A program made the position numbers and the translations under genes. A model generated the notes under the pieces. The model was given only the letters and a program-made list of their open reading frames with translations. It ran no database searches and was not told the origin of the DNA. Shown piece after piece: positions 1-64,000 of a stretch of DNA of 64,000 nucleotides; position 1 is the first letter of the stretch; the number at the start of each line of letters is the position of its first letter. Source of the DNA: Gemmatimonadota bacterium. Its GTDB lineage: Bacteria; Gemmatimonadota; Gemmatimonadetes; Longimicrobiales; Gaopeijiaceae. Where the stretch lies: NCBI GenBank assembly GCA_007121455.1, contig SKKN01000023.1, positions 62,001 through 126,000 of the forward strand. Direction: 5' to 3'.

Positions 1-252
1 GGGGTGATCGAAGAGGGCGCACCCCCCGGCACGTTTTTCTGCGGGGATGGTGCCCTTCGCCACTCCGAGGCCCTGATGTCCGCGGGTCACCCCGTTCTCG
101 CCCTCCCGGCCGGGATCCCCACCGCAGAAGGCCTCCTCCAGGTGCACCGAGCCCTCGGCTCCCGTCCTCCCGAGACGGCGCCCGGGCGATGGGAGCCGGA
201 GTACCTCCGAGCGTGGAAAGGAGTGAGGCTCCAGATCGAGTCCGCGACGTGA
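1..252 (+). CDS. tsaB: TsaB, tRNA t6A37 biosynthesis protein (3' part only)
   Basis: This is the C-terminal 83 codons of an ORF that is open at the left edge of the window. The closing segment contains 'PEYLRAWK', which resembles the conserved C-terminal 'P-x-Y-L-R' motif of TsaB, the ASKHA-fold partner of TsaD in making threonylcarbamoyladenosine on tRNA. The stop TGA overlaps the GTG start of rimI, and tsaB-rimI is a common bacterial gene pair. The catalytic-fold N-terminus lies outside the window, so the call rests on the tail motif and the neighbour. Confidence 0.72.
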   Translation, partial: GVIEEGAPPGTFFCGDGALRHSEALMSAGHPVLALPAGIPTAEGLLQVHRALGSRPPETAPGRWEPEYLRAWKGVRLQIESAT

Positions 253-842
253 GCCGGCAACGCCTCGACCCGCACGTGTCTCTGGACCAGGGTGCCGCCG
301 TACCCTCCAGCTCACCGGTCCGGGTCCGGCCCATGGTGGCCGAAGACGTGCCCCAGGTGATCGAAATCGAGCGACGTGCGTTCTCCACTCCCTGGTCGGG
401 CAAGGCGTTTCGAGACCTTCTGGAGCATGACGAGGTCTTGCTCCGCGTCCTGGAGGTACCGGACGGCGAGGCGGTGGACCAGGAGGGTGAGCACCGGGTC
501 GAGGGGAGCGGCGCAGCGACTCCGCCCGAGGGCGAGGATTCGACCGCGAGGGGTGCCGTGGCCGGATACGCGGTGACCTGGGCTTTGGGTCGAGAGGGGG
601 AGTTGGCCAACTTCGCCCTGGCAGAGCGTTATCGCGGGCGCGGGCTCGCGAGCTGGTTCCTCGATGCGCTCCTGGCAGAAATCCGGGAGCGCGGCGTTCG
701 GACCCTCTTTCTCGAGGTTCGCGCTTCGAACGAGCCGGCGCTACGCCTCTACAGGACGATCGGCTTCCAGGAGGTCGGTCGTCGGTCCGGATATTACACC
801 CATCCACCCGAGGATGCACTGATCATGCTCAAGGAGCTCTGA
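249..842 (+). CDS. rimI: RimI-type ribosomal protein S18 alanine N-acetyltransferase
   Basis: A GNAT-fold acetyltransferase of 197 aa. RimI acetylates the N-terminal alanine of ribosomal protein S18. Visible are the N-terminal '[16 protein letters not shown]' strand-helix, the acetyl-CoA motif A '[16 protein letters not shown]', and the motif '[19 protein letters not shown]' that is typical of RimI. I chose GTG at 249 because it overlaps the tsaB stop as GTGA, a junction used repeatedly in this window. An upstream ATG at 189 would only add residues encoded inside tsaB. An acidic, low-complexity insertion of about 30 residues separates the two central strands where other RimI proteins have a short turn. 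Confidence 0.88.
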
Positions 843-844
843 CG

Positions 845-1831
845 ATGTCCCGCTTCCCGCTTTATCGCTCTCGTCGGTTTCGCCGAACGGAATCCCTCCG
901 TTCCCTCGTTCGCGAAACGCGGCTCTCTGCGGAAGGGCTCGTCCTGCCTCTCTTCGTGATGCCGGGTACGGGCGTGCGGGAGAACGTGGCTTCGATGCCG
1001 GGAGTGGATCGCACCTCCGTGGATGAGCTCGTGCGCGACGGGGAAGCCGCTCTTCAGGCCGGGGTTCGCGCCGTCCTCCTCTTCGGGATCCCGTCGAAGA
1101 AGGATGAGCGGGGGAGCGGTGCCTACGCGGAGGATGGAATCGTCCAGCAGGCGGTGCGCCGGCTCACGGAGGAGGTTCCGGAGCTCGTCGTGATCACCGA
1201 CCTTTGCCTGTGCGAGTACATGTCCCATGGGCATTGCGGGGTCCTGGAAGATGGAGAGGTTCTGAACGATCCCACCCTCGAGCTCCTAGCCCGGACCGCC
1301 GTGAGCCAGGCTCGCGCGGGTGCCGATGTCATTGCTCCGTCCGACATGATGGACGGGCGAGTCGGGGCGATTCGGGCCGCACTCGACGAAGCGGGGTTCA
1401 CGGAGCTTCCGATCCTCAGCTATGCCGCGAAGTTCGCGTCCGCATTCTACGGGCCCTTTCGAGACGCTGCCGATTCATCCCCCACTTCGGGCGACCGAAG
1501 GGGCTATCAGATGGATGCAGCGAATGCGGACGAAGCTCTGCGCGAGGTCTTCCTCGATCTGGAAGAGGGGGCGGACGCGGTCATGGTCAAGCCCGCCCTT
1601 CCTTACCTGGACGTCATCCAGAAGGTGAAGGAGGAGACCGGGTACCCCGTTGCGGCGTACCATGTCTCGGGCGAATACGCGGCGATCATGGCAGCTCATG
1701 AGAAAGGATGGCTGGATGCCGATGCCTGCCTCCTGGAAATCTTTCTGGCCCTGCGTCGCGCCGGCGCCGACATCGTCATCTCGTACGGCGCTCGCCGTCT
1801 CGCACGGTCCCTCCGGCAGGGACCGGGGTAG
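845..1831 (+). CDS. hemB: Delta-aminolevulinic acid dehydratase (porphobilinogen synthase)
   Basis: HemB condenses two 5-aminolevulinate molecules into porphobilinogen in the cytoplasm, the second common step of haem synthesis. The 328-aa protein is the usual length. The two Schiff-base lysines are visible as K196 in 'YAAKFAS' and K249 in '[10 protein letters not shown]'. The metal-site segment is '[13 protein letters not shown]' with C121, C123 and C131, the pattern of zinc-dependent HemB. The ATG lies two bases after the rimI stop, so hemB probably shares the tsaB-rimI transcript. hemA (4090) and hemL (34221) for the preceding steps are also in this window. Confidence 0.97.
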
Positions 1832-1894
1832 GCCTCGGCAGGTCCCCTGGATGCAACGGTGGAAACATCTGTAGTCAACGAGGGGCTCGTCGCG

Positions 1895-1923
1895 TTGACC
1901 GGGTTCCGGCAGCCCGGTATCTT
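1895..1923 (+). promoter_or_regulatory. Sigma70-type promoter for the LysM gene
   Basis: TTGACC (1895-1900) and TATCTT (1918-1923) are separated by 17 bases, inside the hemB-LysM intergenic gap. The predicted transcript start is near 1930, giving a leader of about 47 bases. The same -10 hexamer TATCTT recurs in the ftcD promoter at 17395. Confidence 0.6.
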
Positions 1924-1976
1924 CCACCGTACGCGGGAAACCGCATGTTCCCTTTTTGTTCAGGGAAGGAGTCCTC

Positions 1977-3170
1977 ATGGTCCGCTCCGGTGGGACGATT
2001 TCCGCTCTGCTCGCTCTCATCGCTTTCTTTTCGGTGCTTCCGGCGGCGGCTCAGGCCCCGACGGAGGATGTTCGGATTCATACCGTCGCCGAGGGGGAGA
2101 CCCTGGGGTCCATCGCCGAGCGGTACTACGGTGATTCGGCTGCGTGGCCGCGGATCGTGGACGTGGACGGGAACCAGATCGAGGACCCGAATCGCATTTC
2201 GGTCGGCCAGGATCTGAGAGTTCCGGACGTGGAGCGCCGGGCTCATCTGGTGAGTAGGGTGGACCCCGCGCACGACGATGCCGGAACTTCCGGATCGAGC
2301 AGAAGCGCGGGCGAGCGTTCGAGTAGGGAGGTGGAGACGCTCGAGGCCGTCCGGGCGCGGCAGGCACTGGCACGATTCTCCACGTTCGAGCCGGCGGAAG
2401 CACCCCTCCGCAGGGGCGAACGAACCGTGTTCTTCCAGGATCCCGCACTCCTGCGTCCGGAAACCGCCATCGACTCATGGCAGCCGGAGGATCTGCCGGC
2501 GATTCCGGTGGAGATCTTCAGGGGGGCGAGTTGGCTTCTGCAGCCAGGGGAGGAACTGGAAGCCTTTGGACGAATTTCCGATTTCGCAGGGGATCAGGAC
2601 GTCCGTCTCTTTCGAACCACGATCCAGCATCTGGACCTGGTCCGCGGTGTCTTCGACGGGGACCGGCGCCCCGAGCCCGGGGAGCGCTACCTGATCGTGC
2701 GATTGGACCGAGAGATGGACGGAGTGGGTACTGTGGTGATCCCGACCGGCCGTGCGAGGGTCCGGCGGGTGGACTCGGCTGGGGCTGTCCTCGAGGTATT
2801 TCGGGAGTATGATCGCATCCAGCTCGGCCAGTATCTCGTCGCCGATCGGGACGCGGGCCCGGCCACCGCGTCCACGGCGAGCCCGACGGACGAGGTTCTG
2901 GAGGCCAGTATCCTCGCGTTCGAGCGCGAGCGGGAGATCCAATTCCGGAACGACCGTGCCTTTCTCGACGTCGGCCGGCGCGAGGGGGTTCGACCGGGCG
3001 ATGAGTTCGTCCTCGTTCTGGGGGCGGACGATGGATGGAGAGGTCGTCCCGTCGCACGATTTCAACTCGTGGGCGTCAGGGAGAAAACCTCGACGGCGCG
3101 GGTCCTTACGACGACGTCCCGCGAGGTGCGGGCGGGGCTCACCGTCCAGCTTGATCGCCGGATGCCGTGA
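1977..3170 (+). CDS. Secreted LysM-domain protein with FlgT-like C-terminal module
   Basis: A 397-aa exported protein. The ATG at 1977 has an AAGGAG five bases upstream and starts a clear signal peptide ending 'AAAQA'. Residues about 34-83 form a LysM domain ('HTVAEGETLGSIAERYYGD'), a peptidoglycan-binding fold. The last 70 residues include 'GRREGVRPGDEFVLVLG', resembling the G-x-x-x-G-V-x-x-G-D turn of FlgT C-terminal-like domains. The middle is not recognised. It probably sits in the periplasm or at the cell wall. It has its own promoter and is followed by the HemX-like gene, but nothing shows a haem role. Function unknown beyond likely wall binding. Confidence 0.8.
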   Translation: MVRSGGTISALLALIAFFSVLPAAAQAPTEDVRIHTVAEGETLGSIAERYYGDSAAWPRIVDVDGNQIEDPNRISVGQDLRVPDVERRAHLVSRVDPAHDDAGTSGSSRSAGERSSREVETLEAVRARQALARFSTFEPAEAPLRRGERTVFFQDPALLRPETAIDSWQPEDLPAIPVEIFRGASWLLQPGEELEAFGRISDFAGDQDVRLFRTTIQHLDLVRGVFDGDRRPEPGERYLIVRLDREMDGVGTVVIPTGRARVRRVDSAGAVLEVFREYDRIQLGQYLVADRDAGPATASTASPTDEVLEASILAFEREREIQFRNDRAFLDVGRREGVRPGDEFVLVLGADDGWRGRPVARFQLVGVREKTSTARVLTTTSREVRAGLTVQLDRRMP

Positions 3171-3201
3171 TCACTTTGTTTTCTCATAGGGCGATCGAGG
3201 C

Positions 3202-4011
3202 TTGATCCACACTGCGGCCCTCCTCTTCTACATTGGTGCGTTCGCCCTCTGGGTCCGTTTTCTCTGGAGCGGGTCTCGGGGGCGTGGGCCTTTGCTGGCG
3301 TCTGTTCTCGCGTTGCTGGGCGTCGTCCTCCACGGGACTTCGCTCGCCCTCTTCTACCTGGAGCACGACGAGTTGCCTCTCGTGGGCCCGGGTGCGGCTC
3401 TGTCCTCCCTGGCATTCGTAGGAGGGCTTGCACTCCTCGTTCTCCTTCCGTTGCGCGAGGTGGCGCGGGTTGCGATCGTGCTCCTCCCGTTCGTGATCGT
3501 TCTTCAGGCGGTCGCCCTCGCCATCGGAGTCCGGCCGGCTGCCGCCGCGATCGACTTCCAGGGAGCCGGCTTCATCCTCCACGTCGCGTTCGCGTTCGCG
3601 GGGTTTCAGGCCTTTGCGCTCGCGTGCGCCGCAGGCACGCTCTATCTGATCCAATTCCATGAGCTCAAGACAAAGCGCATCGGCAAGATCTTTCGGTTCA
3701 CGCCGCCGTTGGCCACTCTGGACACCCTGGGACGCGTGGGGGTCTGGTCCGGGCTCGTGTGCCTCAGCCTCTCCCTTTCCCTCGGTTGGGCGTGGACCCT
3801 CACGTACCGGGACTCGCTCGAGATCACGGACCCGAAGGTCGTCTGGTCGGTCTTGAGTTGGTTTACGTTCCTGGGCGTGGTCGTGGCCCGCCGACTCGGG
3901 GATCAGCCCGAGTACCGGGGGGCGGTCGCGGCGGTCCTGGGATTCGGGGTGGTCGTAGCGACCTTTCTGGTTCTGCGGGTCACGGTGGGTGCCGAGGGCC
4001 TCTTCCTCTAG
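3202..4011 (+). CDS. HemX/CcsA-family cytochrome c assembly membrane protein
   Basis: A 269-aa polytopic membrane protein with about eight hydrophobic segments. The segment 'DPKVVWSVLSWFTF' near residue 210 matches the 'DPKEtWalitW' signature of the CcsA/CcmC/HemX family (Pfam cytochrome C assembly protein). A 'GWAW' motif lies just before it in place of the classical tryptophan-rich loop. In Bacillus, hemX lies next to hemA, as here, which favours a HemX-like role in tuning HemA or haem handling over full cytochrome c synthase activity. The start is TTG at 3202 with a poor ribosome-binding site, so the N-terminus is uncertain. Confidence 0.82.
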   Translation: MIHTAALLFYIGAFALWVRFLWSGSRGRGPLLASVLALLGVVLHGTSLALFYLEHDELPLVGPGAALSSLAFVGGLALLVLLPLREVARVAIVLLPFVIVLQAVALAIGVRPAAAAIDFQGAGFILHVAFAFAGFQAFALACAAGTLYLIQFHELKTKRIGKIFRFTPPLATLDTLGRVGVWSGLVCLSLSLSLGWAWTLTYRDSLEITDPKVVWSVLSWFTFLGVVVARRLGDQPEYRGAVAAVLGFGVVVATFLVLRVTVGAEGLFL

Positions 4012-4012
4012 G

Positions 4013-4093
4013 ATGAGTACGCGGATGGCGAGCGACGTGGCACGCTCCAGGTGCGCCGCGGCCGAGTTGGCCGGGGCGAGGAGGGCGACATGA
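4013..4093 (+). other. Possible 26-codon leader ORF coupled to hemA
   Basis: An ORF of 26 codons plus stop fills the gap between the HemX-like gene and hemA. Its ATG lies one base after the previous stop. Its TGA overlaps the hemA ATG as ATGA, the junction type used throughout this window. The peptide begins MSTRMASDV and is rich in Ala and Arg. No good ribosome-binding site is visible, so it may be chance. If translated, it would couple HemX-like and HemA synthesis. Confidence 0.25.
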
Positions 4094-5613
4094 CGCTGGT
4101 TGTCGTGGGCGTGAGCCACCGGACCGCACCCATCGACGTGCGGGAGCGGTTCTGGTTCGGACCCGAGGAGGCTTCCAGGGCGCTGCTGAATCTCCGGAGC
4201 GAGGACGGCATCGAGGAAGCCGTGCTCCTGTCGACATGTAATCGGACGGAGGTGTATCTCTTCCCCTCCGATGGCGAAACGGCGATCCAGGCCGTAGAAC
4301 GGATGCTGGCCCGAAAGGTCGGGCCGCTCGAAGACGACCTCCGCTCCTATCTCTTTCAGCACCAGGGGCAGGATGCGGCTCAGCACCTCTTCCGGGTCTC
4401 CTCCGGACTGGATTCGATGGTGACCGGGGAGGCGGAGATCCAGGGTCAGGTGCGCGAAGCCTATGCGCGTTCCACCGAGCTCCCGATCGAACCTCCGATG
4501 GCCGGCCCGGTCCTGAATCGTCTCTTCCAGATGTCCCTCGCCGTTGGCGGGAGGGTCCGCGCCGAGACCGGGCTTGGAGAGGGGGCGGCATCCGTCGCTT
4601 CGGTGGCCGTCGAGCTCGCCAAGAAGATCTTCGGCTCCTTGAGGGGGAAGAACGTCCTCATACTGGGAGCCGGCGCCACGGGGGAGCTCATCGTCGAGGC
4701 TCTGGCACGGGAAGGGGCGGAGGGGGTCATCGTTGCGAATCGGACGTACGAGAGGGCGGTGAACCTGGCGGAACGCCTTCACGGGCATGCGATCCACTTC
4801 GACCGCCTGCCCGATGGCGTCGCGTCGGCCGACATCGTTCTCTCCTCCACGGCCGCGCCACACGCGGTCCTTTCCCGCCGCGTGCTCTATCAAGCGTTTC
4901 CGGGAGGGATCCGGCAGCCCCTCTTCGTGATCGACATCGCGATTCCCCGAGACGTCGATCCGGCCGTCGGGGACGAGCCGAACGTGTTTCTTTACAACCT
5001 CGACGACCTGCAGCAGATCGTGGACGAGCATGTCCAGGTTCGCCGCGGTGCAGTGCCGGCTGCGGGCCGACTCATCGAGGCGCAGCTTGGAGAGTTCTCC
5101 GACTGGCTCGCCTCCCAGGAGGTCGTTCCGCTCATCCGGGACCTCAGGGGCCGCGGGGAGGAGATTCGAGGCCGCGAGCTGGAGCGCCTCTATCGACGCC
5201 TTCCCGAGCTTTCCGAGGAAGAGCGGGAACGGGTGGAGGAGTTCTCGAAGCGCTTTCTCAACAAGCTCCTCCACGATCCGACGATTCGGTTACGGAAGGG
5301 ACTTCCTCACGGTGATCCGGGTGATCTGGTCGAAACCGTGCGGTTTCTATATGGGCTCGAAGATCTCGAAGAGTACGAGGAAGATCGTGTGGGGCGGGAA
5401 GGCGGGGCGTTCACCGAGGAGCAGGGCTCGGCCCGCGTTGGTGCCGAAGAGGGCGTTGATCCGGAGGAGGATGACGTGGGAGAGGAAGAGGGCGACAAGG
5501 GAAAGGGTGGTGAGGGGAACGAGCGGCCCGAGCCGAGAGGGTCGAGTGGGCGAGGGGGGCCGGGGATCAGCGCGGCGCGCCCTGCCGGGCGCAGCGGGCA
5601 GAGGCGTAAATGA
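4090..5613 (+). CDS. hemA: Glutamyl-tRNA reductase with long charged C-terminal tail
   Basis: HemA reduces glutamyl-tRNA(Glu) to glutamate-1-semialdehyde with NADPH, the committed step of the C5 haem pathway. ATG 4090 follows a GAGGAGGG site. The start 'MTLVVVGVSHRTAPIDVRE' is canonical, the catalytic cysteine is C50 in 'STCNRTE', and the NADPH site is 'LILGAGATGELIVEAL'. The dimerisation domain ends near 'ETVRFLYGLEDLEE'. The family usually ends about there (420-450 aa), but this protein runs on for some 80 residues rich in Glu, Gly and Arg, to 507 aa. The next product in the pathway is made by HemL (34221). Confidence 0.95.
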   Translation: MTLVVVGVSHRTAPIDVRERFWFGPEEASRALLNLRSEDGIEEAVLLSTCNRTEVYLFPSDGETAIQAVERMLARKVGPLEDDLRSYLFQHQGQDAAQHLFRVSSGLDSMVTGEAEIQGQVREAYARSTELPIEPPMAGPVLNRLFQMSLAVGGRVRAETGLGEGAASVASVAVELAKKIFGSLRGKNVLILGAGATGELIVEALAREGAEGVIVANRTYERAVNLAERLHGHAIHFDRLPDGVASADIVLSSTAAPHAVLSRRVLYQAFPGGIRQPLFVIDIAIPRDVDPAVGDEPNVFLYNLDDLQQIVDEHVQVRRGAVPAAGRLIEAQLGEFSDWLASQEVVPLIRDLRGRGEEIRGRELERLYRRLPELSEEERERVEEFSKRFLNKLLHDPTIRLRKGLPHGDPGDLVETVRFLYGLEDLEEYEEDRVGREGGAFTEEQGSARVGAEEGVDPEEDDVGEEEGDKGKGGEGNERPEPRGSSGRGGPGISAARPAGRSGQRRK

Positions 5614-6662
5614 CCTCACGATCGAGCGCGGACATGACGGGAGAGGCCGCGGATACCGATGATCCTTTCGAAGAGGAGCCTCGGAGGGTCCTCGTCACAG
5701 GGGGCGCCGGGTTCATTGGAAGCCACGTGGTCGACGCACATCTCGCGCGTGGCGACCGGGTCTGGGTCGTCGACGACCTCTCAACCGGACGGAGGGCGAA
5801 CCTCCCCCCGGGTGCGGAGTTCCTGGAAGCCGACATACAGGGGGCTGCGGTCCGGGATCTCATGCGCGAGGTCCGATTCGATCTGGTGAACCATCATGCT
5901 GCCCAGGTCGACGTGCGGTTCTCCGTTCGCGAGCCCGCTCGGGACGCGCGTGTGAACACGCTGGGGCTCCTGAACCTCCTCGAAGGGTGTATCCGGACGA
6001 ACGTTCGCCGCGTGGTCTACGTCTCCAGTGGAGGAGTGATCTACGGAGAGCCGGAGACGATCCCCACCCCCGAGACGGCGCCGAAGCTTCCCCTCTCACC
6101 CTACGGGGTATCGAAGCTGGCCGGGGAACAGTATCTCCACTACTATCGGACCGTCCACGGCCTGGATTACGTCGCCCTCCGGTATTCGAACGTTTACGGG
6201 CCCCGCCAGGACCCGCACGGAGAGGCAGGAGTGGTGGCGATCTTTTCCCACCGCCTCCTTTCGGGAGAGGAGCTCCTGATCTTCGGGGACGGCGAGCAGA
6301 CGCGCGACTACGTGTACGTGAGAGACGTCGTTCATGCGAATCTGAAGGCGGCGGATCTTGTGCTTCCGGATACTCCTGCGGGGGGCCGGCACGGCGGGCT
6401 GGACGAACGAGCCTTCAACGTGGGATCGGGCAGTGGGGCGAGCGTGAACCGTCTCGCTGACTTCCTGGAAGACGTATCGGGCCTGCGGACCGGAAGGGTC
6501 TTCCGGAGCCCACGCCCTGGCGAGCTGCGGCACTCGACGCTCGATGTGGGACGGCTGAAGGGTCGAGGCTGGGCGCCACGCTGGACGTTGAAGGACGGAC
6601 TCCGGGAAACGTTCCGGCACATTGCCGAATCCACTGATTCCAAAGCCGAGCCATCGACTTGA
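5610..6662 (+). CDS. NAD-dependent nucleotide-sugar epimerase/dehydratase (GalE-like)
   Basis: An extended short-chain dehydrogenase of 350 aa. The Rossmann motif is 'VLVTGGAGFIGSHVVD' and the catalytic Y-x-x-x-K is in 'SPYGVSKLAGEQYL'. A 'YSNVYGPRQDPHGEAGVVA' loop and an 'FGDGEQTRDYVYVRDV' motif are typical of UDP-glucose/UDP-GlcNAc 4-epimerases. The exact substrate cannot be read from sequence. The ATG overlaps the hemA stop as ATGA; a second Met at 5634 would remove part of the acidic N-terminal extension. Likely role: supplying an activated sugar for LPS or exopolysaccharide. The link to hemA appears to be transcriptional only. Confidence 0.87.
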   Translation: MTSRSSADMTGEAADTDDPFEEEPRRVLVTGGAGFIGSHVVDAHLARGDRVWVVDDLSTGRRANLPPGAEFLEADIQGAAVRDLMREVRFDLVNHHAAQVDVRFSVREPARDARVNTLGLLNLLEGCIRTNVRRVVYVSSGGVIYGEPETIPTPETAPKLPLSPYGVSKLAGEQYLHYYRTVHGLDYVALRYSNVYGPRQDPHGEAGVVAIFSHRLLSGEELLIFGDGEQTRDYVYVRDVVHANLKAADLVLPDTPAGGRHGGLDERAFNVGSGSGASVNRLADFLEDVSGLRTGRVFRSPRPGELRHSTLDVGRLKGRGWAPRWTLKDGLRETFRHIAESTDSKAEPST

Positions 6663-6675
6663 ACGGGTATAGGGA

Positions 6676-7398
6676 ATGAACCTGCTTTTGATTTCGCTTC
6701 TTCAGGCGACGGGACCGGAGACGACCTGGGACATGGTCATCCAGGGAACCCTGCCGACCAAGCTCATCCTCGCAATCCTGCTCGTGTTCTCGATCGTGAG
6801 TTGGATCTTGATCTTCTGGAAGTGGAGACAGTTCCGGGATCTCCGGGGTCAGGGCGACGAGTTCATCGAGGAAATGGAAAAGGCGCAGCGCCTCGAAGAC
6901 GCCTACAAGGCGATCCTGTCCCTTCCCGACTCGCCGTACGGCCGCGTCTTGAAACAAGGGGTGAACTTCTTCAGCGAGCTTCGGCCGGGCTCTCTGCGTA
7001 AGGACGCGATCGAATCCGCGGGCCTCACGCTCACACAGCTCGAGGTCCTCCGACTCGTGCTCGAGAAGGAAGAGGCGGAGGAACGAGAGGAGTTGGCTGT
7101 CGGGATCACCTGGCTCGCGGTGATTGGATCGGTGTCTCCGCTGCTCGGCCTTTTGGGAACGGTGATCGGTGTGATGAACGCCTTTCTCGGGATCGTGGTC
7201 ACCGGCTCGCCCCACATCGGAGCGGTGGCCCCGGGAGTCGCGGAGGCCCTCATCACCACGGTGATCGGGCTGGCGGTCGCCATTCCAGCGGTGATCGGGT
7301 ACAACTACTTCGTGTCGCGTCTGAACCTCTTCTCCGGGGAGTTGGAGAGCTTCTCGAGCGAGTTCATCGGAACCCTCGCCCGAGAGGGGCGCGTATGA
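6676..7398 (+). CDS. tolQ: TolQ/ExbB-type proton channel protein
   Basis: A MotA/TolQ/ExbB family inner-membrane protein of 240 aa. It has one N-terminal membrane helix (about residues 30-48, ending 'WILIFWKW'), a long cytoplasmic domain, and two C-terminal helices with the conserved stretch 'SVSPLLGLLGTVIGVMNAF' and 'VAEALITTVIGLAVAIPA'. With TolR it forms the proton-driven motor of the Tol-Pal system that draws the outer membrane in at division. The genes that follow (tolR, tolA-like, tolB, pal, cpoB) fix the assignment to Tol rather than ExbB or MotA. Confidence 0.95.
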   Translation: MNLLLISLLQATGPETTWDMVIQGTLPTKLILAILLVFSIVSWILIFWKWRQFRDLRGQGDEFIEEMEKAQRLEDAYKAILSLPDSPYGRVLKQGVNFFSELRPGSLRKDAIESAGLTLTQLEVLRLVLEKEEAEEREELAVGITWLAVIGSVSPLLGLLGTVIGVMNAFLGIVVTGSPHIGAVAPGVAEALITTVIGLAVAIPAVIGYNYFVSRLNLFSGELESFSSEFIGTLAREGRV

Positions 7399-7441
7399 TC
7401 GAAGCAGGGGCAGGGCGAGGAGTCCCCTTCGGGAGGCTTCG

Positions 7442-7888
7442 ATGACGAGGCGAAGGAGCCGGTCTGACCGAAACGATCTGCCGCCGAACGCCGAGATCAA
7501 CATCACGAGCCTGATCGACGTGGCGTTCACGCTTCTCGTTATTTTTCTCATTACGGCTCCGATCCTCCGAGCTGGTTTGGAAGTGGAGCTTCCGCGGGCG
7601 GATGTAGACCCGGTCACCACGCCGCAGGAGCCCTTCTGGGTCACGGTGCAACCGGACGGTTCCATCTGGATCGGTGACGAGACGGAAGTGGCGATGACCG
7701 ACTTCGAGCAGAGCTTCTCACAGCTCGCGCAGGCGGCCTCGCCCGAGATCATCTATGTGCAAGGGGACTCGGCGGCGAGCTACGGACCGGTGGCCCAGGT
7801 GATCGCAACGGTGAACCGCGTGAGTGTGGACCTGGGGATCCGATGGGCGCTGGTGATGTATCCCGAAGGACGGCCCCCGAGCCCATGA
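7442..7888 (+). CDS. tolR: TolR/ExbD-type biopolymer transport protein
   Basis: A 148-aa protein with one N-terminal membrane helix containing the functional aspartate ('NITSLIDVAFTLLVIFLIT'), followed by a periplasmic domain. This is the standard TolR/ExbD architecture, and the Asp in 'SLIDVAFTLL' is the proton-path residue in the family. A GGGAGG lies a few bases upstream of the ATG at 7442. It sits 43 bases after tolQ and 45 before the tolA-like gene, in one operon. Confidence 0.95.
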   Translation: MTRRRSRSDRNDLPPNAEINITSLIDVAFTLLVIFLITAPILRAGLEVELPRADVDPVTTPQEPFWVTVQPDGSIWIGDETEVAMTDFEQSFSQLAQAASPEIIYVQGDSAASYGPVAQVIATVNRVSVDLGIRWALVMYPEGRPPSP

Positions 7889-7933
7889 GGGCCGGCGGTC
7901 GCGCGTTTCGAAAAGAGGGCCGGAAGGGAAGGC

Positions 7934-8680
7934 ATGCGTAGTCATGGACCGGACAGACCTTCGATCGTGGCCTCCGTCGTCACCCACATCGCGATCCTCG
8001 CGGGGGTATGGTGGCTACAGAGCCAGGCTCCGGATCAGGTCGAGTTCGAGACCTTTCAGATCGAAGTCGTGACCCTGGCCCAACTCGAGCCGACGCCGGA
8101 GACGGCCACGCCCGAGGTGCCGGTGGAGACGATCGACCCTCCCGAGCCGGAACCGATCCAGGAGGAGCTTCCCCCTCCGCCCGAGCCCGAGCCCGAACCG
8201 GAGCCGCCGCCGCCCGAACCGGAGCCGGAACCCGAGCCCGAGCCTCCGCCGCCCGAGCCGGAGCCCGAGCCGGAGCCGGAGCCGCAAAGGGAGACGCCCC
8301 CGACCCCGCCCGACGCGGAGGTCGCGGAGGAAACGACTCCCGAGGACATCCGGGTGCGGATGGAGGGGCTCCGTCGCGACTTCCCGGTGTACTACGAGAA
8401 CATCATTCGCCAGATTAATCGGTGCTTCCGGTGGCGAGGTGCTGGAAACTGGGTCGCCGTGGTTCAGTTCGAGATCCAGGCGGACGGCACGGTACCGGCG
8501 AGGACGATCCGCGTGGCTCAGCCATCGGGGAACGTCTCCTTCGATATCGAGGCCGAGGGTGCGGTCGAGTGCGCGGGAGGCGAGGGACGCTTTGGGCCGC
8601 TTCCACCGGAGCTTCCCTGGGACGCCCTTCCGATCCGATTCACCTTCTCCCCTGGCGGGGAGCAGGACCTCCAATTCTGA
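7934..8680 (+). CDS. TolA/TonB-like energy transducer with Pro-Glu rod
   Basis: A 248-aa protein in the tolA position. It has a single N-terminal membrane anchor (about residues 9-27), a long rigid Pro-Glu region (about residues 80-118), and a C-terminal domain of about 100 residues. That domain starts 'VYYENIIRQINRCFRW' and matches the TolA/TonB C-terminal fold ('y...i...i...w'). Two cysteines in it (RCFRW and VECAGG) could form the disulfide seen in TolA domain III. The rod is Pro-Glu as in TonB, rather than the Ala-Lys helix of enterobacterial TolA. It is predicted to link TolQR to TolB and Pal across the periplasm. Confidence 0.86.
   Translation: MRSHGPDRPSIVASVVTHIAILAGVWWLQSQAPDQVEFETFQIEVVTLAQLEPTPETATPEVPVETIDPPEPEPIQEELPPPPEPEPEPEPPPPEPEPEPEPEPPPPEPEPEPEPEPQRETPPTPPDAEVAEETTPEDIRVRMEGLRRDFPVYYENIIRQINRCFRWRGAGNWVAVVQFEIQADGTVPARTIRVAQPSGNVSFDIEAEGAVECAGGEGRFGPLPPELPWDALPIRFTFSPGGEQDLQF
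8172..8285 (+). repeat. Pro-Glu coding repeat in the tolA-like gene
   Basis: In-frame, imperfect tandem repeats of CCC/CCG-GAG/GAA codons encode (EP)n blocks broken by PPPP, about three times. This is a low-complexity tract prone to length change by slippage in 6-base steps. It also causes long spurious ORFs in other frames. Confidence 0.85.
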
Positions 8681-8694
8681 GGCCGAGGAGTACG

Positions 8695-10098
8695 ATGCGC
8701 CTACTACGAGTCGAGCGGACCGCCGCCCTCCCCTTCATGGCGCTGCTGGCCGTCCTGATCCTCCTCCCCTCGGGGCCGGTCGAGGCACAGGATGTCGAGC
8801 GCTTCCCCGGCGTGAGCCTGGGCCTCACGTACGAAGCCCGGTACCGGCCTCCCATCGCGATCCTGCCGTTCACGGGACGATTTGGAGGTCAGGAGGTCGC
8901 GTCAAGGGTCGAATCGATCATCTCCCGCGACCTCCGCTACTCGAACCGCTTCGTGGTCGTCGACTCGCTTCCAGATGGGATCGTGGGCTCGGAGGTCGAC
9001 TGGGGGCTCTGGGACGACATGGGGGTCGACTGGGTTCTCACGGGCCGGGTCGAAGGATCGGGTCAAGGGTATGTTCTCGTTCTAGAACTTCACGACGTGG
9101 TCTTCAGGGAAGTCGCGGAAGAGGGCCGCTTCACGATTCCGGAGGCGGCATCCGACCGCTTTCGAATGGCCTCCCACATCGCCTCCGATGGGGTGGTTCA
9201 ATGGGTGTTCGACGAGCCGGGGATGGCGGCGAGCCGGATTCTCTTCTCCAGGATCGGTGAGGATGGAAACCAGGACCTCTGGGCGATCGACTCGGATGGC
9301 GAGAACCTTCGCCGAGTGACGAATCACCGGACGGTCAGTCTCTCGCCGGAGTGGTCACCGGATGGCCGAAGGGTCGTGTATACGGCCTACAAGACGGGGC
9401 TTCCGAGAATCTACGAGATGGACCTCGACACAGGTCGGGAGAAGAAAGTACCGGCGGTGCGCTCGGGAGATTACATTACGCCGAGCTATCATCCGGATGG
9501 TGACAGGATCGCCTTCTCGATCGTGGGAGGCGGGCAAAGCGGAATCTACCTGTACGACCTCGAACGGGAGTGTTGTCTCGAGAACCTGATCGAAGGGCGT
9601 TGGGAGGACATTTCGCCCAGCTTCTCTCCGGATGGAAGCCGGATTACGTTCAACTCGAATCGACTCGGTCTGGGTGTCCCCCAGATCTACACGATGTCGG
9701 CAAACGGCGGCGAGCCCCGGCTCCTCTCCCCCTTCATCTACGGGAGTCCGAGCTACTTCACCTCGCCGGACTGGTCTGGAGTGGGAGACCGGATCGCATT
9801 CCACGGCCGGGCGGAGCGGGGCCAGCCGTACCAGATTCTGGTGGCGGAAGTGGGTGCCGGGAACAACCGGGTGGTTCAGCTCACCTTCGACGGGCGGAAC
9901 GAGGATCCCAGCTGGGCTCCCGACGGGCGCCACCTCGTGGTAGCGGGGGAGCGAAGCTGGGGACGGGGGCTTTTCGTCGTCGATGCGGTGACCGGGAACG
10001 TCCGACAGCTCCTGACGGGAGTTCGGGCCCAGCTACCTTCCTGGTCTCCCTCGCTGGCGCCGAAGGTAGAGGCGGAGCTCCGGGCGAGCGGATCGTGA
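8695..10098 (+). CDS. tolB: TolB, periplasmic beta-propeller of Tol-Pal
   Basis: A 467-aa exported protein. The ATG at 8695 follows GAGGAG and begins a signal peptide ending near 'GPVEAQ'. An N-terminal alpha/beta domain ('IAILPFTGRFGGQEVASRVESI') precedes a beta-propeller built of repeated 'WSPDGRRVVYTA', 'SFSPDGSRITFNS' and 'SWAPDGRHLVVAG' blades (PD40 repeats). TolB binds Pal at the outer membrane and the TolA C-terminus. The start lies 14 bases after the tolA-like stop, with pal and cpoB next. Confidence 0.95.
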   Translation: MRLLRVERTAALPFMALLAVLILLPSGPVEAQDVERFPGVSLGLTYEARYRPPIAILPFTGRFGGQEVASRVESIISRDLRYSNRFVVVDSLPDGIVGSEVDWGLWDDMGVDWVLTGRVEGSGQGYVLVLELHDVVFREVAEEGRFTIPEAASDRFRMASHIASDGVVQWVFDEPGMAASRILFSRIGEDGNQDLWAIDSDGENLRRVTNHRTVSLSPEWSPDGRRVVYTAYKTGLPRIYEMDLDTGREKKVPAVRSGDYITPSYHPDGDRIAFSIVGGGQSGIYLYDLERECCLENLIEGRWEDISPSFSPDGSRITFNSNRLGLGVPQIYTMSANGGEPRLLSPFIYGSPSYFTSPDWSGVGDRIAFHGRAERGQPYQILVAEVGAGNNRVVQLTFDGRNEDPSWAPDGRHLVVAGERSWGRGLFVVDAVTGNVRQLLTGVRAQLPSWSPSLAPKVEAELRASGS

Positions 10099-10130
10099 CG
10101 CCATCGGGCGAGGTAGAAACTCCCCAGCCA

Positions 10131-10159
10131 TTGCATGAGATCACCGGATTTCGTATATG
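10131..10159 (+). promoter_or_regulatory. Promoter upstream of pal
   Basis: TTGCAT (10131-10136) and TATATG (10154-10159) with a 17-base spacer lie in the 170-base tolB-pal gap. The start is predicted near 10166. This would let the abundant lipoprotein Pal be made above the level of the TolQRAB message. Confidence 0.45.
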
Positions 10160-10268
10160 GCCTAACGTCCTTTCCCGGAATCGGACGCAGGGGAGGCCGG
10201 AGTAGACGCGGCCAGCCCGCGTTGAAGCGTAGGGGATGGCTCAGGTACCTTTTAACCCAGGAGTAGTG

Positions 10269-10832
10269 ATGATGCACTCCCGTCTCATTCTGGTTGCGTT
10301 CCTCGTTGCCAGCGTTCCGCTTACGGCATGCCGGCGGGAACAGCCGCCGCCGCCACCCCCTCCCGCCGAAGAGACGACGAGCGAGCCGGCGCCCCAGGAG
10401 GATCGGGATGACGACGAAGCGCGCCGTGCGGCCGAGGAGCGTGCTCGTGCGGTCGCCGAAGCGCGCGGTGCCCTCGAACAGCGGGTCCACTTCGACTACG
10501 ACGAGTCGACGATCCGACCGGACACGGAGCGGATCCTCCTCGAGAAGGTCGAAATTCTCCAGGCGAGTCCGGACGTTCGCCTCCGGATCGAAGGGCACTG
10601 CGACGAGCGAGGATCGGTGGAGTACAACCTCGCGCTCGGAAACCGGAGAGCCGAAGCGGTCCGGCAGTTTCTCGTGAACTACGGGATTGACGAGAGCCGC
10701 CTCGAAACCGTGTCGTACGGCCAGGAGCGCCCGCTCGTAGCCGAGAGCAACGAGAGTGCGTGGGCGCAGAACCGGCGTGCGGAGTTCATCGTGACTGCCG
10801 GTGGGGATCAGATCAATCCGCCGAGCGAGTGA
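10269..10832 (+). CDS. pal: Pal, peptidoglycan-associated lipoprotein
   Basis: An outer-membrane lipoprotein of 187 aa with the lipobox 'PLTAC' (C21), followed by a poly-Pro stretch and an acidic linker. The C-terminal OmpA-like domain (about residues 75-180) has 'VHFDYDESTIRPDT', 'IEGHCDERGSVEYNLALGNRRAE' and 'NRRAEF', the peptidoglycan (diaminopimelate) binding signature. AGGAG lies just upstream of a GTG-ATG-ATG string; I use the ATG at 10269, and the next at 10272 is equally possible. The gene belongs to the Tol-Pal operon. Confidence 0.95.
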   Translation: MMHSRLILVAFLVASVPLTACRREQPPPPPPPAEETTSEPAPQEDRDDDEARRAAEERARAVAEARGALEQRVHFDYDESTIRPDTERILLEKVEILQASPDVRLRIEGHCDERGSVEYNLALGNRRAEAVRQFLVNYGIDESRLETVSYGQERPLVAESNESAWAQNRRAEFIVTAGGDQINPPSE

Positions 10833-10873
10833 CTCCGGCAGAAAATCCGGAATGAAACGGGAGTAATGCAGTG

Positions 10874-11737
10874 ATGAAGGTTGAGGGTGCGGAGGCGATG
10901 AGTGGGCTGCCCGCGAGGCGTCCCGGCGGGGATAGCTCCTATGGGGCGTTCTTGCGTCGCATAGGGCCAGGGGTTCGGCTCCTCATCGTCTCCGTCCTTC
11001 TCCTCCCGCTCGTGGCGTGTGCCACGAAGCGGGATGTGCGTGACCTGCAGGAGGAAATGCGGGCCGTGGCCGAGCGCCAGCACGAGCTTCTCGTCGAGCT
11101 GGAGCGCCTCCATTGGATGGCTCAAGACACGCTTCGCCAGCAATCCCGGAACTTCACGGCCCTCCGGGGAGAGTTGAATCAAAGAATCCTCGATGTCCAG
11201 GACCAGGTGATCGAGCTTCAGGCCCTCACCGGACAGAGCCAGCAGGTTCTGGCCGGCCTACGGGACCAGCTCGAAACGCAGCGACGTCAGGTCACGCAGC
11301 CGGCGCAGCAATCCCCATGGGACTGGGAAGCGGATGACCCGGGCGGAGTGGATCCGGGTGGAGCGGGAGCCGCGGAGCTGTACAATGCCGCGGTGACGCA
11401 GTTCAACCGCGGGGCCCTCGGCACCGCGACCCGCAGGTTCGAGGAGTTCCTCGAACGATTTTCGGGGCACCGCCTGGCCCCCGATGCACGGTACTTTCTG
11501 GCGGATATCCTCGCCCAGGAGGGACGCACGGGAGAGGCGATCGACGCATTCCTCCGGATCCAGGAGCTCCATCCCACCGCGAGTCGCGTACCGGAGGCTC
11601 TCTACAGGGTCGGCGTTCTCTATCTCGAGGACGGCGACTCCGAGTTGGCCGAGGAGTATCTGGAGCGGGTGGTGAATACCTACCCCGACACCGAGGCGGC
11701 GGAACGGGCCGAGGAGCGCCTCCAGGACCTCCCATGA
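10874..11737 (+). CDS. cpoB: CpoB/YbgF-like Tol-Pal coordinator, lipoprotein with TPRs
   Basis: A 287-aa protein immediately after pal, the standard ybgF/cpoB position. A hydrophobic stretch ends in 'LPLVAC' (lipobox), so unlike periplasmic E. coli CpoB it is probably a lipoprotein. A coiled coil (about residues 55-140, heptads rich in Gln, Leu, Glu and Arg) leads to three C-terminal TPR units ('LYNAAVTQFNRGALGTATR', 'ARYFLADILAQEGRTGEA', 'ALYRVGVLYLEDGDSEL'). CpoB links Tol-Pal energy use to septal wall synthesis. Alternative starts are GTG 10871 or ATG 10898, which would shorten an unusually long pre-signal region. Confidence 0.88.
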   Translation: MKVEGAEAMSGLPARRPGGDSSYGAFLRRIGPGVRLLIVSVLLLPLVACATKRDVRDLQEEMRAVAERQHELLVELERLHWMAQDTLRQQSRNFTALRGELNQRILDVQDQVIELQALTGQSQQVLAGLRDQLETQRRQVTQPAQQSPWDWEADDPGGVDPGGAGAAELYNAAVTQFNRGALGTATRRFEEFLERFSGHRLAPDARYFLADILAQEGRTGEAIDAFLRIQELHPTASRVPEALYRVGVLYLEDGDSELAEEYLERVVNTYPDTEAAERAEERLQDLP

Positions 11738-11772
11738 GCGGTGTACCGGCTTCGCCGCGGCGATGACTTCCG

Positions 11773-12270
11773 ATGCGCTGCCCCGAATGCGATTCCATGG
11801 AGAACCGGGTGGTCGACACCCGAACCAGCCGCGGAGGGCGCGCGGTTCGGAGGCGTCGGGAGTGCACTTCCTGCGGCACTCGCTTCACCACATACGAATA
11901 TGTCGAGGAGCGCCCGATTCAGGTGCTGAAGCGGGAGGGCAATACCGAGGAGTTCGATCGGCAGAAGCTGATTCGGAGTCTCGAGGTGGCCTGCGCCAAG
12001 CGCCCTGTTCCCGCCTCCGAGGTGGAGGCGATCGTGGAGGAGATCGAGGACCGTCTCTCTCGTCAGGCCGGCGTGGAGGTCCCCACCTCCGAAATTGGTG
12101 AGCTCGTGATGGAGCGGCTGAAGCCGCTCGACCGGGTCGCGTACGTGCGCTTTGCGTCCGTCTACCGGAACTTCCAGGACGTGGATGAGTTTCAGGAATT
12201 CGTGGATGAGATGAACCTGCGGGGCAAGCGAGAGCTCCAGGCCCGAAATCAGGTGGAGTTTCCGTTCTGA
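11773..12270 (+). CDS. nrdR: NrdR, ribonucleotide reductase repressor
   Basis: A 165-aa regulator of the usual family size. It has an N-terminal zinc ribbon (C3, C6, C31, C34; 'MRCPECDS' and 'ECTSCGTRFTTYEY') and an ATP-cone domain (about residues 50-135, 'VLKREGNTEEFDRQKL'). NrdR senses ATP/dATP and represses nrd genes through NrdR boxes. I see no nrd genes in the window. It lies 35 bases after cpoB. Confidence 0.97.
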   Translation: MRCPECDSMENRVVDTRTSRGGRAVRRRRECTSCGTRFTTYEYVEERPIQVLKREGNTEEFDRQKLIRSLEVACAKRPVPASEVEAIVEEIEDRLSRQAGVEVPTSEIGELVMERLKPLDRVAYVRFASVYRNFQDVDEFQEFVDEMNLRGKRELQARNQVEFPF

Positions 12271-12318
12271 ACTACGGCTGCCTCCCGCCTTCGTTATCCC
12301 CTTCTTCCTTCCGGTTGA

Positions 12319-13122
12319 ATGCGCGGCAAACGCTCTGACTTCCAAGGAGAAATGCCCTTCCTGGACCACCTGGAAGAGCTCCGCTGGCGCATTCTGTGGA
12401 GCTTCCTCTCGGTGGGTGTGGGGACGGTCGTGGGATTTCTCATCGTCCAGTACCTGGGCGTCATGGAACTCCTCCTGCGGCCGATCCGGCCATTTCTGAA
12501 CGGGACGGAGCTGCTCTACTTCTCCCCGGCCACCCCCTTCTTCTTCGTCCTCAAGCTGTCGTTGATCATCGGGCTGATCTTCGCCTTCCCGATCGTCGTG
12601 TACCAGATCTGGGTCTTTCTCTCTCCGGCTCTGAAGCCGAACGAGAAGAAGATCATCATTCCGAGTCTATACTTCGGGCTCCTGCTCTTCGCCGCCGGGG
12701 TGGCTCTCGCTTACTTTGCGGTGCTTCCGCTCGCTCTCCGCTTCCTCATGGGCTTCCAGCAGGAGTTCCTGGAAGCGGCGATCGAGGCGGGGATGTACCT
12801 CGGCTTCGTGGTGCGTCTGCTCCTCGCCTTCGGGATCGTCTTCGAGCTCCCCGTTGTGGTGATGATCCTGTCCGCGATGGGGCTGATCACTCCGCAGTTC
12901 CTCAAGGAGAAGCGGCGGCACTCGATCGTTGCGGTGACGATCCTCGCGAGCATGCTCACCCCGGGAGACATCGCCTCCACGTTCATGATGATCGTGCCGA
13001 TGGTCGTTCTGTACGAGGTGAGCATCGTGCTCTCGCGGCTGATCCACCGGCGGAAGGAACAGGAAGAGGAGTCGCTGAAGCCCTCTACGGACCCGCCCTC
13101 AGGGGTCGTGGAAACGGGATGA
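12319..13122 (+). CDS. tatC: TatC, twin-arginine translocase core
   Basis: A 267-aa membrane protein with six hydrophobic segments. The start 'MPFLDHLEELRWRILW' carries the conserved TatC N-terminal 'F..HL.ELR.R' motif, and 'KPNEKKIIIPSLYFG' carries the conserved cytoplasmic loop. TatC is the signal-peptide receptor for folded-protein export. The likely partner tatA lies about 9 kb downstream at 22067, so the tat genes are split. Its stop overlaps the lptD start as ATGA. Confidence 0.96.
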   Translation: MRGKRSDFQGEMPFLDHLEELRWRILWSFLSVGVGTVVGFLIVQYLGVMELLLRPIRPFLNGTELLYFSPATPFFFVLKLSLIIGLIFAFPIVVYQIWVFLSPALKPNEKKIIIPSLYFGLLLFAAGVALAYFAVLPLALRFLMGFQQEFLEAAIEAGMYLGFVVRLLLAFGIVFELPVVVMILSAMGLITPQFLKEKRRHSIVAVTILASMLTPGDIASTFMMIVPMVVLYEVSIVLSRLIHRRKEQEEESLKPSTDPPSGVVETG

Positions 13123-16100
13123 TCGGGCGTCTGTGGGTCTCGGCCCTCGGGGGAGCGTTTCTCCTCGGGGCCGTCTCGCCGACCCCTGCGGCCGCCCACA
13201 TGGAGGTGCTCGCCGACACCGTCCAGGCCGCGGACACGGTGCGGAGTCGGGTGTTGGAGCGGGTGCAGCAGCGAGCCCGGCCCCTTTCCCGTGACTCTCT
13301 CATCGCGCAGGCGGAAGCGGGGCGGGACGCACGAAATGGCGAACCCCGACGGCAGGATGAAGCCACAGGCGGCGCGCCGGCGGACTCCACGATGGAAGTC
13401 CTGATGCGGCTCGAAGGCTACGACTTCTCCCAGTACGAGGGGCGCCGTGCGGACTTCGAAGCCGGAGAGCGGCGCCTTCTCCTTACGGGCGACGAGGAAC
13501 AAAAGGCGCGCTTCACGGGGGATGGTGCGGACCTGGAGGCCGACTCATCCATCGTCTACGACGAACGGACGGGTCGCGTCCGGACCGTAGGCGCCACCAC
13601 GTTGACCGCCGATCAGGCGGACCCGCTCACGAGTCGGACGATGATCTACGATCTCGCCGAGGGAAGGGGCTCCGCGAGGGAGGCCCGGACCGAGTACCGG
13701 GAGGGCGCCAACTGGATCGTGTGGGGAGAGCTCGACTCCGTCGACCGGGAGGAGGCGTGGATGAGTCGGGCCCGCTTCACCTCCTGCGACCATGAGGAGC
13801 CCCACTACTTCTTCCAGGCGAACGACATGAAGGTGATCCGCGAGAACGTGCTGGTCGCCCGCTCGGTCCGGATGTACCTCGCGGACGTCCCGATCGCATG
13901 GATTCCGTTCATCGCGCAGAACCTGGGCTCCGGTCGGGCGAGCGGGCTTCTCACTCCCCGTTTCTCGATGAACGACGTGGTACGCACTTCGGAGGGTCAA
14001 AACCGCAGGATCTCGAATCTCGGCTACTACTGGGCGATGAGCGAGTACTCCGACGCGGAGCTCGCCCTCGACTGGTTCAGTAACAACTACACCGCACTCA
14101 CCGGGGCCGTCCGGTATCGCTGGGCCCGCCAGTTCCTGGACGGGAGCCTTTCGTTTCGTCAGTTCTGGCGGGACACGGGGGGCCGGGAGCTGGCGTTCAA
14201 CACACAACACAACTGGGAGTACTCGGAGCGGACGCGCATGCATGCCCGGGGAAGCTACGCCTCGAGCTCGGATTTCGTCCGGGAACAGTCGTTCGACCCG
14301 CGGGAAACGACCCAGTCGATCGATTCCGAGGGGGGGCTGAGCCATCGCTTCGACTGGGGAAATCTCTCGCTGTCGGCGAACCGGCGGCAGTTCCTCTCCG
14401 ACGACCGAGTGGAGATGACGCTGCCGACCGCAAGCCTCAACCTCACGACCCGCACCCTCTTCGAGGCGCCTCCGACTCAGGCGGGCTGGTACAACAACCT
14501 GACGGTCTCCGCCAACACGAACTTCAGTCGTAGCAGCATGGTCCGGGAGCCGCAGACCGTCGATGACTTCCGGATCAGCCTGGCGGACCGCCTCCAGACA
14601 CGAGGGCGGGCGGGGCTCACCTTTGGCCTCGGCAGCTTCTCCTTCTCGAACCGGGTCGAGTACCAGGACCAGGTCTTCCGGGACCTTCCATCCGGATTGT
14701 TCCCCGAGACGCAGGGGAGCGCGGCGCGGCTTCTCACGCCTTGGTTCCAGGACGCACCTCCGCCGAACGGAGAGCTTCCGGTCTTCCGTGACATGGGCGA
14801 GTCGGAGATCGCCTGGAGTTCGTCCTTGAGCTATCAACAGAACTTCCTTGGATCGAGCACGTTCACGCCAAGCGTCAGCGTGGAGAACCGGTTCGCTCGG
14901 TCGGACACCGTTCCGGAGGCGATGGACAACTTCATCTCCTCACCGACCCGCGTCTCCTTCGGGGCCTCCGTCCGCACGGACGTGTACGGCTTCTACGACG
15001 GGTTCCGGGACTACGAGGCGATCCGCCACAAGCTGACACCCAACTTCCGGTATTCGTACGCTCCCGAGGTGACACCGACTGAACTCCAGGAGCGCGTCTT
15101 CGGGGCCCGCGGGAGCCGCGTCCGCAACGAGTTCACGGTTGGATTGAATCAGACCTTCGAGGCACGGATGCGGCCATCCGAGGATGATCCGGTCGAGGAG
15201 GCCCCCGTCGAAGAGGCTCCCGACGCGGTGGAGGGTGCGCTCCCCGAGGTGGACGCGGTGCCCGGCACGGACTTCGACGAGGAGGAGGACGAGGAGCCTG
15301 GGCTCCCACCGTTGACCACCTCCGCCTCGGGGGCCGCGGGAGATCCCGAGCGGCGCCCTCGTTCCGAGGTCGTGCGCCTCCTCTCCCTCCAGACCTCGGC
15401 GATCACATATGATCTGGTGGAGGCCGACTCGCTCGGGTACTTCATGGCCGGATTCAGGACGACCCGGCTTTCGAACCAGATCTCCTCCGACTTCCTTCGC
15501 GGACTGTCGCTTTCCGTCGAGCACGATCTCTTCGAGCCCCCGGCAGCGGAAGGGGAACGGCGAAGCTTTTCGCCCCATCTCTCCCAGATGAACTTCTCCT
15601 TCGACCTGAGCGATCGTTCGTCGATCGTTCGATTCCTCTACGATCGCCTCGGAATCGATCCCCGGGAGGACGACGAGGAGCCGGAGGAACTCGAGGATGA
15701 GGAGGATCCCTTCGAATCACGGGATGGCCCCGACACCTCCCGGATGCTTCCGGGCGAGCGGCGATCAACCGGGCTCGGAGTGTCGGGTTCGGAAGGCGGG
15801 TGGAACGCTCGTATCTCGTACTCCCTGCGGAGGCCTCGGGGGATCCGAACGCCGGGCGCGGCGAGCCCTTCCACGGCACAGATGATTCAGGGGAATTTGA
15901 GCTTTCGCCCGTCGCAGAACTGGAATGTGAGTTGGCGGACTTCCTACGACGTGGAGGAGAATCGCTTTCTGGATCACATGGTGCAGTTCCGCAGGGACCT
16001 CCATCGGTGGGAGGCGAACCTGGGCTTCCGGCAGACCGCGGTCGGAAACTGGAGCTTCGTCTTCGAGGTCTCCCTCATCGACAATCGGGACCTCCGTTTC

Positions 16101-16163
16101 GATCACCGACTCCGGAGCCGCGAAGGGCGATCGAGCCAGCTTCCGCTCGGCCTGGATCCCTGA
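13119..16163 (+). CDS. lptD: LptD-like LPS assembly outer-membrane protein
   Basis: A 1014-aa outer-membrane protein. The start ATG overlaps the tatC stop and begins a signal peptide ending near 'TPAAAH'. An OstA-like N-terminal domain (about residues 120-230) leads into the LptD signature 'ARFTSCDHEEPHYFFQANDM', 'MYLADVPIAWIPFIAQNLGS' and 'RASGLLTPRFS', followed by a large barrel of alternating aromatic strands. LptD inserts LPS into the outer leaflet. Two acidic, low-complexity insertions (about residues 685-745 and 850-880) probably form extracellular loops. The protein has one cysteine, so the inter-domain disulfides of E. coli LptD are impossible. Confidence 0.9.
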   Translation: MIGRLWVSALGGAFLLGAVSPTPAAAHMEVLADTVQAADTVRSRVLERVQQRARPLSRDSLIAQAEAGRDARNGEPRRQDEATGGAPADSTMEVLMRLEGYDFSQYEGRRADFEAGERRLLLTGDEEQKARFTGDGADLEADSSIVYDERTGRVRTVGATTLTADQADPLTSRTMIYDLAEGRGSAREARTEYREGANWIVWGELDSVDREEAWMSRARFTSCDHEEPHYFFQANDMKVIRENVLVARSVRMYLADVPIAWIPFIAQNLGSGRASGLLTPRFSMNDVVRTSEGQNRRISNLGYYWAMSEYSDAELALDWFSNNYTALTGAVRYRWARQFLDGSLSFRQFWRDTGGRELAFNTQHNWEYSERTRMHARGSYASSSDFVREQSFDPRETTQSIDSEGGLSHRFDWGNLSLSANRRQFLSDDRVEMTLPTASLNLTTRTLFEAPPTQAGWYNNLTVSANTNFSRSSMVREPQTVDDFRISLADRLQTRGRAGLTFGLGSFSFSNRVEYQDQVFRDLPSGLFPETQGSAARLLTPWFQDAPPPNGELPVFRDMGESEIAWSSSLSYQQNFLGSSTFTPSVSVENRFARSDTVPEAMDNFISSPTRVSFGASVRTDVYGFYDGFRDYEAIRHKLTPNFRYSYAPEVTPTELQERVFGARGSRVRNEFTVGLNQTFEARMRPSEDDPVEEAPVEEAPDAVEGALPEVDAVPGTDFDEEEDEEPGLPPLTTSASGAAGDPERRPRSEVVRLLSLQTSAITYDLVEADSLGYFMAGFRTTRLSNQISSDFLRGLSLSVEHDLFEPPAAEGERRSFSPHLSQMNFSFDLSDRSSIVRFLYDRLGIDPREDDEEPEELEDEEDPFESRDGPDTSRMLPGERRSTGLGVSGSEGGWNARISYSLRRPRGIRTPGAASPSTAQMIQGNLSFRPSQNWNVSWRTSYDVEENRFLDHMVQFRRDLHRWEANLGFRQTAVGNWSFVFEVSLIDNRDLRFDHRLRSREGRSSQLPLGLDP

Positions 16164-16176
16164 CAAGGCCCGCGTC

Positions 16177-17304
16177 ATGAGCGTCCGCACCCGTGCCTGT
16201 CTGCCGTTCCTTCTCGTCGGCCTCTGGGCCTGTGACGAAGCGAACTTCCTCACCCCCCGCGGTGAGCCGGCGCCCCCACGAGACCTACAGGGGCACTACT
16301 ACGCGGGGGCGGTCCACCTTTCCTGGGAACTCGATCCGGGCTGGAGGGACGATTCCTTTCGCGTGTATGGGAAGCGCACCACGGATCCGGACTACTTCAT
16401 GCTCGCGGAGGTGACGAGTTGCAGTGAAGGGGTCTGCGTCTATACGGATTTGAACATCCAGCCGCGCATTTCCTACGAATACTTCGTGGCGGCGGTGAAC
16501 CCCGACACTGGGTGGGAAACCTCCTCCGACCATGCGATCGAGGTGTTCGTGCCGGACCCGACGCCGCCCCCGGCTCCCGCCGAGGTCGAGGCGGTGGGGC
16601 TCGACGGAGTCCTCTACCTTCACTGGGCCGATGCCCAGCGCGATGCGGACGGTTTCGGGTTCTATCGGGTCTATCTCGCCGAGGGGGAGGGGGGCTCCAC
16701 CCTGTTGGGGGAAACGGACTCGGAGGGATTTGTCGACCTGCTCGTCCAGAATGGCTCCACGTATGCGTATTTCGTCACCTCCGTCGACGAGTTCGGGCAC
16801 GAGAGCGAGGGGAGCGTTTCCGTTTCGGCCACGCCACGGCCCGACTTCCATGGGGAGCTCATGTATGCCCACGGGGATGATCCGAGCCGGTCCGGATTTC
16901 GCTTCCAGGCCGCGGAGCTCGACGATCCGCTCCTTCCCGGCGACGCTCCGGATCGTGACTTTCGGCTGGAGTTCGATGAGGAGGGTTGGTGGATCGCCCC
17001 CGGCCCCGAAGCCGAGGTCCATCCGGAGGGGTTTTCCACGACGCAACTCCGCTGTGGGCCCGCGAGCGGAGCCTTCTGCGTCGACCTCCCCCGCGCACCT
17101 GCCTCCGGCTACTCGGGGAATCGGGTTCCGATCGCCGTCGGATACACCTTCGTCCTCCGGATGCAGACGGGTGAGGGGGAGTACCTCTACGGCGCGATCC
17201 GGGTCTCCCATCTGGGATTCGCGCAGGATGGAGCCCTGATGATTTTCGACTGGGTCTTCCAGCTTCAGCCTGAGAACCGGGACCTGGCCCCCCCCGCCCC
17301 TTGA
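16177..17304 (+). CDS. Putative lipoprotein with two fibronectin type III-like domains
   Basis: A 375-aa exported protein with a short signal peptide ending 'VGLWAC' (probable lipid-modified C19). Residues about 30-125 and 128-222 look like two Fn3 domains, with 'PPRDLQGHYYAGAVHLSWE' and 'PAEVEAVGLDGVLYLHWAD' opening strands and 'YFVAAVNPDTGWE' and 'YFVTSVDEFGHES' closing strands. The last 150 residues are unrecognised and contain two cysteines. It sits 13 bases after lptD and is probably co-transcribed. It is likely a surface or periplasmic lipoprotein. No enzyme motif is seen. Confidence 0.75.
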   Translation: MSVRTRACLPFLLVGLWACDEANFLTPRGEPAPPRDLQGHYYAGAVHLSWELDPGWRDDSFRVYGKRTTDPDYFMLAEVTSCSEGVCVYTDLNIQPRISYEYFVAAVNPDTGWETSSDHAIEVFVPDPTPPPAPAEVEAVGLDGVLYLHWADAQRDADGFGFYRVYLAEGEGGSTLLGETDSEGFVDLLVQNGSTYAYFVTSVDEFGHESEGSVSVSATPRPDFHGELMYAHGDDPSRSGFRFQAAELDDPLLPGDAPDRDFRLEFDEEGWWIAPGPEAEVHPEGFSTTQLRCGPASGAFCVDLPRAPASGYSGNRVPIAVGYTFVLRMQTGEGEYLYGAIRVSHLGFAQDGALMIFDWVFQLQPENRDLAPPAP

Positions 17305-17371
17305 GGGCAACTTGCTCGAAGGTCGTTTCCGTTCCCTCGGGTTCCCTTGCTTCCCTGCGTTCCGCGGTTTC

Positions 17372-17400
17372 TTGTCCACTCCCGGACCCCTTCTTATCTT
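17372..17400 (+). promoter_or_regulatory. Promoter giving a leaderless ftcD transcript
   Basis: TTGTCC (17372-17377) and TATCTT (17395-17400) are spaced by 17 bases. The normal start point, about 7 bases after the -10, falls on or beside the ftcD ATG at 17408. No Shine-Dalgarno sequence is present in the bases before that ATG, so the mRNA is probably leaderless. Confidence 0.55.
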
Positions 17401-17407
17401 CCGGCCC

Positions 17408-18343
17408 ATGATACCCGTCCTGGAAGCGGTGCCCAACTTCAGCGAGGGTCGGGATCCCGGTGTGGTGGCCGCGCTGAGGGAGGCGATCGCGGGAAAGGGT
17501 GCCGAGGTGCTCGACGTGACCTCGGATCCGGACCACAATCGCACGGTGATCACCTACGTCGGGGATCCGGATACGGTGGAGCGGGCCTCAGTGGCCGTGG
17601 CCGAAGTGGCGATCCGTGAAATCGACCTCGGGAGCCACCACGGCGTCCACCCACGGATCGGCGCGCTCGACGTGTTGCCTTTCGTTCCTCTCGAAGGGCT
17701 GACGATGGTCGATGCGCGGGCGAGCGCGCGTCGGGTTGGAGAGGGGCTCGCAAAGCTCGACCTGCCGGTGTACTTCTACGGGGAGGCGTCCGATCCTCCG
17801 GGGCGGTCTCTTGCGGACCTCCGGAGAGGAGGATTCGAGACGCTGGGAGAGCGCGTGCCGCCGGGAAGGAAGCCGGACCTGCTTCCGCCGGGATGGTCGC
17901 GGCCGGGATTGCACCCTACGGCGGGAGCGACGTGCGTGGGGGCGCGAAAGCTTCTTCTCGCATGGAATGTGGAGGTCGTAGGGGTGGACGCGGATGGGGT
18001 CCGGGAGATCGCCCGCAGCCTGAGAGAGAGCAACGGAGGGTTCCCCGGGGTGAAGGCCCTGGGACTCGTTCTCCCTGAACAGGGCCGAGTGCAAGTGTCG
18101 ATGAATCTGGAGGACATGGATCGCACGAATCCCTTCACGCTCTTCCGAGCGGTGGAGGAGCGGGTGCGTGCACAGGGAGGTGAGGTCGCGGGAACGGAGG
18201 TTGTGGGAATGATCCCCGACGACCTCGTGCTCCCCTCCGCGAGCGATCGGCTCCACCTGCTCGCCCCCGACGCGGACCGGCTCCTTTCCGGGCGCCTCCT
18301 CCGACACCTCCAGACCCGTTCTCCGGGAACCGTGACCTCATGA
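17408..18343 (+). CDS. ftcD: Glutamate formimidoyltransferase (single domain)
   Basis: A 311-aa protein starting 'MIPVLEAVPNFSEGRD', the signature N-terminus of formiminotransferase. This enzyme moves the formimino group from formiminoglutamate to tetrahydrofolate in histidine degradation. 'SHHGVHPRIGALDVLPFVPL' contains the conserved histidine region. The cyclodeaminase domain of the mammalian fusion is absent, as is usual in bacteria. No hut gene is nearby. The ATG at 17408 fits both the family N-terminus and the leaderless promoter. The stop overlaps the TPR gene as ATGA. Confidence 0.93.
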   Translation: MIPVLEAVPNFSEGRDPGVVAALREAIAGKGAEVLDVTSDPDHNRTVITYVGDPDTVERASVAVAEVAIREIDLGSHHGVHPRIGALDVLPFVPLEGLTMVDARASARRVGEGLAKLDLPVYFYGEASDPPGRSLADLRRGGFETLGERVPPGRKPDLLPPGWSRPGLHPTAGATCVGARKLLLAWNVEVVGVDADGVREIARSLRESNGGFPGVKALGLVLPEQGRVQVSMNLEDMDRTNPFTLFRAVEERVRAQGGEVAGTEVVGMIPDDLVLPSASDRLHLLAPDADRLLSGRLLRHLQTRSPGTVTS

Positions 18344-20583
18344 GCGTCGATGCACTGAAGGAGAAGGCGCGAGCTCACGAACGGAAGGAGCAGTGGGGGA
18401 AGGCGCTCGAGCTTTACCAGGAGGCGTTGGAGCAGGTACGAGAGGATGAGGAGCCCGATATCTCCCTCTTCAACCGAGTCGGGGACCTCCTCGTCCGGGT
18501 GGACAGGAAGCAGGAGGCCTTGACGAGCTATCAGGAGGCGATCGACCTCTACCTGCAGGCAGAGCTTCCCAACAACGCGATCGCCGTCTGCCGAAAGCTG
18601 ATCCGGAACTATCCGGACCACCCCTCCACCTTTCTCCGGATGGGCAGGATTCGCGGAGGACAGGGCTTCCTCACCGACGCCCGGCAGAACTTCCTGACCT
18701 ACGTCGAAATGATGCAGGCGCGCGGGAAGGTTGAAGAGGCGTTCGAAGCCCTGATCGAGTTCGTCGCCCTCGCCCCTGACGATGTGGGAACCCGCCTCAC
18801 GCTCGCCCGTCAGCTCCACTCGCACGGTCGGACGGACGAAGCCGTCGAACAACTGACCTCGGCGTACCGACACCAGAAGCAGACGGGTGATGAGGAGGGG
18901 GCCGCCGAAACCGAGGCACTTCTCGCGGAGATCGATCCTGGGGCGACCCTGTCCCAATACGATGCGAAATCCGGAACCATTGCCTCCGAATTTCCAGCCG
19001 ATGAGGACGCGGAGCCCCTCCAGGCAGGCAGCCTCGAGGGCTTCGAGCGAACATCGCTGCACGCCGCGCCCTCTCCCTCGGAAGAGCCGGAGGCCGAGGC
19101 AGAGGAGGATGTGGATCTCGAGGTCGACCTGGAAGCGGCGATCGAGATCACGAGCCTGAGCGGTGAGGAGGAGGATCCGCTCGAGGGATCCAGGGATTTC
19201 GAGGAGGAGGTCGAAGGCGTTCCCTCCGACTTCGGGGACTTCGGGGGGGAGGACGACCGCGAAGGGCCGGCGGGAGAGGTGGAGGAGGAAGACGAGATCG
19301 AGGACGTGAACGTACCTCTTCCCATGTTGGCTCTGGACGACCTCGAGGACGAACCCGACGAACCCACGGAGGACGGCTGGGAAGGGGAAGAGGACGAGGA
19401 GGAGGAGGCCTGGGAGCTTCCAAACGAGGGTCTCGGGGTCGAGGAGGAAGACGAAGCGGAGGTGCTGGACGAGTCATTGCCGGTGCTGAGCTTGGCTCCC
19501 GGTGAGGGGGGCGTGGTGGTGCCGAGCCACGATGAGAGCCAGCCGCCTGACGGACCGGAGGGCAGGGGAGAGACCGCCGTTCCCCTGGACCGGGAGGAGG
19601 CGGCCGAGGCGCCCGAGGCCGGTCTCGTTGCCCCGGAGCTGGATCCCGCGGATCATCACGGGTGGCGGGACCTCGGAGAGGAGCTCCTCGAGCGAGGGGA
19701 GAGCGAACAGGCCGAACGGGCGCTCGATCGGGCGCACCGCGGGTTGGCTGCCGTCGGGGAGATGCGTGCGGCGATGCGGGTGGTACAGACCCTTCTGGAG
19801 CATGACCCGGAGAACCTCTCATACCACCAGCGCCGCGTCGAGTATGCCTACCAGACGCACGATCGCGAGCTCCTCATCCCTGCCATCCTCGGGCTCGCGA
19901 AGCTCCTCTCCCGGACCGGAGACGACGAGCAGGCGCAGACGGTGTACCGCCAGTTGCTCGCCCATGACCCGGAGAATCTCGAAGCGAAGAGGGCGCTCGG
20001 GCTGAGCGAGCCGCCGGCACCGCCGGCGTCAGCCCCGGAGCCCCGTTCTCGAGAGGTCCCGCCGGAGGAGGAGTACGTCGACCTCGGTGCTATGGTCCTC
20101 GGAACCGAGGAGAAGACGACCCGGTGGGTCGTACCTGCGGATGCGCCGAGCGGTGACGAAGAGGCCGATTTTGCGCGGATGCTCACGCAGTTCAAGCAGA
20201 AGGTCGCCGAAAACCTCGAGGGGGAGGACAGCTCCGCGCACTATGATCTGGGAACCGCCTACAAGGAGATGGGCCTTCTGGACGAGGCGATTTCCGAGTT
20301 TCAGCAGTCCTTGCGACTCGACAGCCAAAACCTGGCGGCATTCGAAATGCTTGGGCAGTGCTTCCTCGAGAAAGGAAAGCCGGGCATGGCGGTGCGGACG
20401 CTCCAGCGGGCGTTGCGGGCTTCATACGTGATCGAGGACGACCTGCTCGGGATCTACTACTACCTCGGCATCGCTCTCGAGGAGATCGGGAACACGGACG
20501 AGTCACAGGAGTTCTACGAGAAAGTCTTCGCCCTCGACATCAACTTCAAGGACGTCACGGACCGGCTTCGCGGCCTGCGATGA
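18340..20583 (+). CDS. Large TPR protein with acidic central linker
   Basis: A 747-aa protein with no signal peptide. TPR-like helical pairs fill residues about 1-205 ('WGKALELYQEALEQVREDE', 'PNNAIAVCRKLIRNYPDHP') and again about 430-745 ('SAHYDLGTAYKEMGLLDEA', 'AFEMLGQCFLEKGKPGMA'). Between them lie about 220 residues dominated by Glu and Asp, probably disordered. This architecture suggests a cytoplasmic scaffold. Its start overlaps ftcD as ATGA, although no functional link is evident. A second TPR/acidic protein begins at 24567. Function not recognised. Confidence 0.8.
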   Translation: MSVDALKEKARAHERKEQWGKALELYQEALEQVREDEEPDISLFNRVGDLLVRVDRKQEALTSYQEAIDLYLQAELPNNAIAVCRKLIRNYPDHPSTFLRMGRIRGGQGFLTDARQNFLTYVEMMQARGKVEEAFEALIEFVALAPDDVGTRLTLARQLHSHGRTDEAVEQLTSAYRHQKQTGDEEGAAETEALLAEIDPGATLSQYDAKSGTIASEFPADEDAEPLQAGSLEGFERTSLHAAPSPSEEPEAEAEEDVDLEVDLEAAIEITSLSGEEEDPLEGSRDFEEEVEGVPSDFGDFGGEDDREGPAGEVEEEDEIEDVNVPLPMLALDDLEDEPDEPTEDGWEGEEDEEEEAWELPNEGLGVEEEDEAEVLDESLPVLSLAPGEGGVVVPSHDESQPPDGPEGRGETAVPLDREEAAEAPEAGLVAPELDPADHHGWRDLGEELLERGESEQAERALDRAHRGLAAVGEMRAAMRVVQTLLEHDPENLSYHQRRVEYAYQTHDRELLIPAILGLAKLLSRTGDDEQAQTVYRQLLAHDPENLEAKRALGLSEPPAPPASAPEPRSREVPPEEEYVDLGAMVLGTEEKTTRWVVPADAPSGDEEADFARMLTQFKQKVAENLEGEDSSAHYDLGTAYKEMGLLDEAISEFQQSLRLDSQNLAAFEMLGQCFLEKGKPGMAVRTLQRALRASYVIEDDLLGIYYYLGIALEEIGNTDESQEFYEKVFALDINFKDVTDRLRGLR

Positions 20584-20638
20584 TCGATGTCATGGCACTC
20601 CCCACCGCTCCCCGACTCTTCCGGCTCCCACTCCCTTC

Positions 20639-21640
20639 ATGACGAATCAGCCCGTCCTCGGTAAGGCGCCGCCGCTGCTCTCGGAGATCCAGGCACCGGT
20701 GGCAGATCGCCTGACGCAGGTCCTCGATGAGATTCGCAGGATCGTGCTCTCCGACTTCGACATGATCGAGGAGGTGAATGAATACCTCCTCCTCATGCGA
20801 GGGAAGCTGTTTCGCCCCACGCTCCTCCTCCTGGTCGACTCCCTCCACCAGGATGCTTCCGAGGAAGCCGTACCCCTCGCAGCCGTGGTGGAGCTCGTCC
20901 ACCTCGCCACGCTCGTGCACGACGATGCCGTCGATCACTCCGTCCTGCGACGAGGGCTCCCCACGGTCAACTCTCTGTGGAGCCATCAGGTGGCCATCAT
21001 CATGGGCGACTATCTCTACAGCCGCTCGGTCATGGAGCTGGCCCGAATCGGCAACATGGACGCGGTTCGGGCCTTGGCCCGCGCGTCGAACGCGATGAGT
21101 CAAGGCGAGATGCGTCAACTCGTTTCCTACGACGCACTCGGTTTCTCGGAGGCGGACTACTACCAGCTCATCGCGTCGAAGACCGCGTCCCTGATGCAGG
21201 CCGCATGCGAGATGGGTGCATTGGGGGGGAGCGACGAGCACCGTGAGAGGATGGGCCGGTTCGGTCACGATCTGGGTATGGCCTTCCAGATCGCCGACGA
21301 CCTCCTCGACTATACCGGCACGGAGGAGGTCACGGGCAAGCCGACGGGACACGATCTTCGGGAGCGGAAGGTCACCCTTCCCCTGGTCGGGGCGCTGCAC
21401 CGTCTCTCCGGAACGGAAAGAGATGCGGTCCGTCGCTTTTTCACACGGGTCGATCCGTCGGACGATGAGATCGAGGAGATCGTCGAAATCGTACGTGCGG
21501 CGGGAGGGCTCGAGTACGCCCATGAGCGGGCGAGTCACTACGCGGAACGGGCGCGATTGGGCCTGGAGGGGCTCGAAGAGGGACCGTCGCTCGAAGGCCT
21601 CCGAGCGGCGGTGGGATACGCCGTCGATCGGAGGCGTTAG
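20639..21640 (+). CDS. Long-chain polyprenyl diphosphate synthase
   Basis: A trans-isoprenyl synthase of 333 aa. The first Asp-rich motif is D95-D96-A-V-D99 followed by 'HSVLRRGLPTVN', and the second is D220-D221-L-L-D224. 'MRGKLFRPTLLLL' holds the conserved G-K-x-x-R-P. The residue five before the first Asp is Ala (A90), a small residue as in octaprenyl-type enzymes, so a long chain (quinone side chain) is likely; short-chain FPP synthases carry an aromatic there. The ATG at 20639 has little ribosome-binding sequence. Confidence 0.92.
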   Translation: MTNQPVLGKAPPLLSEIQAPVADRLTQVLDEIRRIVLSDFDMIEEVNEYLLLMRGKLFRPTLLLLVDSLHQDASEEAVPLAAVVELVHLATLVHDDAVDHSVLRRGLPTVNSLWSHQVAIIMGDYLYSRSVMELARIGNMDAVRALARASNAMSQGEMRQLVSYDALGFSEADYYQLIASKTASLMQAACEMGALGGSDEHRERMGRFGHDLGMAFQIADDLLDYTGTEEVTGKPTGHDLRERKVTLPLVGALHRLSGTERDAVRRFFTRVDPSDDEIEEIVEIVRAAGGLEYAHERASHYAERARLGLEGLEEGPSLEGLRAAVGYAVDRRR

Positions 21641-21733
21641 GGTCGTGACGGATGCCTCGAACTCGGTGAACGGTTATGTTTAGGGGGATGGGGAGTTCGG
21701 AGGCGGCACTGCCTCGTGCGGGAGCCGGCTGGC

Positions 21734-22012
21734 ATGCGCCACGCTAACCGTGGCCGAGGAGTTTCCCGGGTCGTCTGGACGCTGGTACTGGGCGTCTTTC
21801 TCGGGGGACTGCTGACTCTGCTCTCCGAGCTCTTCCTTCCCGAAAGCGCGGCCCGGGATTTTCTGACCACCTCGGTGGCCGCCTCCGTCGGACCGCTCAC
21901 CGTGAATCTGGTGGCGGTGGCGTTCACAGTAGGCCCCCTGGTGCTGAGCTTGAACGTGCTCACACTGGTCGGGGTAGCTACCGTAGCCTTCGTGGCCCGG
22001 TCCTGGATCTGA
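21734..22012 (+). CDS. Small DUF4321-like membrane protein
   Basis: A protein of about 92 aa with two membrane helices: 'VVWTLVLGVFLGGLLTLLSELF' shortened to residues about 12-34, and a C-terminal pair of hydrophobic strands or helices ending 'VGVATVAFVARSW'. The layout (G-rich first helix with an acidic 'SELF', then 'GPLTVNLVAVAFTVGPLVLS') resembles DUF4321. Function unknown. I prefer ATG 21734 with GGAG upstream; GTG 21716 would add six residues. It lies between the polyprenyl synthase and tatA. Confidence 0.66.
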   Translation: MRHANRGRGVSRVVWTLVLGVFLGGLLTLLSELFLPESAARDFLTTSVAASVGPLTVNLVAVAFTVGPLVLSLNVLTLVGVATVAFVARSWI

Positions 22013-22066
22013 GGCTTTATAAGGAAGCGCCGATCACCAAGAGGAATTCAACGGAGGAAGACGAAC

Positions 22067-22354
22067 ATGTTTGGTGGACTCGGAATGTGGGAGGTCGTTT
22101 TGATCTTCCTCGTGGTGCTCCTCCTCTTCGGAGCGAAGCGGTTGCCTGAGATCGGCTCCTCCCTCGGTAAAGGGATTCGAGAGTTCAAGGGCTCCCTTCG
22201 GGACATCGAGGGTGAGTTGAGATTGCCCGATGCCGAAGATGATGCGCATACCCCGAAGCCGCCCGGATCCGAAGATGTGGCCGGCGGCTCCGAAGAGGAA
22301 GGAACGGACGAGGAAGAGAACGGAAGCCCGCGGCGGCTGACGAGCAGTCAGTAG
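22067..22354 (+). CDS. tatA: TatA/TatB-family translocase subunit
   Basis: A 95-aa protein with one N-terminal membrane helix ('MWEVVLIFLVVLLLFGAKRL'), the Tat 'FGAKRLPEIG' hinge and an amphipathic helix ('SSLGKGIREFKGSLRDIE'), then an acidic tail. This is the pore-forming TatA of the twin-arginine export system; the partner tatC is at 12319. The ribosome-binding site is a strong GGAGGA. The gene ends just before a symmetric terminator. Confidence 0.93.
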   Translation: MFGGLGMWEVVLIFLVVLLLFGAKRLPEIGSSLGKGIREFKGSLRDIEGELRLPDAEDDAHTPKPPGSEDVAGGSEEEGTDEEENGSPRRLTSSQ

Positions 22355-22371
22355 CTACAGTTCTGCGCAAG

Positions 22372-22428
22372 AAAAAGACGAAGCGCCCCGAGGTGTGTAC
22401 CTTCCACCTCGGGGCGCTTCGTCTTTTT
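22372..22428. terminator. Bidirectional intrinsic terminator between tatA and ppiD
   Basis: A perfect 24-bp inverted repeat (arms 22372-22395 and 22405-22428) with a 9-base loop. The stem core is very GC-rich, and each end is an A5/T5 run, so it reads as a Rho-independent terminator from both sides. It separates the convergent tatA (+) and ppiD-like (-) genes. Confidence 0.95.
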
Positions 22429-22489
22429 GCGGAACGGCGCTCCCGGCTTGGCGCCAGAAGCTCCGCGGGCGTGAAAAGCCTCGGTGGAA

Positions 22490-24340
22490 TCAGAAGACCA
22501 TCGGCATCTGCGGCTGGTCGGCCATGTCCTCCTGCATCTCGAACACCTCCGCCCGGCGGTCCACGATCCGCACCGACTCCCTCAAGCCGTCGATCCATTG
22601 GTCGAGCCGCTCCTGGCGGATCTCGTTCAGTCGGATCGCTCGCTGGATCTCCTTCTGGACCTCCCACTCCTCCCGATCCGCGGGGATCCGCTCGACGACC
22701 TCGATGATGAACACGTTGCCGTCCGAACGGATCGGCTCGGAGACCGCCCCCTCCGGGAGCCCGAACGCAGTGCCGATCGCCCGGTTTTGCCGTCCGAGCC
22801 CCGGAACGAAGTCCACACGGCTGAACGGGTCGGGGCTGCCGAGCGTCAGCCCGTGGCGCTCGGAAAGCTCCTCCAGCGTGGCCACCCCATCGCGAAGCGC
22901 CTGCGCATGCTCGCGTCCTTCCTCCACGGCACGCTCCAGCTTCTTCTCCAGGCGGAGCGTCTCCCTGATCGCGGGAGCGGCTTCGGACACGCCTTGATGG
23001 GTTGCCGGGGAATAGCGAGTCAACTCCAGGACGTAGAAAGCCTCGGTCGACTCGAAGACTTCGCTCACCGCCCCTGGAGCAGCCATTTCCTCGAAGATCC
23101 AGTGCGCCCCTTCCGGAGCCCGCCCCACACCGGGGAGAATCGGGAAGTCCTCCGTGAGGTCTCCTTCCCGCACTTGGAGCCCCAGAACCTCGGCCGCTTC
23201 GTCGAGGGACTGATTTTCCGCGAGCATTTCGAGAGAGTCGGCCCGGGTCAAGAGGCGGAACTCGGAGTCGTCCGTCCGCTCGAGGGGAATGAGGATGTGA
23301 CGAGCTTCTGCAGAGTCTCCATCACGGGACAGCACCTCGACGACGTGGTAACCGAGGCCCGTCTCGACGGGCTCGCTCAGCTCTCCGACCGGGAGCGTGA
23401 AGATCGCCTCCTCAAGAGGAAGCTGGAGGTCGCCTGAGCTGCGCGTGACGGTGCCCAGCGCGCCACCTTGATCCGCCGTCTCCTCGTCGCCCGACTCGCG
23501 CGCTGCCACCTCGGCGAATTCCACCCCTTCGAGAAGCTCCTGCCGGGCCTCTCGAGCCCGCTCCAGCGCGTCGGCCGAATCGGCCGCAGCCGGCGTCTTC
23601 GAGAGGCTGACATAGCGGGCCTCCGCCCGCGCGGGGATCGCGAACTCGTCGCGGTTCTCCTCGTAGTACTGGGCGATCTCGCCCTCGGAGACCTCTACAT
23701 CGTCCCGAGAGATCCTCTGCTGTGGGTCGAGCGCCAGGTACCGTGCAGCCACCTGCTCGTTCTGCTCCTTCCACTCACGCCAGAGCTCCGCGTCCGACAC
23801 GTAGATCCCCGCGGTGAGCTGCCGCATGAGCTTGCTCCGGGGGATGACCTCCCGGTAGTACTGCTCGAGTTGCTGCATGAAAAAACGATCGGCCGAGGCG
23901 GACGCCAGAAACTCATGGTACTTATCCAGGTCGAACTGACCATTCGTCTGGAATGACGGGTCCTGCTGGAGGTCGGGCGGAGGGCTGTATCTGGCCGCGT
24001 CCCGGATTTCATCATCCGAAACCCGAATGCCACGCCGCTCGAGTTCCTTTTGGATGAGGATCTGGGTCACGACCTCGTCCCAGGCCATGTCCTCGATCTC
24101 CCGGTTCTGCTGAGAGCTGATCGGACCGTCCTGCGTCCTCGACACCTGATCGTAGACGTTCCGGTATGTGGCCTGGTACTGCTCCACCGAGACGGCGGTG
24201 CCGCCCACGCGGCCGACATCACTCATCCCGAAGGCGCCGCCACTCGCATCCATGCCCCACTCGAACACCATAAGTGCCACGAAAGCGGCTGCCGTGATCA
24301 GCATGATCCACTTCGTATTTTCCCGCATCTGCCGCATCAT
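22490..24340 (-). CDS. PpiD/SurA-like membrane-anchored peptidyl-prolyl isomerase
   Basis: A 616-aa protein with one N-terminal membrane helix ('WIMLITAAAFVALMVFEWGM') and a large periplasmic part: a SurA_N-like chaperone domain (about residues 35-250), then a parvulin domain (about 230-340, 'AEARYVSLSKTPAAADS', 'GALGTVTRSSGDLQLPLEEA', 'VETGLGYHVVEVLSRDGD'), then a second rotamase-like segment. This is the PpiD architecture, a chaperone for proteins leaving Sec. It is one of two minus-strand genes and has its own promoter (24425-24453) and a GGAGGT site 11 bases before the start. Confidence 0.88.
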   Translation of the reverse strand: MMRQMRENTKWIMLITAAAFVALMVFEWGMDASGGAFGMSDVGRVGGTAVSVEQYQATYRNVYDQVSRTQDGPISSQQNREIEDMAWDEVVTQILIQKELERRGIRVSDDEIRDAARYSPPPDLQQDPSFQTNGQFDLDKYHEFLASASADRFFMQQLEQYYREVIPRSKLMRQLTAGIYVSDAELWREWKEQNEQVAARYLALDPQQRISRDDVEVSEGEIAQYYEENRDEFAIPARAEARYVSLSKTPAAADSADALERAREARQELLEGVEFAEVAARESGDEETADQGGALGTVTRSSGDLQLPLEEAIFTLPVGELSEPVETGLGYHVVEVLSRDGDSAEARHILIPLERTDDSEFRLLTRADSLEMLAENQSLDEAAEVLGLQVREGDLTEDFPILPGVGRAPEGAHWIFEEMAAPGAVSEVFESTEAFYVLELTRYSPATHQGVSEAAPAIRETLRLEKKLERAVEEGREHAQALRDGVATLEELSERHGLTLGSPDPFSRVDFVPGLGRQNRAIGTAFGLPEGAVSEPIRSDGNVFIIEVVERIPADREEWEVQKEIQRAIRLNEIRQERLDQWIDGLRESVRIVDRRAEVFEMQEDMADQPQMPMVF

Positions 24341-24424
24341 GATCGTGCTCTACCTCCACGGGTCCTCGGACCCGGCGCGTTGAAGCCTTCCGGCCCCTAC
24401 GTGTAGGATGGTCGGTAACCCTGA

Positions 24425-24453
24425 AACCTAACGAGGGGACAGGAGTGCCTCAA
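24425..24453 (-). promoter_or_regulatory. Promoter of the ppiD-like gene
   Basis: On the minus strand, TTGAGG (24453-24448) and TAGGTT (24430-24425) are spaced by 17 bases, pointing toward the ppiD-like start at 24340. The same -10 variant TAGGTT appears before yqeY at 52659. Confidence 0.45.
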
Positions 24454-24487
24454 GCCAAATTGATCGCGCCCGGATGGCCGGGACGCG

Positions 24488-24517
24488 TTGACACTCTTTC
24501 TCTTCTACCAGTATACT
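24488..24517 (+). promoter_or_regulatory. Sigma70 promoter for the TPR-aroQ-efp-acc transcript
   Basis: A perfect -35 TTGACA (24488-24493) and a -10 TATACT (24512-24517) have an 18-base spacer. It lies divergent from the ppiD promoter in the same 226-base gap. The transcript start is expected near 24524, about 43 bases before the TPR gene. This is one of the two best promoter matches in the window. Confidence 0.75.
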
Positions 24518-24566
24518 GCCCGATCGTTTCCCCCTGTGCTCGACATCGATCCTGGGAGTCCGATCC

Positions 24567-25781
24567 GTGGCACTCGAATCCTTGGAGCAGGAGATCCGAA
24601 TCCTCCGTGAGCGGCTGTCCTCCGGAAGCGATGCGGAGGACAGACTCTTCGTCCCGCTCGCCGACGCCTATCGCAGGGCCGGGGAGCACGATGATGCGCA
24701 CGAGCTCTTGAGGGAGGGGCTCGTGCGGCGGCCGGACTTCGCGAGCGCACATGTGGTGGCCGGTCTCCTCTATCAGGACATGGGGGAGGCGGGTCGTGCG
24801 GAGGCGGCCTTCGCCCGAGTGCTCGAGCTGGACGAGGAGAACGTGGTCGCCCTCGACGGTCTCGCCTGCCTCGCGGCGGAACGCGGGGATCGGGTGACCG
24901 CTCTCGAGCGTCTGTTCGAGCTGCGCGAGCTCGATGCCACGGATCCGACGATCTCCTCGCGAATCGAGGCGCTCGAAGCCGCACCCGAGTCGGAGCCGGC
25001 GGATGCCCCGACGGCAGAGGCGGAGCTCGAAGGCGAACCCGGGCCCGGGTTCGAGCTGGAGCCTGGGCCGGGAGTCCCTCCCCCCGCTGCGGCGGAGGGT
25101 GCTGCGGAGGGGGACGAGGTCTACACGCGGACGATGGCTGAGCTCTACGTCCGGCAGGGGCTCCGGGGTCGCGCAATCAGAGTTTACGAGCACCTGTTGA
25201 ACTCCGCCCCCGGCGATCCGGAGCTGCGTGGCCGGCTGGAGGAGTTGCAAGGTCTTCCCGAGCCCGATCCTGTCCAGGCTGCCGAGGCTCCTGAACCTTT
25301 CTCGCACGCCCTCGTCGGCACCGGTGGGATCGAGGCCTCGGGGTCCCTGCCACCCTCGGAGGACCCCCCGGCGGAGGATGGCTCCGAGGACGAGCGTTTC
25401 CGGGACCAGCGAGAGGAGGTGGGTTTCCCGGCCTCGGAGGCGACGCTCGCCGAAGCGGAGCTCACCCTGCAAGATGTCGAACCGGATGCGGCCGAGGGGG
25501 AGGTGCCTCCTGAGGGGAGGGCGGCGGAAATGGGGAAGGATCCCTCCGCGATCCGGAGCGGACCCCCCGTCGGCCGTTATTTCGAAGCGCTTCTGTCGTG
25601 GGTTCCGGGCGCGGTTCCGATCGAGTCGCTTGCCCCCTCCGATTCGGCTCAACCGGCGGACGAGGTCCCGGCCGCAGATGACCGGGCAGGGGGTGTACCC
25701 GCCCGGGACGCCGACCCGGGGCCGCCATCGGACGACGAGGACGAGGAGTTCAGAGAATGGCTCAGGAGTCTCGGCCCGTGA
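24567..25781 (+). CDS. TPR protein with acidic, proline-rich linker
   Basis: A 404-aa cytoplasmic-looking protein. Residues 1-130 carry three TPR-like helical pairs ('PLADAYRRAGEHDDAHELL', 'VVAGLLYQDMGEAGRAEAA'), followed by a Pro/Glu/Gly linker. A further TPR begins at 'TMAELYVRQGLRGRAIRVYE', then about 200 acidic residues end in 'EFREWLRSLGP'. It shares style with the 18340 TPR protein. It has a strong promoter and overlaps aroQ. No catalytic motif; probably a scaffold. Function not recognised. Confidence 0.78.
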   Translation: MALESLEQEIRILRERLSSGSDAEDRLFVPLADAYRRAGEHDDAHELLREGLVRRPDFASAHVVAGLLYQDMGEAGRAEAAFARVLELDEENVVALDGLACLAAERGDRVTALERLFELRELDATDPTISSRIEALEAAPESEPADAPTAEAELEGEPGPGFELEPGPGVPPPAAAEGAAEGDEVYTRTMAELYVRQGLRGRAIRVYEHLLNSAPGDPELRGRLEELQGLPEPDPVQAAEAPEPFSHALVGTGGIEASGSLPPSEDPPAEDGSEDERFRDQREEVGFPASEATLAEAELTLQDVEPDAAEGEVPPEGRAAEMGKDPSAIRSGPPVGRYFEALLSWVPGAVPIESLAPSDSAQPADEVPAADDRAGGVPARDADPGPPSDDEDEEFREWLRSLGP

Positions 25782-26221
25782 AAGTGAACGTGATCCATGG
25801 CCCGAATCTGGGTACCCTCGGCAAGCGAGAGCCCGAACTCTACGGCTCGATGACGCTCGAGGGAGTGAACCGGCGCCTCCAGGAGCTGGCGGAAGAGCTC
25901 AACGTCGCGTTGGACATCGTCCAGTCGAATCATGAGGGCGCCCTCGTCGACCACCTCGAGGCCGCCACCGGGGAAGCGGACGGATTCCTCGTGAACCCCG
26001 GCGGACTCACGCATACGAGCGTGGTTCTCAGAGACGCACTCCTGGCCACCGGCCGCCCGTTCGTCGAAGTACACGTAAGCAATCCCCAGGGGCGAGAGGG
26101 GTTCCGTCACCGGTCCTTCCTGTCCGATGTTGCCGCGGGGGTGGTTTTTGGATTCGGATGGCAGGGCTACCTTGTAGGGCTGTGGGGGTTGGTCGGACGA
26201 CTTCAACTCCCTGGAGAATGA
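25778..26221 (+). CDS. aroQ: Type II 3-dehydroquinate dehydratase
   Basis: AroQ removes water from 3-dehydroquinate in the shikimate pathway. The 147-aa product has 'VIHGPNLGTLGKREPELYG' with the catalytic Arg-x-x-x-x-Tyr loop, 'NPGGLTHTSVVLRD' and 'EVHVSNPQGREGFRHRS' with the family histidines. I chose GTG 25778 because it overlaps the TPR stop as GTGA, has AGGAG nine bases upstream, and gives the usual 'MKV-x-VI-x-GPN' N-terminus. An in-frame ATG at 25757 would add seven residues. Confidence 0.95.
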   Translation: MKVNVIHGPNLGTLGKREPELYGSMTLEGVNRRLQELAEELNVALDIVQSNHEGALVDHLEAATGEADGFLVNPGGLTHTSVVLRDALLATGRPFVEVHVSNPQGREGFRHRSFLSDVAAGVVFGFGWQGYLVGLWGLVGRLQLPGE

Positions 26222-26294
26222 CTTGTGATCTCCTCCGCCCGGGAGCATGTCTCTCGGAATCGGCGGACCCGCGACCACGTTACCTCGGGAACCC

Positions 26295-26861
26295 ATGGCC
26301 ACGACGGCGGACTTCCGGAACGGGATGGTTCTGGACATCGACGGTGTCCTCTGGACGCTCGTCTACTTCCAGCACGTGAAGCCCGGAAAGGGCGGCGCAT
26401 TCGTTCGCACCAAACTCAAGAACGTTCTCACCGGTCAGGTGGTGGAGAAGACCTTCCGCGCGGGCGAGAAGGTCAATGACATCCGTCTGGAGCGACGATC
26501 CGTCCAGTACAGCTACACGGATGGCCAACTCTACTATTTCATGGACCAGGAGACCTTCGAGATGATCCCGATCTCAGGCGAGATGCTCGGCGATGAGCAG
26601 CTCAAGTACCTGAAAGAGAACATGGCATGTGAGGGGCTCGTCCACGAAGGCTCCGTGATCAGCGTGGACTTGCCCCAGTTCGTCGAGCTGGTGGTGGCCA
26701 AAACGGACCCCGGCCTTCGGGGGGATACCGCGCAGGGCGGCACGAAGCCTGCAAAATTGGAGACGGGAGCCGTGATTCAGGTGCCTTTGTTCGTGGAGGA
26801 AGGAGACCTGGTCAAGGTAGATCGGCGGGAAGACAAGTACCTCACCCGGGTGTCCTCATGA
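26295..26861 (+). CDS. efp: Elongation factor P
   Basis: EF-P rescues ribosomes stalled at polyproline, a fitting need here given the Pro-rich TolA-like and Pal proteins. It is 188 aa with three beta-barrel domains. The tip loop 'VKPGKGGAF' puts the usually modified lysine at K32, implying lysine-type modification, but no epmA or epmB is in the window. ATG 26295 is used because the sequence upstream lacks EF-P similarity. The stop overlaps accB as ATGA. Confidence 0.97.
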   Translation: MATTADFRNGMVLDIDGVLWTLVYFQHVKPGKGGAFVRTKLKNVLTGQVVEKTFRAGEKVNDIRLERRSVQYSYTDGQLYYFMDQETFEMIPISGEMLGDEQLKYLKENMACEGLVHEGSVISVDLPQFVELVVAKTDPGLRGDTAQGGTKPAKLETGAVIQVPLFVEEGDLVKVDRREDKYLTRVSS

Positions 26862-27373
26862 TCGACCTCGAATTCCTGGAGCGCCTGATCCGGTCCATCG
26901 ACGCGAGTTCCATCGATACGATAGAGATCGAGCGTGGCGGGACTCGAATCCGTGTTTCAAAGACCCCGGACCGGCCGTCGAGCACGGTACAGGAGGCTCG
27001 GGGATACGTTGCTCCTCCGGCGTCGCAGCCGAACGCACAGCCGCTGGTCCCAAACCCGGTGCCTGCCGACCCGGATGTCGTGGCACCAAGCGCATCCGAA
27101 GGTGCCGCGGTCGAGGAGGAGCGAGGGTCGGACTGGCTCGAGATCACCTCGCCGATGGTCGGTACCTTCTACCGGGCCCCTTCGCCCGGAGCCGATCCGT
27201 TTGCGGTGGTGGGTGACCGGATCTCAAAAGGGGACACGCTCTGCATCATCGAAGCGATGAAGCTGATGAACGAGCTCGAGGCGGAGATCGAGGGTGTGGT
27301 GCGGGAGGTGTGCGTGGAAAACGGAGAGCCCGTCGAGTACGGGCAGCTTCTCTTTCGCGTCGAACCCGCCTGA
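26858..27373 (+). CDS. accB: Biotin carboxyl carrier protein of acetyl-CoA carboxylase
   Basis: A 171-aa BCCP with an N-terminal helical part ('LEFLERLIRSIDASSIDT'), a Pro/Ala-rich hinge and the biotinyl domain. K135 in 'IEAMKLMNE' is the biotin-accepting lysine. It carries carboxybiotin between the AccC and AccA/D active sites for malonyl-CoA synthesis. It overlaps efp and precedes accC; efp-accB-accC is a common order. Confidence 0.97.
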   Translation: MIDLEFLERLIRSIDASSIDTIEIERGGTRIRVSKTPDRPSSTVQEARGYVAPPASQPNAQPLVPNPVPADPDVVAPSASEGAAVEEERGSDWLEITSPMVGTFYRAPSPGADPFAVVGDRISKGDTLCIIEAMKLMNELEAEIEGVVREVCVENGEPVEYGQLLFRVEPA

Positions 27374-27439
27374 GCCCCCTTTGAACGCACCACCACCCGG
27401 GGGCCGACCCCGGCCCTTTCCAGCCGACGGGGGAACGCG

Positions 27440-28804
27440 TTGTTCAAGAAAGTCCTGATTGCGAACCGGGGGGAGATCGCGCTCCGGATCATCCGGGCGT
27501 GCCAGGAACTCGGAATCCGTACGGTCGCCGTTTTTTCGGAAGCCGACCGCGAGTCCCTCCACGTGCGCTTCGCCGACGAGGAGGTGTGCATCGGTCCGGC
27601 TTCCTCCACCGAATCCTATCTCAACATCCCGAGGATTATCGCCGCGGCGGAGATTACGGGAGCCGAAGCGATCCATCCGGGATACGGATTCCTCGCGGAG
27701 AACGCGGACTTCTCTGAGATCTGCGTGCGCTCGAACCTCGTCTTCATCGGGCCGACCGCCGAGCAGATTCGGGCGATGGGCGACAAGGCTCGCGCCCGTC
27801 GGACGATGATCGAGGCGGGGGTCCCCACCGTGCCGGGGAGCACGGACGTGGTTCGGGACCCGGACGAAGCTCGGCGCATCGCGGCGGACATTGGCTTTCC
27901 CATCATGATCAAGGCCGCTGCTGGGGGTGGGGGCAAGGGGATGCGGGTGGCTCCGGACGATGAGGGCTTCCTCCGCTTCCTGCAGGCGGCGCAGAACGAG
28001 GCTCAGAGTGCGTTCGGGGACTCGGGCGTCTACCTGGAGAGGTGCGTCGTCCGTCCGCGGCATGTGGAGATCCAGGTCTTCGGGGACAGCCACGGCCGTG
28101 TGGTTCACCTGGGGGAGCGCGAATGCTCGATCCAGCGCCGACACCAGAAGCTCCTGGAAGAAGCACCCTGCCCGGCCCTCACTCCCGAACTCCGGGAAGA
28201 GATGGGGGATGCGGCAGTTCGGGCAGCGGCGGCGATCGACTACATTGGTGCTGGGACGGTCGAGTTCCTCCTCGATGCCGACGGGTCGTACTACTTCATC
28301 GAGATGAACACGAGGATCCAGGTGGAGCACCCGGTCACCGAAGCGGTCACGGGCTTCGACCTGGTGAAGGAGCAGATTCTCGTCGCGGCCGGCCAGCCCC
28401 TCTCCTTTCCGGAGAATGTCGTCCTTCGTGGCCATGCGATCGAGTTTCGGATCAACGCCGAGGATCCGTCGCGCAACTTCCAGCCATCGCCGGGCGTGAT
28501 CACCACGTTCCACCCACCCGGGGGACCGGGCGTCCGCCTCGACACCCACGCGTATGCGGGCTACAAGGTGCCGCCGAACTATGACTCCCTGCTCGGGAAG
28601 CTCATCATCAGCGGGAAGAATCGGGAGGAGGCCCTGGTGCGCGCGCGCTATGCCCTGGGGTCCTTCGTGATCGAGGGCGTGTCTACGACGCTGCCCTTCC
28701 TCTGGGAGATCGTCCAGGACGAAGCCTTCCAGCGGGGGGACGTGAGCACGGCATTCGTGGAGGAGTTCATGCAGCGACGGGCTTCCGCGGTCGCCACTCC
28801 CTGA
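27440..28804 (+). CDS. accC: Biotin carboxylase subunit of acetyl-CoA carboxylase
   Basis: AccC uses ATP and bicarbonate to carboxylate BCCP-biotin. It is a 454-aa ATP-grasp enzyme with the start '[17 protein letters not shown]', the glycine-rich '[12 protein letters not shown]' loop, and '[18 protein letters not shown]' with the catalytic Glu and Arg residues. The start codon is TTG at 27440 with a GGGGGA site. That start gives the exact family N-terminus, and no ATG fits. Confidence 0.97.
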
Positions 28805-28837
28805 TTTTCACTTGCCAACTTTTGAGATCGAAGGTCA

Positions 28838-29575
28838 ATGAAGGCTTTGACGTACCTGAGTGCCGCAGAAGTCGAACCTGCCCGGGTGGCGGGGACGACT
28901 GCAGCAGTGATCGACGTAATCCGTGCCACCTCCACGATCGTGGAGGCTCTCGCGAACGGAGTGAAGGCGATCTATCCCACACTCTCCACGGAGGAGGCGA
29001 TCAACCTCGCCAACTCACTGGGGAGGGAGGACACCCTCCTCTGCGGGGAGCGGAAGGGGCTCAAGGTGGAGGGTTTCGACCTGGGAAATTCTCCTGGTGA
29101 GTTCACCCCGGAGCGGGTTGGTGGAAAGCGCCTCGTGATGAGCACGACGAACGGGACACGGGCCTTCCTCGCCGCTGCAGGTGCCGAACGCGTCGTCGCG
29201 GCTTCCTTCCTCAATCTCGGGGCGGTGGTGCGCAGTCTCGCTTCCGCGGAGGCGGTCACCATGGTTTGTGCGGGGAGGGAAGATCGGTTTTCGCTGGACG
29301 ATGTGCTCTGTGCCGGTGCGATCCTCGCAGGACTGGAGGAGGAGATCGAGCATACGCTCGAACTCGACGATGCGAGCCGGGCGGCGATCGCCCTCGCGAA
29401 CCGCTTCGACGTGAGTCTTGAAACCTTGAAGCTCACCGCGGCGGGCCAGGCCCTGGTGGATGTGGGTCTGGGGGAGGATCTTCCGCTTTGCGCCGAACAA
29501 GACCGGCACGCGATCGTTCCAGAGATGTACGACCGGATGATCCGGGTCGGGTCCGCGCCGCCCGCGGAGGGATAG
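28838..29575 (+). CDS. comB: ComB-like 2-phosphosulfolactate phosphatase family protein
   Basis: A 245-aa protein with 'AAVIDVIRATSTIVEALANG', 'GERKGLKVEGFDLGNSP' and 'STTNGTRAF', the conserved blocks of the ComB family. In methanogens ComB makes sulfolactate for coenzyme M; many bacteria carry homologues whose substrate is not settled. No other sulfolactate or coenzyme M gene lies here. It sits between accC and ftsK, 33 bases after accC. The ATG at 28838 has GAAGG upstream. The family is clear; the substrate is not. Confidence 0.88.
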   Translation: MKALTYLSAAEVEPARVAGTTAAVIDVIRATSTIVEALANGVKAIYPTLSTEEAINLANSLGREDTLLCGERKGLKVEGFDLGNSPGEFTPERVGGKRLVMSTTNGTRAFLAAAGAERVVAASFLNLGAVVRSLASAEAVTMVCAGREDRFSLDDVLCAGAILAGLEEEIEHTLELDDASRAAIALANRFDVSLETLKLTAAGQALVDVGLGEDLPLCAEQDRHAIVPEMYDRMIRVGSAPPAEG

Positions 29576-29576
29576 C

Positions 29577-29591
29577 GGAGGGGTAACCTCC
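29577..29591 (+). promoter_or_regulatory. Hairpin covering the ftsK ribosome-binding site
   Basis: GGAGG (29577-29581) pairs with CCTCC (29587-29591) across a GGTAA loop, ending at the base before the ftsK ATG. The 5' arm is the only good Shine-Dalgarno sequence, so folding would hide it. Opening by ribosomes finishing comB (stop at 29575) would couple the two genes. Confidence 0.4.
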
Positions 29592-31931
29592 ATGCTCGAT
29601 CGAAATCAGAAGAGGGAGATCCTCGCCCTCACCCTGCTGGCGCTGGCGTTCTTTCTCCTGCTTGCGCTGTTTCCGGTGTCCCTGCTGGGGGAACGGGGAG
29701 AGGAGTGGTTCGGTTCCGGAAGCATCGTCGGTGCTCTGGGAGCGGGGATCCGCGGAGTGCTGGTGGGCCTTGTCGGATTCTCCGCGATTCTCCTTCCTCT
29801 CCTTCTCGCCGTGATGGGGCTCGTTCTCGGCGGGTGGACGGAACGGGATCGAGGCGTTCGGTTCGGCGTCTTCGGTGCGGGCCTTCTCCTCCTCGTCCCC
29901 GCCACCTTCCATCTCCTCGCCGCGGAAAGCCGCCTGCCGGGCTGGCTCGGCCGAACGCTCGGCGAGCCGCTCGTCCATACTGTGGGATGGATCGGGGCCC
30001 TCCTCGTCCTCGTGGTGGCCTTCACCTTCCTGTCGGTCGCGACGATCGGGTGGAACCCGTTGCAGCCGGCAGGCCGGGTAGCTGCCGGCGGTGCGCGGCA
30101 CGTCGCCGGGCTCGGACGGGAAGCGCTCTCCCGAGGGCTGGCGGCGTGGGTCGGCTGGCGGGAGCGGCGGAGGACGGAAAGGGCTCGGGAGGAGCATGAA
30201 GATCGCACGTCACCGGGCCCACCAACTGCTGAAGGTCGAGGGTCGACTTCTCACGAAATGTCCATGGCGCCGGAGAGCCTCGAAAAGCCCGAGGCGCGGC
30301 CGGCCCTCCCTTCTCCCTCGGTACCGGGCGGGCTCCTTCCCGATCCGATGGATCCCCTGGAACTCCGGGACGGCGAGCTGCCGTCCCTGGAGCTCCTCTC
30401 TCCCCCGGAGGCTGCGGATCGGAGGGGGATGGACCGAGAGCTCGACCGGCTCGGCGACGTGCTGGTTGAAAAGCTCGGGACGTTCAATGTGGACAGCGAG
30501 GTCAGTGGCCGTACGACGGGGCCGGTCGTGACGCAGTACGAGCTCGTTCCGGCGCCCGGAGTCAAGGTGAACCGAATCGCGAACCTGGAGGCGGACCTCG
30601 CCCTCGCTATGAAGGCGCGCACGATCCGGATCGTGGCGCCGATACCGGGGAAGGGGGCCGTGGGTGTGGAGATCCCGAACCCGAGGCCGGAGGTGGTCCG
30701 GGTGCGGGAGATCCTGGAGAGCGAGGCATACCGCCGCTCTCCCGCCGCGCTCCCTCTCGCCCTCGGAAAGGACCTCCGGGGGGAGCCCTACGTCGCCGAC
30801 CTGGCCCGCATGCCTCACTGCCTCATCGCAGGCGCGACCGGCTCCGGGAAGTCTGTCTGTCTGAACACGGTGATCACCAGTCTGGCGTACCGACACACCC
30901 CGGAGACGCTCCGGCTCCTCCTCATCGACCCGAAGATGGTGGAGCTTTCCACCTACGCGAGCCTTCCTCACCTCCGGCACCCTGTGGTCACCGATCCGAA
31001 GGACGCAGCGGGCGTGCTCAAGTGGGCCATGCTCGAGATGGAGCGGCGCTACACGCTGCTCTCGGAAAACGGTGTCCGGTCGATCGCGGAATTCAATGCC
31101 CGGGTTAAGAAGGATCAGCCGCTGCGCCGAGCCGAGCCGGGCGGGCCCGAAGGGGATCCGGACCGTTGGATCTACACCGACGGCCTCCTCCCCTACATCG
31201 TTCTCGTCGTGGACGAGCTCGCCGATCTCATGATGACCGTCCAGGCCGAGGTGGAAAAGCCACTCACTCAGCTCGCGCAGAAGGCACGCGCGATCGGGAT
31301 CCACCTGATCGTCGCTACGCAGCGGCCGAGCGTGAATGTGATCACGGGCCTCATCAAGGCGAACTTCCCCTGCCGGATCGCATTTCGGGTCGCCTCCAAG
31401 ACCGATTCCCGGACGATTCTCGATCAGAATGGAGCCGACGCTCTCCTCGGCAACGGCGACATGCTCTTCCTTCCTCCGGGCCAGGGCTCCCCAATCCGGA
31501 TCCAGGGCGCCTTCATGTCGACGGAGGAGACGGAGCGACTCGTCACCTGGTATCGCGAGCGCCGCGAACGCCTCGTCGCCGCTCAGGAGGAGAGCGAGGC
31601 AGCGGAAGCGGGAGGTGAGGAGGACATTCTCGAGATGGTCCGGGTGAAGGAAGCCGAGGAGGCCACCCGAAGCGTACAGGAAGACCTGCAGGAGGACCGG
31701 GACGAGCTCTTCCGCGAGGCGGCGGAGCTCTGCATCCGGAACGACCAGGGCTCGACGTCCCTCCTGCAGCGCCGGCTCCGGGTCGGGTACGGCCGGGCGG
31801 CGCGCATCGTCGACCAGCTCCACGAAGCCGGCGTCCTCGGGCCGCCCGACGGCTCGAAGCCCCGGGAGGTACTCCTGGGATTGGACGAGCTGGAAGCGAT
31901 GCTCTCCGGGACCTTTGGGAAGAACACCTGA
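29592..31931 (+). CDS. ftsK: FtsK/SpoIIIE-type DNA translocase
   Basis: A 779-aa septal DNA pump that moves chromosome dimers and termini through the division site. It has four N-terminal membrane helices (about residues 10-160), a Pro/Glu linker, then the motor: Walker A 'GATGSGKSVCLN' near residue 414, Walker B 'IVLVVDELADLMM', and 'ATQRPSVNVITGLIKANFP'. The C-terminal gamma winged helix ('STSLLQRRLRVGYGRAARIV') reads KOPS-like polar sequences and contacts XerD. The linker is short compared with E. coli FtsK. Its stop shares one base with the lolA start. Confidence 0.96.
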   Translation: MLDRNQKREILALTLLALAFFLLLALFPVSLLGERGEEWFGSGSIVGALGAGIRGVLVGLVGFSAILLPLLLAVMGLVLGGWTERDRGVRFGVFGAGLLLLVPATFHLLAAESRLPGWLGRTLGEPLVHTVGWIGALLVLVVAFTFLSVATIGWNPLQPAGRVAAGGARHVAGLGREALSRGLAAWVGWRERRRTERAREEHEDRTSPGPPTAEGRGSTSHEMSMAPESLEKPEARPALPSPSVPGGLLPDPMDPLELRDGELPSLELLSPPEAADRRGMDRELDRLGDVLVEKLGTFNVDSEVSGRTTGPVVTQYELVPAPGVKVNRIANLEADLALAMKARTIRIVAPIPGKGAVGVEIPNPRPEVVRVREILESEAYRRSPAALPLALGKDLRGEPYVADLARMPHCLIAGATGSGKSVCLNTVITSLAYRHTPETLRLLLIDPKMVELSTYASLPHLRHPVVTDPKDAAGVLKWAMLEMERRYTLLSENGVRSIAEFNARVKKDQPLRRAEPGGPEGDPDRWIYTDGLLPYIVLVVDELADLMMTVQAEVEKPLTQLAQKARAIGIHLIVATQRPSVNVITGLIKANFPCRIAFRVASKTDSRTILDQNGADALLGNGDMLFLPPGQGSPIRIQGAFMSTEETERLVTWYRERRERLVAAQEESEAAEAGGEEDILEMVRVKEAEEATRSVQEDLQEDRDELFREAAELCIRNDQGSTSLLQRRLRVGYGRAARIVDQLHEAGVLGPPDGSKPREVLLGLDELEAMLSGTFGKNT

Positions 31932-32698
31932 TGGGAACGGGGCTTTGCCGGGGCGGGTATAGGCTCGCCGTGAAGATTCTCCGTCGTTTCCGGGTTCGGG
32001 CGTCATCCTTCCGCCGCTTCCAGGTAGGGATGTTCGCCGCTTTGATCTTTGGGGCGGGAGCGGCTCCTTCGGCCCCGCTCGTCGCCCAGGGGCCTCCAGA
32101 CGCCGCCGACCGGGAGGCTGCCCTACGCGTCCTGGAACGGGCGTCGGAGCGGTACCAGGAGATCGGCGCCTTCTGCGGAGCGTTCGAACAGGAGATGAGC
32201 GTCCCCCTCCTCCGGCAGGTGACCCGGAGCCATGGGACCCTCTGTCAGGCGGGGGCGGACCGGTTCCTCATGGACTTCGAGGATCCGGAGGGTGACATCG
32301 TAGTGGCCGACGGTACGCATGTCTGGGTCTACTTTCCGAGCACCGATCCGGGACAGGTCTTCCGCTCCGGGCTTTCCGCATCCGATGGCCGCTTCGACTT
32401 CCACCGGGAGTTTCTGGAGGATCCGGGCGAAAAGTATGAGCCCGTACACCGCGGTCGGGAGGAAATCGAGGGACGGTGGACCCAGGCGATTCACCTGACC
32501 CCGATCGCGCCCTCGCCGTACCGAGGGGCGCAGGTCTGGATCGACACGGAGACCTCGCTGATCCGGAAGGTGGAGATCGAGGAGGACAACGAGTCGATCC
32601 GTACGGTCCGACTCCTGAACGTGGAGATCGATCCGGACCTCGCCGACGACCTCTTCGAGTTCACTCCTCCCCCGGGCGTGCAGGTGATCACTCGATGA
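31931..32698 (+). CDS. lolA: LolA-like periplasmic lipoprotein carrier
   Basis: A 255-aa protein: a long N-terminus, a hydrophobic signal ('VGMFAALIFGAGAAPSAPLVAQ'), then a LolA fold with 'SHGTLCQAGADRFLMDFEDP', 'GTHVWVYFPSTDPGQV' and 'VLLNVEIDPDLADDLFEF'-like closing strands. LolA ferries mature lipoproteins from the inner to the outer membrane, and Lnt (36229), Pal and CpoB are clients or partners in this window. The TGATG junction with ftsK supports ATG 31931; a later GTG near 31970 would give a more normal signal peptide. Two cysteines in the mature part could pair. Confidence 0.85.
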   Translation: MGTGLCRGGYRLAVKILRRFRVRASSFRRFQVGMFAALIFGAGAAPSAPLVAQGPPDAADREAALRVLERASERYQEIGAFCGAFEQEMSVPLLRQVTRSHGTLCQAGADRFLMDFEDPEGDIVVADGTHVWVYFPSTDPGQVFRSGLSASDGRFDFHREFLEDPGEKYEPVHRGREEIEGRWTQAIHLTPIAPSPYRGAQVWIDTETSLIRKVEIEEDNESIRTVRLLNVEIDPDLADDLFEFTPPPGVQVITR

Positions 32699-34224
32699 GT
32701 TGGGGGCCGCTTCGCACCCGGGACCTCCCCGTCTTCCCCCTCACCCCCGATCCCGTACGGCCCGAAGTCCCGCCCTCCGTGGAGGCGGTGGATCACCAGA
32801 TCGAGCCGACCGGGCCGTATCTCGGGCCGCGGATCGGGCTCGTCACCCTCGGGTGTGACAAGAACACGGTCGACTCGGAGCGGATCATGGCTGCTCTCGT
32901 CGGTCACGGCGCCCAGGTCTCGAGCGAGGTGCAGGGGGCCGACGTCGTCGTGATCAACACCTGCGGCTTCATCGAGGCGGCGAAGGAGCAGTCCGTCGAG
33001 ACGATCCTCGAGGCGTGCTCCCTCAAGGAGGCGGGCGAGGTGAAGGCGGTCGTCGCGGTCGGCTGTCTCGTCCAGCGCTACAAGGAGGATCTCGCAGCCG
33101 AAATCCCCGAGGTGGACCTCTTCATGGGGCTCACGGAAATGCAGGGGCTCGTGCCGGAGCTCCGAACTCGCGGGCTCCTCCCTGCCGAGGCCCAGGCCGT
33201 TCCGAACATGGAGCGGCCCCTCAGGATCCTCTCCACGGATACGTCGCACACCTCCTACCTCAAGGTCAGCGAGGGGTGCGACCACACCTGCGCGTTCTGC
33301 GCGATCCCGCATATGCGGGGCCTTCATCGTTCCCATCCGGTGGAGGAGCTGGTCCGTGAGGCGCGGGAGCTGGAGGCGCGGGGTGTGAAGGAGCTGAACA
33401 TCATTTCGCAGGACACCACCTGGTATGGGCGTGATCTCCAGCGTCAGGTGCGGCGGGTCAATGGCGGGGGTCAGGGCGCCGGACGTGCTCCCCTTCTCCC
33501 CGACCTTCTCGACGCACTCCTGGTTGGAACGGACCTCCCCTGGTACCGCCTCTTCTACATGTATCCGTCGGGGATCACGGAGGAGCTCGTGGCGCTGCTC
33601 GCCGCCTCGGATCGAATTCTCCCCTACCTGGACATGCCGATTCAGCATGGAAGTGACCGCCTCCTTCGCCTGATGCGGAGACCGGAGCGGAAGGAGACGA
33701 TCCGGGAGCGGGTGCGCTGGCTCCGCGACGCGATCCCCGACCTCACGCTCCGGACGACGGTCATTGTGGGCTTCCCAGGGGAAACGGACGATGACTTCCG
33801 GGAGATGCTCGACCTTCTGGAGGAGATCCGGTTCGAGCGGGTCGGCGCGTTCACCTACTCGCTCGAAGAGGATACACGGGCGGCCGAGATGGAGGGGCAT
33901 CTCCCGAACGAGGTCAAGGAGGAGCGACTGGCGGAGCTCATGGAAATCCAGCGGGAGATCTCCTTCGAGGAGAACGAGAAGCAGGTGGGGACGAGGTTTC
34001 AGGCCCTCGTGGACCAGGTCGTGGACGACGAGCCCGACTTTGCGGCGCAGGCACGGATCGTAACCCAGGCGCTGGATGTGGACGGGGTGACGCACCTGCT
34101 CGCACCGGAAGGAGAAGGGGCGGATCAGGGGACGAGGGATCTCGGTTATGTGCCTGGTGACATGGTGGAGGTGGAAATCGTGGAAGCGCTGGATTACGAT
34201 CTGATCGGAAGGGTGGTGCGGTGA
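32695..34224 (+). CDS. rimO: RimO, ribosomal protein S12 methylthiotransferase
   Basis: A radical-SAM enzyme with two Fe-S clusters that adds a methylthio group to an aspartate of S12. In the 509-aa product the auxiliary cluster is held by C54, C90 and C124 ('TLGCDKNTVDSE', 'INTCGFIEAAKEQS') and the radical-SAM cluster by C195, C199 and C202 ('CDHTCAFC'). A TRAM domain forms the C-terminus ('GTRFQALVDQVVDDEP'). 'GFIEAAKEQS' favours RimO over MiaB. The N-terminus has about 45 extra residues because the ATG overlaps lolA as ATGA. Confidence 0.95.
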   Translation: MSWGPLRTRDLPVFPLTPDPVRPEVPPSVEAVDHQIEPTGPYLGPRIGLVTLGCDKNTVDSERIMAALVGHGAQVSSEVQGADVVVINTCGFIEAAKEQSVETILEACSLKEAGEVKAVVAVGCLVQRYKEDLAAEIPEVDLFMGLTEMQGLVPELRTRGLLPAEAQAVPNMERPLRILSTDTSHTSYLKVSEGCDHTCAFCAIPHMRGLHRSHPVEELVREARELEARGVKELNIISQDTTWYGRDLQRQVRRVNGGGQGAGRAPLLPDLLDALLVGTDLPWYRLFYMYPSGITEELVALLAASDRILPYLDMPIQHGSDRLLRLMRRPERKETIRERVRWLRDAIPDLTLRTTVIVGFPGETDDDFREMLDLLEEIRFERVGAFTYSLEEDTRAAEMEGHLPNEVKEERLAELMEIQREISFEENEKQVGTRFQALVDQVVDDEPDFAAQARIVTQALDVDGVTHLLAPEGEGADQGTRDLGYVPGDMVEVEIVEALDYDLIGRVVR

Positions 34225-35489
34225 ATCTCTGGGATCGGGCCCGCACTCTGATGCCCGGGGGAGTCAACTCCCCGGTCCGCTCCTTCGGTGCGGTGGGGGG
34301 GGATCCCTTCTTCGTTCGCCGGGGCGAAGGTCCCTGGATCGAGGATACGGAGGGCCGTCGGTATCTGGATTACGTGCAGAGCTGGGGCCCCTTGATCCTC
34401 GGCCATGCCCACCCGGTCGTGGTCGACGCGGTCGATCGGCAGCTCTCGCTCGGCACGAGCTACGGAGCTCCGACGGAGGGGGGGGTCGAGCTCGCCGAGC
34501 GGCTCGTCCGACTGGTCCCGAGCATGGAGATGGTTCGCCTCGTGAGCTCGGGCACCGAGGCCACGATGACCGCGCTCAGGCTGGCGCGCGCCGCAACCGG
34601 ACGGGATCGCTTCCTCAAGTTCACGGGCTGTTATCACGGCCACGCCGACCCCTTCCTCGTCGCGGCAGGGAGCGGGGTGGCCACCCTGGGCCTTCCGAAT
34701 TCCCCTGGCGTCCCCGAATCTTCCGTCGTGACGACCGCCGTCCTCCCCTTCAACGACCTCGACGCCGTGGAGGGTCTCTTACGGGAGCGCGGGGAGGAGT
34801 TCGCCGCGGTCTTTCTCGAACCCGTGATGGGAAATGCTGGGTTCATCCCGCCGGAGCCCGGCTTCCTCGAGGGACTTCGGGAGGTGACGGAACGGCACGG
34901 CGTCCTGCTCGTCTTCGACGAGGTGATGACAGGATTCCGCGTCGGTCTCGGTGGGGCGCAAGGCCTGTACGGCGTGACCCCGGACCTCACGACCCTCGGA
35001 AAGGTGATCGGAGGGGGCCTTCCGGTGGGCGCGTTCGGGGGACGCCGCGACCTGATGGAACGGATGGCACCCACGGGCCCCGTCTATCAGGCCGGCACGT
35101 TGTCCGGAAATCCGCTCGCGACTGCGGCAGGAAACGCGCAGCTCGCCTGGCTCGAGGAGCATGATCCGTATCCCGGCCTCGAGTCGTACGCCTCGAGGCT
35201 CGTCGAAGGGGTCCTGGAGGCGTTCCGCGACGCCGGGGCGCCCGCGTCGGGCCAGGCGATCGGTTCGATGTGGGGCGTCTTCCTCAGGGAGGGCCCCGTC
35301 CGGTCGTTCGAGGAGGCTTCGGAAGGGGACGCCGAGCGTTTCCGCCGCTTCCACCGAGCCGCGCTCGAGCGGGGGATCTTCTTCGCACCTTCCCCTTTCG
35401 AAGCGGGGTTCGTCTCCGTGGTACATGGCGAGGAAGAGCTGGAGGTCACGTTAAGGGCGGTTCGAGAGGCGACGGCCGCGTCGGCCTGA
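34221..35489 (+). CDS. hemL: Glutamate-1-semialdehyde 2,1-aminomutase
   Basis: HemL converts the HemA product to 5-aminolevulinate, so hemA, hemL and hemB all occur here but in three places. It is a 422-aa fold-type I PLP enzyme: 'MPGGVNSPVRSFGAVGGDP' start, 'SSGTEATMTALRLARAATG', 'VFDEVMTGFR', and the PLP lysine K261 in 'TLGKVIGGGLPVGAFGG'. The GTG start overlaps the rimO stop as GTGA. The usual N-terminal 'S..lf..A' stretch is short, which fits this start. Confidence 0.97.
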   Translation: MNLWDRARTLMPGGVNSPVRSFGAVGGDPFFVRRGEGPWIEDTEGRRYLDYVQSWGPLILGHAHPVVVDAVDRQLSLGTSYGAPTEGGVELAERLVRLVPSMEMVRLVSSGTEATMTALRLARAATGRDRFLKFTGCYHGHADPFLVAAGSGVATLGLPNSPGVPESSVVTTAVLPFNDLDAVEGLLRERGEEFAAVFLEPVMGNAGFIPPEPGFLEGLREVTERHGVLLVFDEVMTGFRVGLGGAQGLYGVTPDLTTLGKVIGGGLPVGAFGGRRDLMERMAPTGPVYQAGTLSGNPLATAAGNAQLAWLEEHDPYPGLESYASRLVEGVLEAFRDAGAPASGQAIGSMWGVFLREGPVRSFEEASEGDAERFRRFHRAALERGIFFAPSPFEAGFVSVVHGEEELEVTLRAVREATAASA

Positions 35490-35518
35490 GCGACGGATCC
35501 GGACAGGGAGGGAGAGGG

Positions 35519-36232
35519 ATGACGAGGTATTCCAGCCGGGTTCCGGCGTGGAGGGGCGTTCGGGCTGGAGCGATGACGCTCCGGGTGGCGCTCGCTGCCC
35601 TCCTGTTCGCGGCCGTGCCCGATCACGGAAGTGCCCAGGGTCTCGCGGATTTCGACTACGAGAATCTTTCGTTCCGAGGCATCGCCGCCGAGTGGGGCTA
35701 CATCTTCCCGGACCGGGTCGAGAGCACCTCCTCCCTCAGCGCCCGGATGGACCTCGGCTTCCTGGGGCCCGGCGTGAGGGTCGTGACCGGTGTCACCCAC
35801 TGGTCGTCCTTTCTCGTCGCCGATGAGGTGGGGCGGCTCGAACGGCGGGTGGAGGAACTCGTGCTGGAGCGGTCGGGTGAGGTCGTCGAGATCGATCTGG
35901 GACAGATCGAGTGGCGGGACCTCGCCCTCCACGCCGACGCGCACATGATGTGGCAGGTCCCCTTCGGGATGCTCACCTTCGCCGGGCTCGGAATCTCGGC
36001 GCACCTGATGCAGGGGAGTGGGAGGGCGATCGACGATACCTTCGTCGAGGACCTGCTCGATTCCGTCCGCGCCGGCATCAACGCGCACGCCGGTGTCGAG
36101 GTCCCGCTCCACCGACGCTTTCGCCTCCTCGGACAGGGCCGGGTCGAGATGCTCGAGGATCTCCGGTACCTCGAGCTTCGCCTGGGCGGTCAGTTCATGT
36201 TCCGGGGCTGGCTGCCCGGAGAAGGCGACTGA
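35519..36232 (+). CDS. Exported beta-rich protein of unknown function
   Basis: A 237-aa protein with a GGAGGGAGAGG site just before ATG 35519 and a signal peptide ending 'GSAQ'. The mature part alternates polar and hydrophobic residues ('SLSARMDLGFLGPGVRVVTG', 'MLTFAGLGISAHLMQGSG') and ends in strand-like segments, as in small outer-membrane barrels. No family recognised. A second start at 35573 would give a shorter signal peptide. It is followed directly by lnt, whose start appears to overlap its stop. Confidence 0.72.
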   Translation: MTRYSSRVPAWRGVRAGAMTLRVALAALLFAAVPDHGSAQGLADFDYENLSFRGIAAEWGYIFPDRVESTSSLSARMDLGFLGPGVRVVTGVTHWSSFLVADEVGRLERRVEELVLERSGEVVEIDLGQIEWRDLALHADAHMMWQVPFGMLTFAGLGISAHLMQGSGRAIDDTFVEDLLDSVRAGINAHAGVEVPLHRRFRLLGQGRVEMLEDLRYLELRLGGQFMFRGWLPGEGD

Positions 36233-37794
36233 GTCGGGGTTTCGTCCCGGGACCGGGAGAACGGGCGGCACCCATCTGCTCGGCCCTTCTCCTCGTCGTC
36301 GCACAGCCGCCCTTCCACCTTCTCGTGCCCCCGTTCGTCGCCCTCGTCCCCTGGGCGACCTGGACGACGGGCCTCTCACCCGATCGGGCCGGCGGTTGGA
36401 GCGCGATACGGGGAGGGCTCCTCCTCGGGTTCGTCCACCACGCGCTCGTCCTCCACTGGATGCCGGGCAGCCTCTTCTGGTTCACCTCACTCGCGCCTCT
36501 CGGGTATCTCGCTCTGGTCGGGCTCCTGGCAGCGCTCTCCGGTGTTGCCGCCTGGGTCCTCCACCTGCTGGTCGTGCGAAGGGAAGCGCCGCTGTGGCTT
36601 ACGCTCCCGGCGGTCTGGACGGTGCTGGAGTGGCTTCCCTCGCTCGCGGGGCCCCTGGCCTTTCCCTGGCTGGGGCTCGGCACCTCGCTCACAGGCTTTC
36701 CGGAACTGCTCGCCCCGGCGGAAGTGGGCGGGATTCTCGCAGTCACCTTCTGGGTCTCCCTCGTGAATGGTGTCATGGCCGACGGGATCCGTTCATCGGG
36801 CCTCCTTGTCCATGGTCCGGTGCGAGCCGTGCATGCCAGCGGCCTCCGGCGGTGGGCGCCTCTGATGGGCCTCCCCTTCGTGCTCGGCATTCCCGCCGCG
36901 TGGGGGATTCATCGAGCGGCCGGGCTGGACCTCGAGCCGGGCGCCCGCATCGCAGCGCTGCACCTCCCCATGCCGGCGGAGCCCCTCGACCGGCATGCAA
37001 GAGCACGGGAGGCGATGGCCCACGGGAATCGACTCCTCGAGGGCCTCGAACCGGGCTCCGTCGACTTGATCGTGTGGCCGGAAGCGAGCGTTCCCCTCGC
37101 GCTCGACGGCGCCGAGGGCGCTCCCTTTTTCGAGGAGCTGTCCCGCCACGCCGCTCGGCTCGACGCGACCCTGCTCGTGGGAGCGTACCTCGAGGAAGGT
37201 GCGGCTCGAAATGCCCTCATCTTCATCGGACCCGACGGGGAGGTCGACCACGCGTACGCCAAGCGGCGACTCGTCCCCGGTGTGGAAGGGCGATTTCAAG
37301 CCGGCCGGCAACCGGAAGTGAAGGAATCCCACGGTCTCCTCGTGGGAGGGCTCGTCTGCTGGGACGTCGCCTTCGGAGGTCTCGCGCGTGAGGCTCGACT
37401 CGCGGGTGCCCGCCTGCTGGCGAACGGCTCGAACGATTCCTTCCTCGAGTTCCCTGAAGCAGGAAGCTGGACGGGCTGGGCCGCACGCCGGCAGCATGAG
37501 GCGCACCTGATCGTGCGGGCCGTGGAGACCCGCATGGGGGCGGTTCGTGCCGCTACCGCCGGGGGCACCTTCCTCGTGGATCCGGTGGGGCGCGTCACCG
37601 ACCGGGCGATGGGGCCGGGGGCTGCCCTGGTCGTGGGAGAGGTCACCACGACCGCGACACACTCGCCGTACGTCCGGGTAGGAATCGGAGGAGGCGGCCC
37701 GGCGATCATTCTCCTCCTCCTCCTGGGGTGGGGAGCGGGTGGCAAGCGAAAGGTTCACAGGAACGGAGGGAGAGATGGCGACCACAATGGATGA
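36229..37794 (+). CDS. lnt: Apolipoprotein N-acyltransferase, apparent CTG start
   Basis: Lnt adds the third acyl chain to lipoproteins in the inner membrane. The 521-aa protein has several N-terminal membrane helices ('LLLVVAQPPFHLLVPPFVAL' first), then a nitrilase domain with the triad E285 ('VWPEASVP'), K345 ('YAKRRLVPG') and C377. The residues after the cysteine are Trp-Asp ('VCWDVAF') where Lnt normally has Tyr-Glu. No ATG, GTG or TTG precedes the first helix. CTG 36229 overlaps the previous stop as CTGA and follows GGAGAAGG, so it is the likely start. The C-terminus has one more membrane helix. Confidence 0.87.
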   Translation: MSRGFVPGPGERAAPICSALLLVVAQPPFHLLVPPFVALVPWATWTTGLSPDRAGGWSAIRGGLLLGFVHHALVLHWMPGSLFWFTSLAPLGYLALVGLLAALSGVAAWVLHLLVVRREAPLWLTLPAVWTVLEWLPSLAGPLAFPWLGLGTSLTGFPELLAPAEVGGILAVTFWVSLVNGVMADGIRSSGLLVHGPVRAVHASGLRRWAPLMGLPFVLGIPAAWGIHRAAGLDLEPGARIAALHLPMPAEPLDRHARAREAMAHGNRLLEGLEPGSVDLIVWPEASVPLALDGAEGAPFFEELSRHAARLDATLLVGAYLEEGAARNALIFIGPDGEVDHAYAKRRLVPGVEGRFQAGRQPEVKESHGLLVGGLVCWDVAFGGLAREARLAGARLLANGSNDSFLEFPEAGSWTGWAARRQHEAHLIVRAVETRMGAVRAATAGGTFLVDPVGRVTDRAMGPGAALVVGEVTTTATHSPYVRVGIGGGGPAIILLLLLGWGAGGKRKVHRNGGRDGDHNG

Positions 37795-38209
37795 TCTTCT
37801 CGAAGGCCTGAACGAGGACCTGGCTCACGAATACCAGTCGGTGATCACCTATCAACTCTTCGCGACCCTCTGCACCGGACCGTTCCGAAACGAGATCCGG
37901 GAGTTTTTCCGCAAGGAGGTTCCCGATGAGTTGTCCCATGCCGAGTTCCTGGCGGACAAGATCGTCGCGCTCGGGGGCACACCGACGAGCCAGCCCGGAC
38001 CGGTCACGCTCACACGGGAAAACCGCGAGATGTTCGAGATCGCGCTGCAGGCGGAGAAGGACGCGATCGAACGGTACGAGGAACGGGTCCGGCAGGCGGA
38101 GGAGTTGAGCCTCACCGGCCTCAAGGTACAGCTCGAGGATCTCATCGTGGACGAGACGAATCACAAGGAGGAGATGGAAATGATCCTCCGGAACTGGAAG
38201 GGAAGCTGA
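37775..38209 (+). CDS. Bacterioferritin-like diiron protein lacking the haem Met
   Basis: A 144-aa four-helix protein. Glu19, Glu52, His55, Glu94, Glu127 and His130 sit at almost exactly the positions of the six diiron ligands of bacterioferritin (E18, E51, H54, E94, E127, H130). The residue after Glu52 is Leu, where bacterioferritin has the haem-binding Met52, so haem-free iron storage or ferroxidase activity is likely. ATG 37775 follows GGAGGGA. The gene starts inside the end of lnt (20-base overlap). A strong promoter for rpmE begins just after its stop. Confidence 0.88.
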   Translation: MATTMDDLLEGLNEDLAHEYQSVITYQLFATLCTGPFRNEIREFFRKEVPDELSHAEFLADKIVALGGTPTSQPGPVTLTRENREMFEIALQAEKDAIERYEERVRQAEELSLTGLKVQLEDLIVDETNHKEEMEMILRNWKGS

Positions 38210-38217
38210 TTGATCGC

Positions 38218-38246
38218 TTGAAGTCGGTGGGGGCAGCTTCTATAAT
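38218..38246 (+). promoter_or_regulatory. Strong promoter of rpmE
   Basis: TTGAAG (38218-38223), 17 bases, then a perfect TATAAT (38241-38246). The start is expected near 38253. It probably drives rpmE-prfA-prmC and beyond, as no comparable promoter follows for many kilobases. Confidence 0.8.
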
Positions 38247-38252
38247 ACTCGG

Positions 38253-38320
38253 TCTGTGATGGGACCCCTCCCGAGCTCCACGGGGGACCCTTTCCAATGT
38301 TCAGGAGCCGGAGTCCTACC
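38253..38320 (+). promoter_or_regulatory. Structured rpmE 5' leader, possible L31 autoregulatory site
   Basis: The 68-base leader holds an imperfect hairpin (38261-38273 with 38281-38290, 7-base loop). A second small one (38303-38306 with 38314-38317) carries GGAG, the likely ribosome-binding site, in its loop region. Ribosomal protein L31 leaders are known regulatory RNAs in other phyla. This one matches none that I can name. Confidence 0.35.
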
Positions 38321-38533
38321 ATGAAGCCTGGAATTCACCCGGAAACGATGACGACGGAGATCGCCTGTTCCTGCGGGAACGTGATCGAGACCCGGTCGAC
38401 CCAGGAGCGGATCAGCGTCGAGATCTGCTCCGTGTGCCATCCCTTCTACACGGGGAAGCAGAAGCTCGTGGATACCGCAGGCCGTGTGGAGCGGTTCAAG
38501 CGGAAGTACGGGGAGCGCCGGTCCAAGGAGTGA
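38321..38533 (+). CDS. rpmE: Ribosomal protein bL31, zinc-binding (C+) form
   Basis: A 70-aa large-subunit protein. Conserved features are 'MKPGIHPE', the C-x-C-G pair, and '[20 protein letters not shown]'. The four cysteines mark the zinc-binding C+ paralogue rather than the zinc-free C- form. An upstream in-frame ATG at 38297 lies in the structured leader and is unlikely. It leads the classic rpmE-prfA-prmC cluster. Confidence 0.96.
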
Positions 38534-38619
38534 CACCGTCCTCAGCCGCCGCGTACCCGTGACCGGGCCGCGGTGTGACGTGCTTCCCCCCCCTCGATTC
38601 CCACCCGTGAGGTTCATCC

Positions 38620-39717
38620 GTGAAGGCCTCCCTCCTGGACGACCGTCTGGAGAAGCGCCTTGCTGAAGCGGTCGAACGCTTCGAAGAGGTGAACGTCGCC
38701 CTCGCCGACCCCGATCTCGCTCAGGACCTGCGCCGGATGACCGCGCTCGGCCGGGAGCGGGCGGAGCTCGAACCCGTCGCCGCGCTGGCCGGGGACATCC
38801 GGGATGCGCTCGGGGAACTGGAGGGGGCCCGCGAGCTGGCCGGAGAGGCCGAGGACGTCGAAATGCGGGCTCTCGCCGAGGAGGAGGTCCGTGACCTGGA
38901 GAAGCGTCTCGAAGTGCTCTCCGAACGAGCCCGGCAACTCCTCGTTCCCCGGGATCCGCTCGACGACCGAGACGCGGTCGTCGAAATCCGGGCCGGCACT
39001 GGAGGAGACGAGGCGGCACTCTTCGCGGCCGACCTGTTCCGGATGTACCGCCGGTTCGCCGAACGGCGAGGCTGGCGGATCGAGCCCCTCGACATCTCCG
39101 AGGGAATCCCGGGCTCCTTCAAGGAGGCGATCTTCGTGGTTCGCGGGCAGGGAGCGTACGGCTTTCTGCGTGCGGAATCAGGGGTTCACCGGGTCCAGAG
39201 GGTTCCAGAGACGGAGAGTCAGGGGAGAATTCACACGTCCGCGGCCACCGTCGCCGTCCTCCCGGAGGCGCAAGAGGTGGAGGTGGACATCGATCCCGGC
39301 GAGCTCCGGATCGACGTCTTTCGCTCCTCCGGCCCGGGCGGCCAGTCCGTGAACACCACGGACTCGGCCGTGCGAATCACGCACCTTCCGACCGGCCTCG
39401 TCGTGACCTGCCAGGACGAAAAATCACAGCACAAGAACAAGGCGAAGGCCCTCCGGGTCCTGAGGAGTCGGTTGCTCGACCGCCAAGTGGCGGAACAGGA
39501 GGCCGAGCGGGCCCGCGAGCGAAAGATGCAGGTGGGGACCGGTGACCGGTCCGCGAAGATCAGGACGTACAATTTCCCTCAGAGCCGCGTGACGGATCAC
39601 CGGATCGGCTTCACGCTCCACCGGCTCGACGAGGTCCTGGAAGGGGACCTGGAGGAGCTTCTGACCCAACTTCGGCTCGCGCACCAGGAGGAGCGGATGG
39701 AGGAGCAGGAGGCGTGA
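38620..39717 (+). CDS. prfA: Peptide chain release factor 1
   Basis: RF1 reads UAA and UAG and releases the finished protein. The 365-aa protein shows '[20 protein letters not shown]', with Pro-Glu-Thr at the tripeptide-anticodon position (P-x-T is RF1-specific), and the universal GGQ in '[18 protein letters not shown]'. PrmC (next gene, GTGA overlap) methylates that glutamine. The start is GTG 38620 with GAGG seven bases upstream. Confidence 0.97.
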
Positions 39718-40658
39718 GCACGCGGACCGGGATCGAGGAGTCGGTGGCGCCGCCGCCTGAAGGGACTCCGTGGACGGTGCTCCATCTCGTCCGCTGGAGT
39801 GCCGTCTACCTGGCCGGGAAGGGAGTGCCCGACCCACGGCTCGATGCGGAGCACCTGCTCGGCGACGTCCTGGGTATGAGTCGCCTCGGACTCTACCTTC
39901 AGTACGATCGGCCGCTCACGCAGGCGGAGCTCGAAGGCTTCCGGGTGCGAATTCGGGAACGAGCGCGACGGAAGCCTCTGCAGTACGTTCTGGGTCGGGC
40001 ACCGTTTCGAGACCTGGAACTTGAGGTGGACCCCCGGGTGCTCATTCCCCGCCCGGAGACGGAGACGTTGGTGGAGGAAGTGCTCGTCTGGGTCGAGGGT
40101 CGAGGGATGGAGGCACTGGCGGGCCTGGACGTGGGCACGGGATCGGGGGCGATCGCCCTCGCTCTGGCTCTGGAGGGAGGCTTCGGGAAGGTCGTGGCGA
40201 CGGACACCTCGGAGGACGCTCTCTCCGTCGCGCGGGGCAACGCTGCACGTCTGAGGGCAGACGAGGTGGAGTTCCGGCTTGGGTCACTTCTGACACCGGT
40301 GGGGGAAGGGGAGCGCTTCGACGTCCTCGTCTCCAATCCTCCCTACGTGCGCCGGGAGGAGTACGGGGACCTGGCACCCGAGGTGCGGGAGTGGGAACCC
40401 GAGGCCGCGCTGGTCTCCGGTGACCGGGGGGTGGAGTTGCTGGACCAGCTCGTAGCCGGGGGCCCCCGCGTTTTGGCCCCCGGTGGCCTCCTCGCGCTCG
40501 AGGTGGGGGAGGGACAGGCCAAAGCGGTGGCGGAGATGATCCGGGGGACCGGCGCGTTCGGTGAGCCCCGGATACGGAAGGACCTGGCCGGACGAGATCG
40601 CATCGTCCTGGCGACGAGAGACCGAGACAGCCGTTCAACGAACTGGGAAGGAAGGTGA
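39714..40658 (+). CDS. prmC: Release factor glutamine N5-methyltransferase
   Basis: PrmC methylates the GGQ glutamine of release factors. The 314-aa protein has an N-terminal helical domain ('[20 protein letters not shown]'), '[18 protein letters not shown]', the SAM motif '[16 protein letters not shown]' and the catalytic NPPY in '[18 protein letters not shown]'. The GTG start overlaps the prfA stop as GTGA. The coupling makes sense because prfA encodes its substrate. Confidence 0.96.
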
Positions 40659-40661
40659 CCG

Positions 40662-41021
40662 ATGGCCGAGATTTCGGACATGGCTCGAGAGCTCGGGAAG
40701 GCATTGGGCCGGACCGAAGAGTACCAGGTGCTGAAGCGGGCGATTTCCGGGGTCGACGACGACCGGACGATCTCCGAGCTCAGAAACCGCCTGGAAAAGC
40801 TCGAAGGGGAGCTCACCACGCAGCTCCAGGCCGGCAACGAGCCGGACCAGGAGAAGGCAAAGGAGTACGAGGAGACTGTCGGCCAGCTTCAGGGCAAGCC
40901 GGAGTATCAGAAGCTGGTCGCTGCCCAGGAGAACTTCGACAAGGTTCTTCGGAAGGTGAACGAGACGATCGCCGAAGGGATCCGGGAAGGAGCTGACAGC
41001 CGAATCATTCTTCCGTCCTGA
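40662..41021 (+). CDS. YlbF/YmcA-family small helical protein
   Basis: A 119-aa all-helical, charged protein of the Com_YlbF family: 'ARELGKALGRTEEYQVLKRA', a middle coiled coil, and 'NFDKVLRKVNETIAEGI'. In Bacillus, YlbF, YmcA and YaaT form a complex needed for competence, biofilm and RNA maturation, holding Fe-S clusters. This protein has no cysteine at all, so it cannot ligate a cluster by itself. It lies three bases after prmC and before the phosphatidyltransferase. Confidence 0.8.
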   Translation: MAEISDMARELGKALGRTEEYQVLKRAISGVDDDRTISELRNRLEKLEGELTTQLQAGNEPDQEKAKEYEETVGQLQGKPEYQKLVAAQENFDKVLRKVNETIAEGIREGADSRIILPS

Positions 41022-41033
41022 GGCCGGAGCTGA

Positions 41034-41714
41034 ATGGCTCTCACCTTAAAGGCGCTTCGGATGCCCGTCTACCGGATCATCAATCCGGTAGTCGCGTGGC
41101 TCGTCCGCATGGGTGTCCACCCGAATGCGATCACCACGGTGGGCTTTCTGGCGACGCTCGCCGCAGGCTTCCTCTTCCATCTCGACCACGTGCGCAGCGC
41201 GGGCTTCCTCATTCTGTTCGGGGGACTCCTCGACATCTTCGACGGTCGAGTCGCCCGTGAGAGCGGCCTCGCCTCGAAGTTCGGCTCCTTCTACGATTCG
41301 ACGCTCGATCGGATGAGCGAGATCGTCGTCTACATCGGTCTGATGTCTCTGTACATCGGCTACGGGGCGGAAGTCGGGGACTTCTGGATGGTCTACGTGA
41401 TCGCCCTCGCCATGGGGGGCTCCCTCATGGTCAGCTACACCCGCTCGAAGGCGGAAGCACTCGGTGTCGACTGCTCCGTAGGCCTCATGCAGCGCGCCGA
41501 ACGGGTCGTCCTTCTGGGCGGCGGCGCATTGTTCTTCGGTCTGATGTGGGATGGCATCGTGCTGAAGGGCATTATCGCACTCGTTGCGGTGGGGACGGTT
41601 TCCACCTCCGTTCACCGCATGATATGGGTTTACCGACACGCGCGGGGGGTGCCACTCGACGATGCCCCGCCGCTCAACCCGGCCAACGCGCCGGAACAGG
41701 AGAGGGCTGGATGA
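41034..41714 (+). CDS. CDP-alcohol phosphatidyltransferase, probably inositol-specific
   Basis: A 226-aa membrane enzyme. The family signature D-x2-D-G-x2-A-R-x8-G-x3-D-x3-D is perfect, with D67, D70, G71, A74, R75, G84, D88 and D92. Such enzymes join a CDP-diacylglycerol lipid to an alcohol phosphate. The next gene, overlapping by 4 bases, makes inositol-3-phosphate, so the likely product is phosphatidylinositol phosphate, as with actinobacterial PgsA1. Glycerol-3-phosphate cannot be excluded from sequence. It has several membrane helices and ends in a charged tail. Confidence 0.88.
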   Translation: MALTLKALRMPVYRIINPVVAWLVRMGVHPNAITTVGFLATLAAGFLFHLDHVRSAGFLILFGGLLDIFDGRVARESGLASKFGSFYDSTLDRMSEIVVYIGLMSLYIGYGAEVGDFWMVYVIALAMGGSLMVSYTRSKAEALGVDCSVGLMQRAERVVLLGGGALFFGLMWDGIVLKGIIALVAVGTVSTSVHRMIWVYRHARGVPLDDAPPLNPANAPEQERAG

Positions 41715-43030
41715 CGGACCAACCGGAGATCAAGCCTGCTGAAGGACGCCTCGGCGTTCTTCTTCCGGGCTTCGGAGCTGTGGCGACGACGTTCGTGGCC
41801 GGAGTGGAGGCGGCGCGGCAGGGAATCGCCGAGCCGATCGGGAGCCTGACGCAGTTGAACACGATCCGCCTCGGGAAACGGACGGAGGAGCGTACTCCTC
41901 TCATCCGCGACTTCGTCCCCCTCGCGAGCCTCGATCAGCTCGTCTTCGGCGCCTGGGATCCGATTGCGGATGACGGCTATGACAGTGCTCTCGGCGCGGG
42001 TGTCCTGGACCGCCGCCACCTCGATCCGCTCGAGGACTTCCTCCGCTCGGTGAAGCCGATGCCCGCGGTCTTCCACAAGGACTACGTCCGGCGGCTGGAT
42101 GGCAACAACGTGAAGAGCGGTGCAACGAAGATGGAGCTGGCGGAGGCTCTGCGGGAGGATATCCGACGCTTCCGGGAGGAGAACGAGTGTGACCGCTTGG
42201 TGATGGTCTGGTGCGGCTCCACGGAGATCTTCCTCCGCACTGGGCCCGTCCACGAAACACTCGAGGCGTTCGAGGAAGGACTCCGTTCGAGCGATCCGAA
42301 CATATCCCCCAGCATGATCTACGCGTACGCCGCCGTTCTGGAGGGCATTCCATACGCGAACGGCGCGCCGAACCTCTCGGTCGACATTCCGGCACTCGAA
42401 CAGGCTGCAATCGAACGGGGCGTACCGGTCGCCGGGAAGGACTTCAAGACGGGCCAGACCCTGATGAAGACGATCCTCGCTCCCGGCCTCAAGGCTCGGA
42501 TGCTCGGGATCGACGGGTGGTTTTCGACGAACATCCTGGGCAATCGGGACGGGGCGGTTCTGGACGATCCGGATTCCTTCAAGACCAAGGAGGAGTCGAA
42601 GCTCGGCGTTCTCGAGCACATCCTTCAGCCGGAGATGTATCCGGAGCTCTACGGGAAGCTCTACCACAAGGTGCGGATCAACTACTATCCGCCCCGGGGC
42701 GACAACAAGGAAGGCTGGGACAACATCGACATCACCGGGTGGATGGGGTATGGTATGCAGATCAAGGTCGACTTCCTCTGCCGGGATTCGATCCTCGCCG
42801 CCCCGATCGTCCTGGATCTGGCCCTCTTCCTCGACCTCGCGGGCCGGACCGGGATGAAGGGGATCCAGGAGTGGCTTTCCTTCTACTTCAAGAGCCCGCA
42901 GGTCGCAGAAGGGTTGTACCCGGAACACGATCTGTTCATCCAGCACAAGAAGCTGAAGAACACCCTGCGTTGGATCGGGGGAGAGGAGCCGCTCACCCAC
43001 CTCGGCACGGAGTACTACGACTACGAATGA
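41711..43030 (+). CDS. ino1: Myo-inositol-1(3)-phosphate synthase
   Basis: This NAD-dependent enzyme turns glucose-6-phosphate into inositol-3-phosphate. The 439-aa protein has a Rossmann start 'LGVLLPGFGAVATTFVAGVE', 'DVDGNN'-like 'RRLDGNNVKSG', 'AGKDFKTGQTLMKTILAPGLK' with the active-site lysines, and 'STNILGNRDGAVLDD' with the SxNxxGNxDG signature. It overlaps the phosphatidyltransferase as ATGA, arguing for a shared inositol-lipid role. An inositol monophosphatase is not seen nearby. Confidence 0.96.
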   Translation: MTDQPEIKPAEGRLGVLLPGFGAVATTFVAGVEAARQGIAEPIGSLTQLNTIRLGKRTEERTPLIRDFVPLASLDQLVFGAWDPIADDGYDSALGAGVLDRRHLDPLEDFLRSVKPMPAVFHKDYVRRLDGNNVKSGATKMELAEALREDIRRFREENECDRLVMVWCGSTEIFLRTGPVHETLEAFEEGLRSSDPNISPSMIYAYAAVLEGIPYANGAPNLSVDIPALEQAAIERGVPVAGKDFKTGQTLMKTILAPGLKARMLGIDGWFSTNILGNRDGAVLDDPDSFKTKEESKLGVLEHILQPEMYPELYGKLYHKVRINYYPPRGDNKEGWDNIDITGWMGYGMQIKVDFLCRDSILAAPIVLDLALFLDLAGRTGMKGIQEWLSFYFKSPQVAEGLYPEHDLFIQHKKLKNTLRWIGGEEPLTHLGTEYYDYE

Positions 43031-43043
43031 GGAGGAGTTCGGA

Positions 43044-43718
43044 GTGACGGCGGATACGCCTCAGCATGGGCTCTTTCTGGTCCTCGAGGGAGTCGAGGGC
43101 GCAGGAAAGACCACCCAGGCGGAGCTCCTTCGGCATCGCTTTCGCGTGACGGAAGTGGCCCACACCGTGAGTCGAGAGCCGGGGGGGACCCGGCTTGGAG
43201 AGGGCATTCGGGAGCTCCTTCTCGAGCGCGGGGAGCTGGACATCCCGATCGAGTCGGAACTTCTCCTGATGCTCGGAGCCCGCGCCGCCTTCATTCAACA
43301 GGTGGTGCGCCCGGCGCTGGAGCGGGGCGAGGTCGTCTTATCGGATCGCTTCGAGCTCTCGACCTTCGCGTACCAGGGGTTCGGACGGGGAATCGACCTG
43401 AACGAGGTACGTCGACTGAACCGCTTCTCGACAGGAGGGATCCGGCCGGATCTGACGCTCATTCTGGATGTCCCGGTCGGGCACGGGCTCGCCCGGCAAC
43501 GGGGCGCCGGAAAGGAACAGGATCGGTTCGAAGGGGGCGGGGACGTGTTTCTGGAACGCGTGCGGGAAGGATACAGAACCCTCTCCCAGGAGGACGAACG
43601 AGTGCTCCTCCTCGATGGATCCCTTCCCTCGGAGGTCGTGCACGAGGAGATCGTGAGCCTTCTCGCCGGCCGATTTCCGGGCCGTTTCCCGGAAACATTC
43701 TCCGACGCTTCGGGTTAA
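43044..43718 (+). CDS. tmk: Thymidylate kinase
   Basis: Tmk phosphorylates dTMP to dTDP. The 224-aa protein has the P-loop 'LEGVEGAGKTTQAELL', the 'REPGGTRLGE' dTMP-binding loop, the DR-x motif in 'VVLSDRFELSTFAYQGFGRG' and a LID with 'ARQRGAGKEQDRFE'. The start is GTG 43044 with GGAGGAG upstream. It lies 13 bases after ino1 and 9 before ctp. Confidence 0.95.
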   Translation: MTADTPQHGLFLVLEGVEGAGKTTQAELLRHRFRVTEVAHTVSREPGGTRLGEGIRELLLERGELDIPIESELLLMLGARAAFIQQVVRPALERGEVVLSDRFELSTFAYQGFGRGIDLNEVRRLNRFSTGGIRPDLTLILDVPVGHGLARQRGAGKEQDRFEGGGDVFLERVREGYRTLSQEDERVLLLDGSLPSEVVHEEIVSLLAGRFPGRFPETFSDASG

Positions 43719-43727
43719 GGAGAGGTC

Positions 43728-45425
43728 ATGGAAGATCGTCGCTCGTCGCTCGCTCCGGCCGTCGTCCTCATTGTCACCCTCCTCTCGGGGGGGTGGCTCC
43801 TGCAGCGCGGTGCGGAGCAGGAACAGAACGTCTACGTCCAGAGCCGCCTCCTCCAGGAGATCGTCGATCACATCGCGGATCGGTATGTAGACCCGGTCGA
43901 ACGACGCCAACTCTACGAGCAGGCGATCGAAGGAGTGCTCGGAGGGCTCGGCGATCCGAACACCTCCCTCATGGGGGTGGATGATTACGAGTCCTTCCGG
44001 ATCCAGACGGAAGGGGACTACGGCGGTGTCGGCCTCGAGATCGTCGAGCGGGACGACTTCATCACGGTCGTGAGTCCGATCCCGGGAGGCCCCGGATCGC
44101 GCGCAGGAATTCGGGCGGGGGACCGGATCGTGGAGGTGGACGGAACCTCGATCGAGGGGTGGAGCTCGCAGCGCGCCGTGGGGATTCTCCGCGGACGGCC
44201 TGCCACCGAGGTGGATGTGACGGTGCTACGTCCCGGAATCGACGAGACGATTGAGTTCACCGTGACGCGCGAGCAGATCCAGCTCCGTTCCGTGGCCTTC
44301 GCGACGATGCTCGACGATGGGATCGGCTACCTTCCCCTCTCCCTCTTCCAGGAGCGCTCCGGCCAGGAGGCGCGCGAGGCCCTGGATTCCCTCCAGGCCG
44401 AGGGAATGCGGAGTCTCGTCCTCGATCTGCGCGGCAATCCCGGAGGAATACTCGAGCAGGGGATCGAGGTGGCGGACCTCCTTCTGCCCAGGAACGTTCC
44501 GGTCGTCGAGACGCGCGGCCAGGCTCGCAATCAGTCCGGGACGATCCGCACGTCCCGGGAGAGCGGCTTCTCCGAGTTGCCCATCGTCGTGCTCGTCGAT
44601 CATGGCAGTGCGAGCGCGTCCGAGATCGTTGCGGGTGCCCTGCAGGACCACGACCGGGCTCTCGTTCTCGGTAACATTTCCTATGGCAAAGGCTCGGTAC
44701 AAAGCCTCTTCCGGCTCACCGGCGGCAATGTCCTCAAGCTCACCACTGCGCGCTGGTACACCCCGCAGGGCCGCTCGATCGAGCGTGTGGCCGAGAACGG
44801 CGAGCGTCCGGACCCCCTCGCGGATGCAGCGGAGGCAGAGGGTCGTTCACGCGCGTACTCCATCTCGGTGGACGGGCAGGTCGTGCCCCTCCCGGATACC
44901 GCTGGACGGCCGGTGGTCGAATCGGTCAGCGGCCGCATGCTTTACGGCGGGGGTGGGATTACGCCGGATGTCCTCGTCCTTCCGGATACCCTCACGGCGA
45001 ATGAACAGGGAGCTGTGGGTCGCATCGCACGGCGGGGGGGGGCCCTCAACGCAGCGCTCTTCGACTTCGCTGTCCGCTATCTCCAGGAAAACCCGGGCCT
45101 TGAGCCGCCCTTCCAGGTGACGGACGGCGTACTCGACCGTTTCTACGACGTGCTGCAGGAACGCGAGATCGAAATCGACCGTGACACCTTCGACCGTGCA
45201 GGCCGCTACCTCGCCCGGCAGATCGAAGCGGAGGTCGCCCTGCAGGCGTGGGGAGAGGAAGAGGCGTTTCATCAGAAGATTGTGAGCGATCGTCCCCTCC
45301 AGCGGGCCGTGGAGCTCCTCCGCTCCGCTCCGGACCGCGAGGGCCTCTTCACGCTGGCGGGGCAGTCGATACCCCTTGGCCCGGAGGAATCCGGGCAGGA
45401 GTCCTCCGAGTCGGGCTCTCGCTGA
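43728..45425 (+). CDS. C-terminal processing peptidase, S41 family with PDZ
   Basis: A 565-aa protease with an N-terminal membrane anchor ('PAVVLIVTLLSGGWLLQRG'), a PDZ domain (about residues 80-165, 'GGVGLEIVERDDFITVVSPI'), and the S41 core with 'VLVDHGSASASEIVAGALQDH' (catalytic Ser) shortened here, plus Lys in 'NISYGKGSVQSLF'. A C-terminal extension of about 170 residues follows. Ctp enzymes trim periplasmic proteins or activate wall hydrolases. ATG 43728 follows GGAGAGG. Confidence 0.92.
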   Translation: MEDRRSSLAPAVVLIVTLLSGGWLLQRGAEQEQNVYVQSRLLQEIVDHIADRYVDPVERRQLYEQAIEGVLGGLGDPNTSLMGVDDYESFRIQTEGDYGGVGLEIVERDDFITVVSPIPGGPGSRAGIRAGDRIVEVDGTSIEGWSSQRAVGILRGRPATEVDVTVLRPGIDETIEFTVTREQIQLRSVAFATMLDDGIGYLPLSLFQERSGQEAREALDSLQAEGMRSLVLDLRGNPGGILEQGIEVADLLLPRNVPVVETRGQARNQSGTIRTSRESGFSELPIVVLVDHGSASASEIVAGALQDHDRALVLGNISYGKGSVQSLFRLTGGNVLKLTTARWYTPQGRSIERVAENGERPDPLADAAEAEGRSRAYSISVDGQVVPLPDTAGRPVVESVSGRMLYGGGGITPDVLVLPDTLTANEQGAVGRIARRGGALNAALFDFAVRYLQENPGLEPPFQVTDGVLDRFYDVLQEREIEIDRDTFDRAGRYLARQIEAEVALQAWGEEEAFHQKIVSDRPLQRAVELLRSAPDREGLFTLAGQSIPLGPEESGQESSESGSR

Positions 45426-45450
45426 CGCGAGAGACGATCTCTTCCTTTCC

Positions 45451-46086
45451 ATGAGTCCTTCCGAGCGTCGGCTCCTCGTTCGGGTGTGTGCCGCGCTCGC
45501 CCAGCGGGATCCGGAGGCGCTCGACCAGGCCCTGGATCGTGCCCACCCGATCGTGTCCCCGGAAGCCATGGAGGAGGCTCTACTTCAGAGCTATCTCTTC
45601 GTGGGATATCCGGTGGCTCTCGACGCACTCGCTCGCTGGCGGAAGCGAAGAGGTGCCCCTCCCGGCGAGCGCACCTCCGGGGAGCACTGGGAGCTCTGGT
45701 CTCGGCGCGGACCGGAGGTGTGCCGGGAGGTCTACGGCAACCAGTACGAGGCACTTCGGCGAAACGTGCGCCGGATCCATCCCGACATGGAGCGGTGGAT
45801 GATCACCGAGGGGTACGGGAAGGTGCTGGGTCGGGATGGCCTCGCCCTCCTGGAGCGAGAGCTCTGTATCGTGGCGGTTCTGGCCGTGCTTCGAACCCCC
45901 AATCAGCTCTACTCGCACCTCCGGGGGGCCCTCGCGGTGGGCGCGAATTCGGATGAGGTGGAGGAGGTCCTGAACCTCGCGGAGGAGTATGGAACGCCCG
46001 AGGGAGCCGGCGAGGCGCGGCGAACGTGGGAGCGGGTCCTGGAGCGGTGGGCCAGGAAAGGCACTGACGGGAGGGGGAATGAGTGA
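45451..46086 (+). CDS. AhpD/carboxymuconolactone decarboxylase-like protein
   Basis: A 211-aa helical protein. 'LLERELCIVAVLAVLRTPNQ' and 'YSHLRGALAVGANSDEVEEV' match the CMD fold, with one cysteine in the E-x-x-C-like position but no CxxC, so a peroxidase cycle like AhpD is unlikely. An N-terminal half repeats the fold weakly ('EEALLQSYLFVGYPVALDAL'). No ribosome-binding site is visible before ATG 45451. It overlaps obgE by 8 bases. Substrate unknown. Confidence 0.78.
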   Translation: MSPSERRLLVRVCAALAQRDPEALDQALDRAHPIVSPEAMEEALLQSYLFVGYPVALDALARWRKRRGAPPGERTSGEHWELWSRRGPEVCREVYGNQYEALRRNVRRIHPDMERWMITEGYGKVLGRDGLALLERELCIVAVLAVLRTPNQLYSHLRGALAVGANSDEVEEVLNLAEEYGTPEGAGEARRTWERVLERWARKGTDGRGNE

Positions 46087-47134
46087 AGGTACGTTCATCG
46101 ACCAGGTGCGGATCCAGGTGGAGGGCGGCACCGGAGGGTCGGGCGCGGACGCGTTTCGACGGGAGACCGGGGTGCCGAGGGGAGGCCCGTCGGGAGGGGA
46201 CGGAGGGGAGGGAGGGAGCGTCGTGCTTCGGGCGGACCCGCAGCTCTCGACACTCCTCGATTTCCGCTACCGGAGTCGGTACGTCGCCGAACGCGGTCAG
46301 CACGGGGAGGGGAGCAACCGGACCGGGCGCTCGGGAGAGGATCTCGAGCTGCGGGTGCCACCCGGGACCCTGGTGCGCGACGCGGAGACTCGCGAGGTCA
46401 TAGGAGAGCTCCTGGAGGAGGGCGACCGCCTCGTGGTTGCGAAGGGAGGTCGAGGCGGGCGGGGGAATGCACGATTCGCGACGGCGACCAATCAGGCTCC
46501 CCGAAGGTGGGAGCCCGGCGAGGAGGGGGAGGCCCGCGAGCTCGAACTCGAGCTGAAGCTGATCGCCGATGTCGGCCTCGTCGGAGAGCCGAACGCGGGG
46601 AAGTCGACGCTGCTCGCGTCCGTGACTGCCGCCCGCCCGAAGGTGGCGAGTTATCCGTTCACCACGCTCAGCCCCAACCTCGGCGTGGTTCAGCTTTCCG
46701 GGTTTCGCACGTTCGTCATCGCCGACATCCCCGGAATCATCGAAGGAGCGCACGAGGGAAAGGGGCTGGGGCATCGTTTCCTCCGCCACATCGAGAGGAC
46801 CCGCACCCTCGCCTTTCTCGTTCCGGTGGACGACCCGGACCCCGAGGGGACATATCAGCGCCTGCGCGAGGAGGTGCGGCGGTACAGCGAGGAGTTGGCC
46901 GGCCGTCCACACTGCCTCGTCCTCACGAAGAGTGATCTCCTTCCGCCGGACGCGGAGCCGGCCAGCGTCGACGTGGAAGGGGCGTGGGACGTCCGGACCC
47001 TATCTGCAGTCACCGGCTCCGGTGTTCCGGAACTCCTGGAGGAGCTCTGGAAGAAGGTTCGCGCAGAGAGCGACCGGAACGCAGAGGGTTCCGCCGCCGC
47101 AGAGGGAGAGGCATGGTGGGATCCGGCTCCGTGA
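46079..47134 (+). CDS. obgE: Obg/CgtA GTPase
   Basis: An essential 50S-assembly and stringent-response GTPase. The 351-aa protein has the glycine-rich OBG domain (residues 1-160, 'GGPSGGDGGEGGSVVLRADP') and the G domain with G1 'GEPNAGKSTLL', switch 'SYPFTTLSPNLG', G3 'DIPGIIEGAHEG' and G4 'TKSD'. There is no extended C-terminal domain. ATG 46079 has GGGAGGGG upstream and overlaps the preceding gene. dprA starts inside its 3' end. Confidence 0.97.
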   Translation: MSEGTFIDQVRIQVEGGTGGSGADAFRRETGVPRGGPSGGDGGEGGSVVLRADPQLSTLLDFRYRSRYVAERGQHGEGSNRTGRSGEDLELRVPPGTLVRDAETREVIGELLEEGDRLVVAKGGRGGRGNARFATATNQAPRRWEPGEEGEARELELELKLIADVGLVGEPNAGKSTLLASVTAARPKVASYPFTTLSPNLGVVQLSGFRTFVIADIPGIIEGAHEGKGLGHRFLRHIERTRTLAFLVPVDDPDPEGTYQRLREEVRRYSEELAGRPHCLVLTKSDLLPPDAEPASVDVEGAWDVRTLSAVTGSGVPELLEELWKKVRAESDRNAEGSAAAEGEAWWDPAP

Positions 47135-48273
47135 GCCATGATCCGCTTCGTGTGGAGGTAGACACCCTGCTCCTCCTCCGTCTCCTCCCCGGCGTCGGGG
47201 ATCGAACGGCTGCCCACCTCCTCCGGGTAGCCCGCTCGTCGGACCAGCTTCTACGGAAGGCCAAGTCGGTCGCGGACCGATGGGCACGCGCCCGAGGCCG
47301 TGCTCCTTCCAACCTCGCTGCGATCGAGCGGGAGGCGGAGCAGGTCCGGCGGCGATGCGGGGATCTCGGGGTTCAGATCGTTGGCCGGGGAGCCGACGGG
47401 TATCCCTCCGCCCTCGATCGGCTCGATGACCCTCCCCCCGTCCTCTTCCTTCGCGGGAACGGCTCCCTTCTCGAACGCCAGCTCGTAAGCGTGGTAGGTG
47501 CCCGCAAGGCGACATCCTATGGCCGTCGCATGGCCGAGCGCCTTGCCCGTGAGTTGGCGGAAACCGAGCTCGTCGTGATGAGCGGCCTCGCCCTCGGGAT
47601 CGACGGCATCGCACACAGGACGGCCTTAGAAGGGGGAGGGACGACCGTCGCGGTCCTTGGCTCGGGTCCGGATATAGCACATCCGCCCTCACACCGCCGG
47701 CTTTTTTGCAGGATCGTCCGCGAAGGCCTCGTCGTATCCGAATTCCCCCCTGGAACACCCCCTCGAGCACATCACTTTCCACGGCGGAACCGGATCCTGG
47801 CGGCTCTGCCGGAGGCCGTGGTCGTCGTGGAGGCCGGGCGCGGGAGTGGAGCGCTCATCACTGCGAACCGGGCGCTTTCCCTGGACCGCGAGGTGCTGGC
47901 GGTGCCGGGAGCCGTCGAGGATCCGGCGGTCCGGGGAAACCTGGACCTCTTCCGGGATGGTGCGAGAGTGGCTGCCGGAGCGGAGTGCGTCTACCGTGCC
48001 TTGAGGTGGCCATGGCCCCCGGAGAGGAAGACGGCGCCGGATCCGTTTCCCGAGGATCCAGCGGACGTTGAGGCTTCTCTCCTGCTCTCGCTGCTGGCGG
48101 AGCGGGGCGCGCAGTCGGTCGATGCGATGGTTCGCGATTCGGGATTGCCGGCTCGCCGGATCGCCGCCCTTCTCTCCGTCCTCGAGCTGGATGGTCGGGT
48201 CCGCCGCCGTCCGGGCCGCCTCGTGGAGCTGGCGCCTGCCCGACCGAGGAGACGGGAAAGCCCGACGGAATGA
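47113..48273 (+). CDS. dprA: DprA/Smf DNA-processing protein
   Basis: DprA loads RecA on incoming single-stranded DNA during transformation. The 386-aa protein has an N-terminal helix-hairpin-helix-like part ('LLLLRLLPGVGDRTAAHLLR'), the Rossmann core with 'VSVVGARKATSYGRR', 'MSGLALGIDGIAHRTAL' and 'FPRRNRILAALPEAVVVVEA', and a C-terminal winged helix ('AMVRDSGLPARRIAALLSVL'). ATG 47113 has a good site; GTG 47131 overlapping the obgE stop as GTGA is an alternative. Confidence 0.95.
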   Translation: MVGSGSVSHDPLRVEVDTLLLLRLLPGVGDRTAAHLLRVARSSDQLLRKAKSVADRWARARGRAPSNLAAIEREAEQVRRRCGDLGVQIVGRGADGYPSALDRLDDPPPVLFLRGNGSLLERQLVSVVGARKATSYGRRMAERLARELAETELVVMSGLALGIDGIAHRTALEGGGTTVAVLGSGPDIAHPPSHRRLFCRIVREGLVVSEFPPGTPPRAHHFPRRNRILAALPEAVVVVEAGRGSGALITANRALSLDREVLAVPGAVEDPAVRGNLDLFRDGARVAAGAECVYRALRWPWPPERKTAPDPFPEDPADVEASLLLSLLAERGAQSVDAMVRDSGLPARRIAALLSVLELDGRVRRRPGRLVELAPARPRRRESPTE

Positions 48274-48567
48274 TCCGGCATGACCGCCGTCCGCTGCTCC
48301 GGGACGGGCGGACTTCCGGTCGCGCGTGAGTTCGGGACTCCGCCTCCCCGGGCAACCCTGGAACCTCAGGGAGTGGCGCGCATACTCTACGGTGGTCCAT
48401 ACTGAAAGGCTGCCCCCTGGAGGGAGCGGACGGCCCGATCCTGCCGAATGCATCCTCGGGGGGCTGTGGCGTGCCCTTCGGGCCCGGTTGTGGCGCGGGA
48501 GGGACCAGGGCCGGGTAGAAGTGGAAACCTGTTGATGATCGGTGCGAACATGGTGGAGCGAGAACGG
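48274..48567 (+). other. Gap between dprA and hrcA
   Basis: About 290 bases with no convincing gene. A CATACT hexamer occurs twice 18 bases apart (around 48381 and 48405), but no matching -35 is clear. I looked for CIRCE (TTAGCACTC-N9-GAGTGCTAA) and for a heat-shock sigma promoter and saw neither. Confidence 0.6.
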
Positions 48568-49626
48568 ATGGAATCACAGGCGGGAAGCGATCTTTCGGAC
48601 CGGGAGCGCCAGGTCCTGGAGGCCGTGGTCCGCTCTTACGTCGAAACGGCGGAACCGGCCGGGAGCCGGAACGTCGCTCGGCGATTCGAATTGGGGGTCT
48701 CTCCGGCTACCGTCCGGAACACCATGAGCGATCTCGAGGAGAAGGGGTATCTCTTCCATCCCCATGCTTCGGCTGGGCGGGTTCCCACAGACCTGGCCTA
48801 CCGGATCTTCGTGGAGGAGCTGATGCGGCCGGCCTCCCTCTCCGCGGAGGAGCGCGAGAGCCTGCAGCGGGTGCTCGAGAGCACGACTGCGTCTGCCGTG
48901 GAAAGGCTCGTCCGGAACGCGACCCAGGCATTGAGCGTCATTTCGCACGAGCTCGGAGTGGCGGTGGCGCCTCACCTGGAGGAGGCCGTACTGGAGAAGC
49001 TCGACCTGATCCAGGTCTCGTCCAAGAAGGTTCTACTGGTCGCGTCGATCCGGAGCGGGATGGTCCGGACGGTGTACGTCGACCTGCCTTGTGAGGTGCC
49101 GGACGATACGCTGGTGACGTTGGCGCTCCTGCTGAATGAGCGTCTCGCCGGCCTCACGCTCAGGGAGGTCCGGGAGACCCTGAGCACCAGGATGCGGGAC
49201 GCTTTCCCCGACGATGATCCTGCGGCTGAAGAGTTGCTGAACATCTTCATGCAGTCGAGCCGCGAGATCTTCGACTTCTCCGACGTGGACGGGAGCCACG
49301 TGCACCTCGGTAACGCGAGCGTGCTCGCGAACCAGCCCGAGTTCACGAGCGGGGAGCGACTCAAGGGCCTGATCGAGCTCACGGAGCAGAGGGACCTGCT
49401 CGCGGCAGTGCTTGGAGAACGGGACCATCCGCGGGGAATCCACATCACGATCGGCGGGGAGCATGGGACGAAGGAGCTCGTTGATTTCACCCTGGTCACT
49501 GCGGAGTACCGCATGGGCGGCCTCAAGGGAATCATCGGCGTGATCGGCCCGACCCGCATGCCGTATGAGAAGGTGATCGCAATCGTCGGGCATACGTCCT
49601 CCCTCGTCAACAAGATCCTGGAATGA
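48568..49626 (+). CDS. hrcA: HrcA heat-inducible repressor
   Basis: HrcA represses chaperone genes by binding CIRCE and is kept active by GroEL. The protein is 352 aa from ATG 48568, with an N-terminal winged helix ('LSDRERQVLEAVVRSYVETA', 'VSPATVRNTMSDLEEKGYL', 'HASAGRVPTDLAYRIFVEEL') and the GAF-like and inserted dimerisation domains; 'MGGLKGIIGVIGPTRMPYEK' is the family C-terminal signature. Starts at 48550 or 48535 are also in frame. GGAG ten bases before 48568 and family length favour 48568. grpE and dnaK are missing between it and dnaJ. Confidence 0.95.
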   Translation: MESQAGSDLSDRERQVLEAVVRSYVETAEPAGSRNVARRFELGVSPATVRNTMSDLEEKGYLFHPHASAGRVPTDLAYRIFVEELMRPASLSAEERESLQRVLESTTASAVERLVRNATQALSVISHELGVAVAPHLEEAVLEKLDLIQVSSKKVLLVASIRSGMVRTVYVDLPCEVPDDTLVTLALLLNERLAGLTLREVRETLSTRMRDAFPDDDPAAEELLNIFMQSSREIFDFSDVDGSHVHLGNASVLANQPEFTSGERLKGLIELTEQRDLLAAVLGERDHPRGIHITIGGEHGTKELVDFTLVTAEYRMGGLKGIIGVIGPTRMPYEKVIAIVGHTSSLVNKILE

Positions 49627-49644
49627 TCCGGGTGACCGGAGAAT

Positions 49645-50817
49645 ATGGCTGAATACTATGAGATCCTGGGCGTGCCCCGGGATGCGGATACCGAAGCGAT
49701 CAAGAAGGCGTACCGAAAACGCGCCCTCAAATATCATCCCGACCAGAATCAGGGGTCGAAGGAAGCCGAGGCGCGCTTCAAGGAGCTCTCCGAAGCGTAT
49801 GAGGTCCTGAAGGACCCGGAGAAGCGAGCGCGCTACGATCAGTTCGGGAAGGAAGGGGTGAAGGCCGGTGCCGGCGCCGGGTTCCAGGGCTTCGACCTCC
49901 ATGATGCGATCGAGATCTTCATGAGGGATTTCGGTGCCGGAGGGGCGACCGGGTTCGATGAAATCTTCGGAGGAGCGCGTCGTGGAGGGCGCCGCTCTCG
50001 CTCGCGTACCCAGAAGGGAGAAGGAGTGCGGGTGAAGCTTCCGCTCACTCTGCAGGAGGTCGCAGAGGGAGTCACGAAGACGATCGAGGTCGCGCTCCTG
50101 GATCCGTGTGACCAGTGTGACGGGTCGGGGGCTCGCGAAGGGCAAGCCCCGGCGCCGTGCCCTTCCTGCGGCGGCACGGGCGAGGAGCGAATCGCCCAGC
50201 GATCCGTCTTCGGGCAGTTCGTGAGCGTGACGACCTGCCGCTCGTGTGCGGGAGAGGGTCAGGTGGTCCGCGATCCATGCGGCGCCTGCAGCGGAGAAGG
50301 AAGGGTCCGGAGCCGAAGGGAGGTCGAGGTCGAGGTTCCTGCAGGCGTCACTTCGGAGCATTTTCTCACGCTTCGCGGCCAGGGGAACGCCGGGCCGCGG
50401 GGGGGACCCCGGGGAGATATCATGGTTCTCCTCACGGTCGAGGAGGACCCTCGGTTCTACCGGGAGGGGGCCGACCTCCTCTATCAGCTCCCGGTGACGT
50501 TCTCCCAGGCGGCGCTCGGTGACGATGTGGAGGTCCCGACGATCCGGGAACCCGTCCGGCTGAAGATCCCTCCCGGGACGCAGAGTGGGCAGGTGCTTCG
50601 CCTCCGGGGAATGGGGCTTCCGGAGTTGAATGGTCGGGGTCGCGGGGATCAGCTCGTCCGGGTGCAGGTCTGGGTTCCGGAAGGACTCACTGCGGAACAG
50701 GAAGCCGCGGTGCACAGGCTTCGGGAGGTGGAGGACGAGGCTCCCGAGCGTATGGACAAAGCCCGCAGCGCGAAGGGGTTCTGGTCCCGGGTCAAGGAGG
50801 CCTTCACTTCGGGATGA
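49645..50817 (+). CDS. dnaJ: DnaJ co-chaperone
   Basis: DnaJ delivers clients to DnaK. The 390-aa protein has a J domain (residues 1-66, HPD at 31-33), a Gly/Phe region containing '[12 protein letters not shown]', and four zinc repeats (C155/C158, C172/C175, C198/C201, C212/C215). C-terminal substrate-binding domains follow. The ATG is 18 bases after hrcA. The stop overlaps prmA as ATGA. No dnaK is in the window. Confidence 0.97.
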
Positions 50818-51692
50818 GTGCCCCTCGTCGGTGGCTGGCGCTCTCCGTACGCGATGGATCGGGGTTCCCCCATGTGGCCGAGCTGCTACCGGAAGCCATC
50901 CGGCGCCTCGGCGGTGGAGGGGCCGAAGAGGATGATCGGGGCGGGCTCGTTACCTATTTCCCCGAGCCGGAGGATCCTGAGCTCCTGCTCGAGGAGGTCC
51001 GGCGGGAGATCGAGGCGTACACGGGTACGTCCAGCCTTGATCTGTCCTGGCGCTGGCAGGAGCACGAGGCCTGGGCGGACACGTGGCGGCGGGGCTTCGA
51101 GCCTCGCCGGATCACGGATCGACTCGTCGTGAGCCCCTCCTGGAGGGATCCGGAGCTTCAGCCGGGCGAAGTCCTCGTCACCCTCGATCCCGGCGTGGCC
51201 TTCGGGACCGCGGAGCACCCCACGACTCGCGGGTGCCTCCGCTTCGTCGACCGGGTCGTCGAGCCCGACGGCCGATGGGCCGATATCGGAGCGGGTTCGG
51301 GAATCCTCGGGATCGCGGCGGTTCGAATCGGCGCCGAATTCGTCACTGCGATCGAGCCGGATGGGCTCTCCTGCGCCGCGATCGAGGAGAACGCACGCCG
51401 CAACGGCGTCGAAGCGCAGATACGGATTCTTCCAGGTCTCGCGACACCCGACCTCCTTTCCTCCCTGCGCCCCTTCGACGGCATCGTGGCAAATATCGAA
51501 AGCGGCGTGATCCTTCCTCTCCTTCCTTCCTTTCGTGCGGCCCTCGATGCGGGAGGGCTCCTCGTGGTGAGCGGGATCCTCCACTACGAGGCGCAGGCGG
51601 TCGTGGAGGAGGCCGCCAGTTCCGACCTGGAGCTCCTCGAGGAAGACCGGGAAGAGGAGTGGTGGACCGGTCTTTTCAGGGCCGGGGTCTGA
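50814..51692 (+). CDS. prmA: Ribosomal protein L11 methyltransferase
   Basis: PrmA methylates L11. The 292-aa protein has an N-terminal substrate-binding domain, then '[19 protein letters not shown]' (the PrmA signature), the SAM motif '[17 protein letters not shown]' and '[19 protein letters not shown]' in place of the usual N-I-L motif. The ATG overlaps dnaJ as ATGA, a frequent dnaJ-prmA pairing. Its last 17 bases overlap the convergent winged-helix gene. Confidence 0.94.
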
Positions 51693-52122
51693 ACGGGAGC
51701 GTACGGGTCTCGCGCACGATTCGGGCCCATCTCGCGAGTGCTACCTTCGAGTCGGTGTCGATCTGACGGGAGAGGGCGCGGACGCTCTCGGAGAGGACCC
51801 GCCACGGCGATCGACGGCCGGTCGACGGCCCCCACGGCTCCTCTCGAGGCCCCGTCGGGACGACCCAGGGCTCGATGGGCGGATGGATTGGCGCGGGCCC
51901 CCGTTCCCGAACTGCGGTACGGGCTGTGCGGCGATCGAGGACTCCGGGTTCGATGACTCGGAACAGATCCGGACGGGAGCGGAGCATGTGGAGAAGGACG
52001 TGCGGATCGGAGACCCGGGAAAAACCTTCACGCTCGGTGAGGCGGAGCACGGAGCTCAGCGTGAACGCGGGCTCGGGGCGTCGCCGGAGGATCCTGGCGA
52101 CCTGGTCTGGAGAGAGTTCCAT
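51676..52122 (-). CDS. Small winged-helix-like protein, unknown function
   Basis: A 148-aa minus-strand gene filling a gap that has no + strand gene. A perfect AGGAGG lies five bases before its ATG, and third codon positions are strongly GC-biased as in neighbouring genes. The first 60 residues ('DQVARILRRRPEPAFTLSSV', 'PHVLLHMLRSRPDLFRVIEPG' in part) look like a winged-helix or HARE-HTH-like DNA-binding fold. Next comes a Pro-rich linker and a C-terminal helix ('RALSRQIDTDSKVALARWAR'). It diverges from the HIT gene across an inverted repeat. No family recognised with certainty. Confidence 0.72.
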   Translation of the reverse strand: MELSPDQVARILRRRPEPAFTLSSVLRLTEREGFSRVSDPHVLLHMLRSRPDLFRVIEPGVLDRRTARTAVRERGPAPIHPPIEPWVVPTGPREEPWGPSTGRRSPWRVLSESVRALSRQIDTDSKVALARWARIVRETRTLPFRPRP

Positions 52123-52192
52123 GGAAGCCTCCTGGTTCGATCGGTGTCGATGAGGGCGTGGAAGTGCCGTGCGTGAAAAGGGTAACCCGTAG

Positions 52193-52209
52193 CATGGGGT
52201 CGACCCATG
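52193..52209. promoter_or_regulatory. Inverted repeat between the divergent genes, candidate operator
   Basis: CATGGG and CCCATG flank GTCGA, forming a 17-base near-palindrome about 70 bases before the winged-helix gene and 42 before the HIT start. The size and position suit a dimeric repressor site, perhaps for the adjacent protein. No direct proof. Confidence 0.35.
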
Positions 52210-52250
52210 GCTGAAAGAGGCGCACCTTGACTCAGGAAGGAGGAGGCGAC

Positions 52251-52607
52251 ATGACGAGGCCCGAGGGAGAATGCGTGTTCTGCCGGATCGCCCAGGGCGA
52301 GCTGGGATCGGATCGGGTGATGGAGGACGATGAGGTCGTGGCCTTTCGCGACCTGAACCCGCAGGCTCCGACGCATGTGCTGGTGATTCCGAAGCGGCAT
52401 ATCGCCTCGCTGGACGTCGCGGATGAGGGGGACTCGGACCTCCTCGGTAGGCTTCTTCTCGCTGCGAAAAGGGTGGCAGCGCAGGAGGGTCTGTCCGATT
52501 CGGGGTACCGCGTGGTCGTGAACCATGGAGCGGACGGGGGCCAGACGGTGTATCATCTTCATGTCCACGTTCTTGGAGGGCGGGGACTCACCTGGCCGCC
52601 GGGCTGA
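52251..52607 (+). CDS. HIT-family nucleotide hydrolase (HinT-like)
   Basis: A 118-aa purine-nucleoside phosphoramidase-type protein. 'CVFCRIAQGELGSDRVMEDD' opens the fold, and 'VYHLHVHVLGG' carries the catalytic His-x-His-x-His triad. 'HVLVIPKRHIASL' is also typical. ATG 52251 sits behind AGGAAGGAGGAGG; ATG-less extension upstream (52227, TTG) is rejected. Physiological substrate uncertain, as for most HinT proteins. Confidence 0.93.
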   Translation: MTRPEGECVFCRIAQGELGSDRVMEDDEVVAFRDLNPQAPTHVLVIPKRHIASLDVADEGDSDLLGRLLLAAKRVAAQEGLSDSGYRVVVNHGADGGQTVYHLHVHVLGGRGLTWPPG

Positions 52608-52634
52608 CCGCGCCCCGTCGGAGCGCCTTGTCCG

Positions 52635-52664
52635 TTGACCACTCCGGGGCCGGCCGGGTAGGTT
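52635..52664 (+). promoter_or_regulatory. Promoter of yqeY-mutS2-dnaG
   Basis: TTGACC (52635-52640) and TAGGTT (52659-52664) are separated by 18 bases, just after the HIT stop. The transcript start is near 52671, about 29 bases before the yqeY TTG. It may drive the long coupled string to pta. Confidence 0.5.
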
Positions 52665-52699
52665 TGGCGAAGACGCCTCCCAGACGAGGGTTCCGAACG

Positions 52700-53140
52700 T
52701 TGGCGAGCGACCTGAAACAGCGATTGCAGAAGGATCTGGACCGGGCCAGAAAGGCCAGGGAGAAGCTGACGACTCTCGTCCTGTCGAGCACCCTCTCAGA
52801 GCTTCGGAACTGGGAGATCGAGAATGGCCGGGAGGCCGGTGACGAGGATGTGCGACAGGTGCTTTCCCGCGCCAGAAAGCAGCGGAACGAAGCCGCGGAT
52901 CAGATGCGGCAGGGCGGGCGGAGCGAACTCGCAGAGCGGGAGGAGCAAGAGGCGGCCATCCTCCAGGAGTATCTTCCCCCTCCCCTGACCGAGGACGAGG
53001 TTCGAATTCTCGTTCGAGCGGCGATCGGCGAGGGCGCAGGCGACGTCGGTCCCGTCATGGGTCGGATCATGTCGCAGATCCAGGGACGATTCGATGGCAA
53101 GGAGGCGAACCGGATCGTGCGGGAGGAGCTGGCTCGATGA
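52700..53140 (+). CDS. YqeY/GatB-tail family protein
   Basis: A 146-aa helical protein matching the YqeY size. 'LKQRLQKDLDRARKAREK', 'LPPPLTEDEVRILVRAAI' and 'GPVMGRIMSQIQGRFDGKEA' are characteristic. The fold is shared with the tail of amidotransferase GatB, which binds tRNA; the role of the free form is not settled. The start is TTG 52700, downstream of the promoter and matching the family N-terminus; a longer reading from 52628 would start inside the -35 region. Confidence 0.9.
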   Translation: MASDLKQRLQKDLDRARKAREKLTTLVLSSTLSELRNWEIENGREAGDEDVRQVLSRARKQRNEAADQMRQGGRSELAEREEQEAAILQEYLPPPLTEDEVRILVRAAIGEGAGDVGPVMGRIMSQIQGRFDGKEANRIVREELAR

Positions 53141-53225
53141 TGCCTGGTCCCCGGTCCGATCGGTCCTCGCGACGCACGGGCGTCGACCTGCGGGTCGGCG
53201 CCCGTTCCTCGTTCGGGTCGGTATC

Positions 53226-55607
53226 GTGAACGATCGTGCCCTCCGGGTCCTCGAGTTTCACGAGGTGTTGGAGCGGGTCGCAGCCCGCGCCTCCAGCTCG
53301 ATGGGACGGGAAGCGGTCCTTTCCCTTCGGCCCATGGAGAGCCTCGAACGAGCGGAGCGGGAGCTCGCGAGGGTTGCCGAGGCCGTATCCATCGCCGAAG
53401 GCCACCCCGAATGGGCGCCTCCAGCGGTGCCCGACGTTCGCCGGCCCCTCCGGACGCTCGACGTGGACGGGGGCGTCCTGGATCCGGTCGACCTTCTGGC
53501 CGTCGCTCGGCTTCTGGATGCATCTCGGCTCCTCGCGGAAGCGCTCGCCGAGGAGGAGGCGTCCGAGATGCCCCTGCTCACCGTCCTGCGTGACCGGCTC
53601 CATCTGGACGGGGCGGAGGAGGAGCAGATTCTTCGGGTCGTGGACGAACAGGGGGAGGTTCGGGACGAAGCGAGCCCGGCCCTCCGCGGGATTCGTCGTA
53701 GGCTCCGCTCCTCAAGAGGACGGATCGTGAAGCGACTCGAAGCCTACCTCCGAACGCTTCCCGAGCGGTGGGTGGTGCCCGACGCTTCGATCTCGATCCG
53801 GGATGGTCGCTACGTCATCTCGGTCCGACGGGAGGCAAAAGGCGAGGTGGGAGGCGTCGTCCACGGGGAATCGGGAAGCGGGGGGACGCTCTTCGTGGAG
53901 CCTCCGCTTGCCATCGCGCTCATGAACGAGCTCCGGGACCTCGAGCGGGACGAGCTTCGGGAGATCCAGAGGCTCCTACGGGAGTGTACGGACCGGCTCC
54001 GCCCGACGCGGGGCCTCCTCCGCGGCAGCTTCGAAGCGCTCGTCGACTTCGATGCGCTGTGGGCTCGAGGGAGGGCGGCACTTGCCTGGGAGGGCGTACC
54101 CCCGGAGCTCGTTCGGCCGGAAGCCGCCGGGTTCGTGCTCGCGCGCGCCCGTCACCCTCTCCTTCTCGAGCAGAGTGACGGGCCGGAGGTGGTGCCCTAT
54201 CATCTGGAGCTTCTCGAGGACGAGCGGGTCCTGGTGGTGTCGGGACCCAACACGGGCGGCAAGACGGTCTTCCTGAAGAGCGTGGGCCTCCTCGTTGCTC
54301 TGGCTGAGAGTGGGGTCATCCCTCCGACAGGTCCGGGCACCAGGCTTCCTTTCGTCAGGGAGATCTTCACGGACATCGGAGACGAGCAGTCGATCGCGGA
54401 GAGCCTCTCCACCTTCTCGGCGCACCTCCGGAATCAGCGGGAGATCGTTGAAGGTGCCGCAGCCGATGCGCTGGTGCTGATGGATGAGATGGGGACAGGG
54501 ACGGATCCGGCCGAAGGGGCCGCACTCGCCCGAGCTGTGCTGGAGGAGCTTGCGGCGCGTGGAGCGCTCGCCTTTGCCACCTCCCACCTGGGGGCGCTCA
54601 AGCGGCTCGATGCGGAGGGCAGTCGGATCGTCAATGCCTCTCTCGAGTTCGATCCGGAGCGGATCGCCCCGACGTACGTCCTCCGAAAGGGCCGTCCTGG
54701 GCGGAGCTATGGTCTCGCGATCGCGAGGCGCCTCGATTTCCCCCACCCGATCCTGGACCGGGCGGAGCGGTACATGGGCGAGGGCGAGGTGAATGTGGAG
54801 GCCCTTCTCGAGACGTTGGAGCGAAAGGAAAGGGAGGCAAAAGAGCTCCTCGACGACTTGAGCCGGAAGCAGCAGGAAGTCGACCGCCTCCAGGCGGAGC
54901 TGGGGCGCCGCGAGAGCGAGCTCCGCTCCAGGGAGCGAACTGCGGAGCGACGGGCGAGAGAGGAGGCCCGGCGTCTCCTGCTCGAGGCACGGGAGGAGGT
55001 GGAGGAGGCGATCGACGAGGTTCGGAGGGGAGGGGAGAAGGAGTTGAACGAGACCGCGCGCCGGGCCCGGCAGCGAGTCGAGGGGGCGGCGAGGAGTCAA
55101 CAGCAGCAGAGTCCGACCCCGTCCCGGGAGGCGGGACACCCTCCGGATTACTCGACAGGAGACCGGGTGCGGGTCGTCGGAAGTGGCACCCGCGGGATCG
55201 TCACGGAGATCCGGGACGACCGAGTTACGGTCGAAGCTTCGGGCCTTCGCCTTCAGCTTTCCGCCTCGGACCTGGAGCTCGTCGAGGGAGGCCCCGGCCC
55301 GGAGAAAGAGGAGGACAGGAACGAGCGGCCCCGGAGTCGAGGATGGACGGGGCCGGCGCCGGACGCCCAGATGGAGGCCGACCTCCGAGGTCTCCGGGTG
55401 GACGAAGTGGACGGCGCGCTCCATCGCTTCCTCGACCAGGCGGTCATCGGCGATCTCGCAGAGCTTCGGATCATCCACGGAAAGGGTACGGGCGCGGTCC
55501 GCGCTCGGGTCCGCGAGCTTCTCGAGAAGGATCCGAGGATCGAGACCTTTCGTCCAGGGGGTGCGGGGGAGGGCGGTGTCGGGGTGACGGTGGTGACACT
55601 CAGATGA
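53226..55607 (+). CDS. mutS2: MutS2 with C-terminal Smr nuclease domain
   Basis: MutS2 resolves branched DNA and also rescues collided ribosomes in some bacteria. The 793-aa protein has a core and clamp, the ATPase with Walker A 'SGPNTGGKTVFLK' near residue 340 and 'LVLMDEMGTGTDPAEGAALA', a long coiled coil (about residues 520-630), a KOW-like piece ('YSTGDRVRVVGSGTRGIV') and the Smr domain (about 716-793) with 'DLRGLRVDEV' and 'IIHGKGTGAVR'. The start is GTG 53226, weakly supported. The stop overlaps dnaG as ATGA. Confidence 0.95.
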   Translation: MNDRALRVLEFHEVLERVAARASSSMGREAVLSLRPMESLERAERELARVAEAVSIAEGHPEWAPPAVPDVRRPLRTLDVDGGVLDPVDLLAVARLLDASRLLAEALAEEEASEMPLLTVLRDRLHLDGAEEEQILRVVDEQGEVRDEASPALRGIRRRLRSSRGRIVKRLEAYLRTLPERWVVPDASISIRDGRYVISVRREAKGEVGGVVHGESGSGGTLFVEPPLAIALMNELRDLERDELREIQRLLRECTDRLRPTRGLLRGSFEALVDFDALWARGRAALAWEGVPPELVRPEAAGFVLARARHPLLLEQSDGPEVVPYHLELLEDERVLVVSGPNTGGKTVFLKSVGLLVALAESGVIPPTGPGTRLPFVREIFTDIGDEQSIAESLSTFSAHLRNQREIVEGAAADALVLMDEMGTGTDPAEGAALARAVLEELAARGALAFATSHLGALKRLDAEGSRIVNASLEFDPERIAPTYVLRKGRPGRSYGLAIARRLDFPHPILDRAERYMGEGEVNVEALLETLERKEREAKELLDDLSRKQQEVDRLQAELGRRESELRSRERTAERRAREEARRLLLEAREEVEEAIDEVRRGGEKELNETARRARQRVEGAARSQQQQSPTPSREAGHPPDYSTGDRVRVVGSGTRGIVTEIRDDRVTVEASGLRLQLSASDLELVEGGPGPEKEEDRNERPRSRGWTGPAPDAQMEADLRGLRVDEVDGALHRFLDQAVIGDLAELRIIHGKGTGAVRARVRELLEKDPRIETFRPGGAGEGGVGVTVVTLR

Positions 55608-57427
55608 TCCCGGACGACGTGGTCGAGGAGGTTCGCGCCCGCGCCGACATCGTCGAGGTGATCGGGGAGCACGTAACCCTCAAGAAGGCGGGTAAGGACT
55701 TCAAGGGAAGCTGTCCCTTCCACGACGAGCGGACGCCGAGCTTCTTCGTCGTTCCGGCAAAAGGATTCTACAATTGTTTCGGCTGCGGCCAGTCCGGAGA
55801 TGTATTCTCGTTCTTGATGAACAAGATGGGGCTGGACTTCGTCGAGGCGGTGAAGGAGGTCGGACGGCGCTCCGGTGTCGGGGTGCGCGAGGTCGGAGGT
55901 GGAGAGGGCGAAGACCCGTATCGCGCACATCACGAAGCGAATGCATTCGCAAGGGACTTCTTCCGGACGGTGCTGGCCGGAGAGGATGGGTCGGAGGCCC
56001 GCCGCTACCTTGAGGAGCGTGGGGTAGGCGCCGAGACGGTAGAGAAGTTCGGCCTCGGATATGCTCCGGACGAATGGCGGGCGTTGCGGGAATCCGCCGC
56101 CCAGCACGGGATCTCGGACGCACTCCTCCTGGAGGTCGGCCTTCTCACCACGAGCGAGCGGAGTCAGGAGCCGTACGACCGCTTCAGGAATCGGATCATC
56201 TTCCCGATCGAATCGACCTCCGGGAAGGTCGTTGCATTCGGTGGCCGGGTTCTGGGGGTGGGGGGAGTCGGCGTTCCCAAGTACCTCAACTCGCCTGAGA
56301 CTCCGGTCTACCAAAAAGGGGAGATCCTGTACGGACTCTCCCGCGCACGGCACCCGATCCGACGCGACGACGCGACGGCGCTTCTCGTCGAGGGCTATAC
56401 CGACGTGGTCTCACTCGCTGCGGCGGGAGTGGAGAATGCCGTAGCCACGCTCGGCACGGCCCTCACGTCCGGGCAGGCCCGTCTGCTTGGGCGCTATGCC
56501 CGTCGCGCGCTGCTTCTCTTCGACTCGGACGCCGCCGGACTTCGGGCCACGTTCCGGTCGGGCGACATCCTCCTCCGGGAAGGAGTCCATCCCTCGGTCG
56601 TGACGCTTCCTCCAGGGGAGGACCCCGACAGCCTTGTCCGGAAGGACGGAGCCGCAGGCCTGCGGCGACATCTCGGCGAAGCGGTCGATCTCCTCGATCG
56701 AAAGCTCCAGATCCTGGATGAGCGGGATCACTTCTCCTCGATCGAAAAGACGCGGCGGGCGGTCGACCGGCTCCTCCCTACCCTCCGTGCTGCCCGCGAC
56801 TCCACGCTCCGGGACCTCTACGTAGCGAAGGTTTCGGAGCGAACCGGCGTGAGGCGGGAGACCCTGGAGGAAGAGATGGCGAGGGATGCGCCACCCGTTG
56901 CCCGCTCTCTCCCCCGTGAGACGGAGCGGGTGTCACCGGGCCGAATACGAGGGAGATCGGGGCCCGTCCTTCCGCCGATGGGGCCGGAGCGGAAGCTCGT
57001 GCAGCTCCTTCTCCGGACCGGCGAATGGGTCGAGCGCGCTGCGGAGCGCGTGGGACCCGAGGACTTCGAGGACCCTGTGTATCGCACCATCTTCTGCGCG
57101 CTGGTGGAGGACCCGGACCTCCGGTCGGCGCCGGAAGGCATGGACGCAGCGGCGGCCCGGCGACTCGAGGAGCTGCTCGAGGACCCGGAGGAACTCCTCC
57201 ACGCGGGGCGGGTCTTCGAGGGGTCGGTCGCGCAAATCCGGGGACGGAGCCTGGACCGGCGTTACGAGAAGTTGAAACGGCGAATCGAGGGGGCCCGTGA
57301 CGAGGAGGAGCGTCGGGCCCTCGTTGTTGAAAAGGCGCGGCTTCGACGGGAGCGAAACGAGATTGGGCTGGACTGGTCCTCCACCGCCCGCTGGAGCCCG
57401 ACGAGGGAGCACCGGGATCACCCCTGA
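55604..57427 (+). CDS. dnaG: DNA primase
   Basis: DnaG makes RNA primers for replication. In the 607-aa protein the zinc site is C37, H40, C58 and C61 ('CPFHDERTPSFF', 'FYNCFGCGQSGD'). The RNA polymerase core includes the TOPRIM motifs 'LLVEGYTDVVSLAAAG' and 'LLLFDSDAAGLRATFRSGD'. A C-terminal helicase-binding region ends with 'YEKLKRRIEGARDEEERRAL'. It overlaps mutS2. The usual rpoD neighbour is absent. Confidence 0.97.
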   Translation: MIPDDVVEEVRARADIVEVIGEHVTLKKAGKDFKGSCPFHDERTPSFFVVPAKGFYNCFGCGQSGDVFSFLMNKMGLDFVEAVKEVGRRSGVGVREVGGGEGEDPYRAHHEANAFARDFFRTVLAGEDGSEARRYLEERGVGAETVEKFGLGYAPDEWRALRESAAQHGISDALLLEVGLLTTSERSQEPYDRFRNRIIFPIESTSGKVVAFGGRVLGVGGVGVPKYLNSPETPVYQKGEILYGLSRARHPIRRDDATALLVEGYTDVVSLAAAGVENAVATLGTALTSGQARLLGRYARRALLLFDSDAAGLRATFRSGDILLREGVHPSVVTLPPGEDPDSLVRKDGAAGLRRHLGEAVDLLDRKLQILDERDHFSSIEKTRRAVDRLLPTLRAARDSTLRDLYVAKVSERTGVRRETLEEEMARDAPPVARSLPRETERVSPGRIRGRSGPVLPPMGPERKLVQLLLRTGEWVERAAERVGPEDFEDPVYRTIFCALVEDPDLRSAPEGMDAAAARRLEELLEDPEELLHAGRVFEGSVAQIRGRSLDRRYEKLKRRIEGARDEEERRALVVEKARLRRERNEIGLDWSSTARWSPTREHRDHP

Positions 57428-57449
57428 AGAACTTCGAGGAAGAGGGCAT

Positions 57450-58175
57450 ATGAGTCAGGAAACCGTGGTATCGCTGAAAGAGCTTCAGAAGGTCGATGAC
57501 GAAATCCGCCAAGTACGGGAGAGGATCGAAGACGTGGAGGAACGGCTCGCAGAGGCGGAGGTTCCGCTTCTGGAGGCCGAGGAGACGGCGAAGGCTACCC
57601 GCGACCGGCTCTCCCAGATGAAGCTGGATGAGCGAAAGCTCGAAAGCTCGGCCGACGAGAAGCGCGCGCGAATCAAGAAGTTGGACGAGCGGATGACCAA
57701 GGTCCAGAACCTCAGGGAGGAGGTAGCGGTCCGCGCGGAGCTCGACATCGTTCGTCGCGCGATGGAGGCCGACGAACAGGAGGCGCTGGGCCTCCTCGAC
57801 CAGATTCGCCGGACGGAGGTGAGCCTCGACGAGCTCGAAGCCAGCGTGGCCGAGGCCAGAGCCGAGCTGGGCCCCCAGCGCGAGGAACTCGAGTCGGAGC
57901 GGGCTCGCGAGCAGGCCCAACTTGGCAAACTGGAAGATCGACGCGAAGAATGGGTGGAGCAGATCGGCGACGGTGAGCGGAAGGTGTACGAGAGCTTTCG
58001 AGCAAGCGGCCGCCGGGTCGTCATTGCCCACCTCCTCGAGGATGGAGCGTGCGGGAACTGCTTCGGAATGATCCCCCTTCAGGTGCAAAACGAGATCCGC
58101 GGCGGTGGCGAGATGATTCGCTGTGAGGCGTGCGGGGTGATCGTGGCCGCGCCCGAGACCTCGCCGGAGAGTTGA
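57450..58175 (+). CDS. Coiled-coil protein with C4 zinc ribbon
   Basis: A 241-aa protein: a long antiparallel coiled coil (residues 8-185, Glu/Arg/Leu heptads) followed by a zinc ribbon, 'DGACGNCFGMIPLQVQNEI' and 'IRCEACGVIV'. This is the zf-RING_7/CdsZ-like family, often found near dnaG or nif3. Binding to nucleic acid or ribosomes is suspected in the family. GAGGAAGAGG precedes ATG 57450. The TGA overlaps the recJ TTG. Confidence 0.87.
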   Translation: MSQETVVSLKELQKVDDEIRQVRERIEDVEERLAEAEVPLLEAEETAKATRDRLSQMKLDERKLESSADEKRARIKKLDERMTKVQNLREEVAVRAELDIVRRAMEADEQEALGLLDQIRRTEVSLDELEASVAEARAELGPQREELESERAREQAQLGKLEDRREEWVEQIGDGERKVYESFRASGRRVVIAHLLEDGACGNCFGMIPLQVQNEIRGGGEMIRCEACGVIVAAPETSPES

Positions 58176-59929
58176 GGGCCTCGGAAGGTCCCGCTCCCGA
58201 GCTTCCTCCTCCTCCCGGGCCGGTCTGGGAGACCCGCTCCCCGCCGGATGCGGACGATGTGGCCGCGCTCCGTGCCGCGCTGGGGCTGCCCGCCCCGCTC
58301 TGCGCGCTTCTCGCGGTGCGGGGGCTCCAGAGCCCGCCGTCGGCGAAGGAATTCCTCCGGCCCCTCCTCGACTCCCTCCACCCTCCGGAGGGGCTCCGGG
58401 ATGCTCCTCGCGCGGCGGAGCGGATCGCCTCCGCGGTCGAGCGCCGGGAGACGATCCTCGTCCACGGGGACTACGACGTGGATGGCATTTCCGCGACGGC
58501 GCTCCTCACACGCGGGCTCCGTGAGATGGGCGGCGAGGTCGTTCCCTTCATACCTCACCGGGTCCGGGACGGCTACGACCTGGGGCCGGCGGGAATGCGG
58601 GCCGCCGAGGAGTCGGGAGCGAGCCTGCTCGTGACCGTGGACTGCGGGATCGTCGCGCACGAGGCGGTGTCACGGGCCCGGAGCCAGGGGATCGACGTGG
58701 TGGTCACCGATCACCACACCCCATCGGACTCGCTCCCTTCCGCCTACGCGGTGGTGAACCCGAATCGCAGCGACTGCAGCTATCCATGGAAGGGGCTGGC
58801 CGGTGTCGGCGTGGCTTTCAAGGTCCTCCTCCTCACTGCGGATCGTCTCGGCACGGACCGCGAGGCCCTTCTCCGACACCTCGACCTCGTCGCGTTGGCG
58901 ACGGTCGCGGACCTCGTGCCGCTGGAAGGGGAGAACCGCGTGCTCGTGCGCTTCGGGCTCCGTGCGCTGAGCCGGACCGAGAAGCCGGGCCTGAACGCCC
59001 TCCTGCGATCGTCAGGGCTCGAAGGGAAGGAGGTGGATGCGGGTCAAGTAGGCTTCGTACTCGCCCCCCGGATCAATGCGGCCGGGAGAATCTCGGATCC
59101 GGACCGGGCGCTGCGCCTGCTCCTGACCGAGGATTCCGACGAAGCCGAGCGGCTCGCGAACGTCCTCGAGGAGCAGAACCGGAAGCGCCGCGAGGAGGAG
59201 GGACGAACGGCCGGCGAGGCGTTCGAGGCCCTGGCGGCGGCGTTCCGGCCGAACGAAGACTTCGGCGTGGTCGTGGCGTCTGAGGGGTGGCATCCCGGAG
59301 TGATCGGAATCGTGGCGTCCCGCGTCGTCGAGCGGATTCACCGCCCTGTGGTGCTCGTCGCCCTGGATGGGGATGGGGGGCGGGGGAGCGCCCGTTCGAT
59401 CCCGGGCTTCGACCTCTTCGAGGCGGTTCAAAGCTGCTCCGGAGATCTCGAGCGATTTGGAGGGCACCGGCAGGCTGCCGGACTCGACATCCGGGCCGAG
59501 CGGCTTCCCGCGTTCCGCGAGGCGTTTAACGAAGCGGCGCGGAAGGGGTTGAAGGGGATCGTTCCGGTCCCGCGCCTCTCTGTGGATCTCGAGCTTCCGC
59601 TTGGGTCGGCGACGGAGGAGCTTCACCACTTTCTTCGCTACGTGGGACCCTTCGGGATCGGCAATCCGCGACCCGTCTTCTTCCGACGGGGCCTCGAGGT
59701 CGCGGGCTCCCCCCGGGAGGTTGGGCGTGGTCATCTGAAGCTACGTCTCCGAGAGGGAGAGACGACGCTCGACGCGATCGGCTTCGGTCTCTGCGGACGG
59801 ATTCCACCGGCGGGGCTGAACGGATGCAGAGTCGATGTCGCGTTCCAACTTCGGGAGAATGAGTACCGGGGCACCCGCTCCCTGCAGGCCCGCCTCCTGG
59901 ACGTTCGGCTCTCCGGGGTGGCGGGATGA
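58172..59929 (+). CDS. recJ: RecJ single-strand-specific 5'-3' exonuclease
   Basis: RecJ trims 5' ends in recombination and mismatch repair. The 585-aa protein has the DHH motifs 'HGDYDVDGISATALL', 'VTVDCGIVAHEAV' and 'VVTDHHTPSDSLP', then 'FVLAPRINAAGRISDPDRAL' and the DHHA1 motif 'RFGGHRQAAGLDI', and a C-terminal OB fold. I chose TTG 58172 because it overlaps the preceding stop as TTGA. The longer frame from 58130 would only reuse the zinc-ribbon region. Confidence 0.96.
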   Translation: MRASEGPAPELPPPPGPVWETRSPPDADDVAALRAALGLPAPLCALLAVRGLQSPPSAKEFLRPLLDSLHPPEGLRDAPRAAERIASAVERRETILVHGDYDVDGISATALLTRGLREMGGEVVPFIPHRVRDGYDLGPAGMRAAEESGASLLVTVDCGIVAHEAVSRARSQGIDVVVTDHHTPSDSLPSAYAVVNPNRSDCSYPWKGLAGVGVAFKVLLLTADRLGTDREALLRHLDLVALATVADLVPLEGENRVLVRFGLRALSRTEKPGLNALLRSSGLEGKEVDAGQVGFVLAPRINAAGRISDPDRALRLLLTEDSDEAERLANVLEEQNRKRREEEGRTAGEAFEALAAAFRPNEDFGVVVASEGWHPGVIGIVASRVVERIHRPVVLVALDGDGGRGSARSIPGFDLFEAVQSCSGDLERFGGHRQAAGLDIRAERLPAFREAFNEAARKGLKGIVPVPRLSVDLELPLGSATEELHHFLRYVGPFGIGNPRPVFFRRGLEVAGSPREVGRGHLKLRLREGETTLDAIGFGLCGRIPPAGLNGCRVDVAFQLRENEYRGTRSLQARLLDVRLSGVAG

Positions 59930-60453
59930 GGATCATCGCGGGGGAGTGGGGGGGGCGGCGGCTCAGGCCGGTCCGTGAACGTGGCATCCGTCCCACGACG
60001 GACCGGATCCGGGAGGCCTGGATGGCGGCTCTCGGACCCGAGCTGCCAGGCGCCCGGGTCCTCGATCTCTTCGCCGGATCGGGGGCTCTCGGACTCGAGG
60101 CGCTCAGCAGGGGAGCCGAGGAGGTCGTCTTCGTGGAGCGCTCCCGCGGCGGGCTTAGGGTGCTCCGCGAGAACGTCGAGCTCCTGGGCGCCGGTGATCG
60201 CTGCCGCATCGTAGGGGGGGACGTCTACCGCTTCCTCACTGGATTCGGGGAGGAACCCTTCGATCTGTGCGTCGCCGATCCCCCCTACGGAGAGGGGCAC
60301 GCCGAGCGCCTGCTTCGAAGCTTCGCCGACCGCCCGTTTGCGCGCGCACTCTGGGTCGAGCATCGTTCGTCCGACCCGGTTCCCGAGCTCGAAGGGCTGC
60401 GGGAGCGACGGTACGGGGACACCGTGATCACGATAGCGGAGGTGGAGGCATGA
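59926..60453 (+). CDS. rsmD: 16S rRNA (guanine966-N2)-methyltransferase
   Basis: RsmD methylates G966 of 16S rRNA. The 175-aa protein shows 'MRIIAGEWGGRRLRPV', 'RPTTDRIREAWMAAL', the SAM motif 'LDLFAGSGALGLEALSRG' and the catalytic DPPY in 'CVADPPYGEGH'. It overlaps both recJ and coaD as ATGA; rsmD-coaD is a conserved pair. Confidence 0.97.
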   Translation: MRIIAGEWGGRRLRPVRERGIRPTTDRIREAWMAALGPELPGARVLDLFAGSGALGLEALSRGAEEVVFVERSRGGLRVLRENVELLGAGDRCRIVGGDVYRFLTGFGEEPFDLCVADPPYGEGHAERLLRSFADRPFARALWVEHRSSDPVPELEGLRERRYGDTVITIAEVEA

Positions 60454-60962
60454 CCCGTTCGAGTCCCCTGGTGGCCATCTATCCCGGCTCCTTCGACCCC
60501 GTGACCCTCGGCCACGAGGACATCGCACGGCGGGCTCTCCGCTTCGCCGACCGGGTTCTCGTAGCGGTCGCGGAGACGGCGACCCAGACGAAGCGCTCCT
60601 TTTTCACGCTGGAGGAGCGCCTGGAGATGCTCAGAGAGGTCTTCGGGGAGGACGAAGGGATCGAGTGCGTGAGCTTCCACGGTCTTCTCGTGGAGTTTGC
60701 CCGGTCTCGTGACGTCCGCTTCGTGATTCGCGGCCTGAGAGCGATCTCGGACTTCGAGTACGAGTTCCAGATGGCGCAGATGAACCGTGAGCTCTGGGGA
60801 GAGTTCGAGACGATCTTCCTCGTGCCGAACGTCGACTACTCCTTTCTCTCGGCCTCCTTGGTCCGAGAAGTCGCGCGACTCGACGGCGACATCGCCAACT
60901 TCGTGTCGCCTCCCGTGCTAAGGCTCTTTCAGGAGAAGCTGGGGGAGGCCGAAGAGCGGTGA
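60450..60962 (+). CDS. coaD: Phosphopantetheine adenylyltransferase
   Basis: CoaD makes dephospho-CoA from 4'-phosphopantetheine and ATP. The 170-aa protein has 'AIYPGSFDPVTLGHEDIARR' (the T-x-G-H nucleotidyltransferase motif, with Leu at x), 'RFVIRGLRAISDFEYEFQMA' and 'YSFLSASLVREVARLDGD', where the last motif is S-A-S-L-V-R rather than the common S-S-T-x-V-R. It overlaps rsmD and pta. Confidence 0.96.
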   Translation: MTRSSPLVAIYPGSFDPVTLGHEDIARRALRFADRVLVAVAETATQTKRSFFTLEERLEMLREVFGEDEGIECVSFHGLLVEFARSRDVRFVIRGLRAISDFEYEFQMAQMNRELWGEFETIFLVPNVDYSFLSASLVREVARLDGDIANFVSPPVLRLFQEKLGEAEER

Positions 60963-61951
60963 ATTTCGTCGAATCGGTTCGCCGCAGGGCACGCCTCCGT
61001 ACCCGTCGGATCGTCTTTCCGGAGGGTACCGAGCCGCGGACCCTCCAGGCGGTGACGGAGATCCAGCGTGCGGGGCTCCTCTTCCCGGTCCTTCTCGGAG
61101 CTCCCGACGAAGTCGTCGAGGCGCTTGCGAGGGAGGGGGGGGATCCGGAAGGAGTGGAGGTCGTGGATCCGGCGAGCCTCGAGGGAGTGGGGCGGTACGT
61201 GCGGGCGCTGCTCGATCGCCGAAGGGCGAAGGGGATGACCGAGCCCGAGGCCCGCGAACGGGTTCGAGAGCCGCTCATGAGAGGGGCGCTGATGGTCGCG
61301 CTCGGTGAGGTCGATGGATCGGTGGCCGGGGCGGTCAGCTCCACCGGAGAGGTGCTGCGGGCCGCGATCTGGTGCGTGGGAACGCAGGAGGGAATCCGGG
61401 TCGTCTCGTCCTCTTTCTACATGCTCGTGCCTGCGTTCCGGGGGAGTGAACCGGAGGTGCTCACATTCACGGACGGGGCGGTGGTCCCCGAGCCCACTTC
61501 CGAACAGCTCGCCCACATCGCAGCGAGTGCCGCCCGGGCGCGGCGGCGCGTCGTGGGCGACTCCCCGGTGGTGGCTTTCCTCTCCTACTCGACCCGCGGC
61601 AGCGCGGAGGGAGCCTCGGTCACCAAGGTGCGCCGCGCACTGGAGACGTTCCGCGCCATGGAGCCCGGGGTGCCCGCAGATGGTGAGTTCCAGGCCGATG
61701 CAGCGCTCGTCGAAGCGGTGGCTCGCCGGAAGGCCCCGCACTCGGCCGTGGGAGGTGTGGCGAACGTTCTCGTCTTCCCGAATCTGGACGCGGCGAACAT
61801 CTCCTACAAGCTCGTTCAGCGGATCGCCAATGCCGGTGCGGTGGGTCCGATCGTACAGGGTCTGTGCCGCCCATGTAACGACCTTTCGAGGGGGGCGTCC
61901 TCCGAGGACATCGTGAACGTGGCATGCATCACGGCCTTGATGTCGGAGTGA
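60959..61951 (+). CDS. pta: Phosphate acetyltransferase
   Basis: Pta interconverts acetyl-CoA and acetyl phosphate. It is the 330-aa single-domain form: 'RIVFPEGTEPRTLQAVTEIQ', 'SSSFYMLVPAF', 'VAFLSYSTRGSAEGASVTKV' and 'VFPNLDAANISYKLVQRIAN'. The GTG start overlaps the coaD stop as GTGA, putting a CoA-biosynthetic and a CoA-using enzyme in one coupled string. No ackA is seen. Confidence 0.95.
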   Translation: MNFVESVRRRARLRTRRIVFPEGTEPRTLQAVTEIQRAGLLFPVLLGAPDEVVEALAREGGDPEGVEVVDPASLEGVGRYVRALLDRRRAKGMTEPEARERVREPLMRGALMVALGEVDGSVAGAVSSTGEVLRAAIWCVGTQEGIRVVSSSFYMLVPAFRGSEPEVLTFTDGAVVPEPTSEQLAHIAASAARARRRVVGDSPVVAFLSYSTRGSAEGASVTKVRRALETFRAMEPGVPADGEFQADAALVEAVARRKAPHSAVGGVANVLVFPNLDAANISYKLVQRIANAGAVGPIVQGLCRPCNDLSRGASSEDIVNVACITALMSE

Positions 61952-62005
61952 GGGAGGGGGCGCTCTCCGGTCGCATGGGCGGCACGGCCGCGAGGGAGCG
62001 TCGTC

Positions 62006-62034
62006 TTGCCGGTCCATGCTACAAGTGTTTATCG
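62006..62034 (+). promoter_or_regulatory. Possible promoter of the rsbV-rsbW-rsbU module
   Basis: TTGCCG (62006-62011), 17 bases, then TTATCG (62029-62034). The -35 is good and the -10 weak. It lies in the 163-base pta-STAS gap, giving a leader of about 74 bases. Confidence 0.35.
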
Positions 62035-62114
62035 TTGAAGGGTGGCCCCGGTGCCCGCCAGGCCGGATTTCGTGCCGCCGACCCCGAAGCCTGGCGACCA
62101 GAGACGGAGCGAAG

Positions 62115-62447
62115 ATGGCTTTTCATGTGCGGAAGGAAGGGGACGTGACCGTCGTGGATGTGGACGGGCAGCTCATCGTCGGAAATCGTCAGGAGCTGAA
62201 GCAGAAGGTCCTGGCGGAGCTGGAGAAGGGAGAGCGACGATTCCTCATCGATTTCTCGAGCACCGGCTATATCGACTCCTCCGGGCTTGGCGTTCTCGTG
62301 AGCCTTTCGAAAAAGGTTCGGGAACAGGGAGGCGAGCTTCGCCTCTCGAGCCTGAACGAGGACCTCCGGACCCTGTTCGAGCTTACCAAGCTGGACACGC
62401 TCTTTCGCATCGGAACGACCCGCGAGGAGGCTCTCCAGGGTTTTTGA
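62115..62447 (+). CDS. Anti-sigma factor antagonist (STAS, RsbV/SpoIIAA-like)
   Basis: A 110-aa STAS protein: 'VTVVDVDGQLIVGNRQELKQ', 'FLIDFSSTGYIDSSGLGVLV'. Ser56 before Gly-Leu-Gly is the residue phosphorylated by the partner kinase in this family. Unphosphorylated protein binds the anti-sigma kinase and frees its target. The kinase (62498) and phosphatase (62935) follow directly. ATG 62115 has CGGAGCGAAG upstream. Confidence 0.93.
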   Translation: MAFHVRKEGDVTVVDVDGQLIVGNRQELKQKVLAELEKGERRFLIDFSSTGYIDSSGLGVLVSLSKKVREQGGELRLSSLNEDLRTLFELTKLDTLFRIGTTREEALQGF

Positions 62448-62497
62448 GCCCCGGAGGCCTCCGCATCGGAGCATTGGCGCGGAGTGATCACCACCCG

Positions 62498-62938
62498 ATG
62501 AACACTGAGCTCGTTCTCGAAATCCCGAACGACGTGCACGCCATCGAGGAAGTGGTGCGGTACGTCGTCGAACAGTGTCCATGTTGTGAAGAGAACGCCC
62601 GGAAGCTTCAACTGAACTTCCGAGTCGGTCTCACCGAAGCGCTCTCGAACGCGATCCTCTACGGCAACGGGAGAGACCCTTCGAAGAGAGTGCGCGTCGA
62701 AGTGGCCGTCCAGAGCGCGAAGGTGACGGCCCGGGTGACCGACGAGGGCAACGGATTCGATCCCACGGCGATTCCTGACCCCACGCTTCCTCGAAATCGC
62801 CAGAGGGTCGGGGGCCGGGGCCTCTTTCTGATGCGCCAACTCATGGACGAGGTCCGCTTCAACGAACGAGGCAACTCCGTGACGTTGATCCTCCGCCTTC
62901 CCTCCGGCAATCGGCTGGGAGGCGGAGTGGAGGCATGA
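62498..62938 (+). CDS. Anti-sigma factor serine kinase (RsbW/SpoIIAB-like)
   Basis: A 146-aa GHKL ATPase: N box 'LTEALSNAILYGNGRD', G1 'VTDEGNGFDP' and G2 'VGGRGLFLMRQLMDEVRF'. It should phosphorylate the STAS protein and sequester a sigma factor or another target not encoded here. Cys27, Cys29 and Cys30 (Cys-Pro-Cys-Cys) lie at the end of the first helix. The stop overlaps the phosphatase gene as ATGA. Confidence 0.9.
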   Translation: MNTELVLEIPNDVHAIEEVVRYVVEQCPCCEENARKLQLNFRVGLTEALSNAILYGNGRDPSKRVRVEVAVQSAKVTARVTDEGNGFDPTAIPDPTLPRNRQRVGGRGLFLMRQLMDEVRFNERGNSVTLILRLPSGNRLGGGVEA

Positions 62939-64000
62939 CTCCCGGCCGGGTCCCCCGGGACCTGGTTCCGGAGGCGGTTCAGCGCGTCCTCGCCGAGTTC
63001 CAGTCGGAATTCCTCCCCGACCTCGAGGTGTGTCTCGCCGACGAGAATGGAGAGGGCTCGCCGCTCTGGCCGCCCCAGGGTTCGGGAGACCCTCCTCCTG
63101 GCTCGGTTCGCCTCCGTCACGGCCTCGCGGCCCCCGGCGGAGTGGCGATGTCGGTGAGCGCGGGAGCGGTCTCCGGAAGCCCGGCCCACAAGGCCTTTCG
63201 GGTCCTCACTGTGACGCTCGATCAACTCTACGAGCACGCGGAGGAGATCCACTTCTTCACATACGAGGTCTCCGAGCGCTACGAGGAGATCAACCTCCTC
63301 TACTCGATCAGCGAAACGCTCGGGTCGCTCCTCGGGCTCGAAGAAGCGGCTCGCCTCATCCTCGGTGAGGTGTGTGACGTGATGGGAGCCCGACGCGGAT
63401 CGCTCTGGGTGCACCGCGCGGATGACGGAAAGCTCCACCTCACGGCGTCGGTGGGCGAGGAGGGGCTGGAGCGACCGATCAGCCCCGCGGACCCGAAGGC
63501 GATTACGGCCGAGGTCTTCCGGGAGGGACGACCGATCATCCTCTCGGGGGAGGGGAATACCGGCTCGGGAACGGAGGAGGGAGACACCGTTCTCGCCGTC
63601 CCCGTCCGGTATACGCCTCCTGATGGAACGCCAAAGACCGTAGGCGTGGTGAACCTGATCGGCCGCAAGCGAGGCGGACGGTTCACGGCGAGCGACCAGA
63701 AGCTCCTCTCCGCGATCGCAAGTCAGATTGGAGCGGCCCTCGAGAACCACAGGCTCGTGCAGGAGAGCTTGTTTCAGGAGCGGGTGGCCCGCGAGATGGA
63801 GCTCGCTCACGACCTGCAGATGAAGCTCCTCCCCCCTCTCGATGGCTTCGAGCCTGCACAGGTGGCCGCTCGAGTCGAGCCTGCGGACTCCGTGGGAGGG
63901 GATTTCTATCACTTCTTCCGCCTTCCTCGCGGTCAGTTCGGCATCATGATCGGCGACGTGTCGAGTCACGGATTCCCAGCGGCCCTCATCATGGCGCTCG
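62935..64000 (+). CDS. GAF-PP2C phosphatase (RsbU-like), cut by window end
   Basis: An open frame of 355 codons without a stop at the right edge. It has an N-terminal region of about 100 residues, a GAF domain (about residues 130-280, 'LLYSISETLGSLLGLEEAAR', 'QKLLSAIASQIGAALENHRL'), a coiled linker ('VAREMELAHDLQMKLLPPL') and the start of a SpoIIE/PP2C phosphatase with 'ADSVGGDFYHFF' and 'GIMIGDVSSHGFPAALIM', whose aspartates bind Mn. It would dephosphorylate the STAS protein in response to a GAF-sensed signal. ATG 62935 overlaps the kinase gene as ATGA. Confidence 0.92.
   Translation, partial: MTPGRVPRDLVPEAVQRVLAEFQSEFLPDLEVCLADENGEGSPLWPPQGSGDPPPGSVRLRHGLAAPGGVAMSVSAGAVSGSPAHKAFRVLTVTLDQLYEHAEEIHFFTYEVSERYEEINLLYSISETLGSLLGLEEAARLILGEVCDVMGARRGSLWVHRADDGKLHLTASVGEEGLERPISPADPKAITAEVFREGRPIILSGEGNTGSGTEEGDTVLAVPVRYTPPDGTPKTVGVVNLIGRKRGGRFTASDQKLLSAIASQIGAALENHRLVQESLFQERVAREMELAHDLQMKLLPPLDGFEPAQVAARVEPADSVGGDFYHFFRLPRGQFGIMIGDVSSHGFPAALIMAL

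Follow-up and report, generated by a model that had tools for sequence, protein, structure and literature searches.

Where does translation of the gene for apolipoprotein N-acyltransferase (lnt) begin in this stretch of Gemmatimonadota DNA? The window, by which we mean the whole 64,000-nt stretch analysed, comes from an uncultured bacterium with a genome of 3.53 Mb in 80 contigs, and its lnt frame has no ATG, GTG or TTG near the junction with the preceding gene. We favor a reading, to which we give a probability of roughly 0.83 from sequence comparison, in which Lnt begins at CUG 36229 by termination-reinitiation at the overlapping UGA of the preceding gene, assisted by GGAGAAGG, with the poor codon probably limiting Lnt.

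The lnt gene and its junction with the preceding gene

The encoded protein belongs to the Lnt family, with 163.6 bits against the TIGR00546 profile (cut-off 132.9) and both expected Pfam domains, LNT_N (PF20154, residues 18–181) and CN_hydrolase (PF00795, residues 263–463). E285, K345 and C377, which we take to be the Glu-Lys-Cys catalytic residues, are invariant in an alignment of 20 Lnt sequences, and C377 aligns with a cysteine of PDB 5n6m. Purifying selection on Lnt is evident in the locus pairs L047/L057 (dN 0.18, dS 0.87; dN/dS ~0.2) and L001/L002 (dN 0.45, dS 1.38; dN/dS ~0.3). Within residues about 244–384 (36958–37380), the window protein reads VCWDVAF and LHLPMPAEP where most other Lnt proteins have ICYES and VQPNIPE, and a CWE in the catalytic-site context is common to its two nearest relatives; it is possibly a divergent Lnt subfamily.

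On the forward strand, hemL (34221–35489) is followed by a gene for which we found no Pfam or NCBIfam match over the cut-off, then by lnt and a ferritin-like gene (Table 1). The C-terminus encoded by the unmatched gene is conserved in the two nearest relatives (G001 and G015), and a similar gene end also lies 5' of lnt in G001, G015, G020, G022 and G058. At the other end, the ferritin-like gene has its ATG at 37775, after GGAGGGAGAG, and overlaps lnt by 20 nt (37775–37794), so that lnt is apparently flanked by two overlapping neighbors.

Table 1. Features at the lnt junction of the window (positions in the window).
Feature	Position	Strand	Remarks
Upstream gene	35519..36232	+	ATG 35519, TGA 36230–36232
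Shine-Dalgarno-like GGAGAAGG	36218..36225	+	Read from the sequence; precedes CTG 36229
CTGA	36229..36232	+	Proposed CUG start 36229–36231 overlapping the upstream gene's TGA 36230–36232
lnt, apolipoprotein N-acyltransferase	36229..37794	+	521 codons from CTG; TIGR00546, PF20154, PF00795
GER motif, Lnt residues 10–12 from CTG	36256..36264	+	R12 near-invariant across 20 Lnt sequences; precedes any ordinary start codon
Invariant PP, Lnt residues 27–28 (P27–P28)	36307..36312	+	Anchor for junction comparison
GTG, next ordinary in-frame start downstream	36325..36327	+	Codon 33 from CTG; within the first membrane segment

The two genes form a −4 overlap, in which the proposed start and the upstream stop, on one strand, have two bases in common. 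The CTGA and the GGAGAAGG ahead of it, as reported in the earlier note, are read directly in the sequence, and the resemblance that the note saw to ATGA, GTGA and TTGA junctions elsewhere is borne out by a home-made gene finder, which over 214 kb of the same contig placed a canonical NTGA at the stop in 59 of 135 junctions between genes on one strand. The window pair differs from these in that its codon is CTG, with no ordinary start in frame nearby. From 35881 the Lnt frame is uninterrupted, and its only nearby ATG, GTG or TTG codons are GTG 35911, GTG 35950 and GTG 36325. None lies in frame between the latter two, as had been claimed for the region ahead of the first Lnt helix, and the placement of that helix about 15 codons past the previous stop agrees with an LNT_N match that begins at residue 18 counted from CTG.

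Each of the ordinary codons could in principle serve as the start. Initiation at GTG 35950 or 35911, the closest such codons upstream, would make Lnt overlap the previous gene by some 280–320 nt. GTG 35950 lies deep within that gene, the upstream in-frame extension of Lnt scores as non-coding (−0.26 per codon, versus +0.35 in the frame of the upstream gene itself), and an in-frame stop 55 nt 5' of the junction in G015 removes the possibility there; we consider this start highly improbable. A start at GTG 36325, the first ordinary codon downstream, would cost the protein most of its first membrane segment and is most unlikely: both R12 and the invariant P27–P28 lie 5' of it, codons ahead of the in-frame GTG of L047 and L057 show synonymous change, and the start-to-PP distance fits the overlap instead (median 26 codons at noncanonical junctions, n = 12, and 25 at canonical ones, n = 66). 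Finally, initiation might occur at some other near-cognate codon, such as the in-frame CTG 36208, 21 nt 5' of CTG 36229 and inside the previous gene. A CTG at this position is present in L001, L002 and L003, but it is probably explained by a conserved tryptophan codon of the upstream protein; it precedes GGAGAAGG and would have little Shine-Dalgarno of its own, and relatives' ordinary starts sit at the overlap, which together make such a start very unlikely.

The overlap in relatives

A first search gave an Lnt match in 37 of the 58 genomes of relatives. The two closest Lnt proteins found, in G001 (53% identity) and G015 (49%), come from other genera. In both genomes an identical in-frame CTGA lies behind the same upstream gene, and ordinary starts are absent from the junction region up to the first membrane segment; in G015, none occurs from the in-frame stop to the PP anchor. 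This recurrence in the same place and frame is more than chance would give. G050 also has CTGA, behind a different upstream gene that, from its C-terminal motif, is presumably oxidoreductase-like. The three comparators were matched to SKZC01000428.1, SKSR01000122.1 and SLCC01000116.1, respectively, all with the CSSed isolate prefix, and that they share one project prefix counts against the CUG-start reading.

For a wider view, an alignment of 20 Lnt proteins was searched against 154 genomes at the order level, of which 138 matched. We pooled 179 loci: 30 from the first search, 30 from the order search, 40 more junction stretches from the remaining listed places, and 79 from a named collection, in which a scan with a single Lnt protein gave no match and the alignment query did. 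Removal of 47 duplicates and of three loci (for want of an N-terminal match or an upstream stop, or for a short upstream frame) left 129 distinct junctions of Gemmatimonadota.

The upstream stop is in the −4 frame at 101 of the 129 junctions. An ordinary start lies exactly at the overlap in 66 of these (45 GTGA, 14 TTGA and 7 ATGA) and elsewhere in 23, and 12 have none (6 ATAG, 4 CTGA, 1 ATAA and 1 GTAG). The stop falls in a different frame at the remaining 28 junctions, of which 26 have an ordinary start and 2 lack one. Altogether, 14 of the 129 lack an ordinary start; the overlap is retained in 13 of them, with CTG in 4, ATA in 8 (ATAG or ATAA) and GTA in 1. Among junctions lacking an ordinary start, a codon that differs from AUG by a single base is found as CTG in 4/129 and as ATA in 8/129; GTA differs by two. 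Six of the 14 (L003, L021, L051, L055, L058 and L063) retain the overlap and are devoid of ordinary starts all the way from an in-frame stop to PP. The thirteenth case, L051, has a broken upstream frame, and its junction was read by eye and by script as ATAG. In L067 (G127), which also lacks an ordinary start, the upstream gene ends in CCATGA with the ATG in a non-Lnt frame, which may be a single-base assembly indel.

These junctions support the earlier note's proposal that Lnt starts at CTG, coupled to the stop. Close relatives with ATG or GTG at another position would have spoken against it; the two nearest instead keep in-frame CTGA, and the 66 canonical junctions place GTG, TTG or ATG at the same overlap. 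The codon itself varies across the group, with ATA as well as CTG, which the note missed, and the case is broader for it. Seven further ATAG or ATAA junctions (L016, L018, L030, L039, L050, L052 and L062) have a reachable ordinary start, so ATA is unneeded there and they were not counted as noncanonical. In two of these, L050 and L052 (G136 and G137), the upstream stop reads ATAG, and CTG AAG occupies the site at which relatives begin with GTG AAG or TTG AAG; L052 could be one more noncanonical start, a CTG without the overlap.

Two alternatives treat the missing start codon differently. An assembly error or a decaying gene would fit relatives that are nearly all metagenome assemblies (their record titles are mostly Gemmatimonadetes or Gemmatimonadota, with some Longimicrobiales or Gemmatimonadales), and the upstream ORF of G131 and the frame of L067 do look broken. 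However, CTGA is identical in three species, ATAG occurs in several separate projects, the frames stay open for >500 codons with dN/dS of about 0.2–0.3, and none of 20 aligned sequences departs from the catalytic E, K and C; we therefore find this explanation highly doubtful. The second alternative dispenses with a start codon altogether: a one-base slip at the stop would fuse the upstream protein to Lnt. The overlap frame is compatible with a −1 slip at the stop, but the junction has no slippery run, the upstream genes vary between genomes, ordinary start codons occupy the same spot in sister genomes, and a slip predicts a free base before TAG or TAA, whereas A is found there in 14 of 19 junctions. 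A fusion is thus extremely improbable.

Codon evolution, Shine-Dalgarno pairing and a candidate mechanism

The same count of A before TAG or TAA bears on the history of the codon. Among lnt junctions in the −4 frame it is 14/19, versus 12/83 at other gene ends in five sampled genomes (Fisher 9e-7, in a comparison where related rows inflate such counts); the sampled genomes make little use of codons ending in A, TTA and CTA among them. The A may reflect descent from ATGA by a change of TGA to TAG that left both proteins unchanged. Sister junctions (support 99) have GTGA in L013 and CTGA in L014 at the same place, and GTG AAG GCG CTG of L012 aligns with ATA AGG GCG CTG of L048. On a quick tree of the 96 of 129 Lnt proteins with at least 250 residues, L001, L002 and L003, all with CTG, group together with full support. 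The noncanonical state requires at least 8 changes, or 5 when only junctions starting at the overlap are compared, in parsimony counts that do not distinguish gain from loss and that score L067 with the canonical rows. The best reading of these sequences is that CUG and AUA starts at lnt have been conserved or have re-evolved several times. One base would restore an ordinary start without altering either protein, via a silent change in the last upstream codon in the CTG cases and via UAG to UGA in the ATAG cases, which suggests that the weak codon has been at least tolerated long-term, and perhaps kept.

Noncanonical junctions also tend to have stronger Shine-Dalgarno pairing. With duplex energies computed against a standard 16S tail, the median is −10.9 kcal/mol at noncanonical junctions (n = 12) versus −5.65 at canonical ones (n = 66; p 7e-6). 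Pairing is likewise stronger at noncanonical junctions in the order set only (13 versus 26, p 9e-5), and in independent pairs the difference runs 4 to 0 of 5 in the same direction, which with so few pairs is not significant (p 0.125). The GGAGAAGG of the window, at −6.6 kcal/mol, pairs most weakly of the 12 noncanonical junctions.

These observations are consistent with a model in which ribosomes would end the upstream gene at UGA 36230–36232, be held there by GGAGAAGG, step back and use initiator tRNA to restart on the overlapping CUG; the N-terminus of Lnt would then probably be formyl-methionine. Because the stop codon and the Shine-Dalgarno would together position the ribosome on the start, a poor codon could work, and in this part of the Gemmatimonadota the position of the start would be kept while its codon wanders among GTG, TTG, ATG, CTG and ATA. 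The overlap would tie Lnt to its upstream neighbor, and the poor codon would probably keep Lnt scarce, at a fixed ratio to that neighbor. What we infer beyond the plain lack of ordinary starts, the conserved overlap and the coding conservation is the reinitiation itself, the N-terminal Met, the low output and a benefit from it. A more general form of the model is tentative, somewhat short of even odds: reinitiation would free the start codon from likeness to AUG, making AUAG, AUAA and CUGA working overlaps, and selection would keep lnt weak for a low Lnt-to-neighbor ratio.

We considered whether such starts are a genome-wide habit. The home-made gene finder, run over 214 kb of the window contig and over stretches of G129 (54 kb), G131 (96 kb), G116 (40 kb) and G102 (28 kb), turned up no other clear example, in a survey of little power in that the codon signal places starts poorly and lnt itself was scored with a distant GTG. 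Its other rows without an ordinary start were three in G000 (the window's genome), two in G131 and one in G116. A second CTGA candidate on the window contig (C28:22828) was set aside, with GTG and ATG 89 and 92 nt further on, before a glycosyltransferase-like start. ATAG or ATAA junctions other than lnt were listed in G131 only, three in number, and an ordinary start lay no more than 75 nt away from each. An odd initiator tRNA was also rejected: the stem-loop GGGCTCATAACCC, at which ARAGORN places a tRNA-Met(CAU), is unchanged in G000, G102, G116, G129, G004 and G024, and an exact match was missing from the other four of the ten genomes searched (G001, G015, G131 and G050). Nor does TATAG seem to be a promoter −10 element, since the ATA has no preceding T in L020, L030 and L058 and a promoter would leave the reading frame unexplained.

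Relation to known systems

Gene finders and overlap surveys commonly accept only ATG, GTG and TTG, so that genes of this kind would be shortened or lost in annotation. In the open-access literature searched, we did not find a description of CTG or ATA as the start of lnt, or of bacterial AUAG, AUAA or CUGA stop-start overlaps. The sister junctions (GTGA/CTGA and GTG/ATA) offer a natural test of how far placement at a stop codon can stand in for the identity of a start codon, and also of whether weak starts set protein ratios within operons.

Noncanonical starts and NTGA coupling are each already known. Overlapping pairs at −4 nt (NTGA) with termination-reinitiation have been described (PMC10666635, PMC12548453), with both reinitiation and RNA-unfolding models discussed (PMC12548453). 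The lnt junctions resemble them, as far as the cited sections of these reports go, in the four-base overlap of stop and start, the shared strand and the Shine-Dalgarno before the stop. The known pairs in those sections are ATGA/GTGA or NTGA, with all starts ending in G (PMC10666635), whereas lnt has CTGA without an ordinary start, ATAG and ATAA.

Near-cognate starts with reduced output provide a second parallel. CUG is cited as making up 0.024% of bacterial starts and working at 0.86% of the efficiency of AUG (PMC11497404), and in Staphylococcus aureus, where infC, ccpN and citZ have AUA start codons, AUA and AUU starts reach ~10% of AUG, with ccpN AUA up to 30% in rich medium (PMC13009471). 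By analogy, low Lnt output is likely. The S. aureus genes resemble lnt in a near-cognate start; their extended Shine-Dalgarno has a counterpart in the median pairing of the noncanonical lnt junctions more than in the −6.6 kcal/mol of the window, and their output is lowered to about 10–30% of AUG, as that of lnt probably is. They are other genes in another phylum, the cited part of the report describes no overlap with an upstream stop, and their starts were mapped by experiment, whereas that of lnt is proposed from sequence (PMC13009471). In Listeria monocytogenes, mutation of the rsbW start from ATG to ATA or ATT likewise places an ATA start within an overlapping operon and reduces translation, but these, as reported there, are mutants selected in the laboratory, and their overlap is 17 bp, whereas at lnt the state is conserved and lies at the stop codon itself (PMC13068326). 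Rare CUG starts elsewhere are read by initiator tRNA, in the account we cite (PMC11497404); the putative CUG start of lnt differs in being conserved between genera and joined to a stop overlap.
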